A stretch of 64,000 nucleotides of DNA, taken from NCBI RefSeq assembly GCF_013426205.1, contig NC_089423.1, positions 992,001 through 1,056,000 on the forward strand. The letters are read 5' to 3'. The notes beneath the pieces were generated by a model. It worked only from the letters and a program-made list of their open reading frames with translations. It did not search any database and was not told where the DNA came from. Positions within the stretch are counted from its first letter, which is position 1; the number at the start of each line of letters is the position of its first letter. Source of the DNA: Metarhizium brunneum (taxonomy: Eukaryota > Ascomycota > Sordariomycetes > Hypocreales > Clavicipitaceae). Positions 1 through 64,000 of the stretch are shown here, piece by piece. Position numbers and translations under genes: made by a program.

Positions 1-530
1 CTCCCGTTGACGATTTTCCCCCTCGACGAACACGTCACATGTGCGACCCACGAGTCCTCAGTGTCGGGGGGGTGGTTGGCGAAGACGGGGTCCAGCAGCG
101 AGGCGAGGTGACGCCTCCGCTCGCGGTCCCGGACCCCAAGCCGTGTGTATTTCAGGGCGAGCTGGACATGGCGATGGTGAGGCCAGCACAACCTTTTTCC
201 GTTGGCCCTGTGTATGGACGCCCGGGGGCAGCTCTTTGTGAGGGGAGACTGTGGTGTGTCTTGGAGGTCGGCGGCATGAAGCGCCATGCATTTGTCGCAA
301 ACCCACCTGTCTGGAAGGTCTCGCGCGATGGTGGCTAGGTAATCCAGAAAGGTGGAGGGATCGAAAGTCTTTATTGGGCATTTTGTGCGTTGGCTGGATT
401 GAATAATGTTGTGGAAGGCGGAACAAGTTTGCGAAAGGACGAGGCGGCTGACTGCGGGCAATATTTCTGCTATGGCGAGAAGTAATTCGGGCGGGAGGTT
501 TTGAAGACCCCGGCACGTCGGTTGCTGCAT
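1..530 (-). CDS. F-box-like protein, 3' part beyond window edge
   Basis: Reading the minus strand from the ATG at 530-528 gives an open frame with no stop down to base 1, so the gene is cut by the window edge. The start encodes LQNLPPELLLAIAEILP followed by a Cys-Ser-Ala-Phe segment, the usual N-terminal F-box of fungal proteins that bind Skp1 in SCF ubiquitin ligases. Around residues 75-130 there is a WVCDKCMALH segment and further Cys and His residues, common in fungal F-box proteins of this type and possibly metal binding. The substrate cannot be told. Because it lacks a stop inside the window, simple stop-to-stop ORF finding misses it. The plus-strand frames here are shadows. F-box assignment fairly sure; start ATG likely. 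Confidence 0.7.
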   Translation of the reverse strand, partial: MQQPTCRGLQNLPPELLLAIAEILPAVSRLVLSQTCSAFHNIIQSSQRTKCPIKTFDPSTFLDYLATIARDLPDRWVCDKCMALHAADLQDTPQSPLTKSCPRASIHRANGKRLCWPHHRHVQLALKYTRLGVRDRERRRHLASLLDPVFANHPPDTEDSWVAHVTCSSRGKIVNG

Positions 531-2199
531 GGTTGGCAATTTCTAGACTTTTGATCTTGATGTAGGCGAACTGTGGTGAACAAGGCCTATTATTAGACTG
601 TTTCTCTTGGTTGCCGTGTGAGTTGGATAAATAATACCAATGGGACTGGACACTGAAACTTGTGTAGCAAATGCAATAGAATGAGTGCGAATGTCAAATA
701 AATAATCAATAATCGACACGGCTTTGAGCCTTCTGCCTGTACTACACTATGTGATAAACTTTGCATCAACCTACAGGGGCTTCACCTCATCTTGACGCCA
801 TATAGAAGCTAAGTTGTGGTTTATCAGGCACGTATTTTAGTACTGGACGGTTCTCGTAGGCCATGTACTTCCGTATGTAGATTACCATGCTTTTCTGCAA
901 GCCAAATGGTATCCGGGCCTGTCTTGTTTCTTAATCTGACCCGTCATGCTTTGGCTGCTGGCTACAATCACGATTTCGTCCATGCTATTAGAAGAGCAAC
1001 AAGTTTTGCACCGGCGACGCCAAATTCCATTACGAGTGCTGGACCCAGATGTGGACCTTTGGCAAACAAAGCCATTCAAAAAAGTCTACCTACTGCCCAT
1101 GTGGCCCTAAGAAACTCTAACCATTCTATGCAATATCTAACCATTCTATGCAATAGATTAGTTGGCTTATTAGCATTGAGCAAACACTAAGCTTGCTGGC
1201 AGGCAGCCACCTCCGCAGTAAGTGCCGTACGCGCGGTGTACTTAAGCTCACGCCTCTGAACTATAGACAAGGGCTCTCTTATATCCATTCCCTCCCGGCT
1301 GACATCACTGGCTGTTATTTTTACAAAGCTGATCCAGCTCACGTCCCGCAAAGCCTCATAGTCCACGATTTATCAGAACTCACCGCCGGCCAAAGTCTTT
1401 GGCCGCCTCATTCTCCGATCGGTTGGGCTCGAAATCAAGGAGCTATTGCATATTTGTCCGTCATGTCGACTACCTGAGCCATCACCGAGAGCTAGGAAAT
1501 CGACCGAGCGAACCCGCAGTCTAAAAGAGGAGGCTTTCTCGCAGAGTATCTGGGCGTTTTCTCGGACGATTCTCGCCGCTGAGTCTTCTTTCTACAAGTC
1601 ATACGCGGCATGACGGTTCAAAAAACGCGAGTATGTACCGGCCTGGACCTTTGACAGCTCTCTCAACTACCGAGGATGCTAATGAAAAGCCAGGTGTAGA
1701 ATTGGCAAGGATGAGATGATGAATGCCCATCGGATCCCTTGGCAACAAACGGTTGACGACCTTGATGCCAGCGGACTCGGCGAAACCGGCTTCGGCCGCG
1801 TGGAGAGTCGGTCAAGACGATGCTGAAACTTTCACTCCCAAAGTCATGACGGCGGCTGCCACGGCTGAGAGGCAGGGCATGGTACAACTAGCTGAGCGGC
1901 ATGCACGACGAAGTGGTGTTACCGAGGCTGAAATGTAGCACCAGGCTTGACAAAATATAAGTGGTCGGGTCAGCAAAGAGACCGAGGATCTCACTCAGCA
2001 CCGCTCATGCGTCAGCTTGCCCTGGCCTCGTGTTCTATCTCAAGTCAGTTCAATGTTAGCCATTGGAATTGGATTGTCATACCCCGTCCGCAGGCAAGAC
2101 GGATCGTGCTCGACTCCAACAAACCCCCAGGGTCGCTCAGTAACCTCCCTCTCTGCTACTTCCCCCTTCACCCTCTATATCACTAACCAATAAGGACTC
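531..2199. other. intergenic region, no gene seen
   Basis: No convincing coding frame on either strand. The short frames here have no family resemblance. The only structure I see is a perfect 20-base tandem duplication at 1116-1155. The right end is presumably the promoter of the membrane protein gene that follows. Confidence 0.5.
1116..1155. repeat. 20-bp tandem duplication
   Basis: The unit TCTAACCATTCTATGCAATA occurs twice back to back (1116-1135 and 1136-1155) without mismatch. It lies in non-coding DNA. Confidence 0.9.
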
Positions 2200-3780
2200 A
2201 TGGCATGTTCCGGCACGCCGGCGAATAGACCTCGGTGGCGGGTCCGAGGGTTGACGTCAGTCAAACCAACTTTCCCGCATCTGCCGGCGCTATCTCAGCG
2301 CGCTCTAGTCCGTCGGCGGTTCATTGTTATTAAATCCAGCCGTGCCCGTGGAATTTCAGGACGCGACGAACTCTGTCCCCCGTGGCGAGCAACTACGAGG
2401 AACATGCGCAACGCCTCCTTTGCCGACCCTCGGTGGGAGCCACGCAGTCCAAGCCTGGCGCTCCGGAAGAACAGCGTCGCAGGGCCATTTGGCTTTCTAA
2501 ATCCGACAACGGCCATCTACGACATCGAAATACAGAGAAATGACAGGCCAGGGGGCGATGGGGCGGATGCTGCCGACATTGCGGACACCGAAGGACAAGA
2601 GAGGGCGAAAGTGCGCTGGAACGCGCGCGACTACCGTAAAGGTATTATACATGCCACATCCTAATCGGGCAGAATAACACGCTCTTCAAGCACTCCTCGG
2701 GTCTAATGTTCCTTCATCTAACGGCCAGTTACAGGCCGTCATATTCTCATTCTACCCCAAGCCGCACCCCTGACCTCCCGACTCGAAAGGAGCTCCAATC
2801 CCCACCGGATCCTCCTCGGCATCAGCCGCATGTTCACTCTGTTTCCATATTGGGACGTCTCATGGCTGGTAGGCGTCTCCTTCACCATCGGGTGCCTCCT
2901 CTTCGTCGTCTCCGGCCTATTCTGCTGGCTGCCAATCGCCTATCCCGAGACGCAGTTCCCCCACGAAAAGCTCGTGGCCGGAGGCGTCTCGGCCTTTGTC
3001 GGCGCGACCCTGTTCCAGGTCGGCGCCGTGCTGCTATTTCTCGAGTCCTACAATGATCGTGCCGAGACGCAATTCGGCGGAGCCATGGAGGACCTCTTTG
3101 CGAACCGTCTAGGAATCGCTCGGGCTCGGAACCACGGCCCTAAACATTTCGAGGTTGGGGACCCTTCTAAACAACACCTGTATCGAGACGATAGCCATCC
3201 CAGGTCAACGTCGTCTGGGGTTCTCGCCTCTGCTGAAAATCTCGATGGCCAACGCGGCGCACCGCGACAGAGCTCCAACGGCAGTGACGTGAACGGTACG
3301 GGGCGCCGTTGGCAATGGTGGCCGTCTTGGCATGACGTGACGACGCACTACGTCTATGAGATTGGTTTTCTTGCATCGTGTACAATGTCTGTTGGTGCTA
3401 CCGTCTTTTATATTTGTGGTATTCTTGGACTGCCTGGCATATTTGATAATCTCAGCGATGCGGCGCTCAAGGGGGCCTACTACTTCCCCTATTTGCTGGG
3501 TGGTGTCTTGTTCGCCGTCTCGTCCGTCTTGTATATCCTGGAAACGCAGCCCAACTGGTATACCCCCCAGCCTTTCAAGATTGGGTGGCACGTAGGCGTG
3601 TGGAATCTGATTGGCAGCCTTGGCTGGACGATGGCTGCGTCGTTCGGGTACTGCCGTGCTAGTTGGTGTGTGTATCAGAACGAGCTCACGCTTATCTGGG
3701 CCTCTGCGGCCTTTAGTTTTGGCAGTGCGTTGCAGTGGTATGAGTCCCTGGACAAGTATGTGGTGATAATTGAAGACTAG
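2200..3780 (+). CDS. fungal integral membrane protein, two exons
   Basis: The clear part is 2830-3780, which encodes six strongly hydrophobic segments (for example WLVGVSFTIGCLLFVVSGLF, then GGVSAFVGATLFQVGAVLLF) and ends in ALQWYESLDKY. I recognise it as a conserved fungal integral membrane protein of unknown function. An upstream open frame from ATG 2200 can be joined to it: exon 1 2200-2641, intron 2642-2734 (GTATTA..ACAG), exon 2 2735-3780. The phases match (1+2) and no stop intervenes, giving about 495 residues with a long soluble N-terminus including KVRWNARDYRK just before the intron. If the join is wrong, the protein starts at 2830 (316 residues). Between the second and third membrane segments is a hydrophilic loop of about 100 residues. 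It is probably in the plasma membrane or endomembranes. Confidence 0.6.
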
Positions 3781-6070
3781 AAATAGAAAGGCCATTGGTG
3801 ATATTCCTCAACGCAAAGTGTTCGGCTGCGAAGCTGTAGTAATTTTCGTCGGCGGAGTAGAGTCCGGAGCAAGCACGGCCATGTCCATATATGCTCATGC
3901 GTAAAAACAGTCGTTGTGAGAAGCTGACGAGGAAGCTAATCACCGTACGCAACGAGAGCTGCGATGACTCTCCCGCCGATAACACATTTAGCATCAAACC
4001 TTGCGTCACCACTCATTACCGAGAAGATATGCGTAAAGCGGCAACTCGACTGATCCGAGACTAAGAGGACGGACCCTATATTCGTAAAAACACCCACAAT
4101 CTTTTGCTATTCTTGAGGCACTCATATAGGTGTGCAAACATAGAAACGCAACAAGAATACAGACTCCTATCTTTCCTTGCAAGAAAAGCATGGTAGTTAT
4201 TAGAGACTGTGAAGGTCTCTGAAGGCTTTGATTGTGCTCGTTTTGCTTCGGCAGATGCTGGAGACCCTTCGTTCCTAGGCAAGCGCTCCAAGAAGGACCG
4301 TTTCGGGGATCTTGCCGTGTCTTGCAGCTAGTTGAGCCTTCTGCGATAAGCTTAAATATCTATTCTTGCTCTATTATCGTGCTTTTAACGCAGAGAAACT
4401 TGTACTACTAACCCGAAACCCATTCAAAGCGCCAGTAATTATAGCCGTAGCGACGTCGGAAATGCACAATTCAGCCTATATTATTCCTCTTAACAGCGGG
4501 TAGTAGCTTCTTTACCAGGAACATGGTATATGCCGATATGCCTTTTCAGATTTGTTCTCCAATCCATTGAATGACTCATGTACGTCCGGCTCATGCTTAC
4601 CTGTTATTCTAGTACTTGTATCCTTAAAACTAGAGTTAATAGCTTCTTCGTAGATATAAATACCTTTCTTGCAAAGTGCAGTATTATTTTTGCGCCATTT
4701 AACAGCTGGCTCCCAGAGTCAACGCGAGATCGGGATAGCAGGGGTGGGCGTTGAGATGATGAGCAATTTCTCCGCTAAAGATGCATGCTGCAAGACCTGT
4801 TCCGGACTAGTCTTAGGTAGGTAACGGACGAGAACCCATTCTAGTAGTTGCATGTGGTCATAGTCGCTTTTATTTGGGTATATAGACGCATCATTCGATC
4901 CCGGCGGGGAGCCCATCGCAGAGCCGTTTCCACAACTAGGCACTTTAAAAGCTGCCTAAGAATACTCTCGCAGTGGAACAGCTTACCCGAGAACCAGAAC
5001 CGCTGAATGTGTACATACAAGCATCGACAAGTATAGTAACATTGAAATGACCCTGCGGGGAAGAAGTGCGTACTAGGGCAGCCGCATACTGCAGCCACGT
5101 CCCATGTGAGAATTCACAGCCAGCCACAAGGCTTCGCTTAATGTCCTTGGACGAGTAAATGCTGGCACTTCGCCTTCTGGAAAGCGCAACTCAACCGCCA
5201 CACATTCGGCTATCGCGCGGTTTGGTACCGACAACGCCCGGCTAGTCGTCCAAGCCAAGGAGGAAATTTTTTCTTTGGTTGAGCTGCCAAGCTGTGGCTA
5301 AGCCCTTGCTACAGTGGGAGACAAAGCATCAACCAGATCAGGTACCTGGCTACGGCGCTCTATCCACGAAATGGTGCCGATTGAGCAGCCATGGACAGAT
5401 TGGATAGCGGCATCGGTCCTTGACTGAAGCCATCTATCAAGGGACTTGCGGCCTCTTTTATGACAGTTGGCAATGACCTTGGCTAGCTTGTGTCCTCAGA
5501 GGCGATCAAGCACTCGAGGGGCATTCAAATGCCTCAAACCTCCGCCCAGCGCTGAAGCAGCACGTGTGGCAGCTTGTGCGGCAGCTAGTGTTTTGGATAC
5601 AGCGCATCCCGGCCTTCATCCGTTCACAAATCCTGCGGTACATGAGGACCAGCAAGGGCCTGCCTGCTTTAATCACGCAATTATGGCCATGGCTGCGTGT
5701 ACAAGCGGCGCCATCCATGTCACTGTGGAAATGAGTGGTGTGAGAATGTCAAACGGCCTGGTGGCTGAGGCCAGACGCTAGTATTCCGTCTGAATCAGTC
5801 GTTCCCCCCTAAAGCAACGTGGCAATCTCCAGCACGGTGTGGCATCCCATAGTCGACTAGCCAGAGAGAGGCCGTGGGCGTTGCCTTGGACAAGCCGTCG
5901 CCGCCACGGGATGTCGCATACCCGAATGTGTCAGAGACTGACCTACCAGGAGCTCCCCGGTAGCCGATATATCGTTTGGACCCAATCTCTGCACTCCGGA
6001 CGGCGCTGTTCTGTTCCCCTTCATGTTCTCTTCACCCTCGACTTGACGTTCAACCGGACGCCCAGAAAAC
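3781..6070. other. gene-free stretch, partly AT-rich
   Basis: No supported gene. About 3.8-4.7 kb is AT-rich with many TA steps and stops in all frames, as in transposon remnants mutated by RIP, but no transposase or reverse transcriptase motif is readable. The 104-codon plus frame at 5467-5781 has no recognisable features and I do not call it. The last few hundred bases are the likely promoter of the rhodopsin-family gene. Confidence 0.4.
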
Positions 6071-7521
6071 ATGTCGCCCATGTCGCCAATCTCGCCCACC
6101 GAGCCGTTCGAGCCGAACGCGGCACAGCGAGCGTTGGTCGTGTCCGTAACGGCAGAAGAAGTCGCTCTCTGTGTGATTGGTATCGCGGTGACAATCATCA
6201 GGGTGTGCGCCCGGGCCGTGGCCGTGGGTTGGAAAGGCCTCCGAGGCGACGACTACTTGGTCACGGTGGCAGCGGTACGTACGGCCGTTATTCGCGCACG
6301 CCGCGCATGGTTAACACATTCCAGCTCTTCTACGTTTCCATGACGGCCTTTTCAACCTCTCTCAACCACGTCTCCGGAGGCGCGACAAATGCCGGCCTGA
6401 CGGACAACGAGCGAGCGGCGATTCTACCCGGCAGCCTCGCGTTTGAGCAACGGTGCGTCCTCGACAATGAGCAGCAGGGTGAATGAGCAGTTTCTGACTT
6501 CAGCAACAGGGTGCTTGGCTCCAAGATGCAGATTGGCGGTTGGTTGAGCTACGTCATGTGTCTTTGGACGCTGAAAGCATCGCTCTTGGTCTTGTACCTT
6601 CGATTGACGGTGCGTAGCCACGTATATATGAGAGCGTTTTTGTTTTGGTATATGTGAGTTGACACATGCCGCAGGAAGGGCTCGGACGGCACTACACCGT
6701 CCGCATTTATACTGGCTTTGGCCTGCTTATTGCCAGCTGGATCACTGTCCTGGCAAACCTCTTCCTCGTATGCCGCCCCTTCCACAAGAATTGGCAGATT
6801 CATCCAGATCCCGGGAGTAAGTTGGTCTCGTCTCTACACTGCTTGAGCCACGGCGTGCTGACTGTTCCGCTCCTAGATGTCTGCCAGCCTACCGTGTCCT
6901 TCCCGGTCGTCTGGGTCAACCTGTCGCTCAATGTCCTTACGGACTTTTATCTGATATCCATACCAGTCCCCTTGCTTTGGCAATCCTCCATGAGAGCCGT
7001 CAAGAAAGTAGGGCTCATGGTGCTATTTAGCGGGGGCTTGCTGGTTGCGGCCTGCGCAATACTTCGTTCCACCATGGTTTATGACGTAGGTCCCCCCCCT
7101 TTCTTCCTTGCAAAACTGTCAAGCTCCGGGAGTCATTGACCAATATATTGTGTTGTAGAGACTATCAGGTCGCACCGGGATTCCTTGTTTGTGGGCTGCT
7201 CGAGAAGTCTTCATCGCGGTTTTCGCGACCAACCTCCCCATCGTGGCTCCTCGCGTGGTGCGTTGGCTCGCCCCAGTGGTTGGCTCGATACTGTCGCTGG
7301 GTTCCCAGAAAATGGATCAAGTGTCCAGTGGCTTTCGGACGGTGGGCGGTGGCGGTCCAAATAAACCGAGCTGGCGTGGCCGTGGCCCGCCTACTCCAAA
7401 CCCTATCACGGACCTGACCTCCATCTCGACCTGGACCTCGACCTCCACCGAGGTGGATATGAAGGACGCCACCGATCTACATGTTGTCGAAACCTCCATC
7501 GACAAGTCGGCCAAAGGCTGA
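6071..7521 (+). CDS. rhodopsin-family seven-TM integral membrane protein
   Basis: Six exons can be joined with matching phases: 6071-6274, 6325-6452, 6510-6609, 6675-6816, 6877-7085, 7159-7521, giving 381 residues. All five introns have GT..AG ends and are 50-73 bases. The product shows seven hydrophobic segments, the WKGLRGDDYLV motif after the first one, and DPGNVCQP formed across the fourth intron. Both motifs are typical of the large fungal family of rhodopsin-domain / PTH11-like membrane proteins (not retinal opsins). The C-terminal tail is hydrophilic, rich in Ser and Thr. Members are thought to be plasma-membrane receptors or sensors; the ligand is unknown. The N-terminus has no extracellular CFEM domain. 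The DPGN junction makes the exon model quite secure. Confidence 0.85.
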
Positions 7522-9071
7522 TGTTGACAAACCAAGACGCCACGGCGGCCCATTTGGCATCACCACACGATTAGCCTTGCTCCGCAGCTGAAATACTCTC
7601 GGAGAAGGCTTTTGTGACACCGAGGTGACTTAATCAATGATGGACGGGTAAAAATGAAAACCCGAATCCATCGGCGAGTCACGGCAAACTCCGACGCGAT
7701 ACCGTACTATCGAGGCGCAGTCAGATTGATTGCGGTATGCTCATCGAGTTCACCACTCGCTGATCGTGCTCTATTTGGTAGCTTCTACTACATGATGGTC
7801 AGATGTATGCCTGCCTTTGAGGCGGAGGCAATAAACATGGACTTCATCACTGCTTAGAGACTGGTACTCATGCATCACTGCATAGAGACTGGTACTCATG
7901 CATCACTGCATAGAGACTGGTACTCATGCTGTGCAGAGATGCGACGTGCCTCGGAATAGACTCTCAATGTCACCTGCCCATAGAGAGCCTATGAGTAATG
8001 TCAAGTTTTCTAAACGCGGCATCAGTTCATACTCGTGTCAATTGATGTTGGGATACGAAGTCTATCAAATAACTCACCCACGAAGCATCATGATTCCATT
8101 GTGCACTACGGGAGCCGTATTTTGCTTCATCAATTGATTGAACTGGTCCAGTGGGTAGCCGAAACATCCACCATTTCCCAGGAAATCGAATTCTCCAAGC
8201 TGAACAGCCCAGGCTGGGCAGAATAGTACGAGAGCAACTTGGGGGCGATAGATGAGTCCGTAAGGAGACGGGTTTCGTGGAACAAGAGGACTTCCTGTAT
8301 TGAAGCTAATTAGTACCATGATAGCGCCTATCTAATTATATATTTCTGGTTGGACTCAAGCGCAAAGTCAAAGCCAACGTCTCTCTATGCTGCGGCAGGG
8401 TGCTATTCGAGCGCGGGTAGCCGTTTGGCCTTTGCTAGCAACTGGCTCTAGATTCCAAGACGGCGAGGCAACCGGGTGACCGTCTGCATTAACGGCTACC
8501 AAGTAAGGATTTTCGTCAAGACAACAACAAAGGTACGAGAGTGTGGCGACGCTCAAAAGGGGAAGTGTAGAACAAACCACCCTATTGTGAACCAAGGGCT
8601 GCTGTGCGATACCTTACCCTGTCCATACCCTGGGAGTCTTTTTATTAGTACGGAGTGGAAGGAGGCTACGTTAGTTTCATCTAGACATGTGCGTAATAGA
8701 CGCTGCCTCGACAAATTATCCTTCATCGCAAATTGAAGCCTTCTAAACACCAGCACCAGCATATACGACTTTATTCAACCAGCGACTTCTCCAGGTTGGC
8801 CCTGGCAGCGCGACCGCCACCAACGGGAATCCAGGCCCGGTCTAATTGATGGTGGCCACAAGGCTTATATAGAGGCTGATGCGAGGGACTCTTCCAGCTG
8901 CTCGTAGGCTTGGAACTGGAACCGCCACTCGATGACTGTCACATGATGGATTTGCGATATGTGCATTTCGTCCAATATAAGTCGGACATTCCTAGGGGAC
9001 CATCGGGCATCCAGACTTGACAATTCCGGAGGAATTGACACCTTCCTTTGTTCCAAGTTCATTCTCCCAAG
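7522..9071. other. intergenic region with minisatellite
   Basis: No convincing gene on either strand. It contains the 28-bp tandem repeat at 7855-7929. Short frames at 8.0-8.7 kb show no family features. Confidence 0.5.
7855..7929. repeat. 28-bp minisatellite, 2.7 copies
   Basis: The unit begins TAGAGACTGGTACTCATGCA and is 28 bases long. Copies are 7855-7882, 7883-7910 and a partial one 7911-7929, identical as far as read. A partial match also precedes the first copy. Non-coding. Confidence 0.92.
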
Positions 9072-9925
9072 ATGAGTTCGTCTCCGTCCATGCTAGCATA
9101 ACAAAATGCAGCCTTCTAACATCTCAGCCAGGCACTTCAAATGGAAAAGTCATCGGCTACGAGACTGGAGAGATTCCAGCTCAAGGCGTAGTGACCATCG
9201 TGTTCACCATCGGCGTTCCTGGTATTCCTCTCCAGGCATGCATTGATTCCCAGTACAAAGACAGTCGGGCCATGGACAAGCGCCCGGGGATGTACATGAA
9301 GTACTTGCCATTCCGCTACGATGAAATCACCGCCAAGCAATTCACCGGCGGCTCCTACTTATTCGATACCTGGGAGAACGCCAAGGAATACGACCGCTGG
9401 CTGCGTGAGGACTACGAGGCCGGCGATGAGCCCAAGACCAAGTTTCTCGAGCGGCCGCTGTTTGAGGAGCCGAGCTGTCAGGTTTGGAAAGTAATCGGCG
9501 CGCATAGCTTTGTTCCGATTGAGGAGCACGCCGTTGGTCGCCTACAATACTGGTCCTGCGACGTTGCGGATGCGGAAACCACTCTGCGCGAGCATTATAA
9601 GAAGTTGAAGGATGCTGCAGAGGCACAGAATGCTGCGGCCTTTTGGCTGTTTTATAATGCTGAAGATAAAAAGTTCGGCATTCAGCTGGCTTTTAAGAAG
9701 CAAGATGGAAATGACGAGTCTGCGGCAAGGAGAAGTGTCGCAGCCGTGGCAGCCAAACCGGGCTTGGAGCAATTGTTGCCAAAGGATTTTGTTTCCAAGT
9801 CCTTGTTTGACCGTTCCGGCCTATTTTTGACCACTTGGCTGCCAAAGTCTCGCGCTGCTGGAGGATGTGCGAGGCTTATCCCAAACTATCCTCTCGTGCC
9901 CGCTATTACGCAGCTGGAACCCTAA
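9072..9925 (+). CDS. conserved fungal hypothetical protein, start in a small exon
   Basis: The frame is coding-like from about 9130 to the stop at 9925. It starts with a beta-strand-like VVTIVFTIGVPG, followed by KRPGMYMKYLPFRYDEIT and GGSYLFDTWENAKEYDRW, and ends in PNYPLVPAITQ. The repeated pattern of strand plus Trp/Tyr-rich helix recalls dimeric alpha/beta-barrel proteins (EthD- or YdhR-like), but I cannot assign a family. The first in-frame ATG is at 9272, inside this conserved-looking region, so the real start is probably spliced. One fit is ATG 9072 with a 4-base first exon, an intron from 9076 (GTTCGT, weak donor) with a CTAAC branch site, and the acceptor CCAG ending at 9131. About 265 residues in that model. 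Function unknown. Confidence 0.55.
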
Positions 9926-11950
9926 ACAGCCGGCCAGACAGTAGGTCGCATTCGGAGTCTTTACTATGTTTCAACCTCTTCGTTAGTTTTACCTGCCCTA
10001 CCTGCCACCCTCAACCTCATCGAGAGGCTAGTATTGGCCCTTGAAATATGTGGAATCGGAGCCTGGTGCTTTCAGTTATCAGTAAACCCCTTAATTAGTT
10101 AGTTTAGTGACATGAAAAAAGTTAAGTACTCTCGCAGACTCTCAACTGAAGTTGGAGAGTCAATGGTGCGTGAATAGAAAGTCCAAAGTTGTTGCTCCTG
10201 CGATAGATCGTGTTCCACCGTAAGACTACCGCAACGAAATTGCTCCCGTGCCAAATGAGGGTTTCATTCTGTGAAGCATGGAACGTATGCATTTCACAGT
10301 CAGACATCCAAGCTTTGCGGGCGTGCTATGGCGGATGATATCGTCATGAGCAGGGTTGGCTGGCCTATCAGATGTCGCATTACAGCGGCTTTGGAATTAG
10401 TCTTATTTCTTCGTTTAAAGTCACGAGATGTAGCGTCTGAAAAGCTCCATGGCGATAAAAAGGCTCTGGGCGCCTGGCGGGTGTTGTCGAACACTATCCA
10501 TATTAGAAGGCTCTGGGGTTGACCGGCCGTCTGGAAACTCATATCCGTCTGGATAGATCTTGTGGTAGAGGACATGTTGTTCAAAGTTGTGTGCGGGTGA
10601 CGGCCTAGTTTCTGAAGAAAGGCTTATCTCATCCGTGGACTGTGGGCGTTGGCTTTGCGATGGAAGGGGACGGTTTGGGAGCTGTGTCCCCTATAGAGGA
10701 TCCTGGGTGCTATAACAGGATTAGTCCAAATGACACCAGAATCTCAACGGTTATTGTCAGTCTTACCGCCCGGAGATGGCGAAGATCCGGCCCGCCGTGC
10801 CTTGCAAATCGAGAAAAATCTCTAGATGACACACCAACGAGTTCGGTACACTTTGGAGGATGACACCCTGGTAGATTGTTCCGTCGATTGAGTTCTCGCA
10901 AGGCACGAGGGGTGAGGTGGATCTTTGTCAAAAAAGGAAGGCGCAAAGTTGGACACAACATGACAACCTATTCTCGGCTTCTTTGGAACAACGTGGCCTT
11001 GCGAGAGATGGCCTGTCATGCCTCTTTTTCCAATTTGTCCACTCGCCATGGGCAACGAAGGTAGGTGGAAAGAAGAAGGGGACGTTTTATCGAGGGCGGC
11101 GGCCACTTTTGCGGTCAGCGGCCTTGATAGGCGCCAGAGAATGTGTGCGTGAGTCACGATCGGCGGAGAACATGTCGTAATTCAATGTGCGATGCGGGGG
11201 ATAGTCGTTTACAAATGGTAGCCGCCTATAGGGGACTGGCTGATGCATTTTCAACGACAAGAATCGTGAATGCAGGCTGCGTGTTGAAGCGCGGGAATGG
11301 GGATGCCCCGCCAAGTCCCGAAGTTGCACATGTGGGGAGAGTTTATGCAGCATCCCCTGTTGTGGCGCGGGTGGCTTAGACAAACGACACATAAGTTTGT
11401 GTACCAGGATATCCGTCATTCATCACGGGATAAATGTACTGTACTGCATAGAAGCGATCGTATGCACGGTGGCGCATTAACAGGAATCTGTTCGTTTAAA
11501 TGCAGATATTTTAGTTACTCGATATATCCATTCATCACATAGGCTGATAAATAAATGATATTCGTTTGTGGTGGAGGGCCATAACAATATTTGAAGTTTG
11601 GGGCGGTGGAGCGGTGTTTGCAATGGGCCTAACGGCTTGTTCTACTCATATTGCTGCTTTGAACTTTCACAACCCATTGCACCAAATTTGTTCCATAGAA
11701 AAAGAAATGTTGTTTTATGCCAAGATATTTCGTTTGTTCAGTCACACAGAATGGAGGACGTAAACACACACACACACACACACACAAATGAATAAGTTTT
11801 GTGGCGTGGCCACGCCCATTTTTACTGACGTCCTCCGCGCCACCTCATCCTCATCCTCTCACATTCCGTACACAACCTCACCACCGAGCCGCAGACGTGC
11901 TATTTGTGCAGCGGAAAACCTGACCTGAATCTCTGCATTTACGCGCCCGG
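9926..11950. other. intergenic region, no gene seen
   Basis: Two kilobases without a supported gene. Small frames on both strands overlap one another and show no domain. A CA dinucleotide run lies at 11763-11787, shortly before the F-box gene. Confidence 0.5.
11763..11787. repeat. (CA)n microsatellite
   Basis: About twelve uninterrupted CA/AC units, about 165 bases before the ATG of the next gene. Confidence 0.95.
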
Positions 11951-13822
11951 ATGGACTCGGCCAGCAAAGGATCCTCGCCAGGCGTCGGCCGATCCAATAT
12001 GGATGCGTTCCTGGCCACTCTCTCCCCCTGGGATCTCCTGTATCTTCGCGGCAAATTTCGCAGTGGCATCCCCATTACTGGTCTGGCTGGACTCCCAGAT
12101 CTGCCCGCCGAGGTAATCTCCTTGATCGTCATAGAGCTCACGCTCGACGACATTGTGAACTGTCGGCTGGTGAGTCGCGACTGGTACTCGTCGTGGACCC
12201 AAGGACCCGTCATCACAGCACTGAGTCATTTCTTCTTCCCCGGCCTCATAGAGAAGCACAAACAGCTCAGCAACCTTCAGTCACCACACAGACTTGTCCA
12301 AGCGTCCGTGGCAAATGCCCTCCGAAGACGGCATTCACGGCCAAGCCGCACATCCTTCATCCTCTGGAGAGAGCCACGCTGTCCTGTGTTCAGAAGACCC
12401 GGAGAGGAAGCAGAAGAGCCTTTGGATTGTCGTCGCTTATCTTTTGATGTGCCGGGACCGACTGCTTTCTACGACAGGGGCCGTCTGGCATGGCAGGCAA
12501 ACAAGCTCAAGATTGTCGTCGATGATTTGCACACATGTGAACGCCACGACTGTAGCTTGACAGAGATGCATCTTCACGGCCAAGAATTGACGCTTCAGGG
12601 AATGTCACGTGAGCTCCTCGTCTTTATTGCAAAGCGAGTTGGCGCTGGATCCAACTACAATACAATGTGAGCGCGAGACAGCCCACCTATTGTGCCGGTC
12701 TGCTAACTTCACCTAGGCAAATATGGCATACCGATCTGAAAGACTGGAGGCGTGTTACACTACCCGGCCCTCTTACTAGATGTTATGTCCAAGGCGAGCG
12801 AGTAGCATTCTTCACACGACAGCGTCTGTTGGTAGCTTGGTCCTGGAGGGGCGGAGCTTCCGAGATCGACATATCCGGGGAGATGAATCAGCCGCCTGAG
12901 GATTATGAAGGCCGTAGGTCATTCCCCGGTGTGATATTACACCCTGAGAAACCAGACACGTTATATGTGGCGTCTATATTTCGGTCAAAACTGAGTAAGT
13001 CCCCCCCTTCTCCTCCAAACTTTGTCTTTTGCACTTTGACTTTGACGCCAACACCGCCACCTAGATCCCGGCATAACTGAACAATCTCAGAAACTCCGCT
13101 TTTTGATGTCGGTGGTTCGCTACGAAGACGGTAAACCCACCGAAAGATGGCAGGAACTCATACAGGAAGATTCGCTAACAGACCACTTCTTCATCTCCCC
13201 GCATGTATTCTTCCAGGTCGTACTGCTATGTCCGAAAATGGGTCCCAACGGGCTGTACAATCTCGGCACAGTACTTACATCCATCAACGTCACATATGAC
13301 GAGGCACGACTCGGAGAAATTTACAGTGGACAAGTCGTAGAACTTGCGACCACGGCATTCAGCATATACAAGGAGTCATTCATACAGCGCAGGTTTGTAC
13401 GATGCGCTGGGGATAGCACCATCTACTGCTTACCAATGCAATATGAGCCGTCGCTGTACGGTCTATGCGACTGCGAGGAGCCGCTGACGACATGGTCAGA
13501 AGAGCACCCTTCTATCCCTCGGTGGGTGGAATTGGACACTGATAGCCGACGACTAGACGCCGACAAAGCGGCAGAAGATGGTATCGTGTTGTATCTGAGG
13601 GAGGTGAAGTGCAGGCTAGAGCTAGAGCTGTGCTTGATAGTGGGCGATGAAGACTTTCAGATACACGTCACGTCGGAGGGTATCTTGGTGTGGTCATTTA
13701 CCGAGGGGACGAGGTTGCCAGCCATGGACGGCCCAGAGAGCCTGCGGGGAGCGAAGAATGAGCCTTCAACGTTGAGTACTCCTGTACGGCCGATTCATTT
13801 GCTGCCATTTGTGGCTGATTGA
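11951..13822 (+). CDS. F-box domain protein, three exons
   Basis: Exons 11951-12666, 12717-12994 and 13065-13822 join in phase to 583 residues. Introns are 50 and 70 bases with GTGAGC..CTAG and GTAAGT..CTAG ends. Near residues 45-80 the protein reads GLPDLPAEVISLIVIELTLD followed by CRLVSRDWYSSW, a clear F-box. This would bind Skp1 and place the protein in an SCF-type ubiquitin ligase. The rest (about 500 residues) has scattered beta-strand-like segments such as RQIWHTDLKDWRRV, resembling the beta-propeller-like C-terminal part of other fungal F-box proteins, but no WD or LRR repeat is readable. Substrate unknown. Start chosen because the F-box follows it at the usual distance and the frame is open. 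Confidence 0.82.
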
Positions 13823-15059
13823 TAGCACGAGAGATTTCAGTGATGACATCATTGGGCAGTTAGCGATGCAGCGCCGCCGCCGCAGCAGCGGCGATGCCAA
13901 ACTATTGTAGGAGCGGGCTAGACATGGACAACTCGAGACCGAATGCGACAGCATTCATGGGTGGTCATTACACTTGTCGTATTGCCATATTGCAACGACA
14001 TTCATACAAGTCAATGTATCAATGGCCATTTGCAGCGCACACCGCATTGTATTTCTAACACCTCTCCCGATACTAGCTGGGTACGTGGCGCATGCACGGA
14101 TGGTTGAGGAGGGGGCTTGCATGTTGGAATCGGAGGCACAGTATCTCGTCTCTTTGCCGTATGGATCTTCTTGTCCGCCCGCCAAACGCTTCTGCCCAAA
14201 GACTGCCCAGCAGAGAGTTGAATGGGTTTCTTTCCGCTGACCCCGTACTCGATCGACCAAAGAGCGGGCTGGACGTATACTACAATCCAGGGCAGAATGC
14301 TGCTATGTGATCTCTGCCACCCCACAGATTGATCAAATGCCAACTCGGCGAGAAGGCGAGGAAGGGTACAGCGCCCGTGCCCGGAAAGGGTCCCGCTTTG
14401 GTGCCCGTCGGGCCAGTTTAGGGAGGTGCTTAGCTGCGCATCTGCCTGTGTGTCTCGGAACATTGCGAAGCACGCGTGCCAGTAGATTGCACGTGGCCTG
14501 CGGACAGTGGAGTCGGGTGGGAGTAATTGAAGCCCCCAGAGCTGATGGATGCTGCTTCGTGTTCCCGTCGGCACCAAGCAAGACCTTGGAATGATGGCTA
14601 CGTAAGCGGCTGCACTCGGTAGAGAAGCTGGAGAGGAGAGGGGCAACTTCATCTTGAAACCAACATGAGGTCGACTCGGGATGCGGCAACCTCGCCCGAT
14701 TACGTGACATTTGCTGGCCAGCACATCAATCATCCACAGGCCCCCTGATGGTCACTCGCGGCCAGTGTGACCTTATCTGGTCCACTCGGGCGCCACTTCT
14801 CCAGTGAATGACTCCAAGTCATGCAGCCTCCCCGTGCGTCCCCGCTGACTAGCCTGGGCCCGTCTCGGGCTTCCGTTATCGCAGCACTAGGCCAGTCCAA
14901 CATCGCGTCAGCCTCATTGCCTACACATCCCCTGTGCAGTCTCTGTCTGCTTTTCCATCTTCTTTTCTCTCAGCGGCATACACACAAAACAGTGCAAAGT
15001 CTCGTTACTCTACCTCGAACGTTTCCCACGGCGGCCGTCATCGGTGTTATCGAGTGACG
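13823..15059. other. intergenic region, promoter of MCH1-like gene
   Basis: No supported gene. The 240-codon minus frame (14011-14733) is open but has no recognisable features and odd composition; I take it as chance. The last 250 bases are C/T-rich, as in many fungal promoters and 5' leaders. Confidence 0.5.
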
Positions 15060-16835
15060 ATGCCCAAGTCCTCGTCTTCCGATGCCCTCACCCGCGCCGC
15101 TCCAACCCCCATTGCCCAAGTCATAGATAGCGAAGCGTCATCAACCTTCAGCGCCTATGACGACGACGACAGCTTCGACCAGGCGTCAGCCCAGCGCCGC
15201 CGCCTGCTCTGCCAGAAACAAGCGGTCCGCATCATCTCCCTGATATTCGCCACATGTGCTGCGCTCTGTGCCGGCTCCATCGTCGTCTTCTCGCTATACG
15301 CCCCGCGGTTCCAGTCCCGCCTACGATACACCCAGTTCCAGGTCAATGGCCTCGCCATCGCAGGCTCCGTGGCCATGTACCTGCCCATCTCCGTCGTGGG
15401 ATACGTATGTGACCGCGTTGGTGTAGCGCCGCTTTCGCTCTTGTCAGCCGTCTTGTTCGGAACCGGCTACGGCACTGCCGCCGCGATCTACCGAAAGCTC
15501 GATATCGACTACAACGTCCTGGGGAAGCCGCATGGCGTGGGAAATGAATGGTCGTACCCGGCCATGATCTTCGCCTTTGTGTGCATCGGTTCAGCGACTT
15601 GCAACATGTACATGGCCTCGGTGTCGACGTGTGCCAAGAACTTTGGCAGGGGCAAATACAGAGGGCTGGCTCTGGCCATGCCCATTGCAGGATTTGGCTT
15701 GAGCGGCATGTGGCTGAGTCAATTCGGGAGCCGCTTCTTGTACGAAACAAAGCCCGACGGGTCCAGGGGCGATATTGACGTATTTCGCTTCTTCCTCTTC
15801 CTGGCCATTGTGCTCTCCGTCATTGGCTTCCTCGGCTGCTTCCTGCTGCGTGTTGTCGATGAGCAGGACCTCATCGAGGAAGCCATCGAGGAACTGGAAT
15901 CGAGCGGCCTGCTGAATGGCAGTTCGCTCCTCGGCCGGGCACATCAGGGCTACGGCTCGGCCGCCTCCGCGGCCAACCAGGCAAACATGGAATCCAGCTC
16001 CTTGCTAGACCCGTCAAAGGACGACGACGCGCAGTGGAAGAAGAACCGGGTTCTCAACGCGGAGACGCTTCAGTTTCTCACCGACCACACCATGTGGCAG
16101 TTCGCCCTGGGCTTTCTGCTCATGATTGGTCCTGCGGAAGCCTTCATCAACAACCTTGGAACCGTCATCGGCACCTTGACGCCGCCCGAAACCGAGGGCT
16201 TTGGCGAGACAACGTCGGTCGCTACGCACGTCTCCATCTTTGGCGTCACCAGCACCATTTCCCGACTGCTCATCGGCAGCCTGACCGACTTGCTTGCTCC
16301 CGCCCCGGAGACGCAGCACCTCCAGCTCTCGTCCTCCCACCACAGCATCCACCCGTCCTCGCGGCTCAAACGTCTCACCATCTCCCGCGTCACGTTTATC
16401 CTCTTCTTCGCAATGCTCATGTCGATAGGCTTCATATTCCTCGCCTCGGGCGTCGTGCAGAATCACGCCGACCGCTTCTGGGTTGTTTCTGGTCTAGTGG
16501 GAGCCGGCTATGGCGCCGTCTTCAGCCTGGCGCCTCTCATTGTCACCATCATCTGGGGCGTAGAGAATTTTGCTACCAACTTTGGCATCATCGCCATGTT
16601 GCCGGCTCTTGGGTCGACCTTTTGGGGGCTCATTTACTCGGGAATCTACCAGGCCGGCGCCAAGGGGTCCCCGCCATTGTCTGACGGCACGGGCGACGAT
16701 TTGTTTTGCTACGGCAAACACTGCTACTCGACGACATTTTGGGCGGCGGGAATATGTGTCTGGGTCGGGTGTGTGTCGGTGTTGTTTGCATGGAAGGGCA
16801 GAGGCGGTTGGAAGGAACGCGAGATTGTGATTTGA
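15060..16835 (+). CDS. MCH1: MFS transporter, MCH1-like
   Basis: A single exon of 591 residues from ATG 15060 (GTGACGATGCCC context). The frame is open further upstream but without an ATG in good position. After a Ser-rich hydrophilic N-terminus of about 55 residues there are roughly 12 membrane segments in two blocks of six. Between them is a hydrophilic loop with acidic stretches and LLGRAHQGYGSA. The first block has FSLYAPRFQSRLRYTQFQVN and YVCDRVGVAPL, the loop 2-3 type motif of the nodulin-like/MCH1 group. Yeast Mch1 resembles monocarboxylate transporters but no such transport has been shown for it, and it is vacuolar. So substrate is open. Length and layout match Aspergillus MCH1 proteins. 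Confidence 0.8.
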   Translation: MPKSSSSDALTRAAPTPIAQVIDSEASSTFSAYDDDDSFDQASAQRRRLLCQKQAVRIISLIFATCAALCAGSIVVFSLYAPRFQSRLRYTQFQVNGLAIAGSVAMYLPISVVGYVCDRVGVAPLSLLSAVLFGTGYGTAAAIYRKLDIDYNVLGKPHGVGNEWSYPAMIFAFVCIGSATCNMYMASVSTCAKNFGRGKYRGLALAMPIAGFGLSGMWLSQFGSRFLYETKPDGSRGDIDVFRFFLFLAIVLSVIGFLGCFLLRVVDEQDLIEEAIEELESSGLLNGSSLLGRAHQGYGSAASAANQANMESSSLLDPSKDDDAQWKKNRVLNAETLQFLTDHTMWQFALGFLLMIGPAEAFINNLGTVIGTLTPPETEGFGETTSVATHVSIFGVTSTISRLLIGSLTDLLAPAPETQHLQLSSSHHSIHPSSRLKRLTISRVTFILFFAMLMSIGFIFLASGVVQNHADRFWVVSGLVGAGYGAVFSLAPLIVTIIWGVENFATNFGIIAMLPALGSTFWGLIYSGIYQAGAKGSPPLSDGTGDDLFCYGKHCYSTTFWAAGICVWVGCVSVLFAWKGRGGWKEREIVI

Positions 16836-17784
16836 GCATTGGGGGATTTTAGGGAATTAGCAACATGTACGGAGTAAAGCGCCTGAGATACCGCGTCATA
16901 TGTATCCCGCATCATTTTTGCACACGTGGAGTTGGGTCTGGAAATTCAATCTGAGGAGCATTTCTGCCTTGGCCAATTATGACTGCGTAAAGAAGGGAGC
17001 TTGTTATTGACGGGGGTGATGTCCCAGTTGGCAAAAATTAACCCCTGTCAACTAGTATTCGGCTAATGGGCGGCGACAAGGGTTGCGACAGGTGAATGGG
17101 TCTCGGCGGTCATTTCCCGCCCTGCAAAACGGCACCATGGCGATTCATGAACGCTACTGGACGCCTACGGGTGTGGCTCAGTCGAGCGTTACGGGATGTT
17201 GACAAGCATTTGATACGGGTCCGAGTGAAAGTACCGCGTCGCCGGCGCCATTTCACACTTGGACAACGGCATCGTTGAGCCCAGCAGGAACGGCGAATCT
17301 GATTGGCATTCGTTGGCCACCCAACCGCCGTTACGAAAATTCCTCCATGTCTCGTCTCGTCCAAATCCCCACGGCTATGTTGCCAACGGAGCCAAGTCGC
17401 CGGGTCATCGCCTGGGGCGGCGCCAAGATGGCACGGATGGTCGTATGTGGGCTCCTTTGCCCGTCGTCATGGCACGTTCTCTGCCCGCTCAGCCCTACGG
17501 GGAAATGGCCGACGCTAGATTGCATGAAAACGTGCTCGATAAATGAAATGAGGTGGAGTTTTTTTCTTGTTAAAAAAAAGACAAGGGGATCTGGGAACGA
17601 TGGGCGGGGTGGGAGGACAGATTATATAAAGATGCCGTGCGACAATGAACCCGTGCCCTGCGCTACAGACTGTCTCGCACAACTTTTATTTTATTTGTAA
17701 TTCTATTTCTTTCCCTTCTTGGCGCCGAAAAATTGAATTGGCACTCTGCACGCGATTGAACGGACAGAGACTTGCAACGAGACC
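16836..17784. other. intergenic region upstream of PLAC8 gene
   Basis: No supported gene. A TATA-like site lies at 17633-17641. The 323-codon minus frame that spans the PLAC8 gene is its antisense shadow. Confidence 0.5.
17633..17641 (+). promoter_or_regulatory. TATA-like box of PLAC8 gene
   Basis: TATATAAAG, about 150 bases before the ATG at 17785. Inferred from sequence and position only. Confidence 0.45.
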
Positions 17785-18317
17785 ATGGCCATGGCGCAGA
17801 ATATGAGGCCCGAGGGCGACTGGGAGAATGGGCTCTGCGGCTGGGCTGGCTGCGGCAACTGCTTCCTGTCCTGGTGCTGCCCGTGTATCAGTAAGTCTGT
17901 GTGTCGCCGTCGTTGACGCCCGAATGGCATGCTGAGGGTTTCCGGGCAGTCTTTGGTAAAACGGCCGGACGAATCGACCCCGACGCCGAGACCAAGGAGT
18001 GCGTCATCTTTGGTGCCATCCACCTCATCACCGGCTGTGGCTGCTTGTACGTTATTATTTTTTTTTTGACCCGAGTCAAGTATAGATGAGCGGGGGAATT
18101 TCTGACCAGCGGCGTGGGGTTTAGGTACAACACGTTCAAGCGCGAGGAGATCCGGAAGCGGTACAACATCGAGGGCAGTCTGTGCGGCGATTGCTGCACG
18201 AGTTACTGGTGCATGTGCTGCGCGCTTACGCAGCAGGAGAACGAGGTCAAGAGCCGCGAGACTGTCATGGGGGCGTACCAGGCTCAGCCGCCCATGATGG
18301 CGGTTCCTCAGGCGTGA
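17785..18317 (+). CDS. PLAC8 family cysteine-rich protein
   Basis: Three exons, 17785-17890, 17950-18046 and 18125-18317, join in phase to a 131-residue protein. Intron ends are GTAAGT..GCAG and GTACGT..TTAG. The product has the PLAC8 (DUF614) pattern: an N-terminal WENGLCGW segment, the SWCCPC motif, a hydrophobic middle segment, and CCTSYWCMCCALTQQENEVK near the C-terminus. Proteins of this family are small membrane-associated proteins. Plant members affect cell size and cadmium resistance, and fungal ones are mostly uncharacterised. The ORFs in each exon are too short to be seen as one gene without splicing. A second in-frame ATG follows two codons later. Confidence 0.88.
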
Positions 18318-19875
18318 GGAGGCGGCAGGTGTGTTGGGGTTGGCCGTTGAGCTATGGCTCGGCCAAGGCGTAGTAATGGCGGCTCTTGGACCGAATATCG
18401 CGGTATCCAAACGTATAATTGTGGCCTTTGGGCGCTTGACATATGGGTTCTGAGCGGGAGTATTGTGTTGCGGGCGTCCCGCCGCGACAGCATCGTCTTT
18501 TTCATTCCTATATCTTGGTGTTAGATTGAATTGAGATCCAGTCTTGTTTTGAGAAATAGCGGTGCTCTGTGCGATTTTAAAAACGACGTGGTTGGCTTTT
18601 TGGCTGGCGTTGCAGGGACGAGAATGTGAACATGTCTGGTCGAACGTGAATGCAGGTGCCATTGACTGCGGCATATGCCCTATATCAGGTTATTTGTCGT
18701 TTGTCGGGATAATTCTTCATCTGTCGCTGGGCTTGTGGGATGTCCTGTGAGGAGTGATGGGCTGGTTGTTACCAAGAAAGTCCCACGTGGGCGCGAAAGG
18801 CCACATATCCGACGTGGCGGCTCCGTGGATCGCGTGCCCAAGTTGCACAACAAGGCAAGGCGACAGTTGCTGTGGCTCGTTTCCTGCCTCGCAGCCCATG
18901 ACAAGTGTTGATCGTCGAGTTCCTCGTCCGTCGTGTCGACTGCCGGCAGTTGTCAATGTAAACAAGGCGTTGAGTCAGGTTGGCACAAGTTGCTGCCGAC
19001 CAAGTTAAGCATCGGCTTTGGCCCCGGCGACGGCCGCGTACAACGTCTTGTCGGCAGCGGCCAGACCAGACCAATATAATATCGATCAATGATTCTTGCC
19101 GCAGTCTTCCACGGTAGGCTAGTCAGTCAGGGGGTTGTGCCGGGTGGTTCTGGCGCGTCGAAACGGTCCCAAAGTGACCCGTGTGGAGCGGATTGCGTCG
19201 TCAAGTACGTGTCGATGCGGGACCTCAAGATTGTGCCGTCTCGAGCTCGGCCAATGCCGTCGGTATTGTCAAAGCATTCCTGCCCGAAATGGAAGGACCA
19301 ACCTTCCTTTGGTGGGCACCTGCGCCTTCCCCCTGCCAAGCCGTTGTGCCCTGGCCGCGTCGGCGCGTCTCCGAGGCCATTCAAGGCGCCTCGAGGTTGC
19401 ATCCAGCCCGCACTTGAGTCGACGTACGGAGTACATGCTTTGTTCCAAAGCACGTCGGTAGGGCTTCTCCAGCCTTGTGCTCGGAACCCATTGGCAATTG
19501 CCGGATCAATGGGGTCTGGTTTGACGATGGCACTCGCACTCACCCCACAGGCGGATCGGCCGCGTATGTACATGAAATCATTGTCCACCAGGCGCTAATT
19601 CCTTCGTATCACTAGGATCGTGCATGGCGTGCACGAGTTTAATGCTGTGGCGAGCTGTTGCAGGCCATGTCCCGTCCGTACATATATCAAAATAGGCCCC
19701 TGTCACGGGGAGCCGTGAAGAAGGTTCATCTACATGGAAAGAACTTGGTCACAGGACAAGGCGGCTCGACAGCAATAGGAAGCATGAACAAGACATGAAC
19801 CGACTTGGAATTCGAAATCATCTTTGAGGGAAGGGAATTCCGAGAAAGATACGTGCGTCGTCTCTTGTATTCACC
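18318..19875. other. intergenic region, no gene seen
   Basis: 1.5 kb between the PLAC8 gene and the ABC transporter. Overlapping frames at 19.09-19.60 kb on both strands have no domain and I do not call them. The stretch probably holds both a terminator and the transporter's promoter. Confidence 0.5.
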
Positions 19876-22800
19876 ATGAAGGGGTTTATCCGGCAACTCG
19901 CCAGCCTCATCTACAAAAACCTACTCGTCTCCATCGCAAGACGGCCGCTCGGCTTCCTCCTCTCTGTCTACGGATTTCCACTTGCTATACTGGGTCTTCT
20001 CCTCGCCATCCCCTCGTTTCTCCCGCAGCTCAACACGTTTGGCGTGTCGACCGCCGAGCCCATCAAGCCGCTCGCCTCGACCGTCACCCGCAAGCTTGTC
20101 ATTGTCAAGCGACCCGACTTGGGCCACGATGTCGACGCGGTGATTCGCACCTTTACCCAGCCCGTCCAAAGGGACCTTTTGGTTTTCCACGACGACGAGG
20201 CGTCACTGCCGTCGGTGTGCCTCCCCGACACCCGCGGAGTCAGCGACTGCCACGCCATTGTCATCTTCAAGGACTCGCCGTTGACCACGTCCGAGGCACG
20301 TCTGGCCAATCCTCCCAATGGAAATCATACATGGACGTACACGATACAGGCGGATCCCGCGCGGGACAACCGCAACTTCGACATCAAAAAACACAAGAGT
20401 GATCAGGAGGACTTGTATATGCCGCTGCAGCTTGCCATCAACAATGCCATTACCAACTCGACCATTGTCCCGGAAACCGTCATGTTCACGCCCCAGGAGG
20501 AGGCCAACGAGGACCAAAAAAACTTCAACTCCAACGCTGCCCTCATCGGCAGAATTTACACATTTGCGCTCATCGCGGCCCACTTCACCATCATATACGG
20601 CCTGGCGAGCTTCATCACCTCGGAGCGGGAATCGGGCATGTCCCAGCTCATCGACTCGATGGGCGGCGGCACCGCCATTATAGCCCGCGTCCTGAGCTGG
20701 CTGCTCACCCTCGACCTGGTTGCTCTGCCGTGCTACATTGCCATGGGCGCATTGTATCAGCGCCTGGCGTTCCCCAGCTCGAGCGCCGGCACACTCATCG
20801 GTTGGCAGATACTGCTCGGCTTTGCCGTCAACAGCTCGACGGCCTTTGCCTCGGCCTTCTTCTCCAAGTCGCGCGTGTCCGCCGTGTATATCATCTTTGT
20901 GTTTCTCGTCCTGTCCATTGCCGCGCAGATGTACGCCTCGGAGTCCCGGCCGCACCCTCAGCATGCGACGGTGGCGGCGCTCTCGTTTCTGTTCCCCAGC
21001 GCCAACAGCGTCTACTTTACCCAGCAAATGGCCCTGTGGCAGCTGGCCGGCCTTGCAGCAGACCTTGGCAAGATGCCCGCCGAGACGGCCGGGCTCTTCT
21101 CTACCTCGTACGCGGTCAGCCAGAGCAGCCTGTTGCTTTTCCTGGGCCTCAGTGTGTTCATCTATGCCGCGGCTGCCGTTGGGGTCGAGAAGATGCTCCA
21201 CGGCATCCATTATCGAAAGAGACGGTTTACTCCGCGGCCATCGATGGACTCGACGGGCGCCGTGGTGCAGACTCACGATTTGAAGAAGCGGTTCAAACCT
21301 AGTTTGTGGTCGCGGATATGCTGCTGCTGCTGCTTTTGCGGTAGGAAGAAGACGGTCGCGGCCGTAGACGGCATCAGCTTCGAAGCGCAAAGGGGCCAGA
21401 TCATGTGCCTGGTCGGGCCCAACGGGTCGGGCAAGACGACAACCCTCCACATCATGTCCGGCTTCATCAACCCGACCGAAGGGTCAGTCGCGCTGGAAGC
21501 CGCGCCGTCGCAGGTCGGCATCTGCCCGCAGCGCAACACCCTGTGGGACAGCCTGACGGTCGGGGAGCACGTCCGCATCTGGAACGGCATCAAGTCTGGC
21601 AGTCGGTCGAGCGAGGAGCTGGAGCAGCTGATCGGGCAGTGCGACCTCTCCCCCAAGCGCGGGTTCAAGGCGCGGGAGCTCAGCGGCGGCCAGAAGCGCA
21701 AGCTGCAGCTGGCCTGCATGTTTGTCGGCGACTCGTCCGTGTGCTTGATTGACGAGTGTACGTCCGGGCTGGATCCCCTTTCGCGGAGGGCCATCTGGGA
21801 GATTCTCCTGCAGCAGCGGGCCAGGCGCAGCATCATATTCACGACGCACTTCCTCGACGAGGTCGACATTCTCGCCGACCACATCGTCCTCCTCGCCGGC
21901 GGCAAGATCAAGTGCCAGGGCGCGCCGGCGCAGCTGAAAAGCCAGCACGGTGGCGGGTATAAAGTCCTTGTTCCTCCCTCCGCGCCTGATCTGGGCCACG
22001 GATACCCCCCTACGACGCACCAAGACAGGACCATGTACGCGGTTCCCGACTCGGCAGCGGCCTCGCGCCTGGTATCCATGTATCTGGGCGCGGGGGTGCG
22101 CGACGTTGCGATTTCGGGGCCGCAGTTTGAGGACGTGTTCCTGAACCTCCTCCAAGACGATGTCGCCCTCGACCCGTCCAAGAGCTTGGCAAACGTCGAC
22201 CCGTACTTTAGCATGAGCCCGGGGACGACGACGTCTTCATGGACCCAGTTTCGCGTTCTCTACGGGAAGCGCTGGAACGTGCTGACTAGATTCTGGAGTC
22301 CGTACCTGTTCGCCGTCATTGTGCCGCTCGCGGTTACGTTTCTGGCCGGGGGCATCATCAAAGACTACAGCCCCCCCGGCTGTGACGCGCTGCAGGATAC
22401 CTTTCGCATGGACTACGCGGGGTTGAAGTGGAACGAATCGTGTCCGCAGTCGGGGACGTGCGACCGGCTTTCTATTTCGCCGAGCCAGGCCAACGCGACG
22501 CTCTTTTCTCTGGTGAGGAACGGCTACCGGGAGCTGTCTACTGTAAGCGCCAAGGCATACAGCGAGTTTGCCGACGTGCAGACGTCGCGAGATGATGTGC
22601 TCAAGCACATTGAGCAGAATAAGACGGCCGCCGGGTACGGCGGCATCTTTGCCGGAACGTCTACGGAAGCGCCCATGATTGCGTACCGGATCTTGACGTT
22701 TGGCGACCAGTCCGGCTCCCAACTCCTGGATATCTGGAGCCAGATGCAGGGAGGGCTGGAAATCAACTCCTCCCAAGAGTCCATGCCCAAGACGCGCAGG

Positions 22801-24905
22801 GTACGTTGTGTAATGTGATTTCTCGTGTATTCAGTCTACAGGCTAACCAGGGCGAACTCACCAGGCCGCGGACGTCGGGGGCGTCGCGTACCTCCTCTTC
22901 TTTACCTTTGTGCAAATATTCTACCCTGCAAGCTTTGTTCTGTACCCGGCCATTGAGAAATCGCGCAAGGTCAGGGCAGTGCAGTACGCAAACGGGGTTC
23001 GGCGAGCGCCCCTTTGGGCCGCCTATGCTGCCTTTGACTTCCTCTGGGTTCTCATCGTCTCGGTGGGCGTCATGGGCCTGAGCGCCTTGAAGCTCAACTT
23101 CAACGGTCCCATGCTCATCCTGTTGCCGACTCTGGCGCTGTACGGGGTTGCCGCCACGCTGATGGGATATGTTGTTGCGCACTTTACAGACGGGCCCCTC
23201 AAGTCATACTTGGCGACTCTGGGGATCGGCTTCCTTTCGTGGATTGTAGTAGCGATTGCGACGCTGGTAAGAGATGCCCTCCTATTCCGAGGTTGCATGA
23301 TTCATCAGGGCCACTAACACCATGTGCAATAGGTTAATGACAGCCCATCGAGCCTGACCGCCATCGCATTTGGCGCCGACCTCTTCTTACCCATTGGAAA
23401 CATCTTCAGGACGCTTCTGGTCGGGCTGAACTTGAAGGAGGCGGGCTGCAAAGACGGAAGGCCCGTAGAGGTAGGGACCATCTACAGCTTCGGCGGCCCG
23501 CTGCTGTACCTCTTCTTGCAGATCTTTGCGCTTCTCATCATCATTACGTGGTTGGAAGGCGGCTTTCCGTCCCTCGGCTCCTGGCGGTACAGCCGTGTCT
23601 CGAATCCGCATAGGTTCTCGGACGTGGAACTGGCCGACATTTCCGCGTATGAAGCGCAGCTTGGGGGCGACCCGGTATCGGAGGAGGCGTCGCGCGCGGA
23701 GAGGACGGAGACGGACCTCCTACGGGTGCTGCACGCCAGCAAACACTTTGGCTCGAACAAGGCCGTGGATGATGTTACTTTCGGCCTGCCTCGAAGCGAC
23801 GTCATGGCCCTGTTGGGTCCCAACGGTGCCGGCAAATCCACCCTGGTCAACATGATACAGGGCGAATTCTCACCAAGCCAGGGCAAGATGCTGCTTTGCC
23901 AGGAAGACAGCCGTTCCCCCTCGTCCAAGAAACATTTGGGAGGTGTGTTTGTTGCGTAAAACCAATCAGCCCTTGTGGCATTGTTTGCTAACTGTTTTTC
24001 TTCTTGCCAGTCTGCCCTCAATATGACGCGCCCGACCTGATGAACACGCGCGACCATTTGTACTTTTACGGCCGTATCAAGGGGATACAAAAGGTCAAGG
24101 AGAATGTCGAGTACCTCATGGCCAAGCTCGACCTCACGCGCCACGCGCGAACCCAAGCCTCCAAGCTCTCGGGGGGTAATAAAAGAAAGCTCATGCTGGC
24201 TCTGGCGCTGATGGGCACCCCATCCATCCTCGTGCTAGACGAGCCAACATCGGCCATGGACGCGGTGGCAAAGCGCCAGTTCTGGAAAGTGATCCAGGAG
24301 ATTGCCAAAGATCGCTCTGTCCTCCTCACGGTACGTGATGCCACCTCCCTTGCCCAACGTGTCCGAGGCGTCTACTCTAACCAAACCCCCAGACACATAG
24401 CATGGAGGAAGCCGACGCCCTCTGCACACGCACCGTCATCATGGCGCGCCGGATCCTGGCCATCGGGACCACGCAGGCGCTGCGTCAGCGGTACAACAAC
24501 GAGTACTTTGTCAATCTTGTTCTCGGGTCCGCGCCGAAATCAACGGCAGCCGAGATGGGGCAGGTGACGGAGTGGGTGAGGCGCGCGGCGCCAGACGCCC
24601 GGTTCGAGCGCGAGGTGCTCGGCGGCCAGGTCCGCTTCACGCTGCCGACGGCCGTGAACGACGGGGGGAGCACGGGCGGGCTGCCGATCGCGCGACTCAT
24701 GGAGGCGCTGGAGCAGAGCAAGCGGGCCTTGGGGATAGAGCACTACTCCGTCAGCGGGCCGACGCTCGAGGACGTGTTCCTGAGCGTGGTCAGGGAGAAC
24801 AATGTCGAGGAGGAGAATGGCGCGGAGAAGAAGAGGGCGCTGCTGGACGTGAGCCGTGTGAGGGTGCGGTTTCCCGGAAAGGGGAGAGCCTGGTGCCGCC
24901 TGTAG
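19876..24905 (+). CDS. ABCA-type full-length ABC transporter
   Basis: Five exons, 19876-22800, 22865-23266, 23333-23942, 24011-24330 and 24393-24905, join in phase to 1589 residues. The layout is TMD-NBD-TMD-NBD: a membrane segment near residue 30, a large loop, then a membrane block (residues about 225-440). NBD1 follows with Walker A GPNGSGKT, Q-loop CPQRN, signature LSGGQ and Walker B CLIDE. A second membrane block runs across the first two introns. NBD2 has Walker A GPNGAGKS, signature LSGGN, Walker B VLDE and the H-loop TTHS, which is formed only after removing the fourth intron. Both sites look catalytically intact. NBD1 has Cys where DEP is usual (DECTSGLDP). ABCA proteins mainly move lipids; the substrate here is unknown. 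Nothing in the sequence ties it to the synthetase gene 4 kb to the right. Confidence 0.9.
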
Positions 24906-25866
24906 AAGAGTCGTTGGTGAGAATTATATAATACACGAAGCGTTTAATGTCTTTCTTTTTCGTCACGTCGGCGCAACCCCGCCACACGTATTTCATCGCC
25001 TCGTGTGCCTTTTCAAACGGCCGGACGGAGTCGATGATGTCGTCAAAGGTCATTTTTGTAGCTGAGATGGCGGCCACGAGATGCTCCTGATCGTCTCTGG
25101 GCCGGCGTTGATCCCTCTGCACGTTAGATGGCTTGGGCCATTGATGTCTCTTCTTGCGCGGGGTGATGTACATGTATGCTCTCAAGTGTGGTCGCGTGTG
25201 TTTCGGCCACTTTGGATAAGAGGGAACAATGACGTTGCTGAGCGGACACCGGGATTCCCTGATATGAGGCGCGGCCCCCTCTTTGTTAGAAGTAGTCCAG
25301 CCAACATGTTGCTTGACGCCGTATGTCGTCAACATGACTGGAGCGGGGTTGCTGGGTTTGTCAGAAACCAGCACGACTCATGTCAATTTCCATCTGGGCG
25401 ACGTGGATCCGGCATCGAAGCCGAGGCCGCACTAAAGGCTTGGCTGGCTGGGGTCCCCGGCTCGGCATCATGCTTACATCGACGTCAAACAAACAATCGT
25501 CACTGTTGCGTGGTGTAGTTGAGTAGTCGTGGGATGAGATGAGGTCAAATTTGGCTTGTAAAATCACGCCGTTGGGCCAAAGTGAAGCTTCACTATTGAG
25601 AGCGATTATTTGGTACCAGCTCGACATGTCAAGTATGTGCGACAGATGAGGCTGGCTTCGGAAGCCACTTTGGACCAGATACTCTTCCTCTCAAGACGAA
25701 GCCGACGTAGACGGGCCACGGCAAAACAAGCACATTTTTTTACGAACAAAACAGAAAAGAATAAGACAGCAAAGAAACCAGCCGCTTGCTCAGCTCCCAC
25801 TCGTTTTGACCGCGGCGCACAATGAAACCACACAGCGTCAAGTCATAAAGGACCATGCCGGACTCA
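24906..25866. other. intergenic region between convergent genes
   Basis: The ABC transporter and the BPL_N gene converge here, so this holds both 3' ends. No supported gene. Confidence 0.5.
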
Positions 25867-26874
25867 TCAGCGCACTCGGCCGCCCGCCATAGTGGCCTCG
25901 ATCAAATCGTGCCCAATGTCAAACTGCTCGCCGTGCGGACAGTCGAGATTCTCAACGGCAACTGCGCGCCGTCCCGTCAGACAGTCGTATCCCAGAAGAC
26001 AGAAGAATCAAACTTACACCACTCCAAGGTCGCTTCTGGATGCGGCCCAACGAGCCCGACCCAGCCCTCGCCATACTTGGTCAGCGACGCAGCCACCCTG
26101 CCGCCGTGGGAGTACCGGCCCAGCACAATGGCCGTCTCGCTCTCGCGCAGGCCCCGAATCACAGCGCCCTCCTGGAAATACAGCCATCGGCCCGCGGCGG
26201 TCCGGCCGGCCTGGGGCCCCGTGGCAAAGCGCCAGTCGACCTGGACGATGGCGTCGGCGTCGGTCGTCACCTGCGCGCCCTCCTGGTCGTTCTCGGCGTC
26301 CGTGTCGGCGCCGCGGGGCAGCAGCCCGAACCCCGGCGTGTGCCCGGCGAGATAGGCGCCCAGGCAGAAGCCTACGTAGCGGCCGCCGCGGGAGACGAAC
26401 CTGCGGATGGCGGGCGCAAAGGCCCTGGTCTCGGCCCAGGCGTCGTCGAGGTCTGTGGTGGAAAAATTAGTCGCCGGCGTCGGACAAGAGTCTGGGGTTT
26501 GTTTTTGCGTGTGTGGTGTGCGGCTGCTGTCGGCATGATGCGGCAGCAGCAGGCAGGTGATGTTGGCGCATGGGGGTGCCTTTGCGCCACGAGGTGGTGC
26601 AACGAGCTGAAAAATAGATACATGTATGGACTGCGACAGGCGCCGTGGGAAGCTGTGCATGAGAGTGAATGAGGCTGGACGTACCCGGGCCCCCCGGCTG
26701 CGCGTACAAGTCTACCTCGCTCAAGGTTTCGTGCGACACTTGGACGGCCTCGCTTGGGCCGGCGTACTGGACCTCGAACCGCCGCGGGCAAGACTCTAGA
26801 AGTCTGGCGACGGCTTCGGGCAGGCCGTGGCTGCTCGCGGGCCCGCGATACACGAGAGCGCGTGGCCGGGGCAT
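25867..26874 (-). CDS. class-I glutamine amidotransferase-like / BPL_N domain protein
   Basis: Three minus-strand exons, 26874-26685, 26452-26018 and 25961-25867, join in phase to 239 residues. Splice ends are GTACGT..CACAG and GTAAGT..GCGCAG. The protein starts PRPRALVYRGPASSHGLPEA and has AQPGGPDLDDAW across the first intron. It also carries the nucleophile elbow GFCLGAYLAG, with the cysteine where glutamine amidotransferases have their catalytic Cys, and GLVGPHPEA before the second intron. This matches the N-terminal domain of fungal and yeast biotin-protein ligase (BPL_N) found alone as a small protein. No ligase catalytic domain follows; the gene ends with a short exon encoding ENLDCPHGEQFD. 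Its reaction is unknown. The intron of 232 bases is long for this window but the phases agree. Confidence 0.85.
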
Positions 26875-28966
26875 GGTGGAGGAAGGGCACGCGGACGATG
26901 GTGCTCACGATAGTCACAGACCTGTGGGCTACGATTAGCAGCGCTGAGAGACACGAGGGGCGCTGCTTACCGGCGTGACGGTGCTCTGGTTTGGTTCTTC
27001 GGTCGGCCCGGGAGACACAGAGAGAGAGAAGAGGCGTGCGTGAAGCAGTCCAACGACTTGAGGACACGGCAGCATGGACAACGCACCGTGTGCTATTTGA
27101 CCTTCCGAGTCGAGCGCCCGCTTCCCGCCTGCGCTTTAAAATAGACCAGACGGCATAGCGAGCACGCTCAAGTTCCAGAATGTCCCTTTGGGGGCCGACG
27201 ATGCCAGTTCGATGGCGTGGCTGCAGGGCCGGGCCCGAGGCGGCAAAAGCTGACATGAGCCCGCATCCCGTCTGGCGCCCAGCAAGGCGACGAGAAGCGC
27301 ATATGTCAACATTTGAACGTCCAGTCCCATACTCCGTACTCGGTCAGCAAGGTCGGGGGCCTTGATTTAAGCTCTGCCGCCCGTCATCTTGGCTTTCCGC
27401 CCCCAGCGCCCGTTGTCGTACTCCCCGACGACGTGGCTGGCCTGGCAAACACTCGTCTCCCGACGTCTCGACTCTTGACGGCAAAAGATGCCGACTGCCA
27501 TTCTCATCGCAACCCAGTCTCGGCATTCGGCCTGCTCGTCTCTTTCACTTCCCAGCCGATTCGGGCCTGGGCCTCGCGCCGTCGTCAGCCAAATGCAACC
27601 CCGTTCCCTCCACGCGGCGTCTGGAATTCCACGTCGGAGCTGAGGGCGTTTGTGGCTGTTTTAGACGGTGCCTGGTGCCTGAGATGGGGTCGATCCTTGT
27701 CCTTGGCATGCCGTTGCCCAAAAGCCGTCCAAAAACAGCCGCACGTGAATAGGGGCCGTTTTGCTTCCCCCCCGTCTGTCGCTGCCATTCCACCTTCTCG
27801 ATTTGGCCACGGACTCGGCGCATAGCTTGGACGCCCCCTTGCGCCGAAATAAATAAATAAATAAATACGAAATAAAAGGAGAGCAAAACACATGGCGCCG
27901 TGCCTTGCTGTTGCACGCCATCGTCAGCTTAGACGGGTGGCGAGCTGCATGGCTCTCCAAGTTGATTTCTCAGCTTTGCTGCTCGGCCAGTCAAACCCGC
28001 CATTTCTTGCATCAAGCGGCGGACCTGTCAGCAGCATGTGCGTTTGACCATTTTTTTCTCGCGGTAATTTTTCCACCATATGATTCCCACGGTGTCGGTG
28101 ACACGACGACTCGGCCAATCAGCACTGCGGGCTTCGAGATGCCGGAGTCCCGCGACATGTCTCACGCCGTGAAGAAAATAATAACCATTGGCCTGGCCGA
28201 GTATTCACACCGCACATCGTGGCTCGCCTAGATTCCTCAATCCCTGTTTCCAAGGGTTCGTGTGAGACAAAATAGCCCCAACGGCGCAACGGGTCCCCCA
28301 TTCTTGGGCCCGGAGGCGTGACGTGCTTGTGGGTGTAAGCTCGCCTCTAGAGCGTATTCCCCCTTGCGCAGAAAGGGCGGCGACTGCCTCCTGTTGCGGT
28401 ATGAGCAATGTAGTTCTCGCAAGCAAGTGAGTTGGTGTGGTGGGCGGCTGGCGATGTAACTTGGATTCTGAATATTGAGCAAGGTTCCCCCTTCCCTCCC
28501 CCCCCTCGAAAGCACAGAAGCCGGACCTTGGTTTGAATTTCATTGATGCAATATTTGCTCTTGCAAATTCCGCTCCGTCAGCTTATACAGCTGAGTATGC
28601 AGCCGGGCTCATTGAGAATCCGCACCGGTGACCGGGCTCAGAGCTGAGAGATGCCTGGGGACGCTATTCTGATTTGTTGGCAGGCGCAACACACGAGGAC
28701 CGCGACGCCAGGCCCGGCAGTATATATAGTGAGTGGCTTGAGACAAGTCGTCTGGGCATATTCGACTTGTGAATACCGTGTCAACGGCCCTGTTGGGAGG
28801 ATACGGACGTCTTGTCCTGTACTTGATGCAGAATTTCAACCCTCTCTTGTTCTACTTTTCACGGCTCTATTTGCATTCGTATAAACATCTATCGAGTCCC
28901 TTCTTTTGAAACGTCTCCCTCTGCAGGTCGCTCAACTCTTCACCACGTCGTTCAGGGACAGGTGAA
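26875..28966. other. divergent intergenic region, 2.1 kb
   Basis: It separates the minus-strand BPL_N gene from the plus-strand synthetase gene, so it carries two promoters. No supported gene; overlapping small frames around 27.3-27.9 kb lack domains. An (AAAT)n-like run lies near 27845-27868 and a TATA-like box at 28721. Confidence 0.5.
28721..28729 (+). promoter_or_regulatory. TATA-like box of the NRPS-like gene
   Basis: TATATATAG about 240 bases before ATG 28967. Downstream the leader is C/T-rich, as in many fungal promoters. Inferred only. Confidence 0.4.
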
Positions 28967-31900
28967 ATGGATAGCCAAGGCACCCAGGTCCACGGCGACC
29001 TCGGACACGCAGACATGGCTCATCAAACACAACGGCAGCATTCCACCGTCCTCGCGGACAACGCTGCCATATACCCATATCAAGAACCCGCCCAGCCTCG
29101 CACTCTGGTGGACATATTCGACGCCTCCGTCTCAGCGCACCCCGCCGCTGCCGCCATCGACAACGGCACCTCCCAGCTGAGCTACAAAGAGCTGTCGGAG
29201 CAAGTTGCCGCGCGGGCGAAGCAGCTGCGAAGTGCCGGCATCGGCGTCGGCGACAAGGTCGGCGTCCGGATCACCTCTGGATCGATAGAGCTGTACGTCG
29301 GTATCCTGGGCATCCTCGCCGCCGGAGCCGCCTACGTCCCCGTCGACGTGGACGACCCCGACGAGCGAGCCCGGCTCGTCTGGGACGAAGCCCGCGTGAG
29401 CGCCGTGCTGACGGACGACGCTACGCTCACGCCGCACTACACCCCCGTCGGCAGCGCACGACCCCGGCGCCCCCAGCTCGAGGACGACGCCTGGGTCATA
29501 TTCACCTCTGGCTCGACAGGCAAGCCCAAGGGCGTGGCCGTCAGCCACCGCAGCGCAGCGGCCTTTGTCGACGCCGAGGCGCAGCTGTTCGTGCCAGAGC
29601 GGCCGCTGGGCCCGGGGGACCGCGTGCTCGCCGGGCTATCAGTGGCATTCGACGCCTCGTGCGAGGAGATGTGGCTCGCGTGGCGGCACGGCGCGTGCCT
29701 GGTGCCCGCGCCGCGGGCCCTGGTCCGGGCCGGCGCCGACCTAGGCCGGTTCCTCTCGTCGCAGCGCGTGTCCGTCGTGTCCACGGTGCCGACCCTGGCG
29801 GCTCTGTGGCCGGCCGACGCCCTCCGCGGGCTGCGCCTGCTGATCCTCGGCGGGGAAGCCTGCCCCGCCGAGCTGGCCGCCCGGCTCGCCCGCACCGCCG
29901 GGTCGGTGTGGAACACGTACGGCCCGACCGAGGCCACGGTGGTGTCGTGCGCCGCGCCCCTCGCGCCCGGGGACCCGGTGGTGCGCATCGGCCTGCCGCT
30001 CGCGGGGTGGCGGCTGGCCGTTGTCGGGCCCGACGGCGACCCCGTGGCCTGGGGCGACGAGGGCGAGCTGGTCATCGGCGGCGCCGGCGTCGCGCGGTAC
30101 CTGGACCCGGAGAAGGACAGGGCCAAGTTTGCGCCGGCGGCCGTGTTTGGCGGCGAGCGCGCGTACCGCAGCGGCGACGTGGTCCGCGCCGAGAGGCGGG
30201 GGCTCGTGTTTGTCGGCCGCGACGACGAGCAGGTCAAGCTGGGCGGGAGGCGCGTCGAGCTGGGCGAGGTCGATGCCGCGCTGCTGACGCTGCCGGATGT
30301 GTGTGCCGCGGCGTGCGCCATCCGCCGCAGCGAGGTCGGCGCCCAGGTGCTCGTGGGGTATATTGTCTGCAGTAACGGGAGGGCGCCCGATGCCACGGAC
30401 CGGGAGATCCTTCGGCGGGTGCTCCCCGCGACTCTGGTGCCCATGCTCGTCGCCGTCGACGACCTCCCGGTCCGCACGTCCGGCAAGGTGGATCGCAAGG
30501 CGCTGCCGTGGCCGCCGCCGCCGCCGCCTACCCCGGCCCCGGCTCCACAATCGTCGGCCGGCGATTTCCCTTCCGGGAATGTGGATAAGGAAGAGGCCGA
30601 TGGCACCACGGCATGGGTCGCCGAGCAGTGGCGCCGCGTTCTCGGCATGCCCCCTTCGTGCGACTCCAACTTTTTCGACCTTGGCGGGACCAGCTTGGGC
30701 GCTGCGCAGCTCGTCTCCCAGCTCCGCCAGCGATGCCCGACTCTCTCGGTCGCCGACGTCTACGAGAACCCGGGCCTGGCCGCCATGGCTGCCCGCGTGG
30801 ACGACCTCATGGGCACCGGACACGTTGATCGCGAAGTGGTGCCGACCCCGCGGTGGCTGATGGTCATCCAGGCTGCGATTCTGCTCCTCGAGATGACCTT
30901 CCAGGGCGTCCGGTGGCTGACGGGGCTGGCATTTGTCAAAAAGATCTTTGTCGTCGTTCTCGGGCCGGGCACCTGGGCCGGTAGGTACGCGCTGCCGTGG
31001 TGGGTGCTCGCCGTCATCTGGGCGGTTTTCCTCACGGCGCCCGGGAGACTGCTCACGACGGCCGGAGTCGTGAGGACGCTCTGCTTTGGCATCGCGCCGG
31101 GCACCTACCGCCGGGGCGGACTGCGTCACATCAGGCTCTGGGCCGCGGAGCGCTTCGTGGGACTCGGCGGCATCGCGTCCGTCGCGGGCACGCCGTGGTG
31201 CCGATACTACGCGCGGCTGCTGGGGTGCCGAGTGGCTTCCAACGTGCAGCTTCACGCTCTTCCACCTGCAACCGGGCTGGCGAGCTTCGGCGCAGGCTGT
31301 GCCGTGGAGCCCGAGGCCGATGTTGCCGGGTGGTGGCTCGATGGCGACAAGCTACACATCGGGGCCATCACAATCGGTGAGGGGGCCAGGGTTGGCGCCC
31401 GCAGCACTCTCATGCCAGGCACGATTCTGGACCCCTTTGCCAGTGTTCAGCCCGGGGTCAGCGTCCGGGGCATAATCCGGGCGTCGGACGCCTCTCTCGC
31501 CCCCAAGGGCAACGAGGATGGTGTTGGGGCCAGGACTAGAGAGGGCCTCGGGATATGGCTCTTGTACACGAGCACTCTATTGATGCTGGATTTCCTCCCT
31601 GTTCTCCTGGTTGCGCCTATTTTTTGGCTCGTTCCGACCATCGTTGGTGACTACAGCAACTTTCGCGAGATGTGTCTAGGCCTCATCACAATGGCAGCGC
31701 CAGGTTCCGTCCTGGGGCTGTTGTTGTACTCGACCTCCATCATCCTGCTCACACGGACGGCTAGTCTCGCCCTCCGCCCCGGCCTCTACTCATGGCATGG
31801 GACTACGGCGTGGGCAGCTTGGCTGACACATTATTTGATGATGAATACCAGAACCGTCCTTTTCCCCGTCTTTGCCAGCCTATTTACCCCTACGTGGCTG

Positions 31901-33016
31901 AAACTCCTTGGTGCCCGAGTAGGTCGCCATGTTGAAGCGTCGACCGTTGTCCCCATCCCATCGCTTCTCCGCGTTCAAGACGGCAGCTTCCTCGCCGACG
32001 ACGTCTTGCTGTCGCCGTTTGAGCTCGGTGCCGGCCAGGTGCGAATCGGCACTGCAACGGTCGGCGTCAAGTCATTCATCGGCAACTCAGCCATTGTCGA
32101 CCCCGACGTCGAAGTGCCGGACGGCGTCTTGATTGGCGTCTTGAGCTCGGCTCTGGATTCAAAGCAGATGGGGCCCGAGTTCTCGTCCGGCTCGTCGTGG
32201 CTCGGCCGACCGCCCATGGCCATACCGCGTCGCATCACGACCATCGTCGACCAAAGCCGCACCTTCAACCCTCCGGCCAGGCTGGTCTTGGCCAGGGCGC
32301 TGGTTGAGTCATGCCGGCTGTTTCCACTATTACTCTCCGGCATGATTGGCACCTTGGCCGGAATAGCCATGCTGTACCTCCTCATCACCTTTGGCATCGG
32401 CTGGGCCGTCCTGGCCAGCGGCGGACTTCTCCTGGGGTCCGGACTCGTTGCCTGCACTCTGGCCACTCTGGCCAAGTGGCTGCTGACGCCGAATATTCGC
32501 GCTGGCCATCAGCATCCGCTATGGAGCTCCTTTGTCTGGCGCAACGAGCTTGCCGATACCTTCGTGCAGTCCTTGGCCGTGCCCTGGTTTGTCTCCATGT
32601 GCTATGGCACGCCGTTCCTCAACATGTGGATGCGCTCTCTGGGTGCCAAGATTGGACGCGGCGTCTGGCTGGACAGCCATCTGCTGCCGGAAGCCGATCT
32701 GATTACGCTTGAAGACGGCGCTACAGTGAACCGAGGATCCGTCCTCCAGACTCACCTCTTCCATGACCGGCTTATGCGTCTGGACAAGGTGCACCTCGAG
32801 GCAGGGGCAACGCTCGGCCCATATGCCATTTCACTGCCTGGTACAACTATTGGTGCGGGCACGACTATTGCGCCTACTTCTCTCGTTATGCGCGGGGAGC
32901 AAATTCCGGCTGGTACACGGTGGCATGGAAACCCTGTTCGGCCGTGGAGTATAGAAAAAGATGAAGGCCCAAGCCCCAACTCTAGTTCGGATAATGACTC
33001 ACTGTCTCCCGTTTGA
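28967..33016 (+). CDS. NRPS-like synthetase, candidate epsilon-poly-L-lysine synthetase
   Basis: One uninterrupted frame of 1349 residues. Residues about 45-520 are an adenylation domain: A3 IFTSGSTGKPKG at 178, A4 FDASCEEMW at 228, A5 NTYGPTEAT at 316, A10 TSGKVDRKALP at 504. A Pro-rich linker leads to a carrier domain with FFDLGGTSLG (phosphopantetheine Ser about 576). From about 640 to the end, membrane segments alternate with hexapeptide/left-handed-helix-like stretches such as GEGARVGARSTLMPGT and GAGTTIAPTSLVMRG. There is no condensation, reductase or thioesterase domain. This is the layout and length (about 1320 residues) of bacterial epsilon-poly-lysine synthetase, a membrane enzyme that joins lysines through the side-chain amine; fungal homologues have been reported in Epichloë. 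My by-eye pocket D229 A230 E233 S272 I293 G295 T317 V325 V326 K507 is near the lysine code. Very GC-rich. Product is inferred. Confidence 0.85.
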   Translation: MDSQGTQVHGDLGHADMAHQTQRQHSTVLADNAAIYPYQEPAQPRTLVDIFDASVSAHPAAAAIDNGTSQLSYKELSEQVAARAKQLRSAGIGVGDKVGVRITSGSIELYVGILGILAAGAAYVPVDVDDPDERARLVWDEARVSAVLTDDATLTPHYTPVGSARPRRPQLEDDAWVIFTSGSTGKPKGVAVSHRSAAAFVDAEAQLFVPERPLGPGDRVLAGLSVAFDASCEEMWLAWRHGACLVPAPRALVRAGADLGRFLSSQRVSVVSTVPTLAALWPADALRGLRLLILGGEACPAELAARLARTAGSVWNTYGPTEATVVSCAAPLAPGDPVVRIGLPLAGWRLAVVGPDGDPVAWGDEGELVIGGAGVARYLDPEKDRAKFAPAAVFGGERAYRSGDVVRAERRGLVFVGRDDEQVKLGGRRVELGEVDAALLTLPDVCAAACAIRRSEVGAQVLVGYIVCSNGRAPDATDREILRRVLPATLVPMLVAVDDLPVRTSGKVDRKALPWPPPPPPTPAPAPQSSAGDFPSGNVDKEEADGTTAWVAEQWRRVLGMPPSCDSNFFDLGGTSLGAAQLVSQLRQRCPTLSVADVYENPGLAAMAARVDDLMGTGHVDREVVPTPRWLMVIQAAILLLEMTFQGVRWLTGLAFVKKIFVVVLGPGTWAGRYALPWWVLAVIWAVFLTAPGRLLTTAGVVRTLCFGIAPGTYRRGGLRHIRLWAAERFVGLGGIASVAGTPWCRYYARLLGCRVASNVQLHALPPATGLASFGAGCAVEPEADVAGWWLDGDKLHIGAITIGEGARVGARSTLMPGTILDPFASVQPGVSVRGIIRASDASLAPKGNEDGVGARTREGLGIWLLYTSTLLMLDFLPVLLVAPIFWLVPTIVGDYSNFREMCLGLITMAAPGSVLGLLLYSTSIILLTRTASLALRPGLYSWHGTTAWAAWLTHYLMMNTRTVLFPVFASLFTPTWLKLLGARVGRHVEASTVVPIPSLLRVQDGSFLADDVLLSPFELGAGQVRIGTATVGVKSFIGNSAIVDPDVEVPDGVLIGVLSSALDSKQMGPEFSSGSSWLGRPPMAIPRRITTIVDQSRTFNPPARLVLARALVESCRLFPLLLSGMIGTLAGIAMLYLLITFGIGWAVLASGGLLLGSGLVACTLATLAKWLLTPNIRAGHQHPLWSSFVWRNELADTFVQSLAVPWFVSMCYGTPFLNMWMRSLGAKIGRGVWLDSHLLPEADLITLEDGATVNRGSVLQTHLFHDRLMRLDKVHLEAGATLGPYAISLPGTTIGAGTTIAPTSLVMRGEQIPAGTRWHGNPVRPWSIEKDEGPSPNSSSDNDSLSPV

Positions 33017-33960
33017 TATTGGCCAGGGTCGTGGTGATACTGGTTTAGGAAAAGGTGAATGGCTGGAACATTTCCTGATTGTAGAGTGGTCTCCAAAGTG
33101 CGGGCATTTGTGTTTTTTACTGGGCTTTTTCTTTAAAAGTACGATGATTTCATTGATTCTCATTTGTTCTTCGGTGGGTATACAATACTGTTTGCCGCCA
33201 AGAAGGTTCATCATGTTTAAAAAAGGGTGAGAGTTTGCAGTTAGACATATTTATCCAGTGCAGCTATTTCTTTACATTATTCTCATATTCTTAGGTAGAC
33301 AAAAGGTGCATAATACATTTCCAATGGTTCGAGGTCTCATGGCAAACTCGTCTGGTAAACTCATGTTACTAGCGTTATTACATCCCATTGCCAATAACTA
33401 CCATTGAGTTTATGCTATTGACACATGTCATTCGCTTGCCCGATATCGAAGCCACACCGTCATGTCTAGTATATAAATCTAATGAATGCGCTCTGGTACC
33501 TGGTTGTTGCTGCTCAATAATATCCAGAATACTACTCTGCGTGCTGTCTAAAATTTTGGCAAAATGGTTGGCAGTTTCGTTGGCCGGGTTTCAAATATTG
33601 GGTGAAGCAGTGGAGCATGATGGCAACAGGAGAGCCAATCTTGAAACTGGCACAATTTATATGAAAACGCGTTCCCCCCTGCGACGAGAAGCCACGAATT
33701 CCGCATGTTGATTAGTGACAGAAAGTGAGTCGATGCTTTCCTGTCGGACTACAAGCAAACTCCGCGGGGGTGTTGTGTTATCAAGACCTATCCGCATTAT
33801 ACGAACAATATCAGAGAAACCACGTCAATCACCTTCCACTGGGCGTTTTGAAACAGGTGGTTCATGACTTTATTTGTGTTGTTATTATTGCCATTGGCAT
33901 GATCCAAGTCGACGTTGGAGTAGCTAACACAAGGAGAGAATTATGACCCGTATAGGTAAC
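33017..33960. other. AT-rich region after the synthetase gene
   Basis: Base composition drops sharply to AT-rich right after the stop codon. No coding signal. It presumably holds the synthetase terminator. Confidence 0.5.
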
Positions 33961-33965
33961 CCGTC

Positions 33966-34065
33966 TGCCACACGGAAATGGCCCATTGTCACACGGCTTG
34001 ATACCAAAGACTGTTATTAGATGAATTGAGCTATTTGCTCCAAGCCCTCTTGAGCCCTTGTCACA
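33966..34065. mobile_element. solo LTR, internally shortened copy
   Basis: It begins TGCCACACGGAAATGG and ends GCCCTTGTCACA, with the TG..CA ends expected of a retrotransposon LTR. It is flanked by a perfect 5-bp direct repeat CCGTC (33961-33965 and 34066-34070), a target-site duplication. It matches the copy at 35617-35805 at both ends and through GATACCAAAGACTGTTATTA, but lacks about 89 internal bases. Confidence 0.8.
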
Positions 34066-34104
34066 CCGTCCTAGCCCCTTTCATGCCTTGCCTACATCCC
34101 GTAT

Positions 34105-34278
34105 TCACTTGTCAATCGTCCGCTTGGCAATCTTTCCTTGATTCTCATACCTTGTATCCGCCCTCTGGGGGTGGACAATCGTCGTAGTCAACGGGGCCTC
34201 CGGGTCCGGCTCGGGGACCGGAGAAGTGAAGACAGAAGCAACGGCCGCGGCGAGGAGAGCGACTAGTGCAGTCTTCAT
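34105..34278 (-). CDS. small secreted peptide, 57 residues
   Basis: The minus strand from ATG 34278-34276 to TGA 34107-34105 encodes 57 residues. The first 18 (MKTALVALLAAAVASVFT) form a textbook signal peptide: basic residue, Ala/Leu core, small residues before a cleavage point. A Pro/Glu/Asp-rich stretch follows (SPVPEPDPEAP), then a basic tail with a Lys-Arg pair at residues 52-53, a possible Kex2 site leaving TIDK. There are no cysteines. It could be a secreted effector-like or signalling peptide, or a relic. The frame sits between two solo LTRs in AT-rich DNA, and its own GC content is clearly higher than its surroundings. Family unknown. No intron is needed. Confidence 0.55.
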   Translation of the reverse strand: MKTALVALLAAAVASVFTSPVPEPDPEAPLTTTIVHPQRADTRYENQGKIAKRTIDK

Positions 34279-35616
34279 TACGAGAGTAAGTAGGCTTCGT
34301 TGGCCTCGAGTAGATTAGATGGCCAAGTGTGTATTCAAGTGACTGGATTAATAAATGCAGTTTGTCCAGATGGATTATATTTACATCTTAAAAAGCTATT
34401 ATTCCCAGAGAAGGAACCCACGATATCCAAGTCTGGCATTGTAGCTGTGGCATTTGCATTTGAGGTCGGTCCAATATCAGCCTATTCAAGCCTTGCGCGA
34501 ACTCTTGATCTCCGACGTTGAACTACTTAGTTCCCTATGGTAGCAGTGACGAAGTGGTGTCAGCCATGACGCCACTACCATTAGCGAGGCTCGAACTCTT
34601 GTACTCACGTTCTATTGTAGGATAGCAAAAGGCTTCTATAAAGAGCTAGTATTGCTTAATACAGCGAGGCCACGGTCACTCATTGGATGTGCAGTCCTCT
34701 CAGTTGAGCAACAGACATGATCCCTGACATAAATCTGCCCAGTTTTTAAAATCAAGTAGCTCCTCCCTTGAGGGAATTCGATAGTCGTCATGCAGCGCAG
34801 CCCAATAAGCACGGTGGCTGTCAGCCATCTCCAAAACCGGCATTTGATGGGATTGCGATTCCTTTTTTCCTTCAGCCAGCCCTACCATCCGTAAAACGTC
34901 GTCGGACAAGCCTTACTTGCGGGCGCAGCTATTGATCAGCCGCAGCTCTATAGTTCCCGAGCTACTGGTCCGAAAACGCCATAGGGCTGAAGGACAAATG
35001 AGATCTCTGCCTATGCAGCGTCCGACCGTAATAGACACATCGAGATCCCCGTATTAGCCATCTAACGTCGCGATCGATGCCAAGTCAGAGGCTAGAAATG
35101 ACGAGGTGTCGCATTTGTCTCAGCAAAGGCATCCCGGCCCTGTAGCTAAGGAGTGGGGAATGTTGTTTCCTATAGCTCTGAGTACTATGCAGGGAAATAC
35201 TGGCTTTCATATTAGCATACTTGGCTCTGGCGGATTGTCAATAAAGTGGTGTGCTAGAGCTGAGACAAACACTCCGGTTCTCAATCGAACAATGCGTTTC
35301 ATCGCCTCTCTGCAGGACTGTAAACGACGATTAAACTCAATGTTCAAAGAGCGAGCCGGATCGGGACCAGTTATTGTCAAGCAGCGCTGGCTATCCATGC
35401 GAAAGGCATCGGTAGATGCAGAATGCGCAGCGTATACTACCCAATGGTGTAAGCGGCCCCAAACTCAGCCAGTAAGCTCTGCGATGAAGCTAATAGAACT
35501 CAGCTCCCATCTTGAGAGATGTGTCCGTTACATATGAGACCCAAGTATTCAATGGGTCATTTACGAGAGAAAACATTTACAGGCAGCAAGGATCCCCAGA
35601 GGTTGATGGAGCCTGG
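34279..35616. other. AT-rich repeat zone between solo LTRs
   Basis: No supported gene. A 143-codon plus frame at 35106-35537 has no recognisable domain and lies between two LTR copies; it may be a transposon relic. A fragment near 34.58 kb resembles a tRNA T-arm only. Confidence 0.4.
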
Positions 35617-35805
35617 TGTCACACGGAAATGGGCCGGTTACACGAGGGCTACGGTCACGGGATTAGGGCAGAAGGTCCTCACCGACTTCTTGTATAAATA
35701 GACATCTTCGGTCCCTTAAGGCCTTGAGGAAAACCAAGGACCTTTGATACCAAAGACTGTTATTAGATGAATTGAGTAATTGCTCCAAGCTAGGCCCTTG
35801 TCACA
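35617..35805. mobile_element. solo LTR, fuller copy
   Basis: It begins TGTCACACGGAAATGG and ends GCCCTTGTCACA. Flanking 5-mers are CCTGG (left) and CCCGG (right), a target-site duplication with one C-to-T difference. Inside is TATAAATA at about 35693, as in an LTR promoter. Homologous to the shortened copy at 33966-34065. Confidence 0.78.
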
Positions 35806-37539
35806 CCCGGAGACAACTGACGTACTGAGTGCTAATTGACAATGGTTCCGATATTGGGCTTCGCTCTAGATGAATGAAGGGACATGAATTTGGGCTGAAG
35901 TTGCAGTAAGGACAAACTTTTGTCGTGTAAACAGCACACAGTTCATACAACACGAATTAAAAAGTTCATCGCAGCGGACCCAGCTTGCTTCTCCGAGAGA
36001 GTTGCTGGATGGCAGCTGCTTTACCCTCAATAGTCCTTGAGCCTCAGTGGGCTAATCTGAGCCTCACTCAAGCGACTGGGCCTGGGCAACCAACAGAGTT
36101 GCCTTTGGCTTGCATTTAATGGCACAACCATACCTCTCAAGGACTCATGCCATCAGTGTCTTCACATAGCTCAGTGTTTATCATGTGCCCATTACCATGC
36201 TTGCTCCATGAGTAACCGGGAGGCAAATTCAGGCAGTCGCAGCTACACGAGTATCGAGTATATCAAAGCGTTCAGCATTGATCACTGGCTGCTCAATAAC
36301 AAGTGGATATGCATCTTCTTGGCATTTGATAACTAGCATTTGAAGAGTCTGATCGGATTGCGAAAACCGTCCCAATTTGCAATTAACCCGCTCATAGGCG
36401 CCTCCTCTTGTGCCAACAGACACAAACTTCTATTCTGCCAACATGATATGCCACCCTTGCATACTTTCCCTGGTCTAGAAAACGCCAAGTCATGGCATTC
36501 CATTGGATGCTTGGGTCAAGTGCCACGCCTCGGCCACCCCCCTTGGCCTGCGCCTGTGGCCGCTGACTCGTTGAAGCAAGTACGAGCCGTCAAATGTACT
36601 GTTATTTGCCCGACAATGAGGCTGGCCTGCGGTTGTAGTAAAAGACTTGCCTGAGGGACATGTAGAAAGGGTGGCGAGGAATGGTCTTTGACATGGCACG
36701 CAACCAACTCGGCCACGTATCCAGTGCAGACTGCATGATACGAATAATTCCGTCTGTTGTCTGTGCGATCCCAGTCAGGCAACCTACTCTACAAGTGCCA
36801 CAATTCACCATGTAGAAGTATGACACCAGCTGACGTTGAGCTCAAACCAGTATGATTTCGAGAGATCCATATAGCATGAGCTGGTTAAAAAAAGAAACTT
36901 CAAATGTTGTATGTTGTAACAATCCCTATCGTTACATCAACCTAACCTTTATATTACAGAAGGCGCCTCGCTGGATACCCCCCGAGGTATTGGCCCCAGT
37001 TGCCTGTTGTGTCAGCCTTGAAGTCGAGAACTTTGCGAAAACCAACAGGCACCGCGTGGTCTTTGTTCAGAGCATGTAACAAGGCGCGGTTGGACTCCAG
37101 GCAGCAACGGGAGCGAGCTGGGCGATCGTCAAATCAGCGCAGTCGTCACGCAGGACAACTCGTGAGACGTAGGAAAATACGTATGAGCCTTGACACGGAC
37201 ATTTTTTGGTTTTTACATTTCAGTATGCACTCTTATGACCAACAAGTGCAACCATCACCATCGACAGAGCCTACATGTCGTGCCGTTACTAACAGTATGG
37301 TTTGATACTGTAGTGAATCACAACAGCACCCGTTTATCGTGTCTGTTGGATCAGGACTGGAAGTTTGAATGGCAAGCGCATAATTACACTTTGGGAGACC
37401 AACTCGTCTAATGCTCTGGATATATAAAGAAGACCTTTCTTGCATCAGGGGAATATGAATCTTGATAGCCAAATCCATAATTGCATTTCGTAACATTGAA
37501 CCCAAGCCGAAATTCGACTCATTCTCTCTGACATTCACA
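35806..37539. other. intergenic, no gene seen
   Basis: Short frames on both strands without family features. The right end is the promoter of the next gene, with a TATA-like box at 37421. Confidence 0.45.
37421..37429 (+). promoter_or_regulatory. TATA-like box of orphan gene
   Basis: TATATAAAG, about 120 bases before ATG 37540. Position and sequence only. Confidence 0.4.
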
Positions 37540-38511
37540 ATGACAACAGCAACCGGAGAAGAAGACTATTGCCAATACTGTGGCCATTTCATGAATGAAC
37601 ACACCTCCAAGCGGGATTCGAAATGCCGCAATTGCAAAAAAAGAATTTATATATGCCAGCAGACTCATATATATGACGGCTGGAAAATTTGTATGACACC
37701 TTGTCATTGTGGTCCAGCGTTTTATCCTAGCAAGGCTCGAGAGGCAAACCCATTGCATCCTTCGGAATATTACACAGAACATCCTGACTACAATAATGTT
37801 CAAAGCGTGGCTTCTTCAAGCGGAAGCGGCGCAGCGGAAGCTAGTCGTGTTGCCATTGTGAGTTTCACCTGCAATCGTAGCCTCATAGATCCAATATTCA
37901 ATCGTAAAGCCGCGGGACTAACAAAAGCCAAGAGCAACTGGTCACCGACACCGATATCTGAATGTTATCAAGAGGCTTATGAAGAGGCTTATGAAAATCA
38001 GTATGAAGCGGCACCAGATACAGTGGCTCATGATCCTCATGTATCCAAACCACGGCACAAGGGCAAGACCAAACTGGGAACCTGCAAGCCATCTGAATTT
38101 CACAAACGGGGGGGATCAGAAGAATCGGCTGACCCAATACATTTTTCTCCGGGCAAGTATAGAAGAGAAACGGCAGCAGCACCAGTCGACCCTTTGCAAT
38201 CGACCCCAGGAAAACTCGGAATGGAAGGGATACTTTCGGGAATCTCGAAGCTCTCCGTCAACGAGGAAAGCTCTGGCCACGCGAGTAGTAGTGCTGGAGC
38301 GACTAAAAGTACAATCAAGGTATCTGCACGTATGACCTCTGATGGACTAGTCGAGTTCATTCCAAAAGAGGGGAGGAACAAGGGCAACAAGATGTATGCA
38401 GCGATGGAAAGGTGGGAGATAACCGACGAGGGAGCTTGGTTCGAAAGCAACAGGGAGCAATGCACCTTTTTTGCGAAGGAGATTAAATCCGCCAAGAAGA
38501 AAACGCGATAA
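37540..38511 (+). CDS. orphan protein with Cys-rich zinc-binding-like N-terminus
   Basis: A single exon of 323 residues from ATG 37540 (CACAATGACA context). The frame is open for 26 codons upstream but without an ATG. The first 70 residues hold CQYCGH, KCRNCKK, ICQQTH and CMTPCHCG, spaced like a small zinc ribbon or treble-clef, though I cannot name the family. The middle is a low-complexity linker rich in Ser, Ala and Glu, with an EAYEEAYE repeat. The last 60 residues (VEFIPKEGRNKGNKM, WEITDEGAWF) look folded, and the protein ends in a Lys-rich tail. It is 249 bases upstream of another orphan gene on the same strand. Function unknown; possibly a nucleic-acid-binding protein. It lies in the repeat-rich zone. 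Confidence 0.6.
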   Translation: MTTATGEEDYCQYCGHFMNEHTSKRDSKCRNCKKRIYICQQTHIYDGWKICMTPCHCGPAFYPSKAREANPLHPSEYYTEHPDYNNVQSVASSSGSGAAEASRVAIVSFTCNRSLIDPIFNRKAAGLTKAKSNWSPTPISECYQEAYEEAYENQYEAAPDTVAHDPHVSKPRHKGKTKLGTCKPSEFHKRGGSEESADPIHFSPGKYRRETAAAPVDPLQSTPGKLGMEGILSGISKLSVNEESSGHASSSAGATKSTIKVSARMTSDGLVEFIPKEGRNKGNKMYAAMERWEITDEGAWFESNREQCTFFAKEIKSAKKKTR

Positions 38512-38760
38512 CCGCACACGTGATATGGCATTATGCAATATCTGGTTCGTGGGAACCAACAGAAGGAAGGAAGCACTGGGCTTTAGCCGAATTTGGTCCG
38601 AGCACGTCTTGTTTTATCTTTCCTCGCGGGTGTTGTTTGTACAAGCTATGGTCACTCTTTCTCATCCTTCTTTCCCTAAATAAATTAAATCGCTTAACTA
38701 TCACGTCGCACAGCTTTTCAAAAAGTTTCTCTGCGAGACTTGCGTCACTTCTCTTGAGCC

Positions 38761-40770
38761 ATGGCAGCGAATAATTGCCCATCTGTTTGGACGGCATCAC
38801 AGGCATCACAAGATTCACAACCATCATTCGTTAGCACTTCCTCCATTGGGTCATTTCCATCTCAAATTGTTGGAGAAGAGCATGATACCTTCATACCAAG
38901 CCCTGCAGAAATTGGCCAGATATTTCACGACGGCATAAAGACGTGGAGTCTTTTTTTAACGCGAGCAGAAGCTATCCCCATAGGGTTATGGCCGGTCGAG
39001 ATTCTGGATCCTTACATCACATTATTTGATGTGCCATGTCTGCCAGCCAAAATGCCCGATGGCATGCAGCTACACGGAAGGCCACGTTGGCACTTGGCCC
39101 GGCCAGGCTGCGTCGAGACTACTGAACCCGGCGATTGTGACTCGTCGGTCCTAAACGGACCGCGAGTTACCTTTTTTCTGAGATTCGATAGCCCAATTCG
39201 GTGCGAGATCTATCCAGACGCGTCCACAATACTATCGGGCAGCATCCCGGGGATAGCACAGAGCCATGCCGTCCTAACATTATGTTGGTCCTACATCCTG
39301 TCAGTCCGGCTCTTTGAGATGCAAGGTCGACAGGTTCGATACTCGAAACACCGTATAGTCCCCAAGTCGAGGTGCCATGGGCCGGCCATATATCTCGATG
39401 GTGCATCGCCTGCACTCATTAGATGGCTTTGCGCAGTCTTGTGTTGCAAGACAGGCTGGATGGCTGATGACGGGTTCTTCCCACCCTGGGCTGCGTGCTT
39501 GGCGACAAATCCAGACCTTGTTACAACATCGCCAGCACCGACTAAAGACCTTGCGGCTCCAAGCTCTTCAGAGGCAACTCGCCTGCTACTGGAGCTGTGT
39601 CAGTTATTCGATCTGAATGCAGACCCATCTGGTGAAAAATTGACGACACTGCCTCCTTGCAGGGCTGGTTTCCTCGCCGCTCTCATGTTTCCTTTCTACC
39701 GAGTCCGTACCATGACGCCTCAGCTTCCGCAACCCGACATGCGCCCAGCAGGAAATAACCGGAAAGCCCATGACAGACGAACTGTCTTGCTTTATTTGCG
39801 CGATATTCGGTATTTTATGTCGCTCAGCATGCATCCACCTTCGCTCGGGTCTATTCTATGGAGCGCTCTCTGGCAACCTGATATTGATTGTAACTTGGTG
39901 AGTCCGTGGCTGGCTTCGTTTATCAACGTACTAGACCATATCATCAACGACAGGAAGCTAGAAATTTTAGTCAAGGTCTTAGCCTTGCGCCGTCCAAGAG
40001 TCGGCATTTGGTGGCTAGCTCTGTTCTTGCTTGGCGACCTCGAGATTGTCCACTGGTTTCGACGTTATGCAGAAACTCTCATGGAGAAGCGTGCGTCCGC
40101 GACATTATCTGCGCCTGACCCAGTCGTATCTGCCTGGACTGGATCGAAACAATCATTCCTAGATTATGACAAAACAAAACGATACAAGGGACTAAACGAC
40201 TTGGTCTCCAGAGAAGACTTGCTTCGGTGCAGGCTAGTTTTCAACAGCCAAGACCGCTACTTTGCCTCCCTGTCTTGGCGGCCATTTGGACACATTGCGA
40301 TGCGAAACGTGGAGCTGGAACTCTGGCCGTACTTGGAGAGCGACTATGCTTTCGTTTACGATTCGTTCGCTTGGTACCAAGACGGCAAGCTCCTTCATGT
40401 CAGCCGCGGCTTCCGATCGGAAACAGGTCGTCACGTAAAATGCGTACCGGATGACTTGGAGCGCCGCCGGTCCGAGACCAACTGTCACACCGGGTGTCAC
40501 CATGACATCAAGCTTGAGCCGAGCAGAATCTCTACTTTGAATATGTTATCACGGGCCATATATGATGCCACGGGTGGCCGCCACTGGGCGAATACCGCAC
40601 TGCCCGCTACAAGCCGGCAACATTGGTGGCTGCGCGACTGGGAAGGGCTGGATTCCTGGGACAGATCCATCAAGTTGAACCGTGAGGCAGATAATGCCGT
40701 GAAGCCACCATCGCGGTTTCTGCTTGATTGGATTCGCCGTCAGACCCAAGATTCGCAGGCCAATGTGTAA
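38761..40770 (+). CDS. conserved-looking orphan protein, 669 residues
   Basis: One uninterrupted exon from ATG 38761. The codon pattern and length leave little doubt that it is coding. It has a Ser-rich N-terminus, then Trp- and Pro-rich segments (GLWPVEILDPYITLFDVPCL, RPRWHLARPGC), Cys pairs such as CAVLCCKTGW, and a hydrophobic IWWLALFLLGDLEIVHWF near residue 420 that could be a membrane-associated helix. The C-terminal end repeats Trp motifs (HWWLRDWEGL, FLLDWIRR). I do not recognise the family; similar long orphan proteins occur in Fusarium-like genomes. No signal peptide. The neighbouring gene in the same direction also lacks introns. Confidence 0.62.
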   Translation: MAANNCPSVWTASQASQDSQPSFVSTSSIGSFPSQIVGEEHDTFIPSPAEIGQIFHDGIKTWSLFLTRAEAIPIGLWPVEILDPYITLFDVPCLPAKMPDGMQLHGRPRWHLARPGCVETTEPGDCDSSVLNGPRVTFFLRFDSPIRCEIYPDASTILSGSIPGIAQSHAVLTLCWSYILSVRLFEMQGRQVRYSKHRIVPKSRCHGPAIYLDGASPALIRWLCAVLCCKTGWMADDGFFPPWAACLATNPDLVTTSPAPTKDLAAPSSSEATRLLLELCQLFDLNADPSGEKLTTLPPCRAGFLAALMFPFYRVRTMTPQLPQPDMRPAGNNRKAHDRRTVLLYLRDIRYFMSLSMHPPSLGSILWSALWQPDIDCNLVSPWLASFINVLDHIINDRKLEILVKVLALRRPRVGIWWLALFLLGDLEIVHWFRRYAETLMEKRASATLSAPDPVVSAWTGSKQSFLDYDKTKRYKGLNDLVSREDLLRCRLVFNSQDRYFASLSWRPFGHIAMRNVELELWPYLESDYAFVYDSFAWYQDGKLLHVSRGFRSETGRHVKCVPDDLERRRSETNCHTGCHHDIKLEPSRISTLNMLSRAIYDATGGRHWANTALPATSRQHWWLRDWEGLDSWDRSIKLNREADNAVKPPSRFLLDWIRRQTQDSQANV

Positions 40771-42326
40771 CGACGTGCGAACCGTCAAGAGATAATTTTT
40801 AGTAGCTCCAGGTTGCCTCGGGGGGTGCCATTTGGACGTTTTGCCAACATTCAACGACCAAGACATTATGTAGAACCACGCTGGATGTGGAATGAGGCAC
40901 ATGAATTGAGCAAAACGATGATAGTGATAATAACTAAAGGACTTGGTTGAAACCCCTGAAAACCCGGGAAATTGATCAACCCCTTTTATACCCTGTTGAA
41001 AACCCCTCGAGACCCCTGTGACGACCCTCATCCAAACCCTCATTTTGAACCCTTGAAAAAGCAACCATCGTTCCCCTTTGATCCTCAACCACCATCACCT
41101 TGTCGACTCGACAAATATTTGCGCGTGTTGGTTTCATTTGGCGCCTCAACCTTGCCTCCTGGTCGCTCTGTCAAAGACCACGGACGGAGGGAGAGTTGAC
41201 GGGGTACTTGACCCTTGTCAGCCAGATGTCGGTGGTGTTTGGCCAAGGCCTGCTATTGCTGGATCTTGTTGCTCAAAGGCTCAGGTGACAATCCCCAAAT
41301 GACAAACCACTCTGAAATTCCTTGTCGAAACAGACAACGGAGCAAGGCCAAGCTATATTCTAGGTGGATGACATTATTGCCAACATACTTGACTCGGCTA
41401 TGCTATCTACTCGAATATATACATAGCAAGATTTCCAATTATTAAGTAATTGATCGTGGCAACATATATGTTCTTTTCTAATAGTAGGCCAATGCAGCAA
41501 CCGCTTCCTCCCTCGTATAGTATTTAAAGTTCTTAAAAATATATTTACTTGCCATCCAGATATTTCATATCCACAAACAAATAGGTTCATGAGATACTAG
41601 ATTATATTTACTAGTCACCTTAAGGCAAGAATAGTACTAGGAGTAATTCTTATATACTGCGTATCCTATTTAGCTAATATTACATACTGCTTATATACAG
41701 TTTGTGTACATGGGTATTTGACCCAGCGACGTCGCACGGCTCCTAAGCAGCCGAATCCTCACTCAGCTTGGAATATTAACGGTGGAGGATTGAGTGACGG
41801 CCCGGAATCTATGCAGTGGCTGCGCGCAACTGCAAATGGCCCAGACTCCATCTTGGCACATCCATTCAAGCAACAAGTTCGTTCTGTCGCTCAGAGGAGG
41901 GTGCACGGCTTTGATGCACGAGTTCAGTATTTCCCTGCCAGGCCTGCCACACCAAGCCGGCGTCGCAGCGTGGCTTGTCTACATCTACGCAGGTAACCGG
42001 TGCCATTGCAGTCTCGGCCTGTTCGATTCGGAACTGAATCAATTTGAGCCGGTATACCCACGCGGTGTTGATGGATTAAGACGACATCTTGCCAAGTTGC
42101 TCGCACTGTTCTTCAATACAACGGACCTCGACTGGCCAGATCAAGCCACAGTGTGCTCCATTTGCCCGCGGCAATACTAGCAAGTATTGTTGTTTTTCAT
42201 TCTGTTCTAGGAGCTAATAAACAAACAGGGGGGTATGGGATTCTAGCTGCCGGCAAAAAGACTAACCAAATACACAGTTCCTCGCTCGAGTTGCTGCAAT
42301 GCCAGTTTCAGTACGTCGGCTGCGTT
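40771..42326. other. AT-rich gene-free stretch, probable repeat remnants
   Basis: The part at 41.34-41.72 kb is strongly AT-rich with many TA steps and stops, as in RIP-mutated transposon debris. At 40.94-41.06 kb there is an irregular series of GAAAACCCCT-like words. A 128-codon plus frame at 41794-42180 (ends DWPDQATVCSICPRQY) is possible but has no domain and I do not call it a gene. Confidence 0.4.
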
Positions 42327-43666
42327 CTACGCTTGAGATGCCTGAACATGCGGCTGCGAGGATTGATTCGGTGGAGAAGCGGTAGAAAGTGAAGGAAATA
42401 CAAAGCTGCCGCGAGCATCTTCCGTGCCCATCATTCTCTCAAAAGATTTCGTCGACAGCTGATTGCTTAGTGCCTCGGCCTCGGACAGCCACAGTTGGTG
42501 TCTCTTGGACAATGAATGATGCCTCCTGGTCGACCTACCGAGGAGCATGCCGGCAGTCTTGGGCTTGGTTTCCAATACCGCTGAAGTTGCTGATTTCTCT
42601 GCAGGAGAAGTAATGTTCCATTCGCATGCCAAAACTGAGAAGCGAACTTTGTCTGGGTTCTTGTGTTGGCAAAGTGGACTATTCATAGCATAGCTTACAA
42701 AAGTTGAGCGAAGCCATTCCGTTATTTGCAATATTTTATTCTTAACAATCCACTCTTCTTCGTTTGCTTCGTGATAACATCTGTTGCCTGCTTGAAAACG
42801 TCTTGTGCGTCTACATTTTGTCAGCAGTGTTGCGTGGCACGCCTGTTGCAAAGGTTCACTTGCATTGTTGGGCCCTTTGCCCAGGTCCCCCCGTCATATT
42901 TGCTCTGGGCTCTGCCCTTGTGCACAATGAAGTAGTCTATAAAGAAAAACTCTTCCAAGTTGGGGAAATGCCTGGCCAGCAGCTGGTAGAGGTGGGCTGG
43001 GTAGACGCCTGTGTGTTCCGCACCGTCGGTTTTCCGACACGAATCGCACGTGCACAGCTTCTTTGTAGGCCGCCATGTGTGTGAGAAGCGTACTGCGACT
43101 CGCTTTATGTGAGCGAGGTCGGGACAATCCGGGATTGTTTCCAAATTGCCGCTGCCTTGGTAAAGGCTTGGCGGAAAGTAGTCCAAGTAGATGAGGTCGG
43201 GTGATCTTCCCAGAGAGACGATGCTCCCGTTGGCCAATCTCAGGGTTTCCGGTCTATTTGCTAATCGCTTGGCGACGTTGCGAGATTCGACACATGTCCA
43301 TGACAATATTGCAAGCTGCCTTCGCAAAGCTTGGTACTGCGAGACATCTGCCCTCGGGCATGGGCCAACTGGTATCAAGCATGCTTGATGTGACTCCCTG
43401 GGCACTCTGTCATTCTCCAGAACCGTGAGCATTTCCTCTCTATCCTCAGCCCCTTCCGTTTCTTGCATTGTAAAGGCATCTTGCATTCGCCTCTCTGCCC
43501 AGCTCCAATCTCCATCTTTGGTCTGCAGCTTGAGGAAATGGACTCCCGGAGTCGACAAATAGGCTTCCCAGATTCTTTCCCGCACCTCGGGCGGTAAACG
43601 GGGGAATTCCGTGAATATTCGACACTCTTCTGGAACGTAGAATTTGATCTGAGTCGGACAGACCAT
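42327..43666 (-). CDS. 2EXR domain protein, two exons with probable GC-AG intron
   Basis: From ATG 43666 the minus strand encodes FTEFPRLPPEVRERIWEAYL, the diagnostic core of the fungal 2EXR domain, followed by WTCVESRNVAKRL and a Cys pair CTCDSC. The frame stops at 42821. A second frame then carries YHEANEEEWIVKNK and KVRFSVLACEW, which look like the usual C-terminal part of this family. A phase-correct join is exon 43666-42864, intron 42863-42781 with a GC donor (GCAAGT) and AACAG acceptor, and exon 42780-42327, giving 418 residues. The GT donor at the same place (GTGAAC) does not keep the frame. If unspliced, the protein is 281 residues. Function of the family is unknown. Confidence 0.68.
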
Positions 43667-44435
43667 GGCGGTTAATGGATTTCGGCGTGCGGGCACAGTA
43701 AGATGTTTGTTGCCCCGTGCCAAGTAGCCGGGTGCGGGTCGCTGAAATGGGCCTAGGAATCATGCATTTGTCTTTGACGATTGCGCAATCTGATGCGGCT
43801 GCTTGCACTCGTGTTGGCGGCTTTCATTAATCATGGGAATACGGCCACGGGGGGAAGGGGCGGCGTCGGTGTGGACTGGGCGGTCGGTGTGTGTGATGGT
43901 GGTTGTGTACGACCGAGTTGGACAAAACAGATCAGGGTGCGAGACGGGGGAGAAAGAAAAAGAAAAGAAATGATAAAAGCAACAAATGGAAAGTTGGGTA
44001 GAAAGAAGGATACTGCTGAGGAACGTCGCGATAAAGCGAGCCGGTCCAGACTTGACTTGACATGAGCAAGTCGAGTGAACCGCTCCTGCACTGTTTCTGG
44101 TGAGGACTTGACATGAACATTGAAGCAAACACGCCCAAGCCAGGCCACACTCGCTTGCGGTCAAACTCGGCGCTGGGGGCTTGGTGAAGCGCCCAAGTGG
44201 CTGCGTGCTGCCCACCAGCCTGGCAATTCACAGTGAACATTGAAGCACGTGTTGACAGCTGCTACGGACCAGTTGACATCAATTGATGGCACCTGGGAGC
44301 ACGCAGTCTGCGCCGTCAGTGGTCTGTTGCGGCGTTTAGTGGGGCCCAAGTGCGCAAGTATTGACTTGACGCTTCAAGAGCTCCAGATGTCAACCCTGGC
44401 GCCGTCTGGTCCACGGTCCAGCAGGCGATGGCTGC

Positions 44436-44481
44436 CTGACTTGGCCTGACCTGGCCTGACTGGGCCCGACTAGGCCCGGCC
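44436..44481. repeat. degenerate 10-bp tandem repeat (TGACTTGGCC-like)
   Basis: Consecutive units TGACTTGGCC, TGACCTGGCC, TGACTGGGCC, CGACTAGGCC and a partial CGGCC, differing by one or two bases. Non-coding. Confidence 0.8.
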
Positions 44482-47400
44482 CCAACCCAAACCACTTGCA
44501 CGCAGACACTCATGTTGGCCAAACTCTCCAGTGCTGCCGTCGTTGCCAAGTCGCGTCCCAACATTCAATTGCCTCCTGGCTGATCAAAAAAGTCCAAGAA
44601 AAGCAACATTGATCATTTCTGTTAATGCTTCTCTTACGCTCTACAGCTCCCCGGACTGGCACTGACAATGTTGAGGCAGTCGTCCTGCTGCAGTTGCGTA
44701 ACGCGTCACGACCTGAACGCACATTGACTCGCAGCACAGACAAGCTGCAACTACAACATGAGTCCAGGCCACGGCTAGCTCTCTTCTGTGCATGTTAGGC
44801 ACCTGTCAATACATCGTCCATGAGTCATTTAGCTTTCGCTGCCCGACGCCAGAGCTGATTTAAGCCAAGGTGAACCGGCGCCAGCCAAAATCGACTTTGA
44901 TGCTTTCTACCCTTGAGTTCGTTGAGGGACAGAAATTCTGTTATCACGAACGAATTTCCCGCGCCTTTACCAACCGAGGGCATCATCTAACAGGTTAGCC
45001 AGTGCTCTATCCCTGGCGGTACTACTCATACACATCCTATAGGTATGGTGCTCCGAGACAACTTACCAGAGTTAAGAAATCATGCCCCTTCCTGCTTACC
45101 GACAGCGCAAGATTCTAAGACCAGACGTTTTCCCCCCACGCTCCTCAAACTATTATTCTTGCGTCGGCAAGACGAGTCGGCGCATTTCCCTCCAACGACA
45201 GCATGCGGCTGGATCCGCCACACAAATGAGGCTGACGAAACGAATGGCAAGGAACCACGGTGGCAAATTCTTGTCTGGAAGGGAAAACTGAACAGTCTTG
45301 GGGGAAGCTCATTTGCCAATGGCTGGTTAGCCAAACCCCGACACCGAGAATGTTTGCTGTGCTTGTTGGCGGACTGACCCATGCAAGGCAGATAACACCC
45401 CTAGGCCATCATCGAGTGGCAGCTACACCAAAACCCACCATCGCGAGGTAGTCGATTTCTCAAACGTTTTAACTCGGCCATTCTGATGGCTTGCGTCTGG
45501 TTCATTGTTCATTTCCGGCGATGAAACCATTCTTACAACAACGGTGTCCAGGCCACTTGTTTTGCTCCCAACGCACCCCTATTCACCACAGCACATTCAC
45601 CTGCATTTTGTGCCAACACATCATGCAGTTTCACCCAGGCGAAACAAGGCTTCAGGCTTCTTGAAAACGAAAAAAAAAACGAGTTGCCACCAAGGCGATG
45701 GGGTGACGATGGCAGAAATGATTCTCCGTTGGCCATGGAGTTGCGAGAGTGGTTACGGGCGCCGACTACCCTGGTACATGCGTCGCGTGTGACCGAATTT
45801 GGCCAGAATCCCCTTCTCCTCTCCATTTCTCCGAAGGCAAAAAAAAACATTTTCTCTTTGCGGGCGCCATTTTGGTGGTTGTTGGGCGCCTAGTTACATC
45901 ATATGCAGGTAAGCTTAGGCTCTGGCTTGTTGCGCGACTGCTTCCCTCGCTTCCGTCTGTCGTTGTCAAGACTCAACAGCATGCGACTTGCCGCCATAAC
46001 GCAAATAGCTGATGTGCGGATTTGCATTTTACTCATCTCTGCTTTGGCACCGGCCATTCGCAAGGCTACCAGGGCGGAATCTCGAACGATTTGTGCATTC
46101 CAGGATGCTCGATACGGACAATGCTGTCGATGGCAACGGCAGCTAGGTTCCAGCCAACCCCACCATCGACGTCAGTGGCAAGGACCTCATTGTCGAAAGT
46201 CGATGCACTTTGCGATTGCGCCTCCGGAAGTGGAAGCCACACGCCAGGGACGTGGCAGTCCAACCTGCATGGCGGAATGCAGAATACAGGAATTTCAGGC
46301 CAAGGAGTTGTCGCGTGAAAATCATGACCGGAGCGCATTCTGTTTTCTACGTCTCCGATCCTTTAGCTTTGGGCAACAACACGTCAAATACGTTCATTCT
46401 TGATTGTAGCTCGAGCCTTGCCACCAATCTTTTGAGATTGATTCGGAAATACAAATTGCATTCCTCTTGCTCCTCGGCCGAGGAGATACACACATTATAG
46501 TTGTAGCTCCCCGCCATGTCACAGAGGGGTCATCAAGGGGCGCCCGACAAGATCTGAACCAGGCGGCAACTCGCTCTGAGCAACCCCTCGCCATGCCACC
46601 AGGGCTCGTTTTCAGCCATGTCATGCCGTCATTTCTTTAATCAAATGACTGGAAATATGGCATCCAGCCTGTAGGATCACATCCTGAAGACCCCTGCCGC
46701 TGGCATCACCAGCGTCGTACAATTTGCGAGAGCTCACTAGCTCCCGGAGATCGACCTGAAGCTTTTGCGCACACATGTATGCTCACCGACAAATAAGCGC
46801 ATTGGGCATATGTACTTCGGTTGGTTGCCTGTTTGGGTTCTCCTTCCGCTGTGAATTATTCCATCGGCTATATGCTGTGCTTACCCCTTCACTCACTCCC
46901 CTGACAGATGCAAGAAAAGGGAAAGGGGCAAAACAGCTAACATATTCCCAAGGGCAATTGGGCGAACCAGCCTTCTGCTTGTCACCCGGGCCCAAATTGT
47001 ACCAAAACTGCCGCACACCCCGTCTTCGCTTTCCGTGGCGGCTGTGGGATTTCCATTTCCATACTACATACAGCCTTGCTTTACAGTAAATGCATTGAGG
47101 CCAGAAGTTGTGGCAAATTGCGACCCGTCTCCTCTTACTCCGGTTGCCGCCCATAAATTCGGCACCTCACCCCGTCCCTTTGCCACCCGCGTGATAAACT
47201 ATCTGCTCAGGTTTCAACCCAGCTAGGAATGCCTCAAGTCCATTGGACTGCCTCTTCTCTTCATATCACAAGAAACATGTTTTGATTCAAAGTCAAGTCA
47301 GTGGACTGCAAGTACGTTGTTCCTCAAGTCTCCGCGTCTTGCTGTCGCTGGTGTCTGACCCTGCGCAGCCGCAACTGTATCCTTTGGGATGCCGTGTACA

Positions 47401-48575
47401 AACACCACCAATCGTTAAATATCTTCTTCATCACAAAACCCCGCATTCACTTGCTCAACATATCCAACTCCCAGCCAGCCTGACCGAGTTGTGGACATGT
47501 CCCAGCCTTCCTCGACCGGTGCAGTGCGCCATTACACATCTACACAGTGCGACATAATCCAGCTCTCTATTTACGACGAAGATGTGGCCATCTGATGTTG
47601 TTGACGGAAGCAACTATCCCCTTCATCCGGTTAGAGCAGGCTAATCACATCTGGTGTCAGCAGACCTACCGCTTCTTCACAGACCACTACTTGTCAACTT
47701 CCTGCCGCGACAGCAGACCGTTCCTACAGCATCAATCGATTTATCGAGCCGTCCCAATACGTACCGCCCCACCATCCAGATCGATACCCAAGGGGCCCCA
47801 TGGGGTACACACCTCTATCTGTGCAGGACGCAGAAAAGCGCGCGAGACAGACTATTGACAGTGTGGACGCTGTCTTCGCATCTCGCTGACGACAGAGTTA
47901 TACAGTTCCCAGTACAAATTACAGCACCATATTATCAACATCATGTTTGTATTGACTCAGTATTCTTCGGTTTTGTATTAATATACTTCTATTTGCTACC
48001 AAAAATGCATTGCGTCCCACGACTTATACACGGCGTTCTAGAATATGTCCCATTGCCACCCACTTGCCGCATTAGGCAAGTATGCCTTGCGTTTTTTCGC
48101 CACGGGCCGTAGCAAATCCTGTCGAATGGTTTGCCTACGTACTTTCATGCGCCTATGGCAGTTTATCCTCTGGCTGTATCACATTTCTCGGGTGGTGGTG
48201 TATGACAGATGACGCGGCGGCTTCTTCCGTGACAGAGTACGGCAATTCGCATGGGAATGTGGGGTAAATTGCAACCAGGGGTCAGACTGCCCAATATATC
48301 AAGGCCTGTCTACGGAGTACCAGATTTATTGCTCGGGTTCATGCATCTACATCTCCTGCGCAGATAGGACCCCCCGTCGTGCAAGATGCTACTTGCAATA
48401 CAGTCATTGTCATAAATTGCCAGCCAACACAGCAGTACATGTCCCAGTTGGGGTATATAACACGGCAGTCCATATCTTATCAGTACATACATCTCAGTGC
48501 GTTCCACGATGAGCAGACAGATGTCAAAAATACAGGACATAGGAGACAAGACCTTCAGTCTATTAAACGCGAAAC

Positions 48576-48584
48576 AAAAAAAAA
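48576..48584 (-). terminator. RNA polymerase III terminator of the tRNA gene
   Basis: Nine A on the plus strand, so nine T on the transcribed minus strand, starting four bases after the tRNA 3' end. Confidence 0.85.
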
Positions 48585-48588
48585 TATT

Positions 48589-48697
48589 CAGCCAGGGCAG
48601 GATTCGAACCTACAACCTTCTGACTACGGGTGTAATGATACTATAAGGATACTGGTTCGCTGCGTAGTCAGACGCTCTGCCATTGAGCTACCCGGCC
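48589..48697 (-). tRNA. tRNA, probably Arg (anticodon ACG), with intron
   Basis: On the minus strand the acceptor GGCCGGG is followed by TA and the D-arm GCTCAATGGCAGAGC. The anticodon stem TCTGA/TCAGA comes next, interrupted by an intron of about 37 bases, then variable loop AGGTT, T-arm GTAGG-TTCGAAT-CCTGC, and acceptor CCTGGCT with two G-U pairs. B-box GGTTCGAATCC is intact. The 5' half TCTGACTACG pairs perfectly with CGTAGTCAGA at the intron's 3' side, the extended stem usual for a pre-tRNA. With U33 fixed, the anticodon is ACG. The base after it would be C, unusual at position 37, so identity and exact intron borders are not certain. Confidence 0.88.
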
Positions 48698-49117
48698 TTT
48701 TGTGGCCTTTGTTGGAGGAAGTTGGTTAAAACTAATTTAAGTACCGACTATTATACAACCATCCCTTGGTAGGAACGCTACCAGTCTGCCGTCCCCACGA
48801 TCTAGTATAATACCTACGCAGACAAACAAGCGAGACGACATTCATCCCCAAGGCCTCTCGGTCCCCTCCCATCCGTCTATTCCAGAGGAATCCAAACAAA
48901 AACCAGGAAACGACAGTCCGTTTCTAATAAAAAAAACAAGACGGCAGCAAGAAGGGTTGTCTGGGGCAGACCCAGCGCTTGGGCCTGCGTTCCCACCCAA
49001 CCGTGTAACTGCTGACCAACTAGTTTCTTCTTCTATATCTTCCCTCTTCTTCTAATCTCGCACGCCCCCTTCTTCTTCTATGCGTCTTTTATGCATCGTG
49101 ACAAAAGGAAAGGGTAT
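48698..49117. other. short intergenic region, no gene
   Basis: Contains the 3' end of the carrier gene and the upstream flank of the tRNA. C/T-rich near 49.02-49.09 kb. Confidence 0.5.
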
Positions 49118-50318
49118 TTATTTGGCGATTTCAACTCCACCGGTGGCTCCCAGGGCCTTCTTCAAGTCACCATAGATGGCGAACTGACCGGCAGTCAAGG
49201 TACCAACCATGAAGAGACGAGCGCCAATACCAGTGTAGGAGCCACGGAAACCAAGCTCCTTGGCAATCTTGATGAGACGGGAAGTGGTGCCCTCACCAGG
49301 AAGACCCTTGGTCTTGTTGATCTTGGAGAGCATAGTGTCGGCGGGCTGAGAGACAATGGCGGCAGCGAAACCAGCGGTCAAACCGGCCGCCAGGTTGGCA
49401 ACGGTCTGCATACCATCCGAAAGGGTCTCCTTGGGGTACTGGCGGAAGATGGTCTCAGCAGCCTTCTCGTAGACCACAAACTTGGCCATGGTATAGGGGA
49501 TCCTAGCGAATTGGGTTAGTCGCGTTCACGAGGCATCGGGCACATCGTGGCCCGGGGCCGGCGGTTTCAGGGACACTCACTGCTTGAAGAGGATAGGACC
49601 GAAACCAGCGTAGAAGGCGCCGATACCCTCGTTCTTGAGCATCTTGGAGAAACCTCCAATCAGGCCGTTGGCATAGGTGGGCTCGGAGACGAGACGGATA
49701 CGGGTGGCCTCGAGAGGGCATAGGGCGATGTCAGCGAAGAACTCGGCGGCGGCGGAAGAGGCGAGGTAGACGGCGGTGCGGTTCTGCGAGGCGGTCTCGT
49801 AGCCGAGGGTGTTGATCCACTGCTGCTTGAAGAATTCGTAACCGCCGAACTTGAAGGCTCCCTGGAGGAAGTACCCGGCAAAGGTAGGGCCGATACCAGT
49901 CAGGAGAGCGCCAGCACCCTCGTTCTGGATGACCTGGCGGAAACCGCCAATCATGCCACGGTTGTAGGTCTTGGGGTCGAGCTGGATACGGGTCTTGACG
50001 CTGTTTTTTTGCAGAGAAACGTCAGTATACAAGCGGCGTGTAAAAGGGCCAAGGGGGACGCAATTGCGCTCGGCCTCTCAAACAAAAGGGGTTGCGGATG
50101 ACGCCATATGCAGCAGAAGGCGTCGGGATCGAGAGGAAAAAAACATACACATCGACAGGAGTAAGACCACCGTGGGTGACGGAGCAGCAGACGGCACCGG
50201 CAAGGGCGAATCGGGAGTACAAGGCCAGGCCGGAGAGCTGGGCAGGCTCGGCGGCCTTGACATTCTGGACGATGGCATCGACCTTGGCCGAGCCAGTGGA
50301 TTTTGCGTCGGTGGCCAT
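49118..50318 (-). CDS. MIR1: mitochondrial phosphate carrier
   Basis: Three exons on the minus strand, 50318-50149, 50000-49581 and 49502-49118, join in phase to 324 residues. Donors are GTATGT and GTGAGT; acceptors ACAG and GCTAG. The product has the three mitochondrial-carrier signatures: PVDVVKTRIQ formed across intron 1, PLEATRIRL, and [11 protein letters not shown]. It has the typical phosphate-carrier stretches [19 protein letters not shown] and [12 protein letters not shown]. It imports phosphate with protons across the inner mitochondrial membrane for ATP synthesis. Of the yeast proteins it is nearer to Mir1 than to a general carrier, judged by the [11 protein letters not shown] motif. 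Short N-terminal extension without an evident cleaved presequence. Assignment is secure; the Mir1 versus Pic2 choice is less so. Confidence 0.93.
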
Positions 50319-52673
50319 TGTGACTGACGGTTACGAGCTTCTTCAGACGGGACTGAAGAGAACAGGTACAGAGTGGAGTTGGGGTGGAAGAGAAAACAAA
50401 AGTCGAGGTGTCGACGTGGAGTGGGTTGGGATAAGAAGGATCGCAGAGGGAGAGGAAGAGAGAGAAAAAAAGCCTGCGCGGCTACGAGGTCTTTTCGGCT
50501 GTCTCACGGAGGAGCGGACAACTGGCCAAGGGACGGGAGAAAAAAAATTGTTGCTCGTTCGGAAACAGTCGGGTCTTCCCATTGGACGTTGCGGCCCACT
50601 CCGCCCTCGCTCAGGCACCGCCATCAGCCACTCTTCTGTTTCTGATTCTAACGCTCGACTGTTGGCGCCGGCTCGGTCAGCCCGACGAGAAGCGTTCCGT
50701 CTAGCGGCTCGCCTGGTAGAGATGGTAGAGATGGTATCTCCAACGTCAACCAACCACCGGGAATGGCAAAATATGGCAGAGGGCCTTGTTCTTCTCAATC
50801 AGCATCAGGACTCGGTAACGCGGAGTACTCTTGACACCATTTTGCCCCATCAACGGGACGGAGGAGTCGCGTTTATCTGCGCCACACCAGTCAATCAACC
50901 CCGTACTCCGTTCCATCTCCCATCGAGATTGCTTTTGCTGTGGCTGGTGCTTCGTGCCGGGAATACCTCGGGTGGTACTGCAAACCATTCAGCAGGTCAG
51001 GCACGCCAACGTGTCCGTCCCAGCCAGCTTTGATGGTGCGTCTCCTTGTGAAACATTCCAGATGTCATGTCTTGTGCATTCCCGCCTTGTGAGCCTCTTC
51101 CTCATGTGATTTCTACCCATGTTCCTGGCGGCAGTGAGGACGCAGCTAGAACCTCCAACCATACGGACTTTTTACCAATAAAGTTACTGCCCGCAACACT
51201 CTGTCTGATGCCCCCAGATAACTGAAACGTCAAGTTGCGTCACACTCAACCCCAGCGAGTGAGTGCATGGTGCGCCATGGCGATCCCTCTCGGTCGACCA
51301 GCTGTATCAGACCTACCCTATACCTATCTTCCGAAGTAGTCGTGCTAGTCTTTCTGTACCCCGGTTCTTGTGCTGTAAAATCGTGAGTAACCATTGCCTG
51401 TCTCTTTATCCAATACGTGCATGTTTAATCCACGTCTGGTCTGGAGGTGTATCTGAACGGATTACTCCCTACCAATGGTCGGATCTATCCGGGCGTCGTG
51501 TCTTGCAGCCTTTGACCCGCCGCCAAACTCGTCGTTGGGAGAGAATTCAGCATGACCAACAAAGGCAGCTCCCATAATAGGAAGTTTTTTACATGATACA
51601 TCCTGTCGGTCTGGCCGACTTTTTGTCTCAATACGCAGACTGCTTAGGACCTGCGATTTCGCTGCCTTCAATTATGGATACATGGCTGGATACAATCCCA
51701 CTTGGGTTAGTTCAAGATTAAGTACCTATCACATGAAGAAATTCCCGCGCTTTTTGTATAGGAAGATTGTTTGTGCTTTGCAATCAATTAATGATCAATC
51801 TTCCACGGACAACGCCAATGAAGTTGGTGTATTTTTATTTATGCATCTCTTCTCCGCTGGCATCATGACCCAACTTGCGGGTTGCAGTTGAGTGTCTGGG
51901 TCTCCATTCACGGACAATGGTCTTAACTCCAAGGCTATCTCCGTTCAATATGACGAGTCTGGTGGACTATTTTGCATTACAAATGGATAGTCGTCTCGAG
52001 TCCCGCCACTGCCGATATTGCTGCCAAAAGCCGATGTCAACGGCGATAAGCCCGTGTTTGTAGTGACGCCATGGAATTTTGTGAACCTTATTAGGCGGGA
52101 GTTAGGCGCGCAGTTAAGCGCTGATGCCTCGACGTTCACCGATGGCTCCGTCAAGTAGATCGCGTCCATCATGATACGGTGGGTATCGCCGGATGACTCG
52201 ACTCTGGTCCGCCACTCTCAAGCCCCAAGCCAGATTGGTGGATCGCGGCCAAGTTTACTTCGTAGAGCAGCATTGATCAGCTGCGGGTTGTCGGCACTGC
52301 AGCAAGCTGCCGATGGGATGTTCCTTGGTGCGTGCGGGTCAGAGCAGGCCTTTGTATCGAATGCGACAAGGAGCGATGTCCTGATTCTGGTTGCGTTACC
52401 CCGTGGCGCCCAGCTCTGGAAGAGTGCCGCGGTCATGGAAGGCGGTAAACCCCACTTTAGGCAGTCTGAATAGACTTTCTCGGGGATAAAGTTTGAGGGA
52501 AAAACCATGGAGATAAGTCAAGGCTATGGCGATCGACATGTACAGTATAAAGGGTGTTGCCCCCCTCGTGCTGCAAATCTTTGTCCCTCTTTTGCATACC
52601 CTTCTCTCACGTCCTACCTGCCCCATTACCGTTATTCCGCCTTTAGATTTGACGCAACATCAACTGTTATACA
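50319..52673. other. divergent intergenic region
   Basis: It carries the promoter of the carrier (left) and of the alcohol dehydrogenase (right). The 313-codon plus frame 50092-51033 overlaps the carrier's first exon antisense and has no domain. No supported gene. Confidence 0.5.
52546..52553 (+). promoter_or_regulatory. TATA box of alcohol dehydrogenase gene
   Basis: TATAAAGG, 128 bases before the ATG, followed by a C/T-rich leader. Confidence 0.5.
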
Positions 52674-53925
52674 ATGACCGATTACAAGTTCGAAGGATGG
52701 ATGGGCCTGGATGCCGAGTCCGCCAAGGGCAACATGGTCTGGCAGGAGTACGAACCTAAGCCATGGGAGGAAACAGATGTCGATATCAAAGTCACCAATT
52801 CTGGTATCTGTGGTTCAGATCTGCACACCCTCAGATCCGGCTGGGTAAGCATAGAATCCCGTGTTTTAACTGTTGAAAATACCTTGGGTCGGATGTTCAA
52901 AAGACTTTGCCCTGGCGGTTTCTGTCTATCAGGTCGAATATAAATTGCTGACATCTGTCTTACTGCACAGGGCCAAACCCCCTACCCTTGCGTTGTCGGA
53001 CACGAAATTGTTGGTGTAGCCGTTCGGGTCGGTTCCAAGGCCGAAGGTGGCATCAAGGTCGGTGACGTGGTTGGCGTTGGTGCCCAATCCGACTCTTGCC
53101 TCGGCCGTGATGGCCCCTGCAACGAATGCAGCCATGATGCTGAGAACTACTGCACCAAGGTTATCAACACATACGCCTCCGTACACAGGAATGGTGGGAA
53201 AGGATATGGCGGCTATGGTCTTTACCACCGGTGCCCGTCGCACTTTGTGATTAAGATTCCTGACGGGCTTGCCCCGGAGTACGCCGCCCCTATGCTCTGC
53301 GGCGGCGTGACTGTGTACTCGCCTCTCAGGCACTTTGGAGCTGGCCCGGGCAAGAAGGTCGCCGTGGCGGGGGTTGGTGGTCTTGGACACTTTGCTGTCT
53401 TGTTTGCCAAAGCTTTGGGCGCAGACGAAGTTGTAGGAATTTCCCGAAAGGCGAGCAAGAAACAGGAGGCTCTCGATCTGGGCTGCGATGACTACATCGC
53501 AACAGAAGATGACAAGGACTGGGGAAAGCACAATGCCCGCCGGTTTGATCTCATCATCAGCACCATTTCCTCCGAGAAGGTAAGCCGAACCTCTATTTTT
53601 GCTATTGTGCATGATGACTTGACTAACATGCGATTAGATGCCTCTAAGCAGTTACATTGACACACTGAGGTTGGATGGTACACTCGTCCAGGTTGGAGCC
53701 CCCGAAGGTCCCGTGCCCTTGAACATCTTTAGCATTATTCCTGGCCGTCGCCGAATTGCCGGATCCGGTATTGGCAGCCCGAAGGAGATTCGAGAAATGT
53801 TCCAGTTGGCCGTGGACAAGAAGATCAAGCCATGGGTTGAGAAGCGCCCAATGAAGGATGCTAACCAGGCCATCGTTGATTTGGAAGACGGCAAAGCAAG
53901 ATTCCGATACGTGCTGCAGAATTAG
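52674..53925 (+). CDS. zinc-dependent NADP alcohol dehydrogenase, ADH6/CAD-like
   Basis: Exons 52674-52844, 52971-53579 and 53638-53925 join in phase 0 to 355 residues. Introns have GTAAGC..ACAG and GTAAGC..TTAG ends. The catalytic-zinc region has GICGSDLHTL and GHEIVG; the structural-zinc loop shows the four cysteines of CLGRDGPCNECSHDAENYC; the nucleotide fold has GVGGLGHFA. The sequence order and the KGYGGYG segment fit the cinnamyl-alcohol / yeast Adh6-Adh7 group, which reduces aldehydes using NADPH in the cytosol. All catalytic residues that I can see are present. The exact aldehyde cannot be told. Flanks give no cluster context. Confidence 0.92.
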
Positions 53926-56900
53926 AATATGTTGCGGGCATCGTATTCCATTTTAGAGCCAATTTCGGAGGCGGGGTCTATGCCGTAAAGGTTGCCCGAT
54001 GTTTCTGGGACGCGAGATTCCATGGAGGCTGAGCGGAATGATTAGAGGAGTTTTGGGTATGCCCTCCAGATGTAGAGCAGCAGCAAATATCACAAAAACC
54101 GCATGTGAAGCACATGATACGCAGTCCAAGAATGCCCTGATGATCCACCGGACTCGAGGTTAGGCCGTGATTGTTTTAGGGCTGAAATGCGACTGTAGAT
54201 AGGCACCTCGGAGCGAAGCCGATATCGTATTCCCTCGGTCGACGTTGAGCCGAATGCGATGTGGTTCTATTTTGAGAGGGCGCACCACAGGGGCAGGCCC
54301 ACGAGTGCCAGAGCCCCAGCCGGGAGTCTAATTGTGCCATCTGGTATTAGTAGCGTCAAGGTAAGGGTTGGGCTCTTGGTTATGGTGACATGGAGATGCA
54401 CAGGACGCTGTCATGTCTTGTGATGGAGGGGTCGAGAGGGGAGAAAGTGGATATGGATGGGCGGCCGGGCTAGCCTGAGTGATGCAGTAGTCTTCCTCGT
54501 ATTCAACACATCAAGTGGGAAGGAGCTATCAACGGTCTGGCCCAGGTGTGACTATGCACGACTCCAGCTTCGTGAAGCCTTTGCTCGTTCAGGATTTTCT
54601 TTCCTCGTCCTTCAGCCGTATGCGGTTGATGTCTTCTCTCCCAGCCCGCCATGCCTGCTGTGATACCGTGGCGTTATTTCTTTTATCGTGCTCGAAGAGG
54701 ACGCGGGTCAGCTGCTCCATACCTTGGTAGCCAATGCAGGGGCCGTTGAGCTGGTAACACACGTACCATTCGATGTTGCTGAACAGAGATTGGGCTGCAG
54801 TACGACCTATGAATGCAGAGCTGGCAGTTTATTCTCGTCGGTCTGGTTTGATGACGATATCTCTCAACTGAGCTGAGCTCCAGCTGGAGTGCTCTGGCCA
54901 TCGGATCGTGGAAGGATGTTCAAACAGCCAACCAACGGAGTCCCACAAAGGAACGATATCATCAGGCGGGTGAACACGAGGTTTACCCTAACACAATACT
55001 TGGGTTCACTAGGACAACGAACAAACCGCCTGGCCCGCAGACTCAAGTGCTGGCTTCTCAGGCCAGCGCTGACCGGCCGTTGACAGACGCCAGGTCGCCA
55101 CCTAGCAACCTGCTCCGTACCTCATGCATGCATCATCTCATCACCACCATTTCAATCAAGCAGCCCGACAGTGCCAAGCGGACGGACTTTGTCGTCTAGC
55201 CTCTCCCCCAATCACGGCTCGCAGGACCTTGGACAAGTGACCCATTTACAGCAACCCCTGTTATCGGGGGCCAACCCGAAGAGTCGCGTTGCTCCAAAGA
55301 CAAAAAATTATCTGCAAGCGATTGAAAGTCACGCATCGAATCATTCAGACAGGTCCGGCTAGCTTACGGAGTAGCTTGGCGCTGATCCTCGTGCCATCCT
55401 TCTCGAACATCATTACGGACGTCATTGATCGAAAAAGAGCTATGTATGTGTGATGAAGGCCGAAATGGCGCAGTCAAAAATAGATGCAGGCATATTGACA
55501 ATCAAGAGACGGACCATCTAGCTTGGCCAACTGCGATCCTTTGTGTACCTATGGAGTAGGTATCTCGCTGTTCAAGGATTTTATGTAGCATCAAAACCTG
55601 TGTTGGCGGTTTCCAACCTCAGCGCACTGCTCCAGGACACGATTTCTCTCACTTTAGAATGAAAGTCCCAGTATCTCATACGATATTTGTTGTATCCTGC
55701 GGTGTTAGGTCTTTTTGAGGGTAGTGTCTTACTGAGTTGATGTTTGACAGGCATGCGCGATGCAACACGAGAAGTGGCGGGTGGTGGCCAACCACTAACT
55801 CCAGTTCCAAGCTCAATCAAGAATCGGCTTCTATTCCTGCATGATTGGACAAGAACAGGCCTGTCAGTTTCTCTTTCCTAGCCCTTGGGAGGCGCGGGAG
55901 GGAAATCGAAGGAAAATCTCTGCAGACTCGTTCATCAGGCAGCCAGCCCACGATTCTGCCTAGTGTCACGACATGAAGGGCGCATAGCCTTTTCGAAGCC
56001 AGGTGGATGGGTTTCTCCAGGAAGTTGCGCCGTGTTTTCTCGGCCAATACGCAATGTCGCGATTTGGATTGCTTTGGACAGCGACATGTTGACGTCGTCG
56101 AAACCAACTCCCCGCAATGGCCCGCTGGCAAACAGAGAAGCAGCGAAAAATAACGCATGATACTACAATGTACACCGCACTCCGTCCTGGCAAACAAGAG
56201 AGGAGCCTGTTGTTCAATCGGGAAGTGTTTCCCCTGTGCCCAGAGAGCGGCGCTCTTCGACCCATCTTGACCCGGCGACATGGTCGTAGTGTGGTTTTGT
56301 CCCCGCCGCCTCCAAACCATGTCCTTCGAAAAGGAAATTCTGCCACGCGAAAGAGGAGGCTCTAAAAGCGCCGGTTCCTGGCCATCGACGCCTCCTTTCA
56401 GCTCAACTTCAGCCTGGCGCCCAGGCAGGTTGGACCGTTGGGCCAGTGGGATTTGGGAACGCAGCAACCATGCGACGATGACGGCACAAACGCCCCAGGA
56501 AATCCGCACTGCTAGTGCCGAATCGGAGTTTCCCACAGGACGGACCCATATTTGGATCGAGTCCGGATGAAAGAGGAGGAAGGAATCCATCATGTCCTAC
56601 AAAATAGACATTGCAGCTTAACAACCAGCCTTGCTGGACCTCGACAGCTCAGGTTCCCGCCCAACCCTTGGAAGTGCAGTGGTGGAAACACGACGATGTT
56701 GCCGCTATGCCATGATGGGAAGCTAGGGGGCGTTTGGTACGATGCTGGCCCTTGTACATTGGTTGGCTGCCCATGATGGTTTCTCGCGGGTTGACCTGGC
56801 GCGGTCGGATTGGCCTCGCATTGTTCGGCACCAAGACGAGCCATCCTGGCAACGGGCGACTGGTAACCTGACTGGGCCTTCTGGCTTGTTTAAAGTGGTC

Positions 56901-57330
56901 GGGCGAGCGCCGCCGAACATGACGCACCCCTGCATCCCCACGCCCAATCACACGGTTTGTCAAGCGCCTCGGATGGCCAACGCTCGAGGTGTGGGCTATG
57001 GCGGCGATGCAGGGTTACTTACAGGATCTCGTATTTCTGATTTTTCTGGCTAGCAACCAAGGCTGGCAATAGCCGTGTCTGCCCTGTTGGTACGAAAGAA
57101 GTAATGGTTTTGACAAGCCTGCTTGGCCTCGGAACCCAGCCCGGATCGCTGATAAAAGGGACTGGACGCCTTTGCTCCGGGAAAACTTGTTTCTGGTTTC
57201 TTCCCATATTTCACTGTCGTTTGTTATAAAAGCCTTTCGTTACAAAGACACTCGCTATTAGTCACTGCTTCAAGCCCCCGTTAGGACCCCTTCGTTATAA
57301 TAATAACCTGGCACCCAAACAACCTTCGAG
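53926..57330. other. 3.4-kb intergenic region
   Basis: No supported gene. A 258-codon minus frame at 55817-56593 starts with MMDSFLLFH but shows no domain and uneven composition, so I leave it uncalled. The last 200 bases are the adhesin promoter. Confidence 0.45.
57225..57232 (+). promoter_or_regulatory. TATA box of adhesin-like gene
   Basis: TATAAAAG, about 106 bases before ATG 57331. Confidence 0.5.
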
Positions 57331-58515
57331 ATGAAGGCTGTTTTCGTTGTTGGCGCTCTCGCCGCCTCTGCTGCTGCTCACACGTATCCAAACTGCGAGC
57401 ATGACAACTGCTACCGCGCTCTGATCAAGGACGGTCTCCAGGACAAGGCCAAGGCCTTTTGCTTCGACTGGCTTGCTGGTACTACTACTGCTGCCTCTGC
57501 CATTCCCACCGACTTCAGCAACTGCAACGTCCAGGCCGCCAGCTCTGCTTGCTCCTGCGTCACTTACACGGCTACGCACACAACTGGTCCTACTACCACC
57601 TCTACTCCTCCTCCGGTCACCACTACAACCAGCGAGAAGCCTCCTACGACCACTCCCACAACCAGCGAGAAGCCTCCTACCACTATTCCTACCACCACCA
57701 AGACTGAGCAGCCTCCCACAACGACTCCTACCACTCAGGCTCCTCCTACAACCACTGCCACCACCGAGAAGCCTCATACCACCAGCCAGAGCACCACCAA
57801 GTGGACTACTTCCACCATCTACACCACCAAGACTAATACCATCACCTCATGCCCTCCCGAGGTGACCAAGTGTCCTGGCGGTGGCCACACTACAGTCGTA
57901 ACTGAGACCATCCCCGTCTCTACCACCGTCTGCCCTGTCACTGAGACTGAGGCTCCTCCTACGACCACTGCTACCACCAAGTGGACTACTTCCACCATCT
58001 ACACCACCAAGACCAACACCATCACCTCATGCCCTCCCGAGGTGACCAAGTGTCCTGGCGGTGGTCACACTACGGTCGTAACTGAGACCATCCCTGTCTC
58101 TACCACCGTCTGCCCCGTCACTGAGACTCACGCTCCTCCTCCTCCTCCTCCCGCTGGCAACCAGACATCTACTCTCTACACCACCCAGAGCTATACCATC
58201 ACCTCTTGCCCTCCTTCTGTGCCCAGCTGCCCTGTTGGCAAGGTCACCACCACTGTCTACCCCACTGGCACAACCACCATCAAGGGCTGGACCTCTATTC
58301 CCGCTGTTCCCACCCAGCCTACTGGAGTTCCTCCTGTTCCTACCCAGCCTACTGGAGTTCCTCCTGTTCCCACCCAGGCTACTCAACCTACTGGCGTTTC
58401 TCCTTCCAAGACCAATCAGAACCCCCCTCCTGTTGTCACTGCTGCCGCGGGTCAGCTTGTCGGAAGCCTCGAGTTCGTTGCCGCCGCTGCAGGCCTTGCC
58501 GCTCTCTTCCTGTAA
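57331..58515 (+). CDS. GPI-anchored Thr/Pro-rich wall protein, adhesin-like
   Basis: One exon, 394 residues. The first 16 residues are a signal peptide (MKAVFVVGALAASAAA). Residues about 17-80 form a small domain with six cysteines (PNCEHDNCYRAL ... SACSCVTYT), similar in style to but shorter than CFEM. Then comes a Thr/Pro-rich stalk with EKPPTT repeats, expected to be heavily O-mannosylated. Two nearly identical 60-residue repeats follow (residues 157-216 and 217-276: KWTTSTIYTTKTNTITSCPP ... TTVCPVTET), then a degenerate third one, and PTQPTGVPPV repeats. The C-terminus is hydrophobic (LVGSLEFVAAAAGLAALFL), a GPI-anchor signal. It should sit in the plasma membrane or cell wall. Adhesion or surface shielding is an inference from architecture. 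Confidence 0.85.
   Translation: MKAVFVVGALAASAAAHTYPNCEHDNCYRALIKDGLQDKAKAFCFDWLAGTTTAASAIPTDFSNCNVQAASSACSCVTYTATHTTGPTTTSTPPPVTTTTSEKPPTTTPTTSEKPPTTIPTTTKTEQPPTTTPTTQAPPTTTATTEKPHTTSQSTTKWTTSTIYTTKTNTITSCPPEVTKCPGGGHTTVVTETIPVSTTVCPVTETEAPPTTTATTKWTTSTIYTTKTNTITSCPPEVTKCPGGGHTTVVTETIPVSTTVCPVTETHAPPPPPPAGNQTSTLYTTQSYTITSCPPSVPSCPVGKVTTTVYPTGTTTIKGWTSIPAVPTQPTGVPPVPTQPTGVPPVPTQATQPTGVSPSKTNQNPPPVVTAAAGQLVGSLEFVAAAAGLAALFL
57793..58152. repeat. two 180-bp tandem repeats inside the adhesin gene
   Basis: Two copies with a 180-base period, e.g. GTGGACTACTTCCACCATCT at 57801 and again at 57981. Only few base differences were seen, mostly at third codon positions. In-frame, 60 codons per copy. 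Confidence 0.9.
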
Positions 58516-60443
58516 GGGAAGGCTGCAATATATAGCCTTGTAAGGGCTTCGTTTTAAGATAGCTCATGAATTTTCTTAACTTCTAAGCTTCTCTAAAAGA
58601 GAAACGATTTTGAATGTAAATATTAAATTGAACCAAGGGATTCTGTCTCTTTTCGGTAGTTGAAACAATGCTAAGCTATTTCTGGGCGCCATGGATCAGA
58701 ACGGGACTAGGTAGGATTAATACGAATAGTATTATCTGAAAATAGAACTCGTCATATATACTATGTGACTGTGCTGTGCCAACTTGTTCTTGTTCGGGTT
58801 GAACCAAATTGCCCCTGGGGACTCTTCCAACATGGTCAGTGCTTGATCTAGGCTGTGTGCAGGAACCGCTCACGTGGCTACGCCAGGATGGCCGAATATG
58901 ACAATATGACTACATGTGACATGACGCGACGAGATTTGTCAGAAGCACGGGAAATTAGGCTCTCGTCATATTGGGCTGTTGGCTCCTACAAAAAATAGTC
59001 AAGCTTGCTTGATGCTTGTGGGAATGCACAGGTGGGTGGGCCACGCTAGACAAAGACGGCCCAAATGACTTTATGCAGTGCAATGGTCAGTCTGGTTTGT
59101 GCGTTTATGAATGAGGAATAACATGTCGAGTCCGTGTTGCTCAGGACACTGGCTGGACCAGACGATTGTTCTTTCGTCTGTGTGCTTGTGCCAATGGGAG
59201 TGTGAGAACCGAGCTGCATGTCGCACGGGTGGTAACCAACCCTCACGTTTCACGCGCGGACGTTTAGAGGGCTAGTGAGTTGACGCGGAATAATCAGATA
59301 GGGCGAGAAATGCGGTGGTTGAGTTTGCCGAATTGGGCGGGCTTCGGTTGCTGTGGATGGGATGCGCAATTTTCTTTGCGGCCCTAGTTTGCAACCGAAA
59401 ATCTTGCTGAACTAATTTCTCGGGATGACCTGAATTGGTTCGCCGTATTGGCAAAATGAGGAATCAGGAAGAATCCATCCGCAGAGCATACTCGTGCTGT
59501 TGATGTGGACGGTTGTAGTATTGCGTTTTCGGGTGAACAAGACGGGGCTTGCGAGGTGGGCTGAACGCCGCCAAAGAAAGAGACTACCGTCGTGAGTTGC
59601 ATATTTGTACGACCAGCTCGGCGGCAAAGTGCCATGCCAGATTCAACTCTGCCTGTGCGGGACGTCGGTGCGGTCGATGTCTTAGATTGAAAAACGCGAA
59701 TGAGCTACGTACGTAGTTGGACGGGGATTGGGGATGCTGGACGATGCCTGGGGACCGATAATAAACCAGACGGCGATCCTTGGACTGTCTATGACGTGAA
59801 CACGCTGCAAGCCAAGGGGCTGTGTTGGTTCCGAGAGTGTTGGGCGGTTTGATCCGTAGGCGAACTGCTAACACTGAAGTCGCAATAACGGGGCAGCATG
59901 TGCCACATGCGGGACATGGAGTATGGGGTGAGAGTTCATCTTGTCTGTGATTGTGACTGGCTTGGCATCCGACGAAATGTCAAATGTATGTACGCAGTGG
60001 CTCTCACGATTCGTCTCTCTCAACGGGTGGAAAACCAATCCTGCAGGGCAAAGCAGCCAATTCTTGTGCACGTTAGTCTAGTAGTACTAGGAATTGTAGG
60101 TACCAATTGATATTTTCCAACTTGAGTGCTGTAGTCATGATAACGACAATTGAGGTTCGTGAAACAGCACAGCCACGGTAGGTGGCCGAACTCCGAGATG
60201 TGGGCCTGCGGTCCTCCTCTGGGGGCACATAGCGCATGGCTAAATGTACTTTGTACGTGAAGAAGGTGCATATTTGTGCCGATTTATTGTCTGGCGTCGA
60301 TGCCGTGGCCGGTTCACTGATTATTTGATCGACGTCGGCGGAAAAAAATGGAAATACTTGGGCAGCTCCAACTCCCTCATATGCGGGTTTGACGTTTGTG
60401 GACGGCAATGCGAACGAGGCCACAACCTTCCCGACGAGGCGCA

Positions 60444-60475
60444 GCACAAGGCAGGCGCCGCACAAGGCAGGCGCC
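60444..60475. repeat. 16-bp tandem duplication
   Basis: GCACAAGGCAGGCGCC occurs twice back to back (60444-60459, 60460-60475). Confidence 0.9.
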
Positions 60476-60970
60476 GCAAGGCATCGCGCAACAGGCTGAC
60501 TGCGGGAGGTCACACTCCGTTGTTCTTTCCTTTTTGGGGCCTGTGCCTAACATTGGCCAACCCGGAGGCCATGTCCACTCAACTGCCACTGTCTTCCGTC
60601 CTGCCATTGGCTGTTCAGTCTCGTTTGGGGGCTGCCCCGCTCCTCCCGGCGCCAGCAGGCCATCAGCCGCCATTGACTGTGCCTCACTGGCCGTGACCTT
60701 CGACCCTCAATCGTCTTCACCACCATGCACCATCGCATCGTTTCTACCATTGCTAAACTGGTACGGCCCGCGTCCGCGATGCCGGCTCGCTATCCATTGA
60801 CCCCGCCTTGGTGGAGGCCGCTGGTGGATAGACTAGATTTCTAGCGGGCGTTTCCCTTTGGAGAGAGCTAACCATGCCGCAACCTTCGCCAAGTGCTTCG
60901 CAGATTCTAGAGCTAGGGGTGGCTCAGTGCTGACAATCTGCGGCCCAGAATGAGGCTTCAGATGGTTTTG

Positions 60971-60978
60971 TATAAAAG
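60971..60978 (+). promoter_or_regulatory. TATA box of ankyrin-repeat gene
   Basis: TATAAAAG about 180 bases before ATG 61151. Confidence 0.45.
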
Positions 60979-61150
60979 GGCAGCCGCAGCGCAATGTCTT
61001 GACTTTGTTCAACCGCCTCGACCATCTCTTCTGCTTGGCATGGGACCTTGGACGAGGGTTTATACCTCGTTCGAAACCGGTCCATAACCAACGTCTGCAT
61101 TACAGAACCCAAAACCCAGTCTCGACGGGCCTTATCCTGAACACACCATC

Positions 61151-63387
61151 ATGACCAACTTGAGGCCGTCACCGCCCAAGCTGGCGATACCAGCCTCGCA
61201 CGGCTCGCCGTCTGCAGTTAGTGCTACAATACAGACAGGACGTCCCTCCATGTGGAGTAAATCTGCCCAGAGGAAGATGACGCGCCTTTATGTGTATACC
61301 ACACTACCATTGGCCAAGATTGTCGCTTTGGTTCATTCTCACACGCCTGGGACGGCGCCTGGGTGAGCTCATACTCATTTCATACATCTTCTTATGCGAG
61401 GTGTCGTACTGATGTGCAGCATAGTCGTGAGTCGGGCCACAAGAAACTCAACATCCTCCTAGACAAGGAGCCACGATGGTTACACCCAAAGACTGATGAA
61501 GATATGGACCGTCGCATAACTGAACTGGCCAACTCTCCCACCAGACTCAAGTCGGCTGAATATGCTGCCTTTGGCCCTTCGCGATCCATCTCCGACAATT
61601 TGTCGATATCCCCCAGCCCTCAGAGACTCGAGACGGAAGACAGCGTGAGCCCAGCGCCTTTTGATGTCTCGCCTCTGCATCGACCGGCCGCGGCTTTTGC
61701 CTCACACCAGCCAGCAGATGGAGCCTTGAACTTTTGGGTTTCCCCTGGCGCTCGGTCCTCCATGGCAATGTCACCAGCTGAAGATGCAGCCGATCCACCG
61801 CATTTCGCAAAGTTCCTCCGCCAGACGACATGCCTCTCTAACGCCACCAGCAATACTACTGGTTCGTTCCAACGCGTTCTCTCCGATTTCTCAGAACCTT
61901 ACGTGCAGACTGTCAAGAGGCTCGTGAAACGATTTACGGCTCCAATGGGTAGTCGGCCCGGCTTGTCGCCTTACTCAGAAGGCAGTTCTGCCATTGAAAC
62001 CTGGGCTGATGAGGAGGATTGCCCTCCGGAGTTCGATGGTCGGCCCTTTCCTATACCAAGCGATTTCCTAAATCTGGACGAGTACCAGAGCACGGGAGTG
62101 TGCTACTCTACCCATGATGTTCATGATAGACGCCGATGTCTTTGTTTCATGCCTCTGGATACTTGTGTGCTTCCTTGGGTGACTCGTCAAGGGCTCACAC
62201 CTGTTGGGCAGCGACTACTGTCCAACGGACCGAGAGAGCAGGATTTTGGCCCCAGTGATTCTTTTGGTAACACCGTCTTGCACTTTCTAGCCGCCAGGGG
62301 TTCCTACGAGTTGGTTGAGCGTTCCTTGAGGAGTGACTTGTGCAAGTCCCGGATTGCAGCGAAGAACTCTGCCGGCCAAACGTTCCTTCACGTTCTAAAT
62401 GCATCGATTCTTAGAAATCCGGACCATGTCGAACATCTGTTGGACATCGTCACAGCAAGAGGCTATGACATTCATATGAGGGATCATTACGGTCGTAGCT
62501 TCTTCCATTTACTTCAAGCTGGAGGCCACCCAAAAGAGCTTATCCAGCGTGTCTCACGGCGTTGCGACGGCAACTTCCACATGGCAAGAGATGCGTTCGG
62601 CTTCACTCCTGCCAGAAATAGCTCAACCATGATGGAACTTGACGAACCAAATTTCGTCGGGCTTCAAGACTCGTTTGGTCCAGCGGCCTTTACCGACGCA
62701 GGGCTTACAAAAGAAAGCAAGCTCCTGGAAAATGTCCGCAAGGCAATGCTGAATCCTTATCTGCAGGACGAAGAGGGCCGCAATGGCTTGCATTGCCTGG
62801 CCATGGCTACTTTGAGTGAGGCTTCTGTGGTCAATAAGTACCATCTACAATCATCCCAGAGAGACAAGGTCACCAAAAAAGGAGCAAAGCCCGAAAGGGA
62901 ACTCGATTCTAGCTCGTCCAAGCTCGGGCTTCGCCTAGGGCTTCTCTCGGGGTTGTTGGACGCTGGCGTTGACCCTAACCAGCACGACAACAACGGCAAC
63001 ACGCCACTGATGACGTTTGTAGCCGAGCTGCCCGAGGAGGATGACTACAAGATTCCGCCTAGAATCTTGCAGCTGTTAATCGCCAGGGGGGCGAATATCC
63101 ATGCCAGAAACAGGCGTGGGGAAACAGCGTTACACATTGCCGTGCGGTGTGGAAGGAAGCTGGCGATGAGGGCGTTGTTTGAGAAGGGGGCCAACGTCCA
63201 CGCCAGAGACTCGGCAGGGAGAAGCCTGCTGGATGTTGCGGATGTTAAAATGCTGCACTGCGACAGCGACGAACACATGCGCGAGTATGCCCACTACGAG
63301 GCCTGCAGGGCTTGGTTGAGTGGGAAAGGTTTGGCGCTGCAGGGGCCAAGTGTTCTTGATGAATGGGGCGGGGGGGTTCGTGCCTAA
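61151..63387 (+). CDS. ankyrin-repeat protein, two exons
   Basis: Exon 1 61151-61362 and exon 2 61425-63387 join in phase to 724 residues, with an intron GTGAGC..CATAG. The nearby GCAG acceptor four bases earlier breaks the frame. The first 300 residues are Ser/Pro-rich and probably disordered. The C-terminal half has ankyrin-type repeats: DSFGNTVLHFLAARGSYEL, NSAGQTFLHVLNA, DHYGRSFFHLLQAGG, DEEGRNGLHCLAM, DNNGNTPLMTF, and NRRGETALHIAVRCGRK with GANVHARDSAGRSLLDVA. Some repeats are separated by longer insertions than usual. No NACHT or other effector domain is present, so it is more likely a scaffold or interaction protein than an NLR-type receptor. Partner unknown. Confidence 0.85.
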
Positions 63388-64000
63388 AGTCTGGTGTTTT
63401 TGATGATTTGGAGCAGAACATGGAGATTTGTTTGAGCTGTTTGTGACCCTTGGGAGTTTGGAGTTTGGCAATAGACGGCGTGAGGATAGGATACCCAGTG
63501 ATTAGCTATATAGACGGACACACGGAGTTGATTAAGAGCTTGAATGCAGATTTGCCTGGTATTGGTTAGTGTCCTGCAAGAATTGGTGACATGATGGGAA
63601 GAAATGTGGCGAAAATACTCTGTTTTCAACTCGATGGTTCACCGCCAGCTTGGGCCGTGCATTTCTATGATGCCGAGCAGCAAACCATGGTCATTTGGAA
63701 ACAGGAGGGCGTTTGCCATGACGGGTACGGTATGTGTGCGTAGTGGGCAAAAGTGCGGGCAGTGCCCGTCATGAAAGATGGCCCCTTTGAGAAGGGATTC
63801 TGGGCCTGTTTTATCCAGGTTACAGAGCGGCGTGTTGGGAGTGTCGGGATCGCCGCTCAGTCGAAGATGGGCATCGCCGGGTAACGAAGGACTCGTCGGG
63901 CTTGGGGAGACCCAGTCGGTTATGATGCGTCACGGCGCTTCGACGTGCAGTGGCGCACCGCATCGCGTTGGGAGTTGATGAAAGGCCAATCGTGCCGCCA
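63388..64000. other. end of window, no gene seen
   Basis: No supported coding frame. A minus frame is open from the right edge for about 60 codons but shows no family features. Confidence 0.45.

Follow-up and report, generated by a model that had tools for sequence, protein, structure and literature searches.

In the bacterial synthetase Pls, lysine is adenylated and loaded onto a carrier, and three C units then join it to free lysine or to the chain, repeatedly (PMC8949500). The delta-poly-L-ornithine synthetase PosA belongs to the same family and has a similar predicted terminal fold of paired helices and beta-helix (PMC10522769). A fungal counterpart is Epls of Epichloë festucae (EfM3.024590; BGC0002174), which has the same layout and a pocket conserved with bacterial Pls; epsilon-poly-L-lysine was purified from this fungus in 2020, and overexpression of epls raises or starts production, with chain lengths that vary by strain between 8 and 33 units (PMC7179176). 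Similar clusters are reported for most of the fungal species analysed elsewhere (PMC13236867). Closest to the present work, a 2024 comparative genomics study described an epsilon-poly-L-lysine cluster in Metarhizium brunneum V275 and ARSEF 4556 by predicting clusters and comparing sequences, without a product, and regarded the gene of V275 as orthologous to epls of Epichloë (the two proteins are 65% identical over 98%); that study gives production of the polymer as unreported in the genus (PMC11457142), and we found no account of Metarhizium making polylysine in the literature searched.

The stretch of M. brunneum DNA analysed here, which we refer to as the window, is 64,000 nucleotides long and carries a gene which we identify with high confidence as epls, encoding an epsilon-poly-L-lysine synthetase:

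28967..33016, plus strand: epls gene, epsilon-poly-L-lysine synthetase of 1349 residues, single exon (from the frame, Pfam, NCBIfam, homologues and the 7WEW alignment)

It is very likely the same gene as the epls reported for this species in ARSEF 4556 (PMC11457142), from which we know of no difference, the likeness being taken from the published description. The enzyme is thus already published for M. brunneum and adds no new enzyme kind. It should be noted that an earlier note on this DNA was correct in citing one characterised fungal enzyme, in Epichloë; its suggestion that the gene would be a new source is overtaken by the 2024 report, and its remark that fungal members are few does not hold, as 31 of the 120 matches listed bear fungal names.

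The frame is single and intact, with an ATG start, its sole stop at the end and no introns. Among the 120 matches listed, the best (P0002) is also 1349 residues long and is 97% identical over 100% of the query, and a match of this length and identity places the observation far beyond chance. Also among the matches listed are relatives from M. album (85% identity over 99%), M. rileyi (81% over 100%) and M. guizhouense (94% over 69% of the query), the last of which is named epsilon-poly-L-lysine synthase, as is a protein from Streptantibioticus cattleyicolor (54% identity, 1306 columns), and others among the best matches are named non-ribosomal peptide synthetase or hypothetical. A protein search of the genome found one full-length copy of epls and 36 other matches confined to residues 31–651 with no more than 35% identity (34 of 104 candidates were scored), and in a profile search of the whole assembly (37,771,916 bases, 7 contigs) the Pls/PosA terminal domain exceeded its cut-off at epls only. 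Weaker matches to this profile carry little meaning, since 13 of 14 control genomes also give them below the cut-off. The carrier-activating transferase family PF01648 has two matches in the genome.

The protein begins with an adenylation domain followed by a carrier:

29063..30520, plus strand: adenylation domain, residues 33–518 (7WEW alignment, 620 bits), with pocket residues D229, A230, E233, S272, I293, G295, T317, V325, V326 and K507
30614..30799, plus strand: carrier (thiolation) domain, residues 550–611, with the phosphopantetheine serine S576 (PF00550, 48 bits, above cut-off)

Pfam (E up to 0.001) places AMP-binding at residues 51–377, and the best solved-structure match by sequence is 7WEW at 620 bits (the runner-up scores 348.5), which is deposited as epsilon-poly-L-lysine synthase and which we take to be from Streptomyces albulus. 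The pocket reads DAESIGTVVK, its positions having been placed from the core motifs with a motif numbering that we presume to be the standard one, and all ten residues are the same in 7WEW when the two are aligned. The same ten letters occur in 115 of 121 proteins (the query plus the 120 matches listed); four of the others are each one letter off the common code, with V at the fifth position in two, I at the ninth in one and Q at the tenth in one (P0052, P0040, P0096 and P0117), and two are gapped in the pocket columns, including the M. guizhouense protein. In P0052, from Cladobotryum mycophilum, a glutamine is aligned where the position-ten lysine is usual, possibly through an error in the gene model or the alignment.

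The second pocket position has been linked to substrate, with alanine associated with lysine, methionine with ornithine, and phenylalanine with Dap or Dab (PMC10522769). By this scheme the M. brunneum protein, with alanine where PosA has methionine, falls with the lysine enzymes, and we consider it very improbable that it belongs to the same homopolymer family but uses another diamino acid such as ornithine, diaminobutyrate or beta-lysine. That reading draws on the placement of most fungal sequences as a branch inside the ornithine group, and on a Met-to-Ala pocket mutant which kept its preference for ornithine, so that position 2 alone is insufficient for a substrate call (PMC10522769). It is opposed by the agreement with 7WEW at ten out of ten pocket residues, by an alanine that is neither methionine nor phenylalanine, and by the characterised Epichloë enzyme, which yields polylysine (PMC7179176). 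The product of the enzyme in M. brunneum is very probably epsilon-poly-L-lysine, a positively charged antimicrobial polymer.

Behind the carrier, whose serine at the S576 position is present in all 121 aligned proteins (query plus the 120 matches listed), lies the terminal part of the protein:

30863..32938, plus strand: Pls/PosA terminal (polymerising, membrane) domain, residues 633–1324 (TIGR02353 and AlphaFold2 model)
30854..31081, plus strand: first helix pair, taken as membrane-spanning, residues about 630–705 (model helices 11–46 and 59–86; add 619 for protein numbering)
31100..31540, plus strand: C1 unit (beta-helix), residues about 712–858 (model strand pattern, limits approximate)
31547..31765, plus strand: second helix pair, residues about 861–933 (model helices 242–272 and 280–314; hydropathy 863–928)
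31781..32251, plus strand: C2 unit, residues about 939–1095 (model strand pattern, limits approximate)
32318..32485, plus strand: third helix pair, residues about 1118–1173 (model helices 499–523 and 525–554; hydropathy 1118–1173)
32510..32953, plus strand: C3 unit, residues about 1182–1329, holding the invariant QTHLFHDR (1261–1268)

The NCBIfam model TIGR02353, whose cut-off is 423 bits, matches with 540 and is covered from position 1 to 695 of 695. An AlphaFold2 model of residues 620–1349 (mean pLDDT 90.3, pTM 0.90) consists of three helix pairs and three beta-helix stretches, and hydropathy at a threshold of 1.6 detected five of the six modelled helices, finding only the second helix (674–698) of the first pair. 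AMP-binding, PP-binding and hexapeptide repeats are the only three Pfam families in the protein, and no condensation, thioesterase or reductase family was matched (E up to 0.001). The earlier note had proposed a 1349-residue protein with adenylation, carrier and left-handed beta-helix-type C-terminal parts and with neither condensation nor thioesterase domain, and in this Pfam, TIGR02353 and the frame agree with it, as do the predicted fold and the best structural matches for the C-terminal part. Its pocket assignment is the one we read, and its proposal of a fungal epsilon-poly-L-lysine synthetase is borne out by that pocket and by the nearest functionally named homologue, from M. guizhouense.

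We give next to no credence to the alternative that the protein is an ordinary NRPS-like enzyme of one module from which a small molecule is released. Such enzymes share the adenylation and carrier layout, and the genome contains many other NRPS-type adenylation domains, as the 36 further matches indicate; however, the absence in Pfam of the reductase, thioesterase and condensation families, and an identity of at most 35% to those adenylation domains elsewhere in the genome that were scored, compared with 51–56% to bacterial Pls-type proteins, argue against it, and the complete Pls/PosA terminal domain already contradicts small-molecule release.

Because the anatomy of Pls is conserved in the M. 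brunneum protein, we assign to it the same steps, and we likewise infer its activity, chain length and export. The adenylation domain would activate L-lysine with ATP and load it onto the carrier serine, and the membrane-anchored C1-C2-C3 part, which resembles three linked left-handed beta-helix acyltransferases, would then link the carrier-bound lysine, through its carboxyl, to an amino group of free lysine or of the growing chain, over and over. This would result in an epsilon-linked cationic chain, which would then leave the cell. A candidate for the catalytic base is H1263 of C3, in the QTHLFHDR motif, which is conserved in at least 95% of the Pls rows (n = 90) and of the rows of a second protein family described below (n = 112), once short proteins and proteins lacking the carrier motif had been removed. 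H1263 pairs with the histidine of the TH motif of galactoside O-acetyltransferase, presumably the catalytic base of that enzyme, in two of five alignments examined, both with weak scores (E 0.0019 to about 0.002). Three alignments from another comparison do not extend over this residue. Judged from sequence, H1263 may be the best candidate for the base in the amide-forming step, and we offer it as a lead.

In the second family, seen at locus L010 (1363–5217 and 5618–6844, both on the minus strand), an acyl-CoA-ligase-type domain is followed by a terminal domain that resembles that of Pls but has diverged. The profile of this family compares with that of Pls at 99.9% probability and about 22% identity. 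The L010 protein is 99% identical to a protein named 'peroxisomal-coenzyme A synthetase [Metarhizium brunneum]', and among the 120 relatives listed all those with organism names are fungal (e.g. Fusarium, Trichoderma, Colletotrichum and Verticillium). It is possible that this protein is a membrane enzyme that transfers or polymerises a non-amino-acid acyl unit.

The surroundings of epls in the window include the following frames:

14934–16835, plus strand: MFS-type frame, upstream (frame scan with Pfam)
about 19876–24902, plus strand: full-size ABC transporter frames, upstream of epls (ABC2_membrane_3 and ABC_tran twice each)
25980–26711, minus strand: BPL_N (biotin-protein-ligase N-terminal) frame, upstream and transcribed away from epls (36 bits, cut-off 24)
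49121–50077, minus strand: mitochondrial carrier frame (Pfam)
52944–53657, plus strand: zinc-type alcohol dehydrogenase frame (Pfam)
61363–63387, plus strand: ankyrin-repeat frame (Pfam)

The ABC transporter also has a weak match to ABCA R1, below the cut-off of that family. Downstream of epls, about 4.4 kb has no frame longer than 159 residues, and the two longer frames beyond it have no Pfam match. No peptidase was found in the 20 frames of the window scanned with Pfam, a result limited by introns and by frames outside those 20. One might propose that epls, the BPL_N frame and the ABCA-type transporter form a small system unseen in bacteria, in which the neighbours serve export or tolerance and the polymer serves on insect cuticle or roots; we consider this improbable.

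Expression is a separate matter. In E. festucae Fl1 the polymer was undetectable unless vibA or epls was overexpressed, and overexpression of vibA is reported not to have raised epls transcription (PMC7179176). NDT80/PhoG-type matches, the family of VibA, occur at three places in the M. brunneum genome. Together with the lack of reported production in Metarhizium according to the 2024 study (PMC11457142), the Epichloë result lends some weight to an intact enzyme whose gene is silent, with no polymer made under ordinary conditions, and we regard this as possible though the less probable outcome; it is compatible with the polylysine synthetase reading. Against silence are set the complete frame, the pocket, carrier serine and invariant terminal-domain residues, all of which are kept, and the retention of the gene in M. 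rileyi, M. album and M. guizhouense at 81–94% identity (the last over 69%). Silence in culture would still be compatible with all of these. The Epichloë product was demonstrated in that fungus and not in Metarhizium, and the likeness comes through the published comparison; Epichloë is moreover a grass endophyte, whereas Metarhizium is an insect pathogen which also colonises plants. If the epls enzyme does make its polymer, a biocontrol fungus would be secreting a compound that doubles as a food preservative, and this would bear on its competition, on insects as well as on roots, with bacteria and fungi.

We consider transfer from an actinobacterium to be the likeliest history of the gene, with the direction being our inference, because the identity to bacterial Pls-type proteins (51–56% in alignment A2, and 48–53% for the bacterial loci, 26 of 26 of which are from Actinomycetota) is far higher than the 35% or less to other adenylation domains of its own genome, and because introns are absent. 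Composition lends little support to transfer, as third-position G+C is 0.79 for epls as a whole (0.88 for its adenylation part, 0.73 for its terminal part) and 0.80 for the neighbouring transporter. An un-rooted tree of 77 rows separated 31 fungal-labelled rows (the window protein, the 97% match P0002 and 29 named rows) from 34 named bacterial rows by a branch with 100% SH-aLRT, and placed nine of the 12 unlabelled rows on the fungal side and three on the bacterial side. A quick rooted tree of 84 rows, in which seven members of the fungal acyl-CoA-ligase-type family served as the outgroup, nested the fungi beside six bacterial-side rows (P0055–P0059 and P0061; branch 100%), an arrangement that would agree with a bacterial donor. 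However, the branch leading to the outgroup measures about 7.5 changes per column, support at the deepest forks is 26–58%, and constraining the 34 named bacterial rows to group with P0055, P0056 and P0057 gave a log-likelihood 12.67 higher (p-AU 0.642); the long outgroup branch, weak deep forks and better constrained tree leave the rooting unsettled, and we set aside direction and donor as read from this tree. Both trees were built without any characterised ornithine, Dab or Dap enzyme. We also note that two differing Pls-type proteins, P0011 and P0014, are both named as Ustilaginoidea virens and take separate positions in the tree, perhaps reflecting a duplication or a second acquisition.
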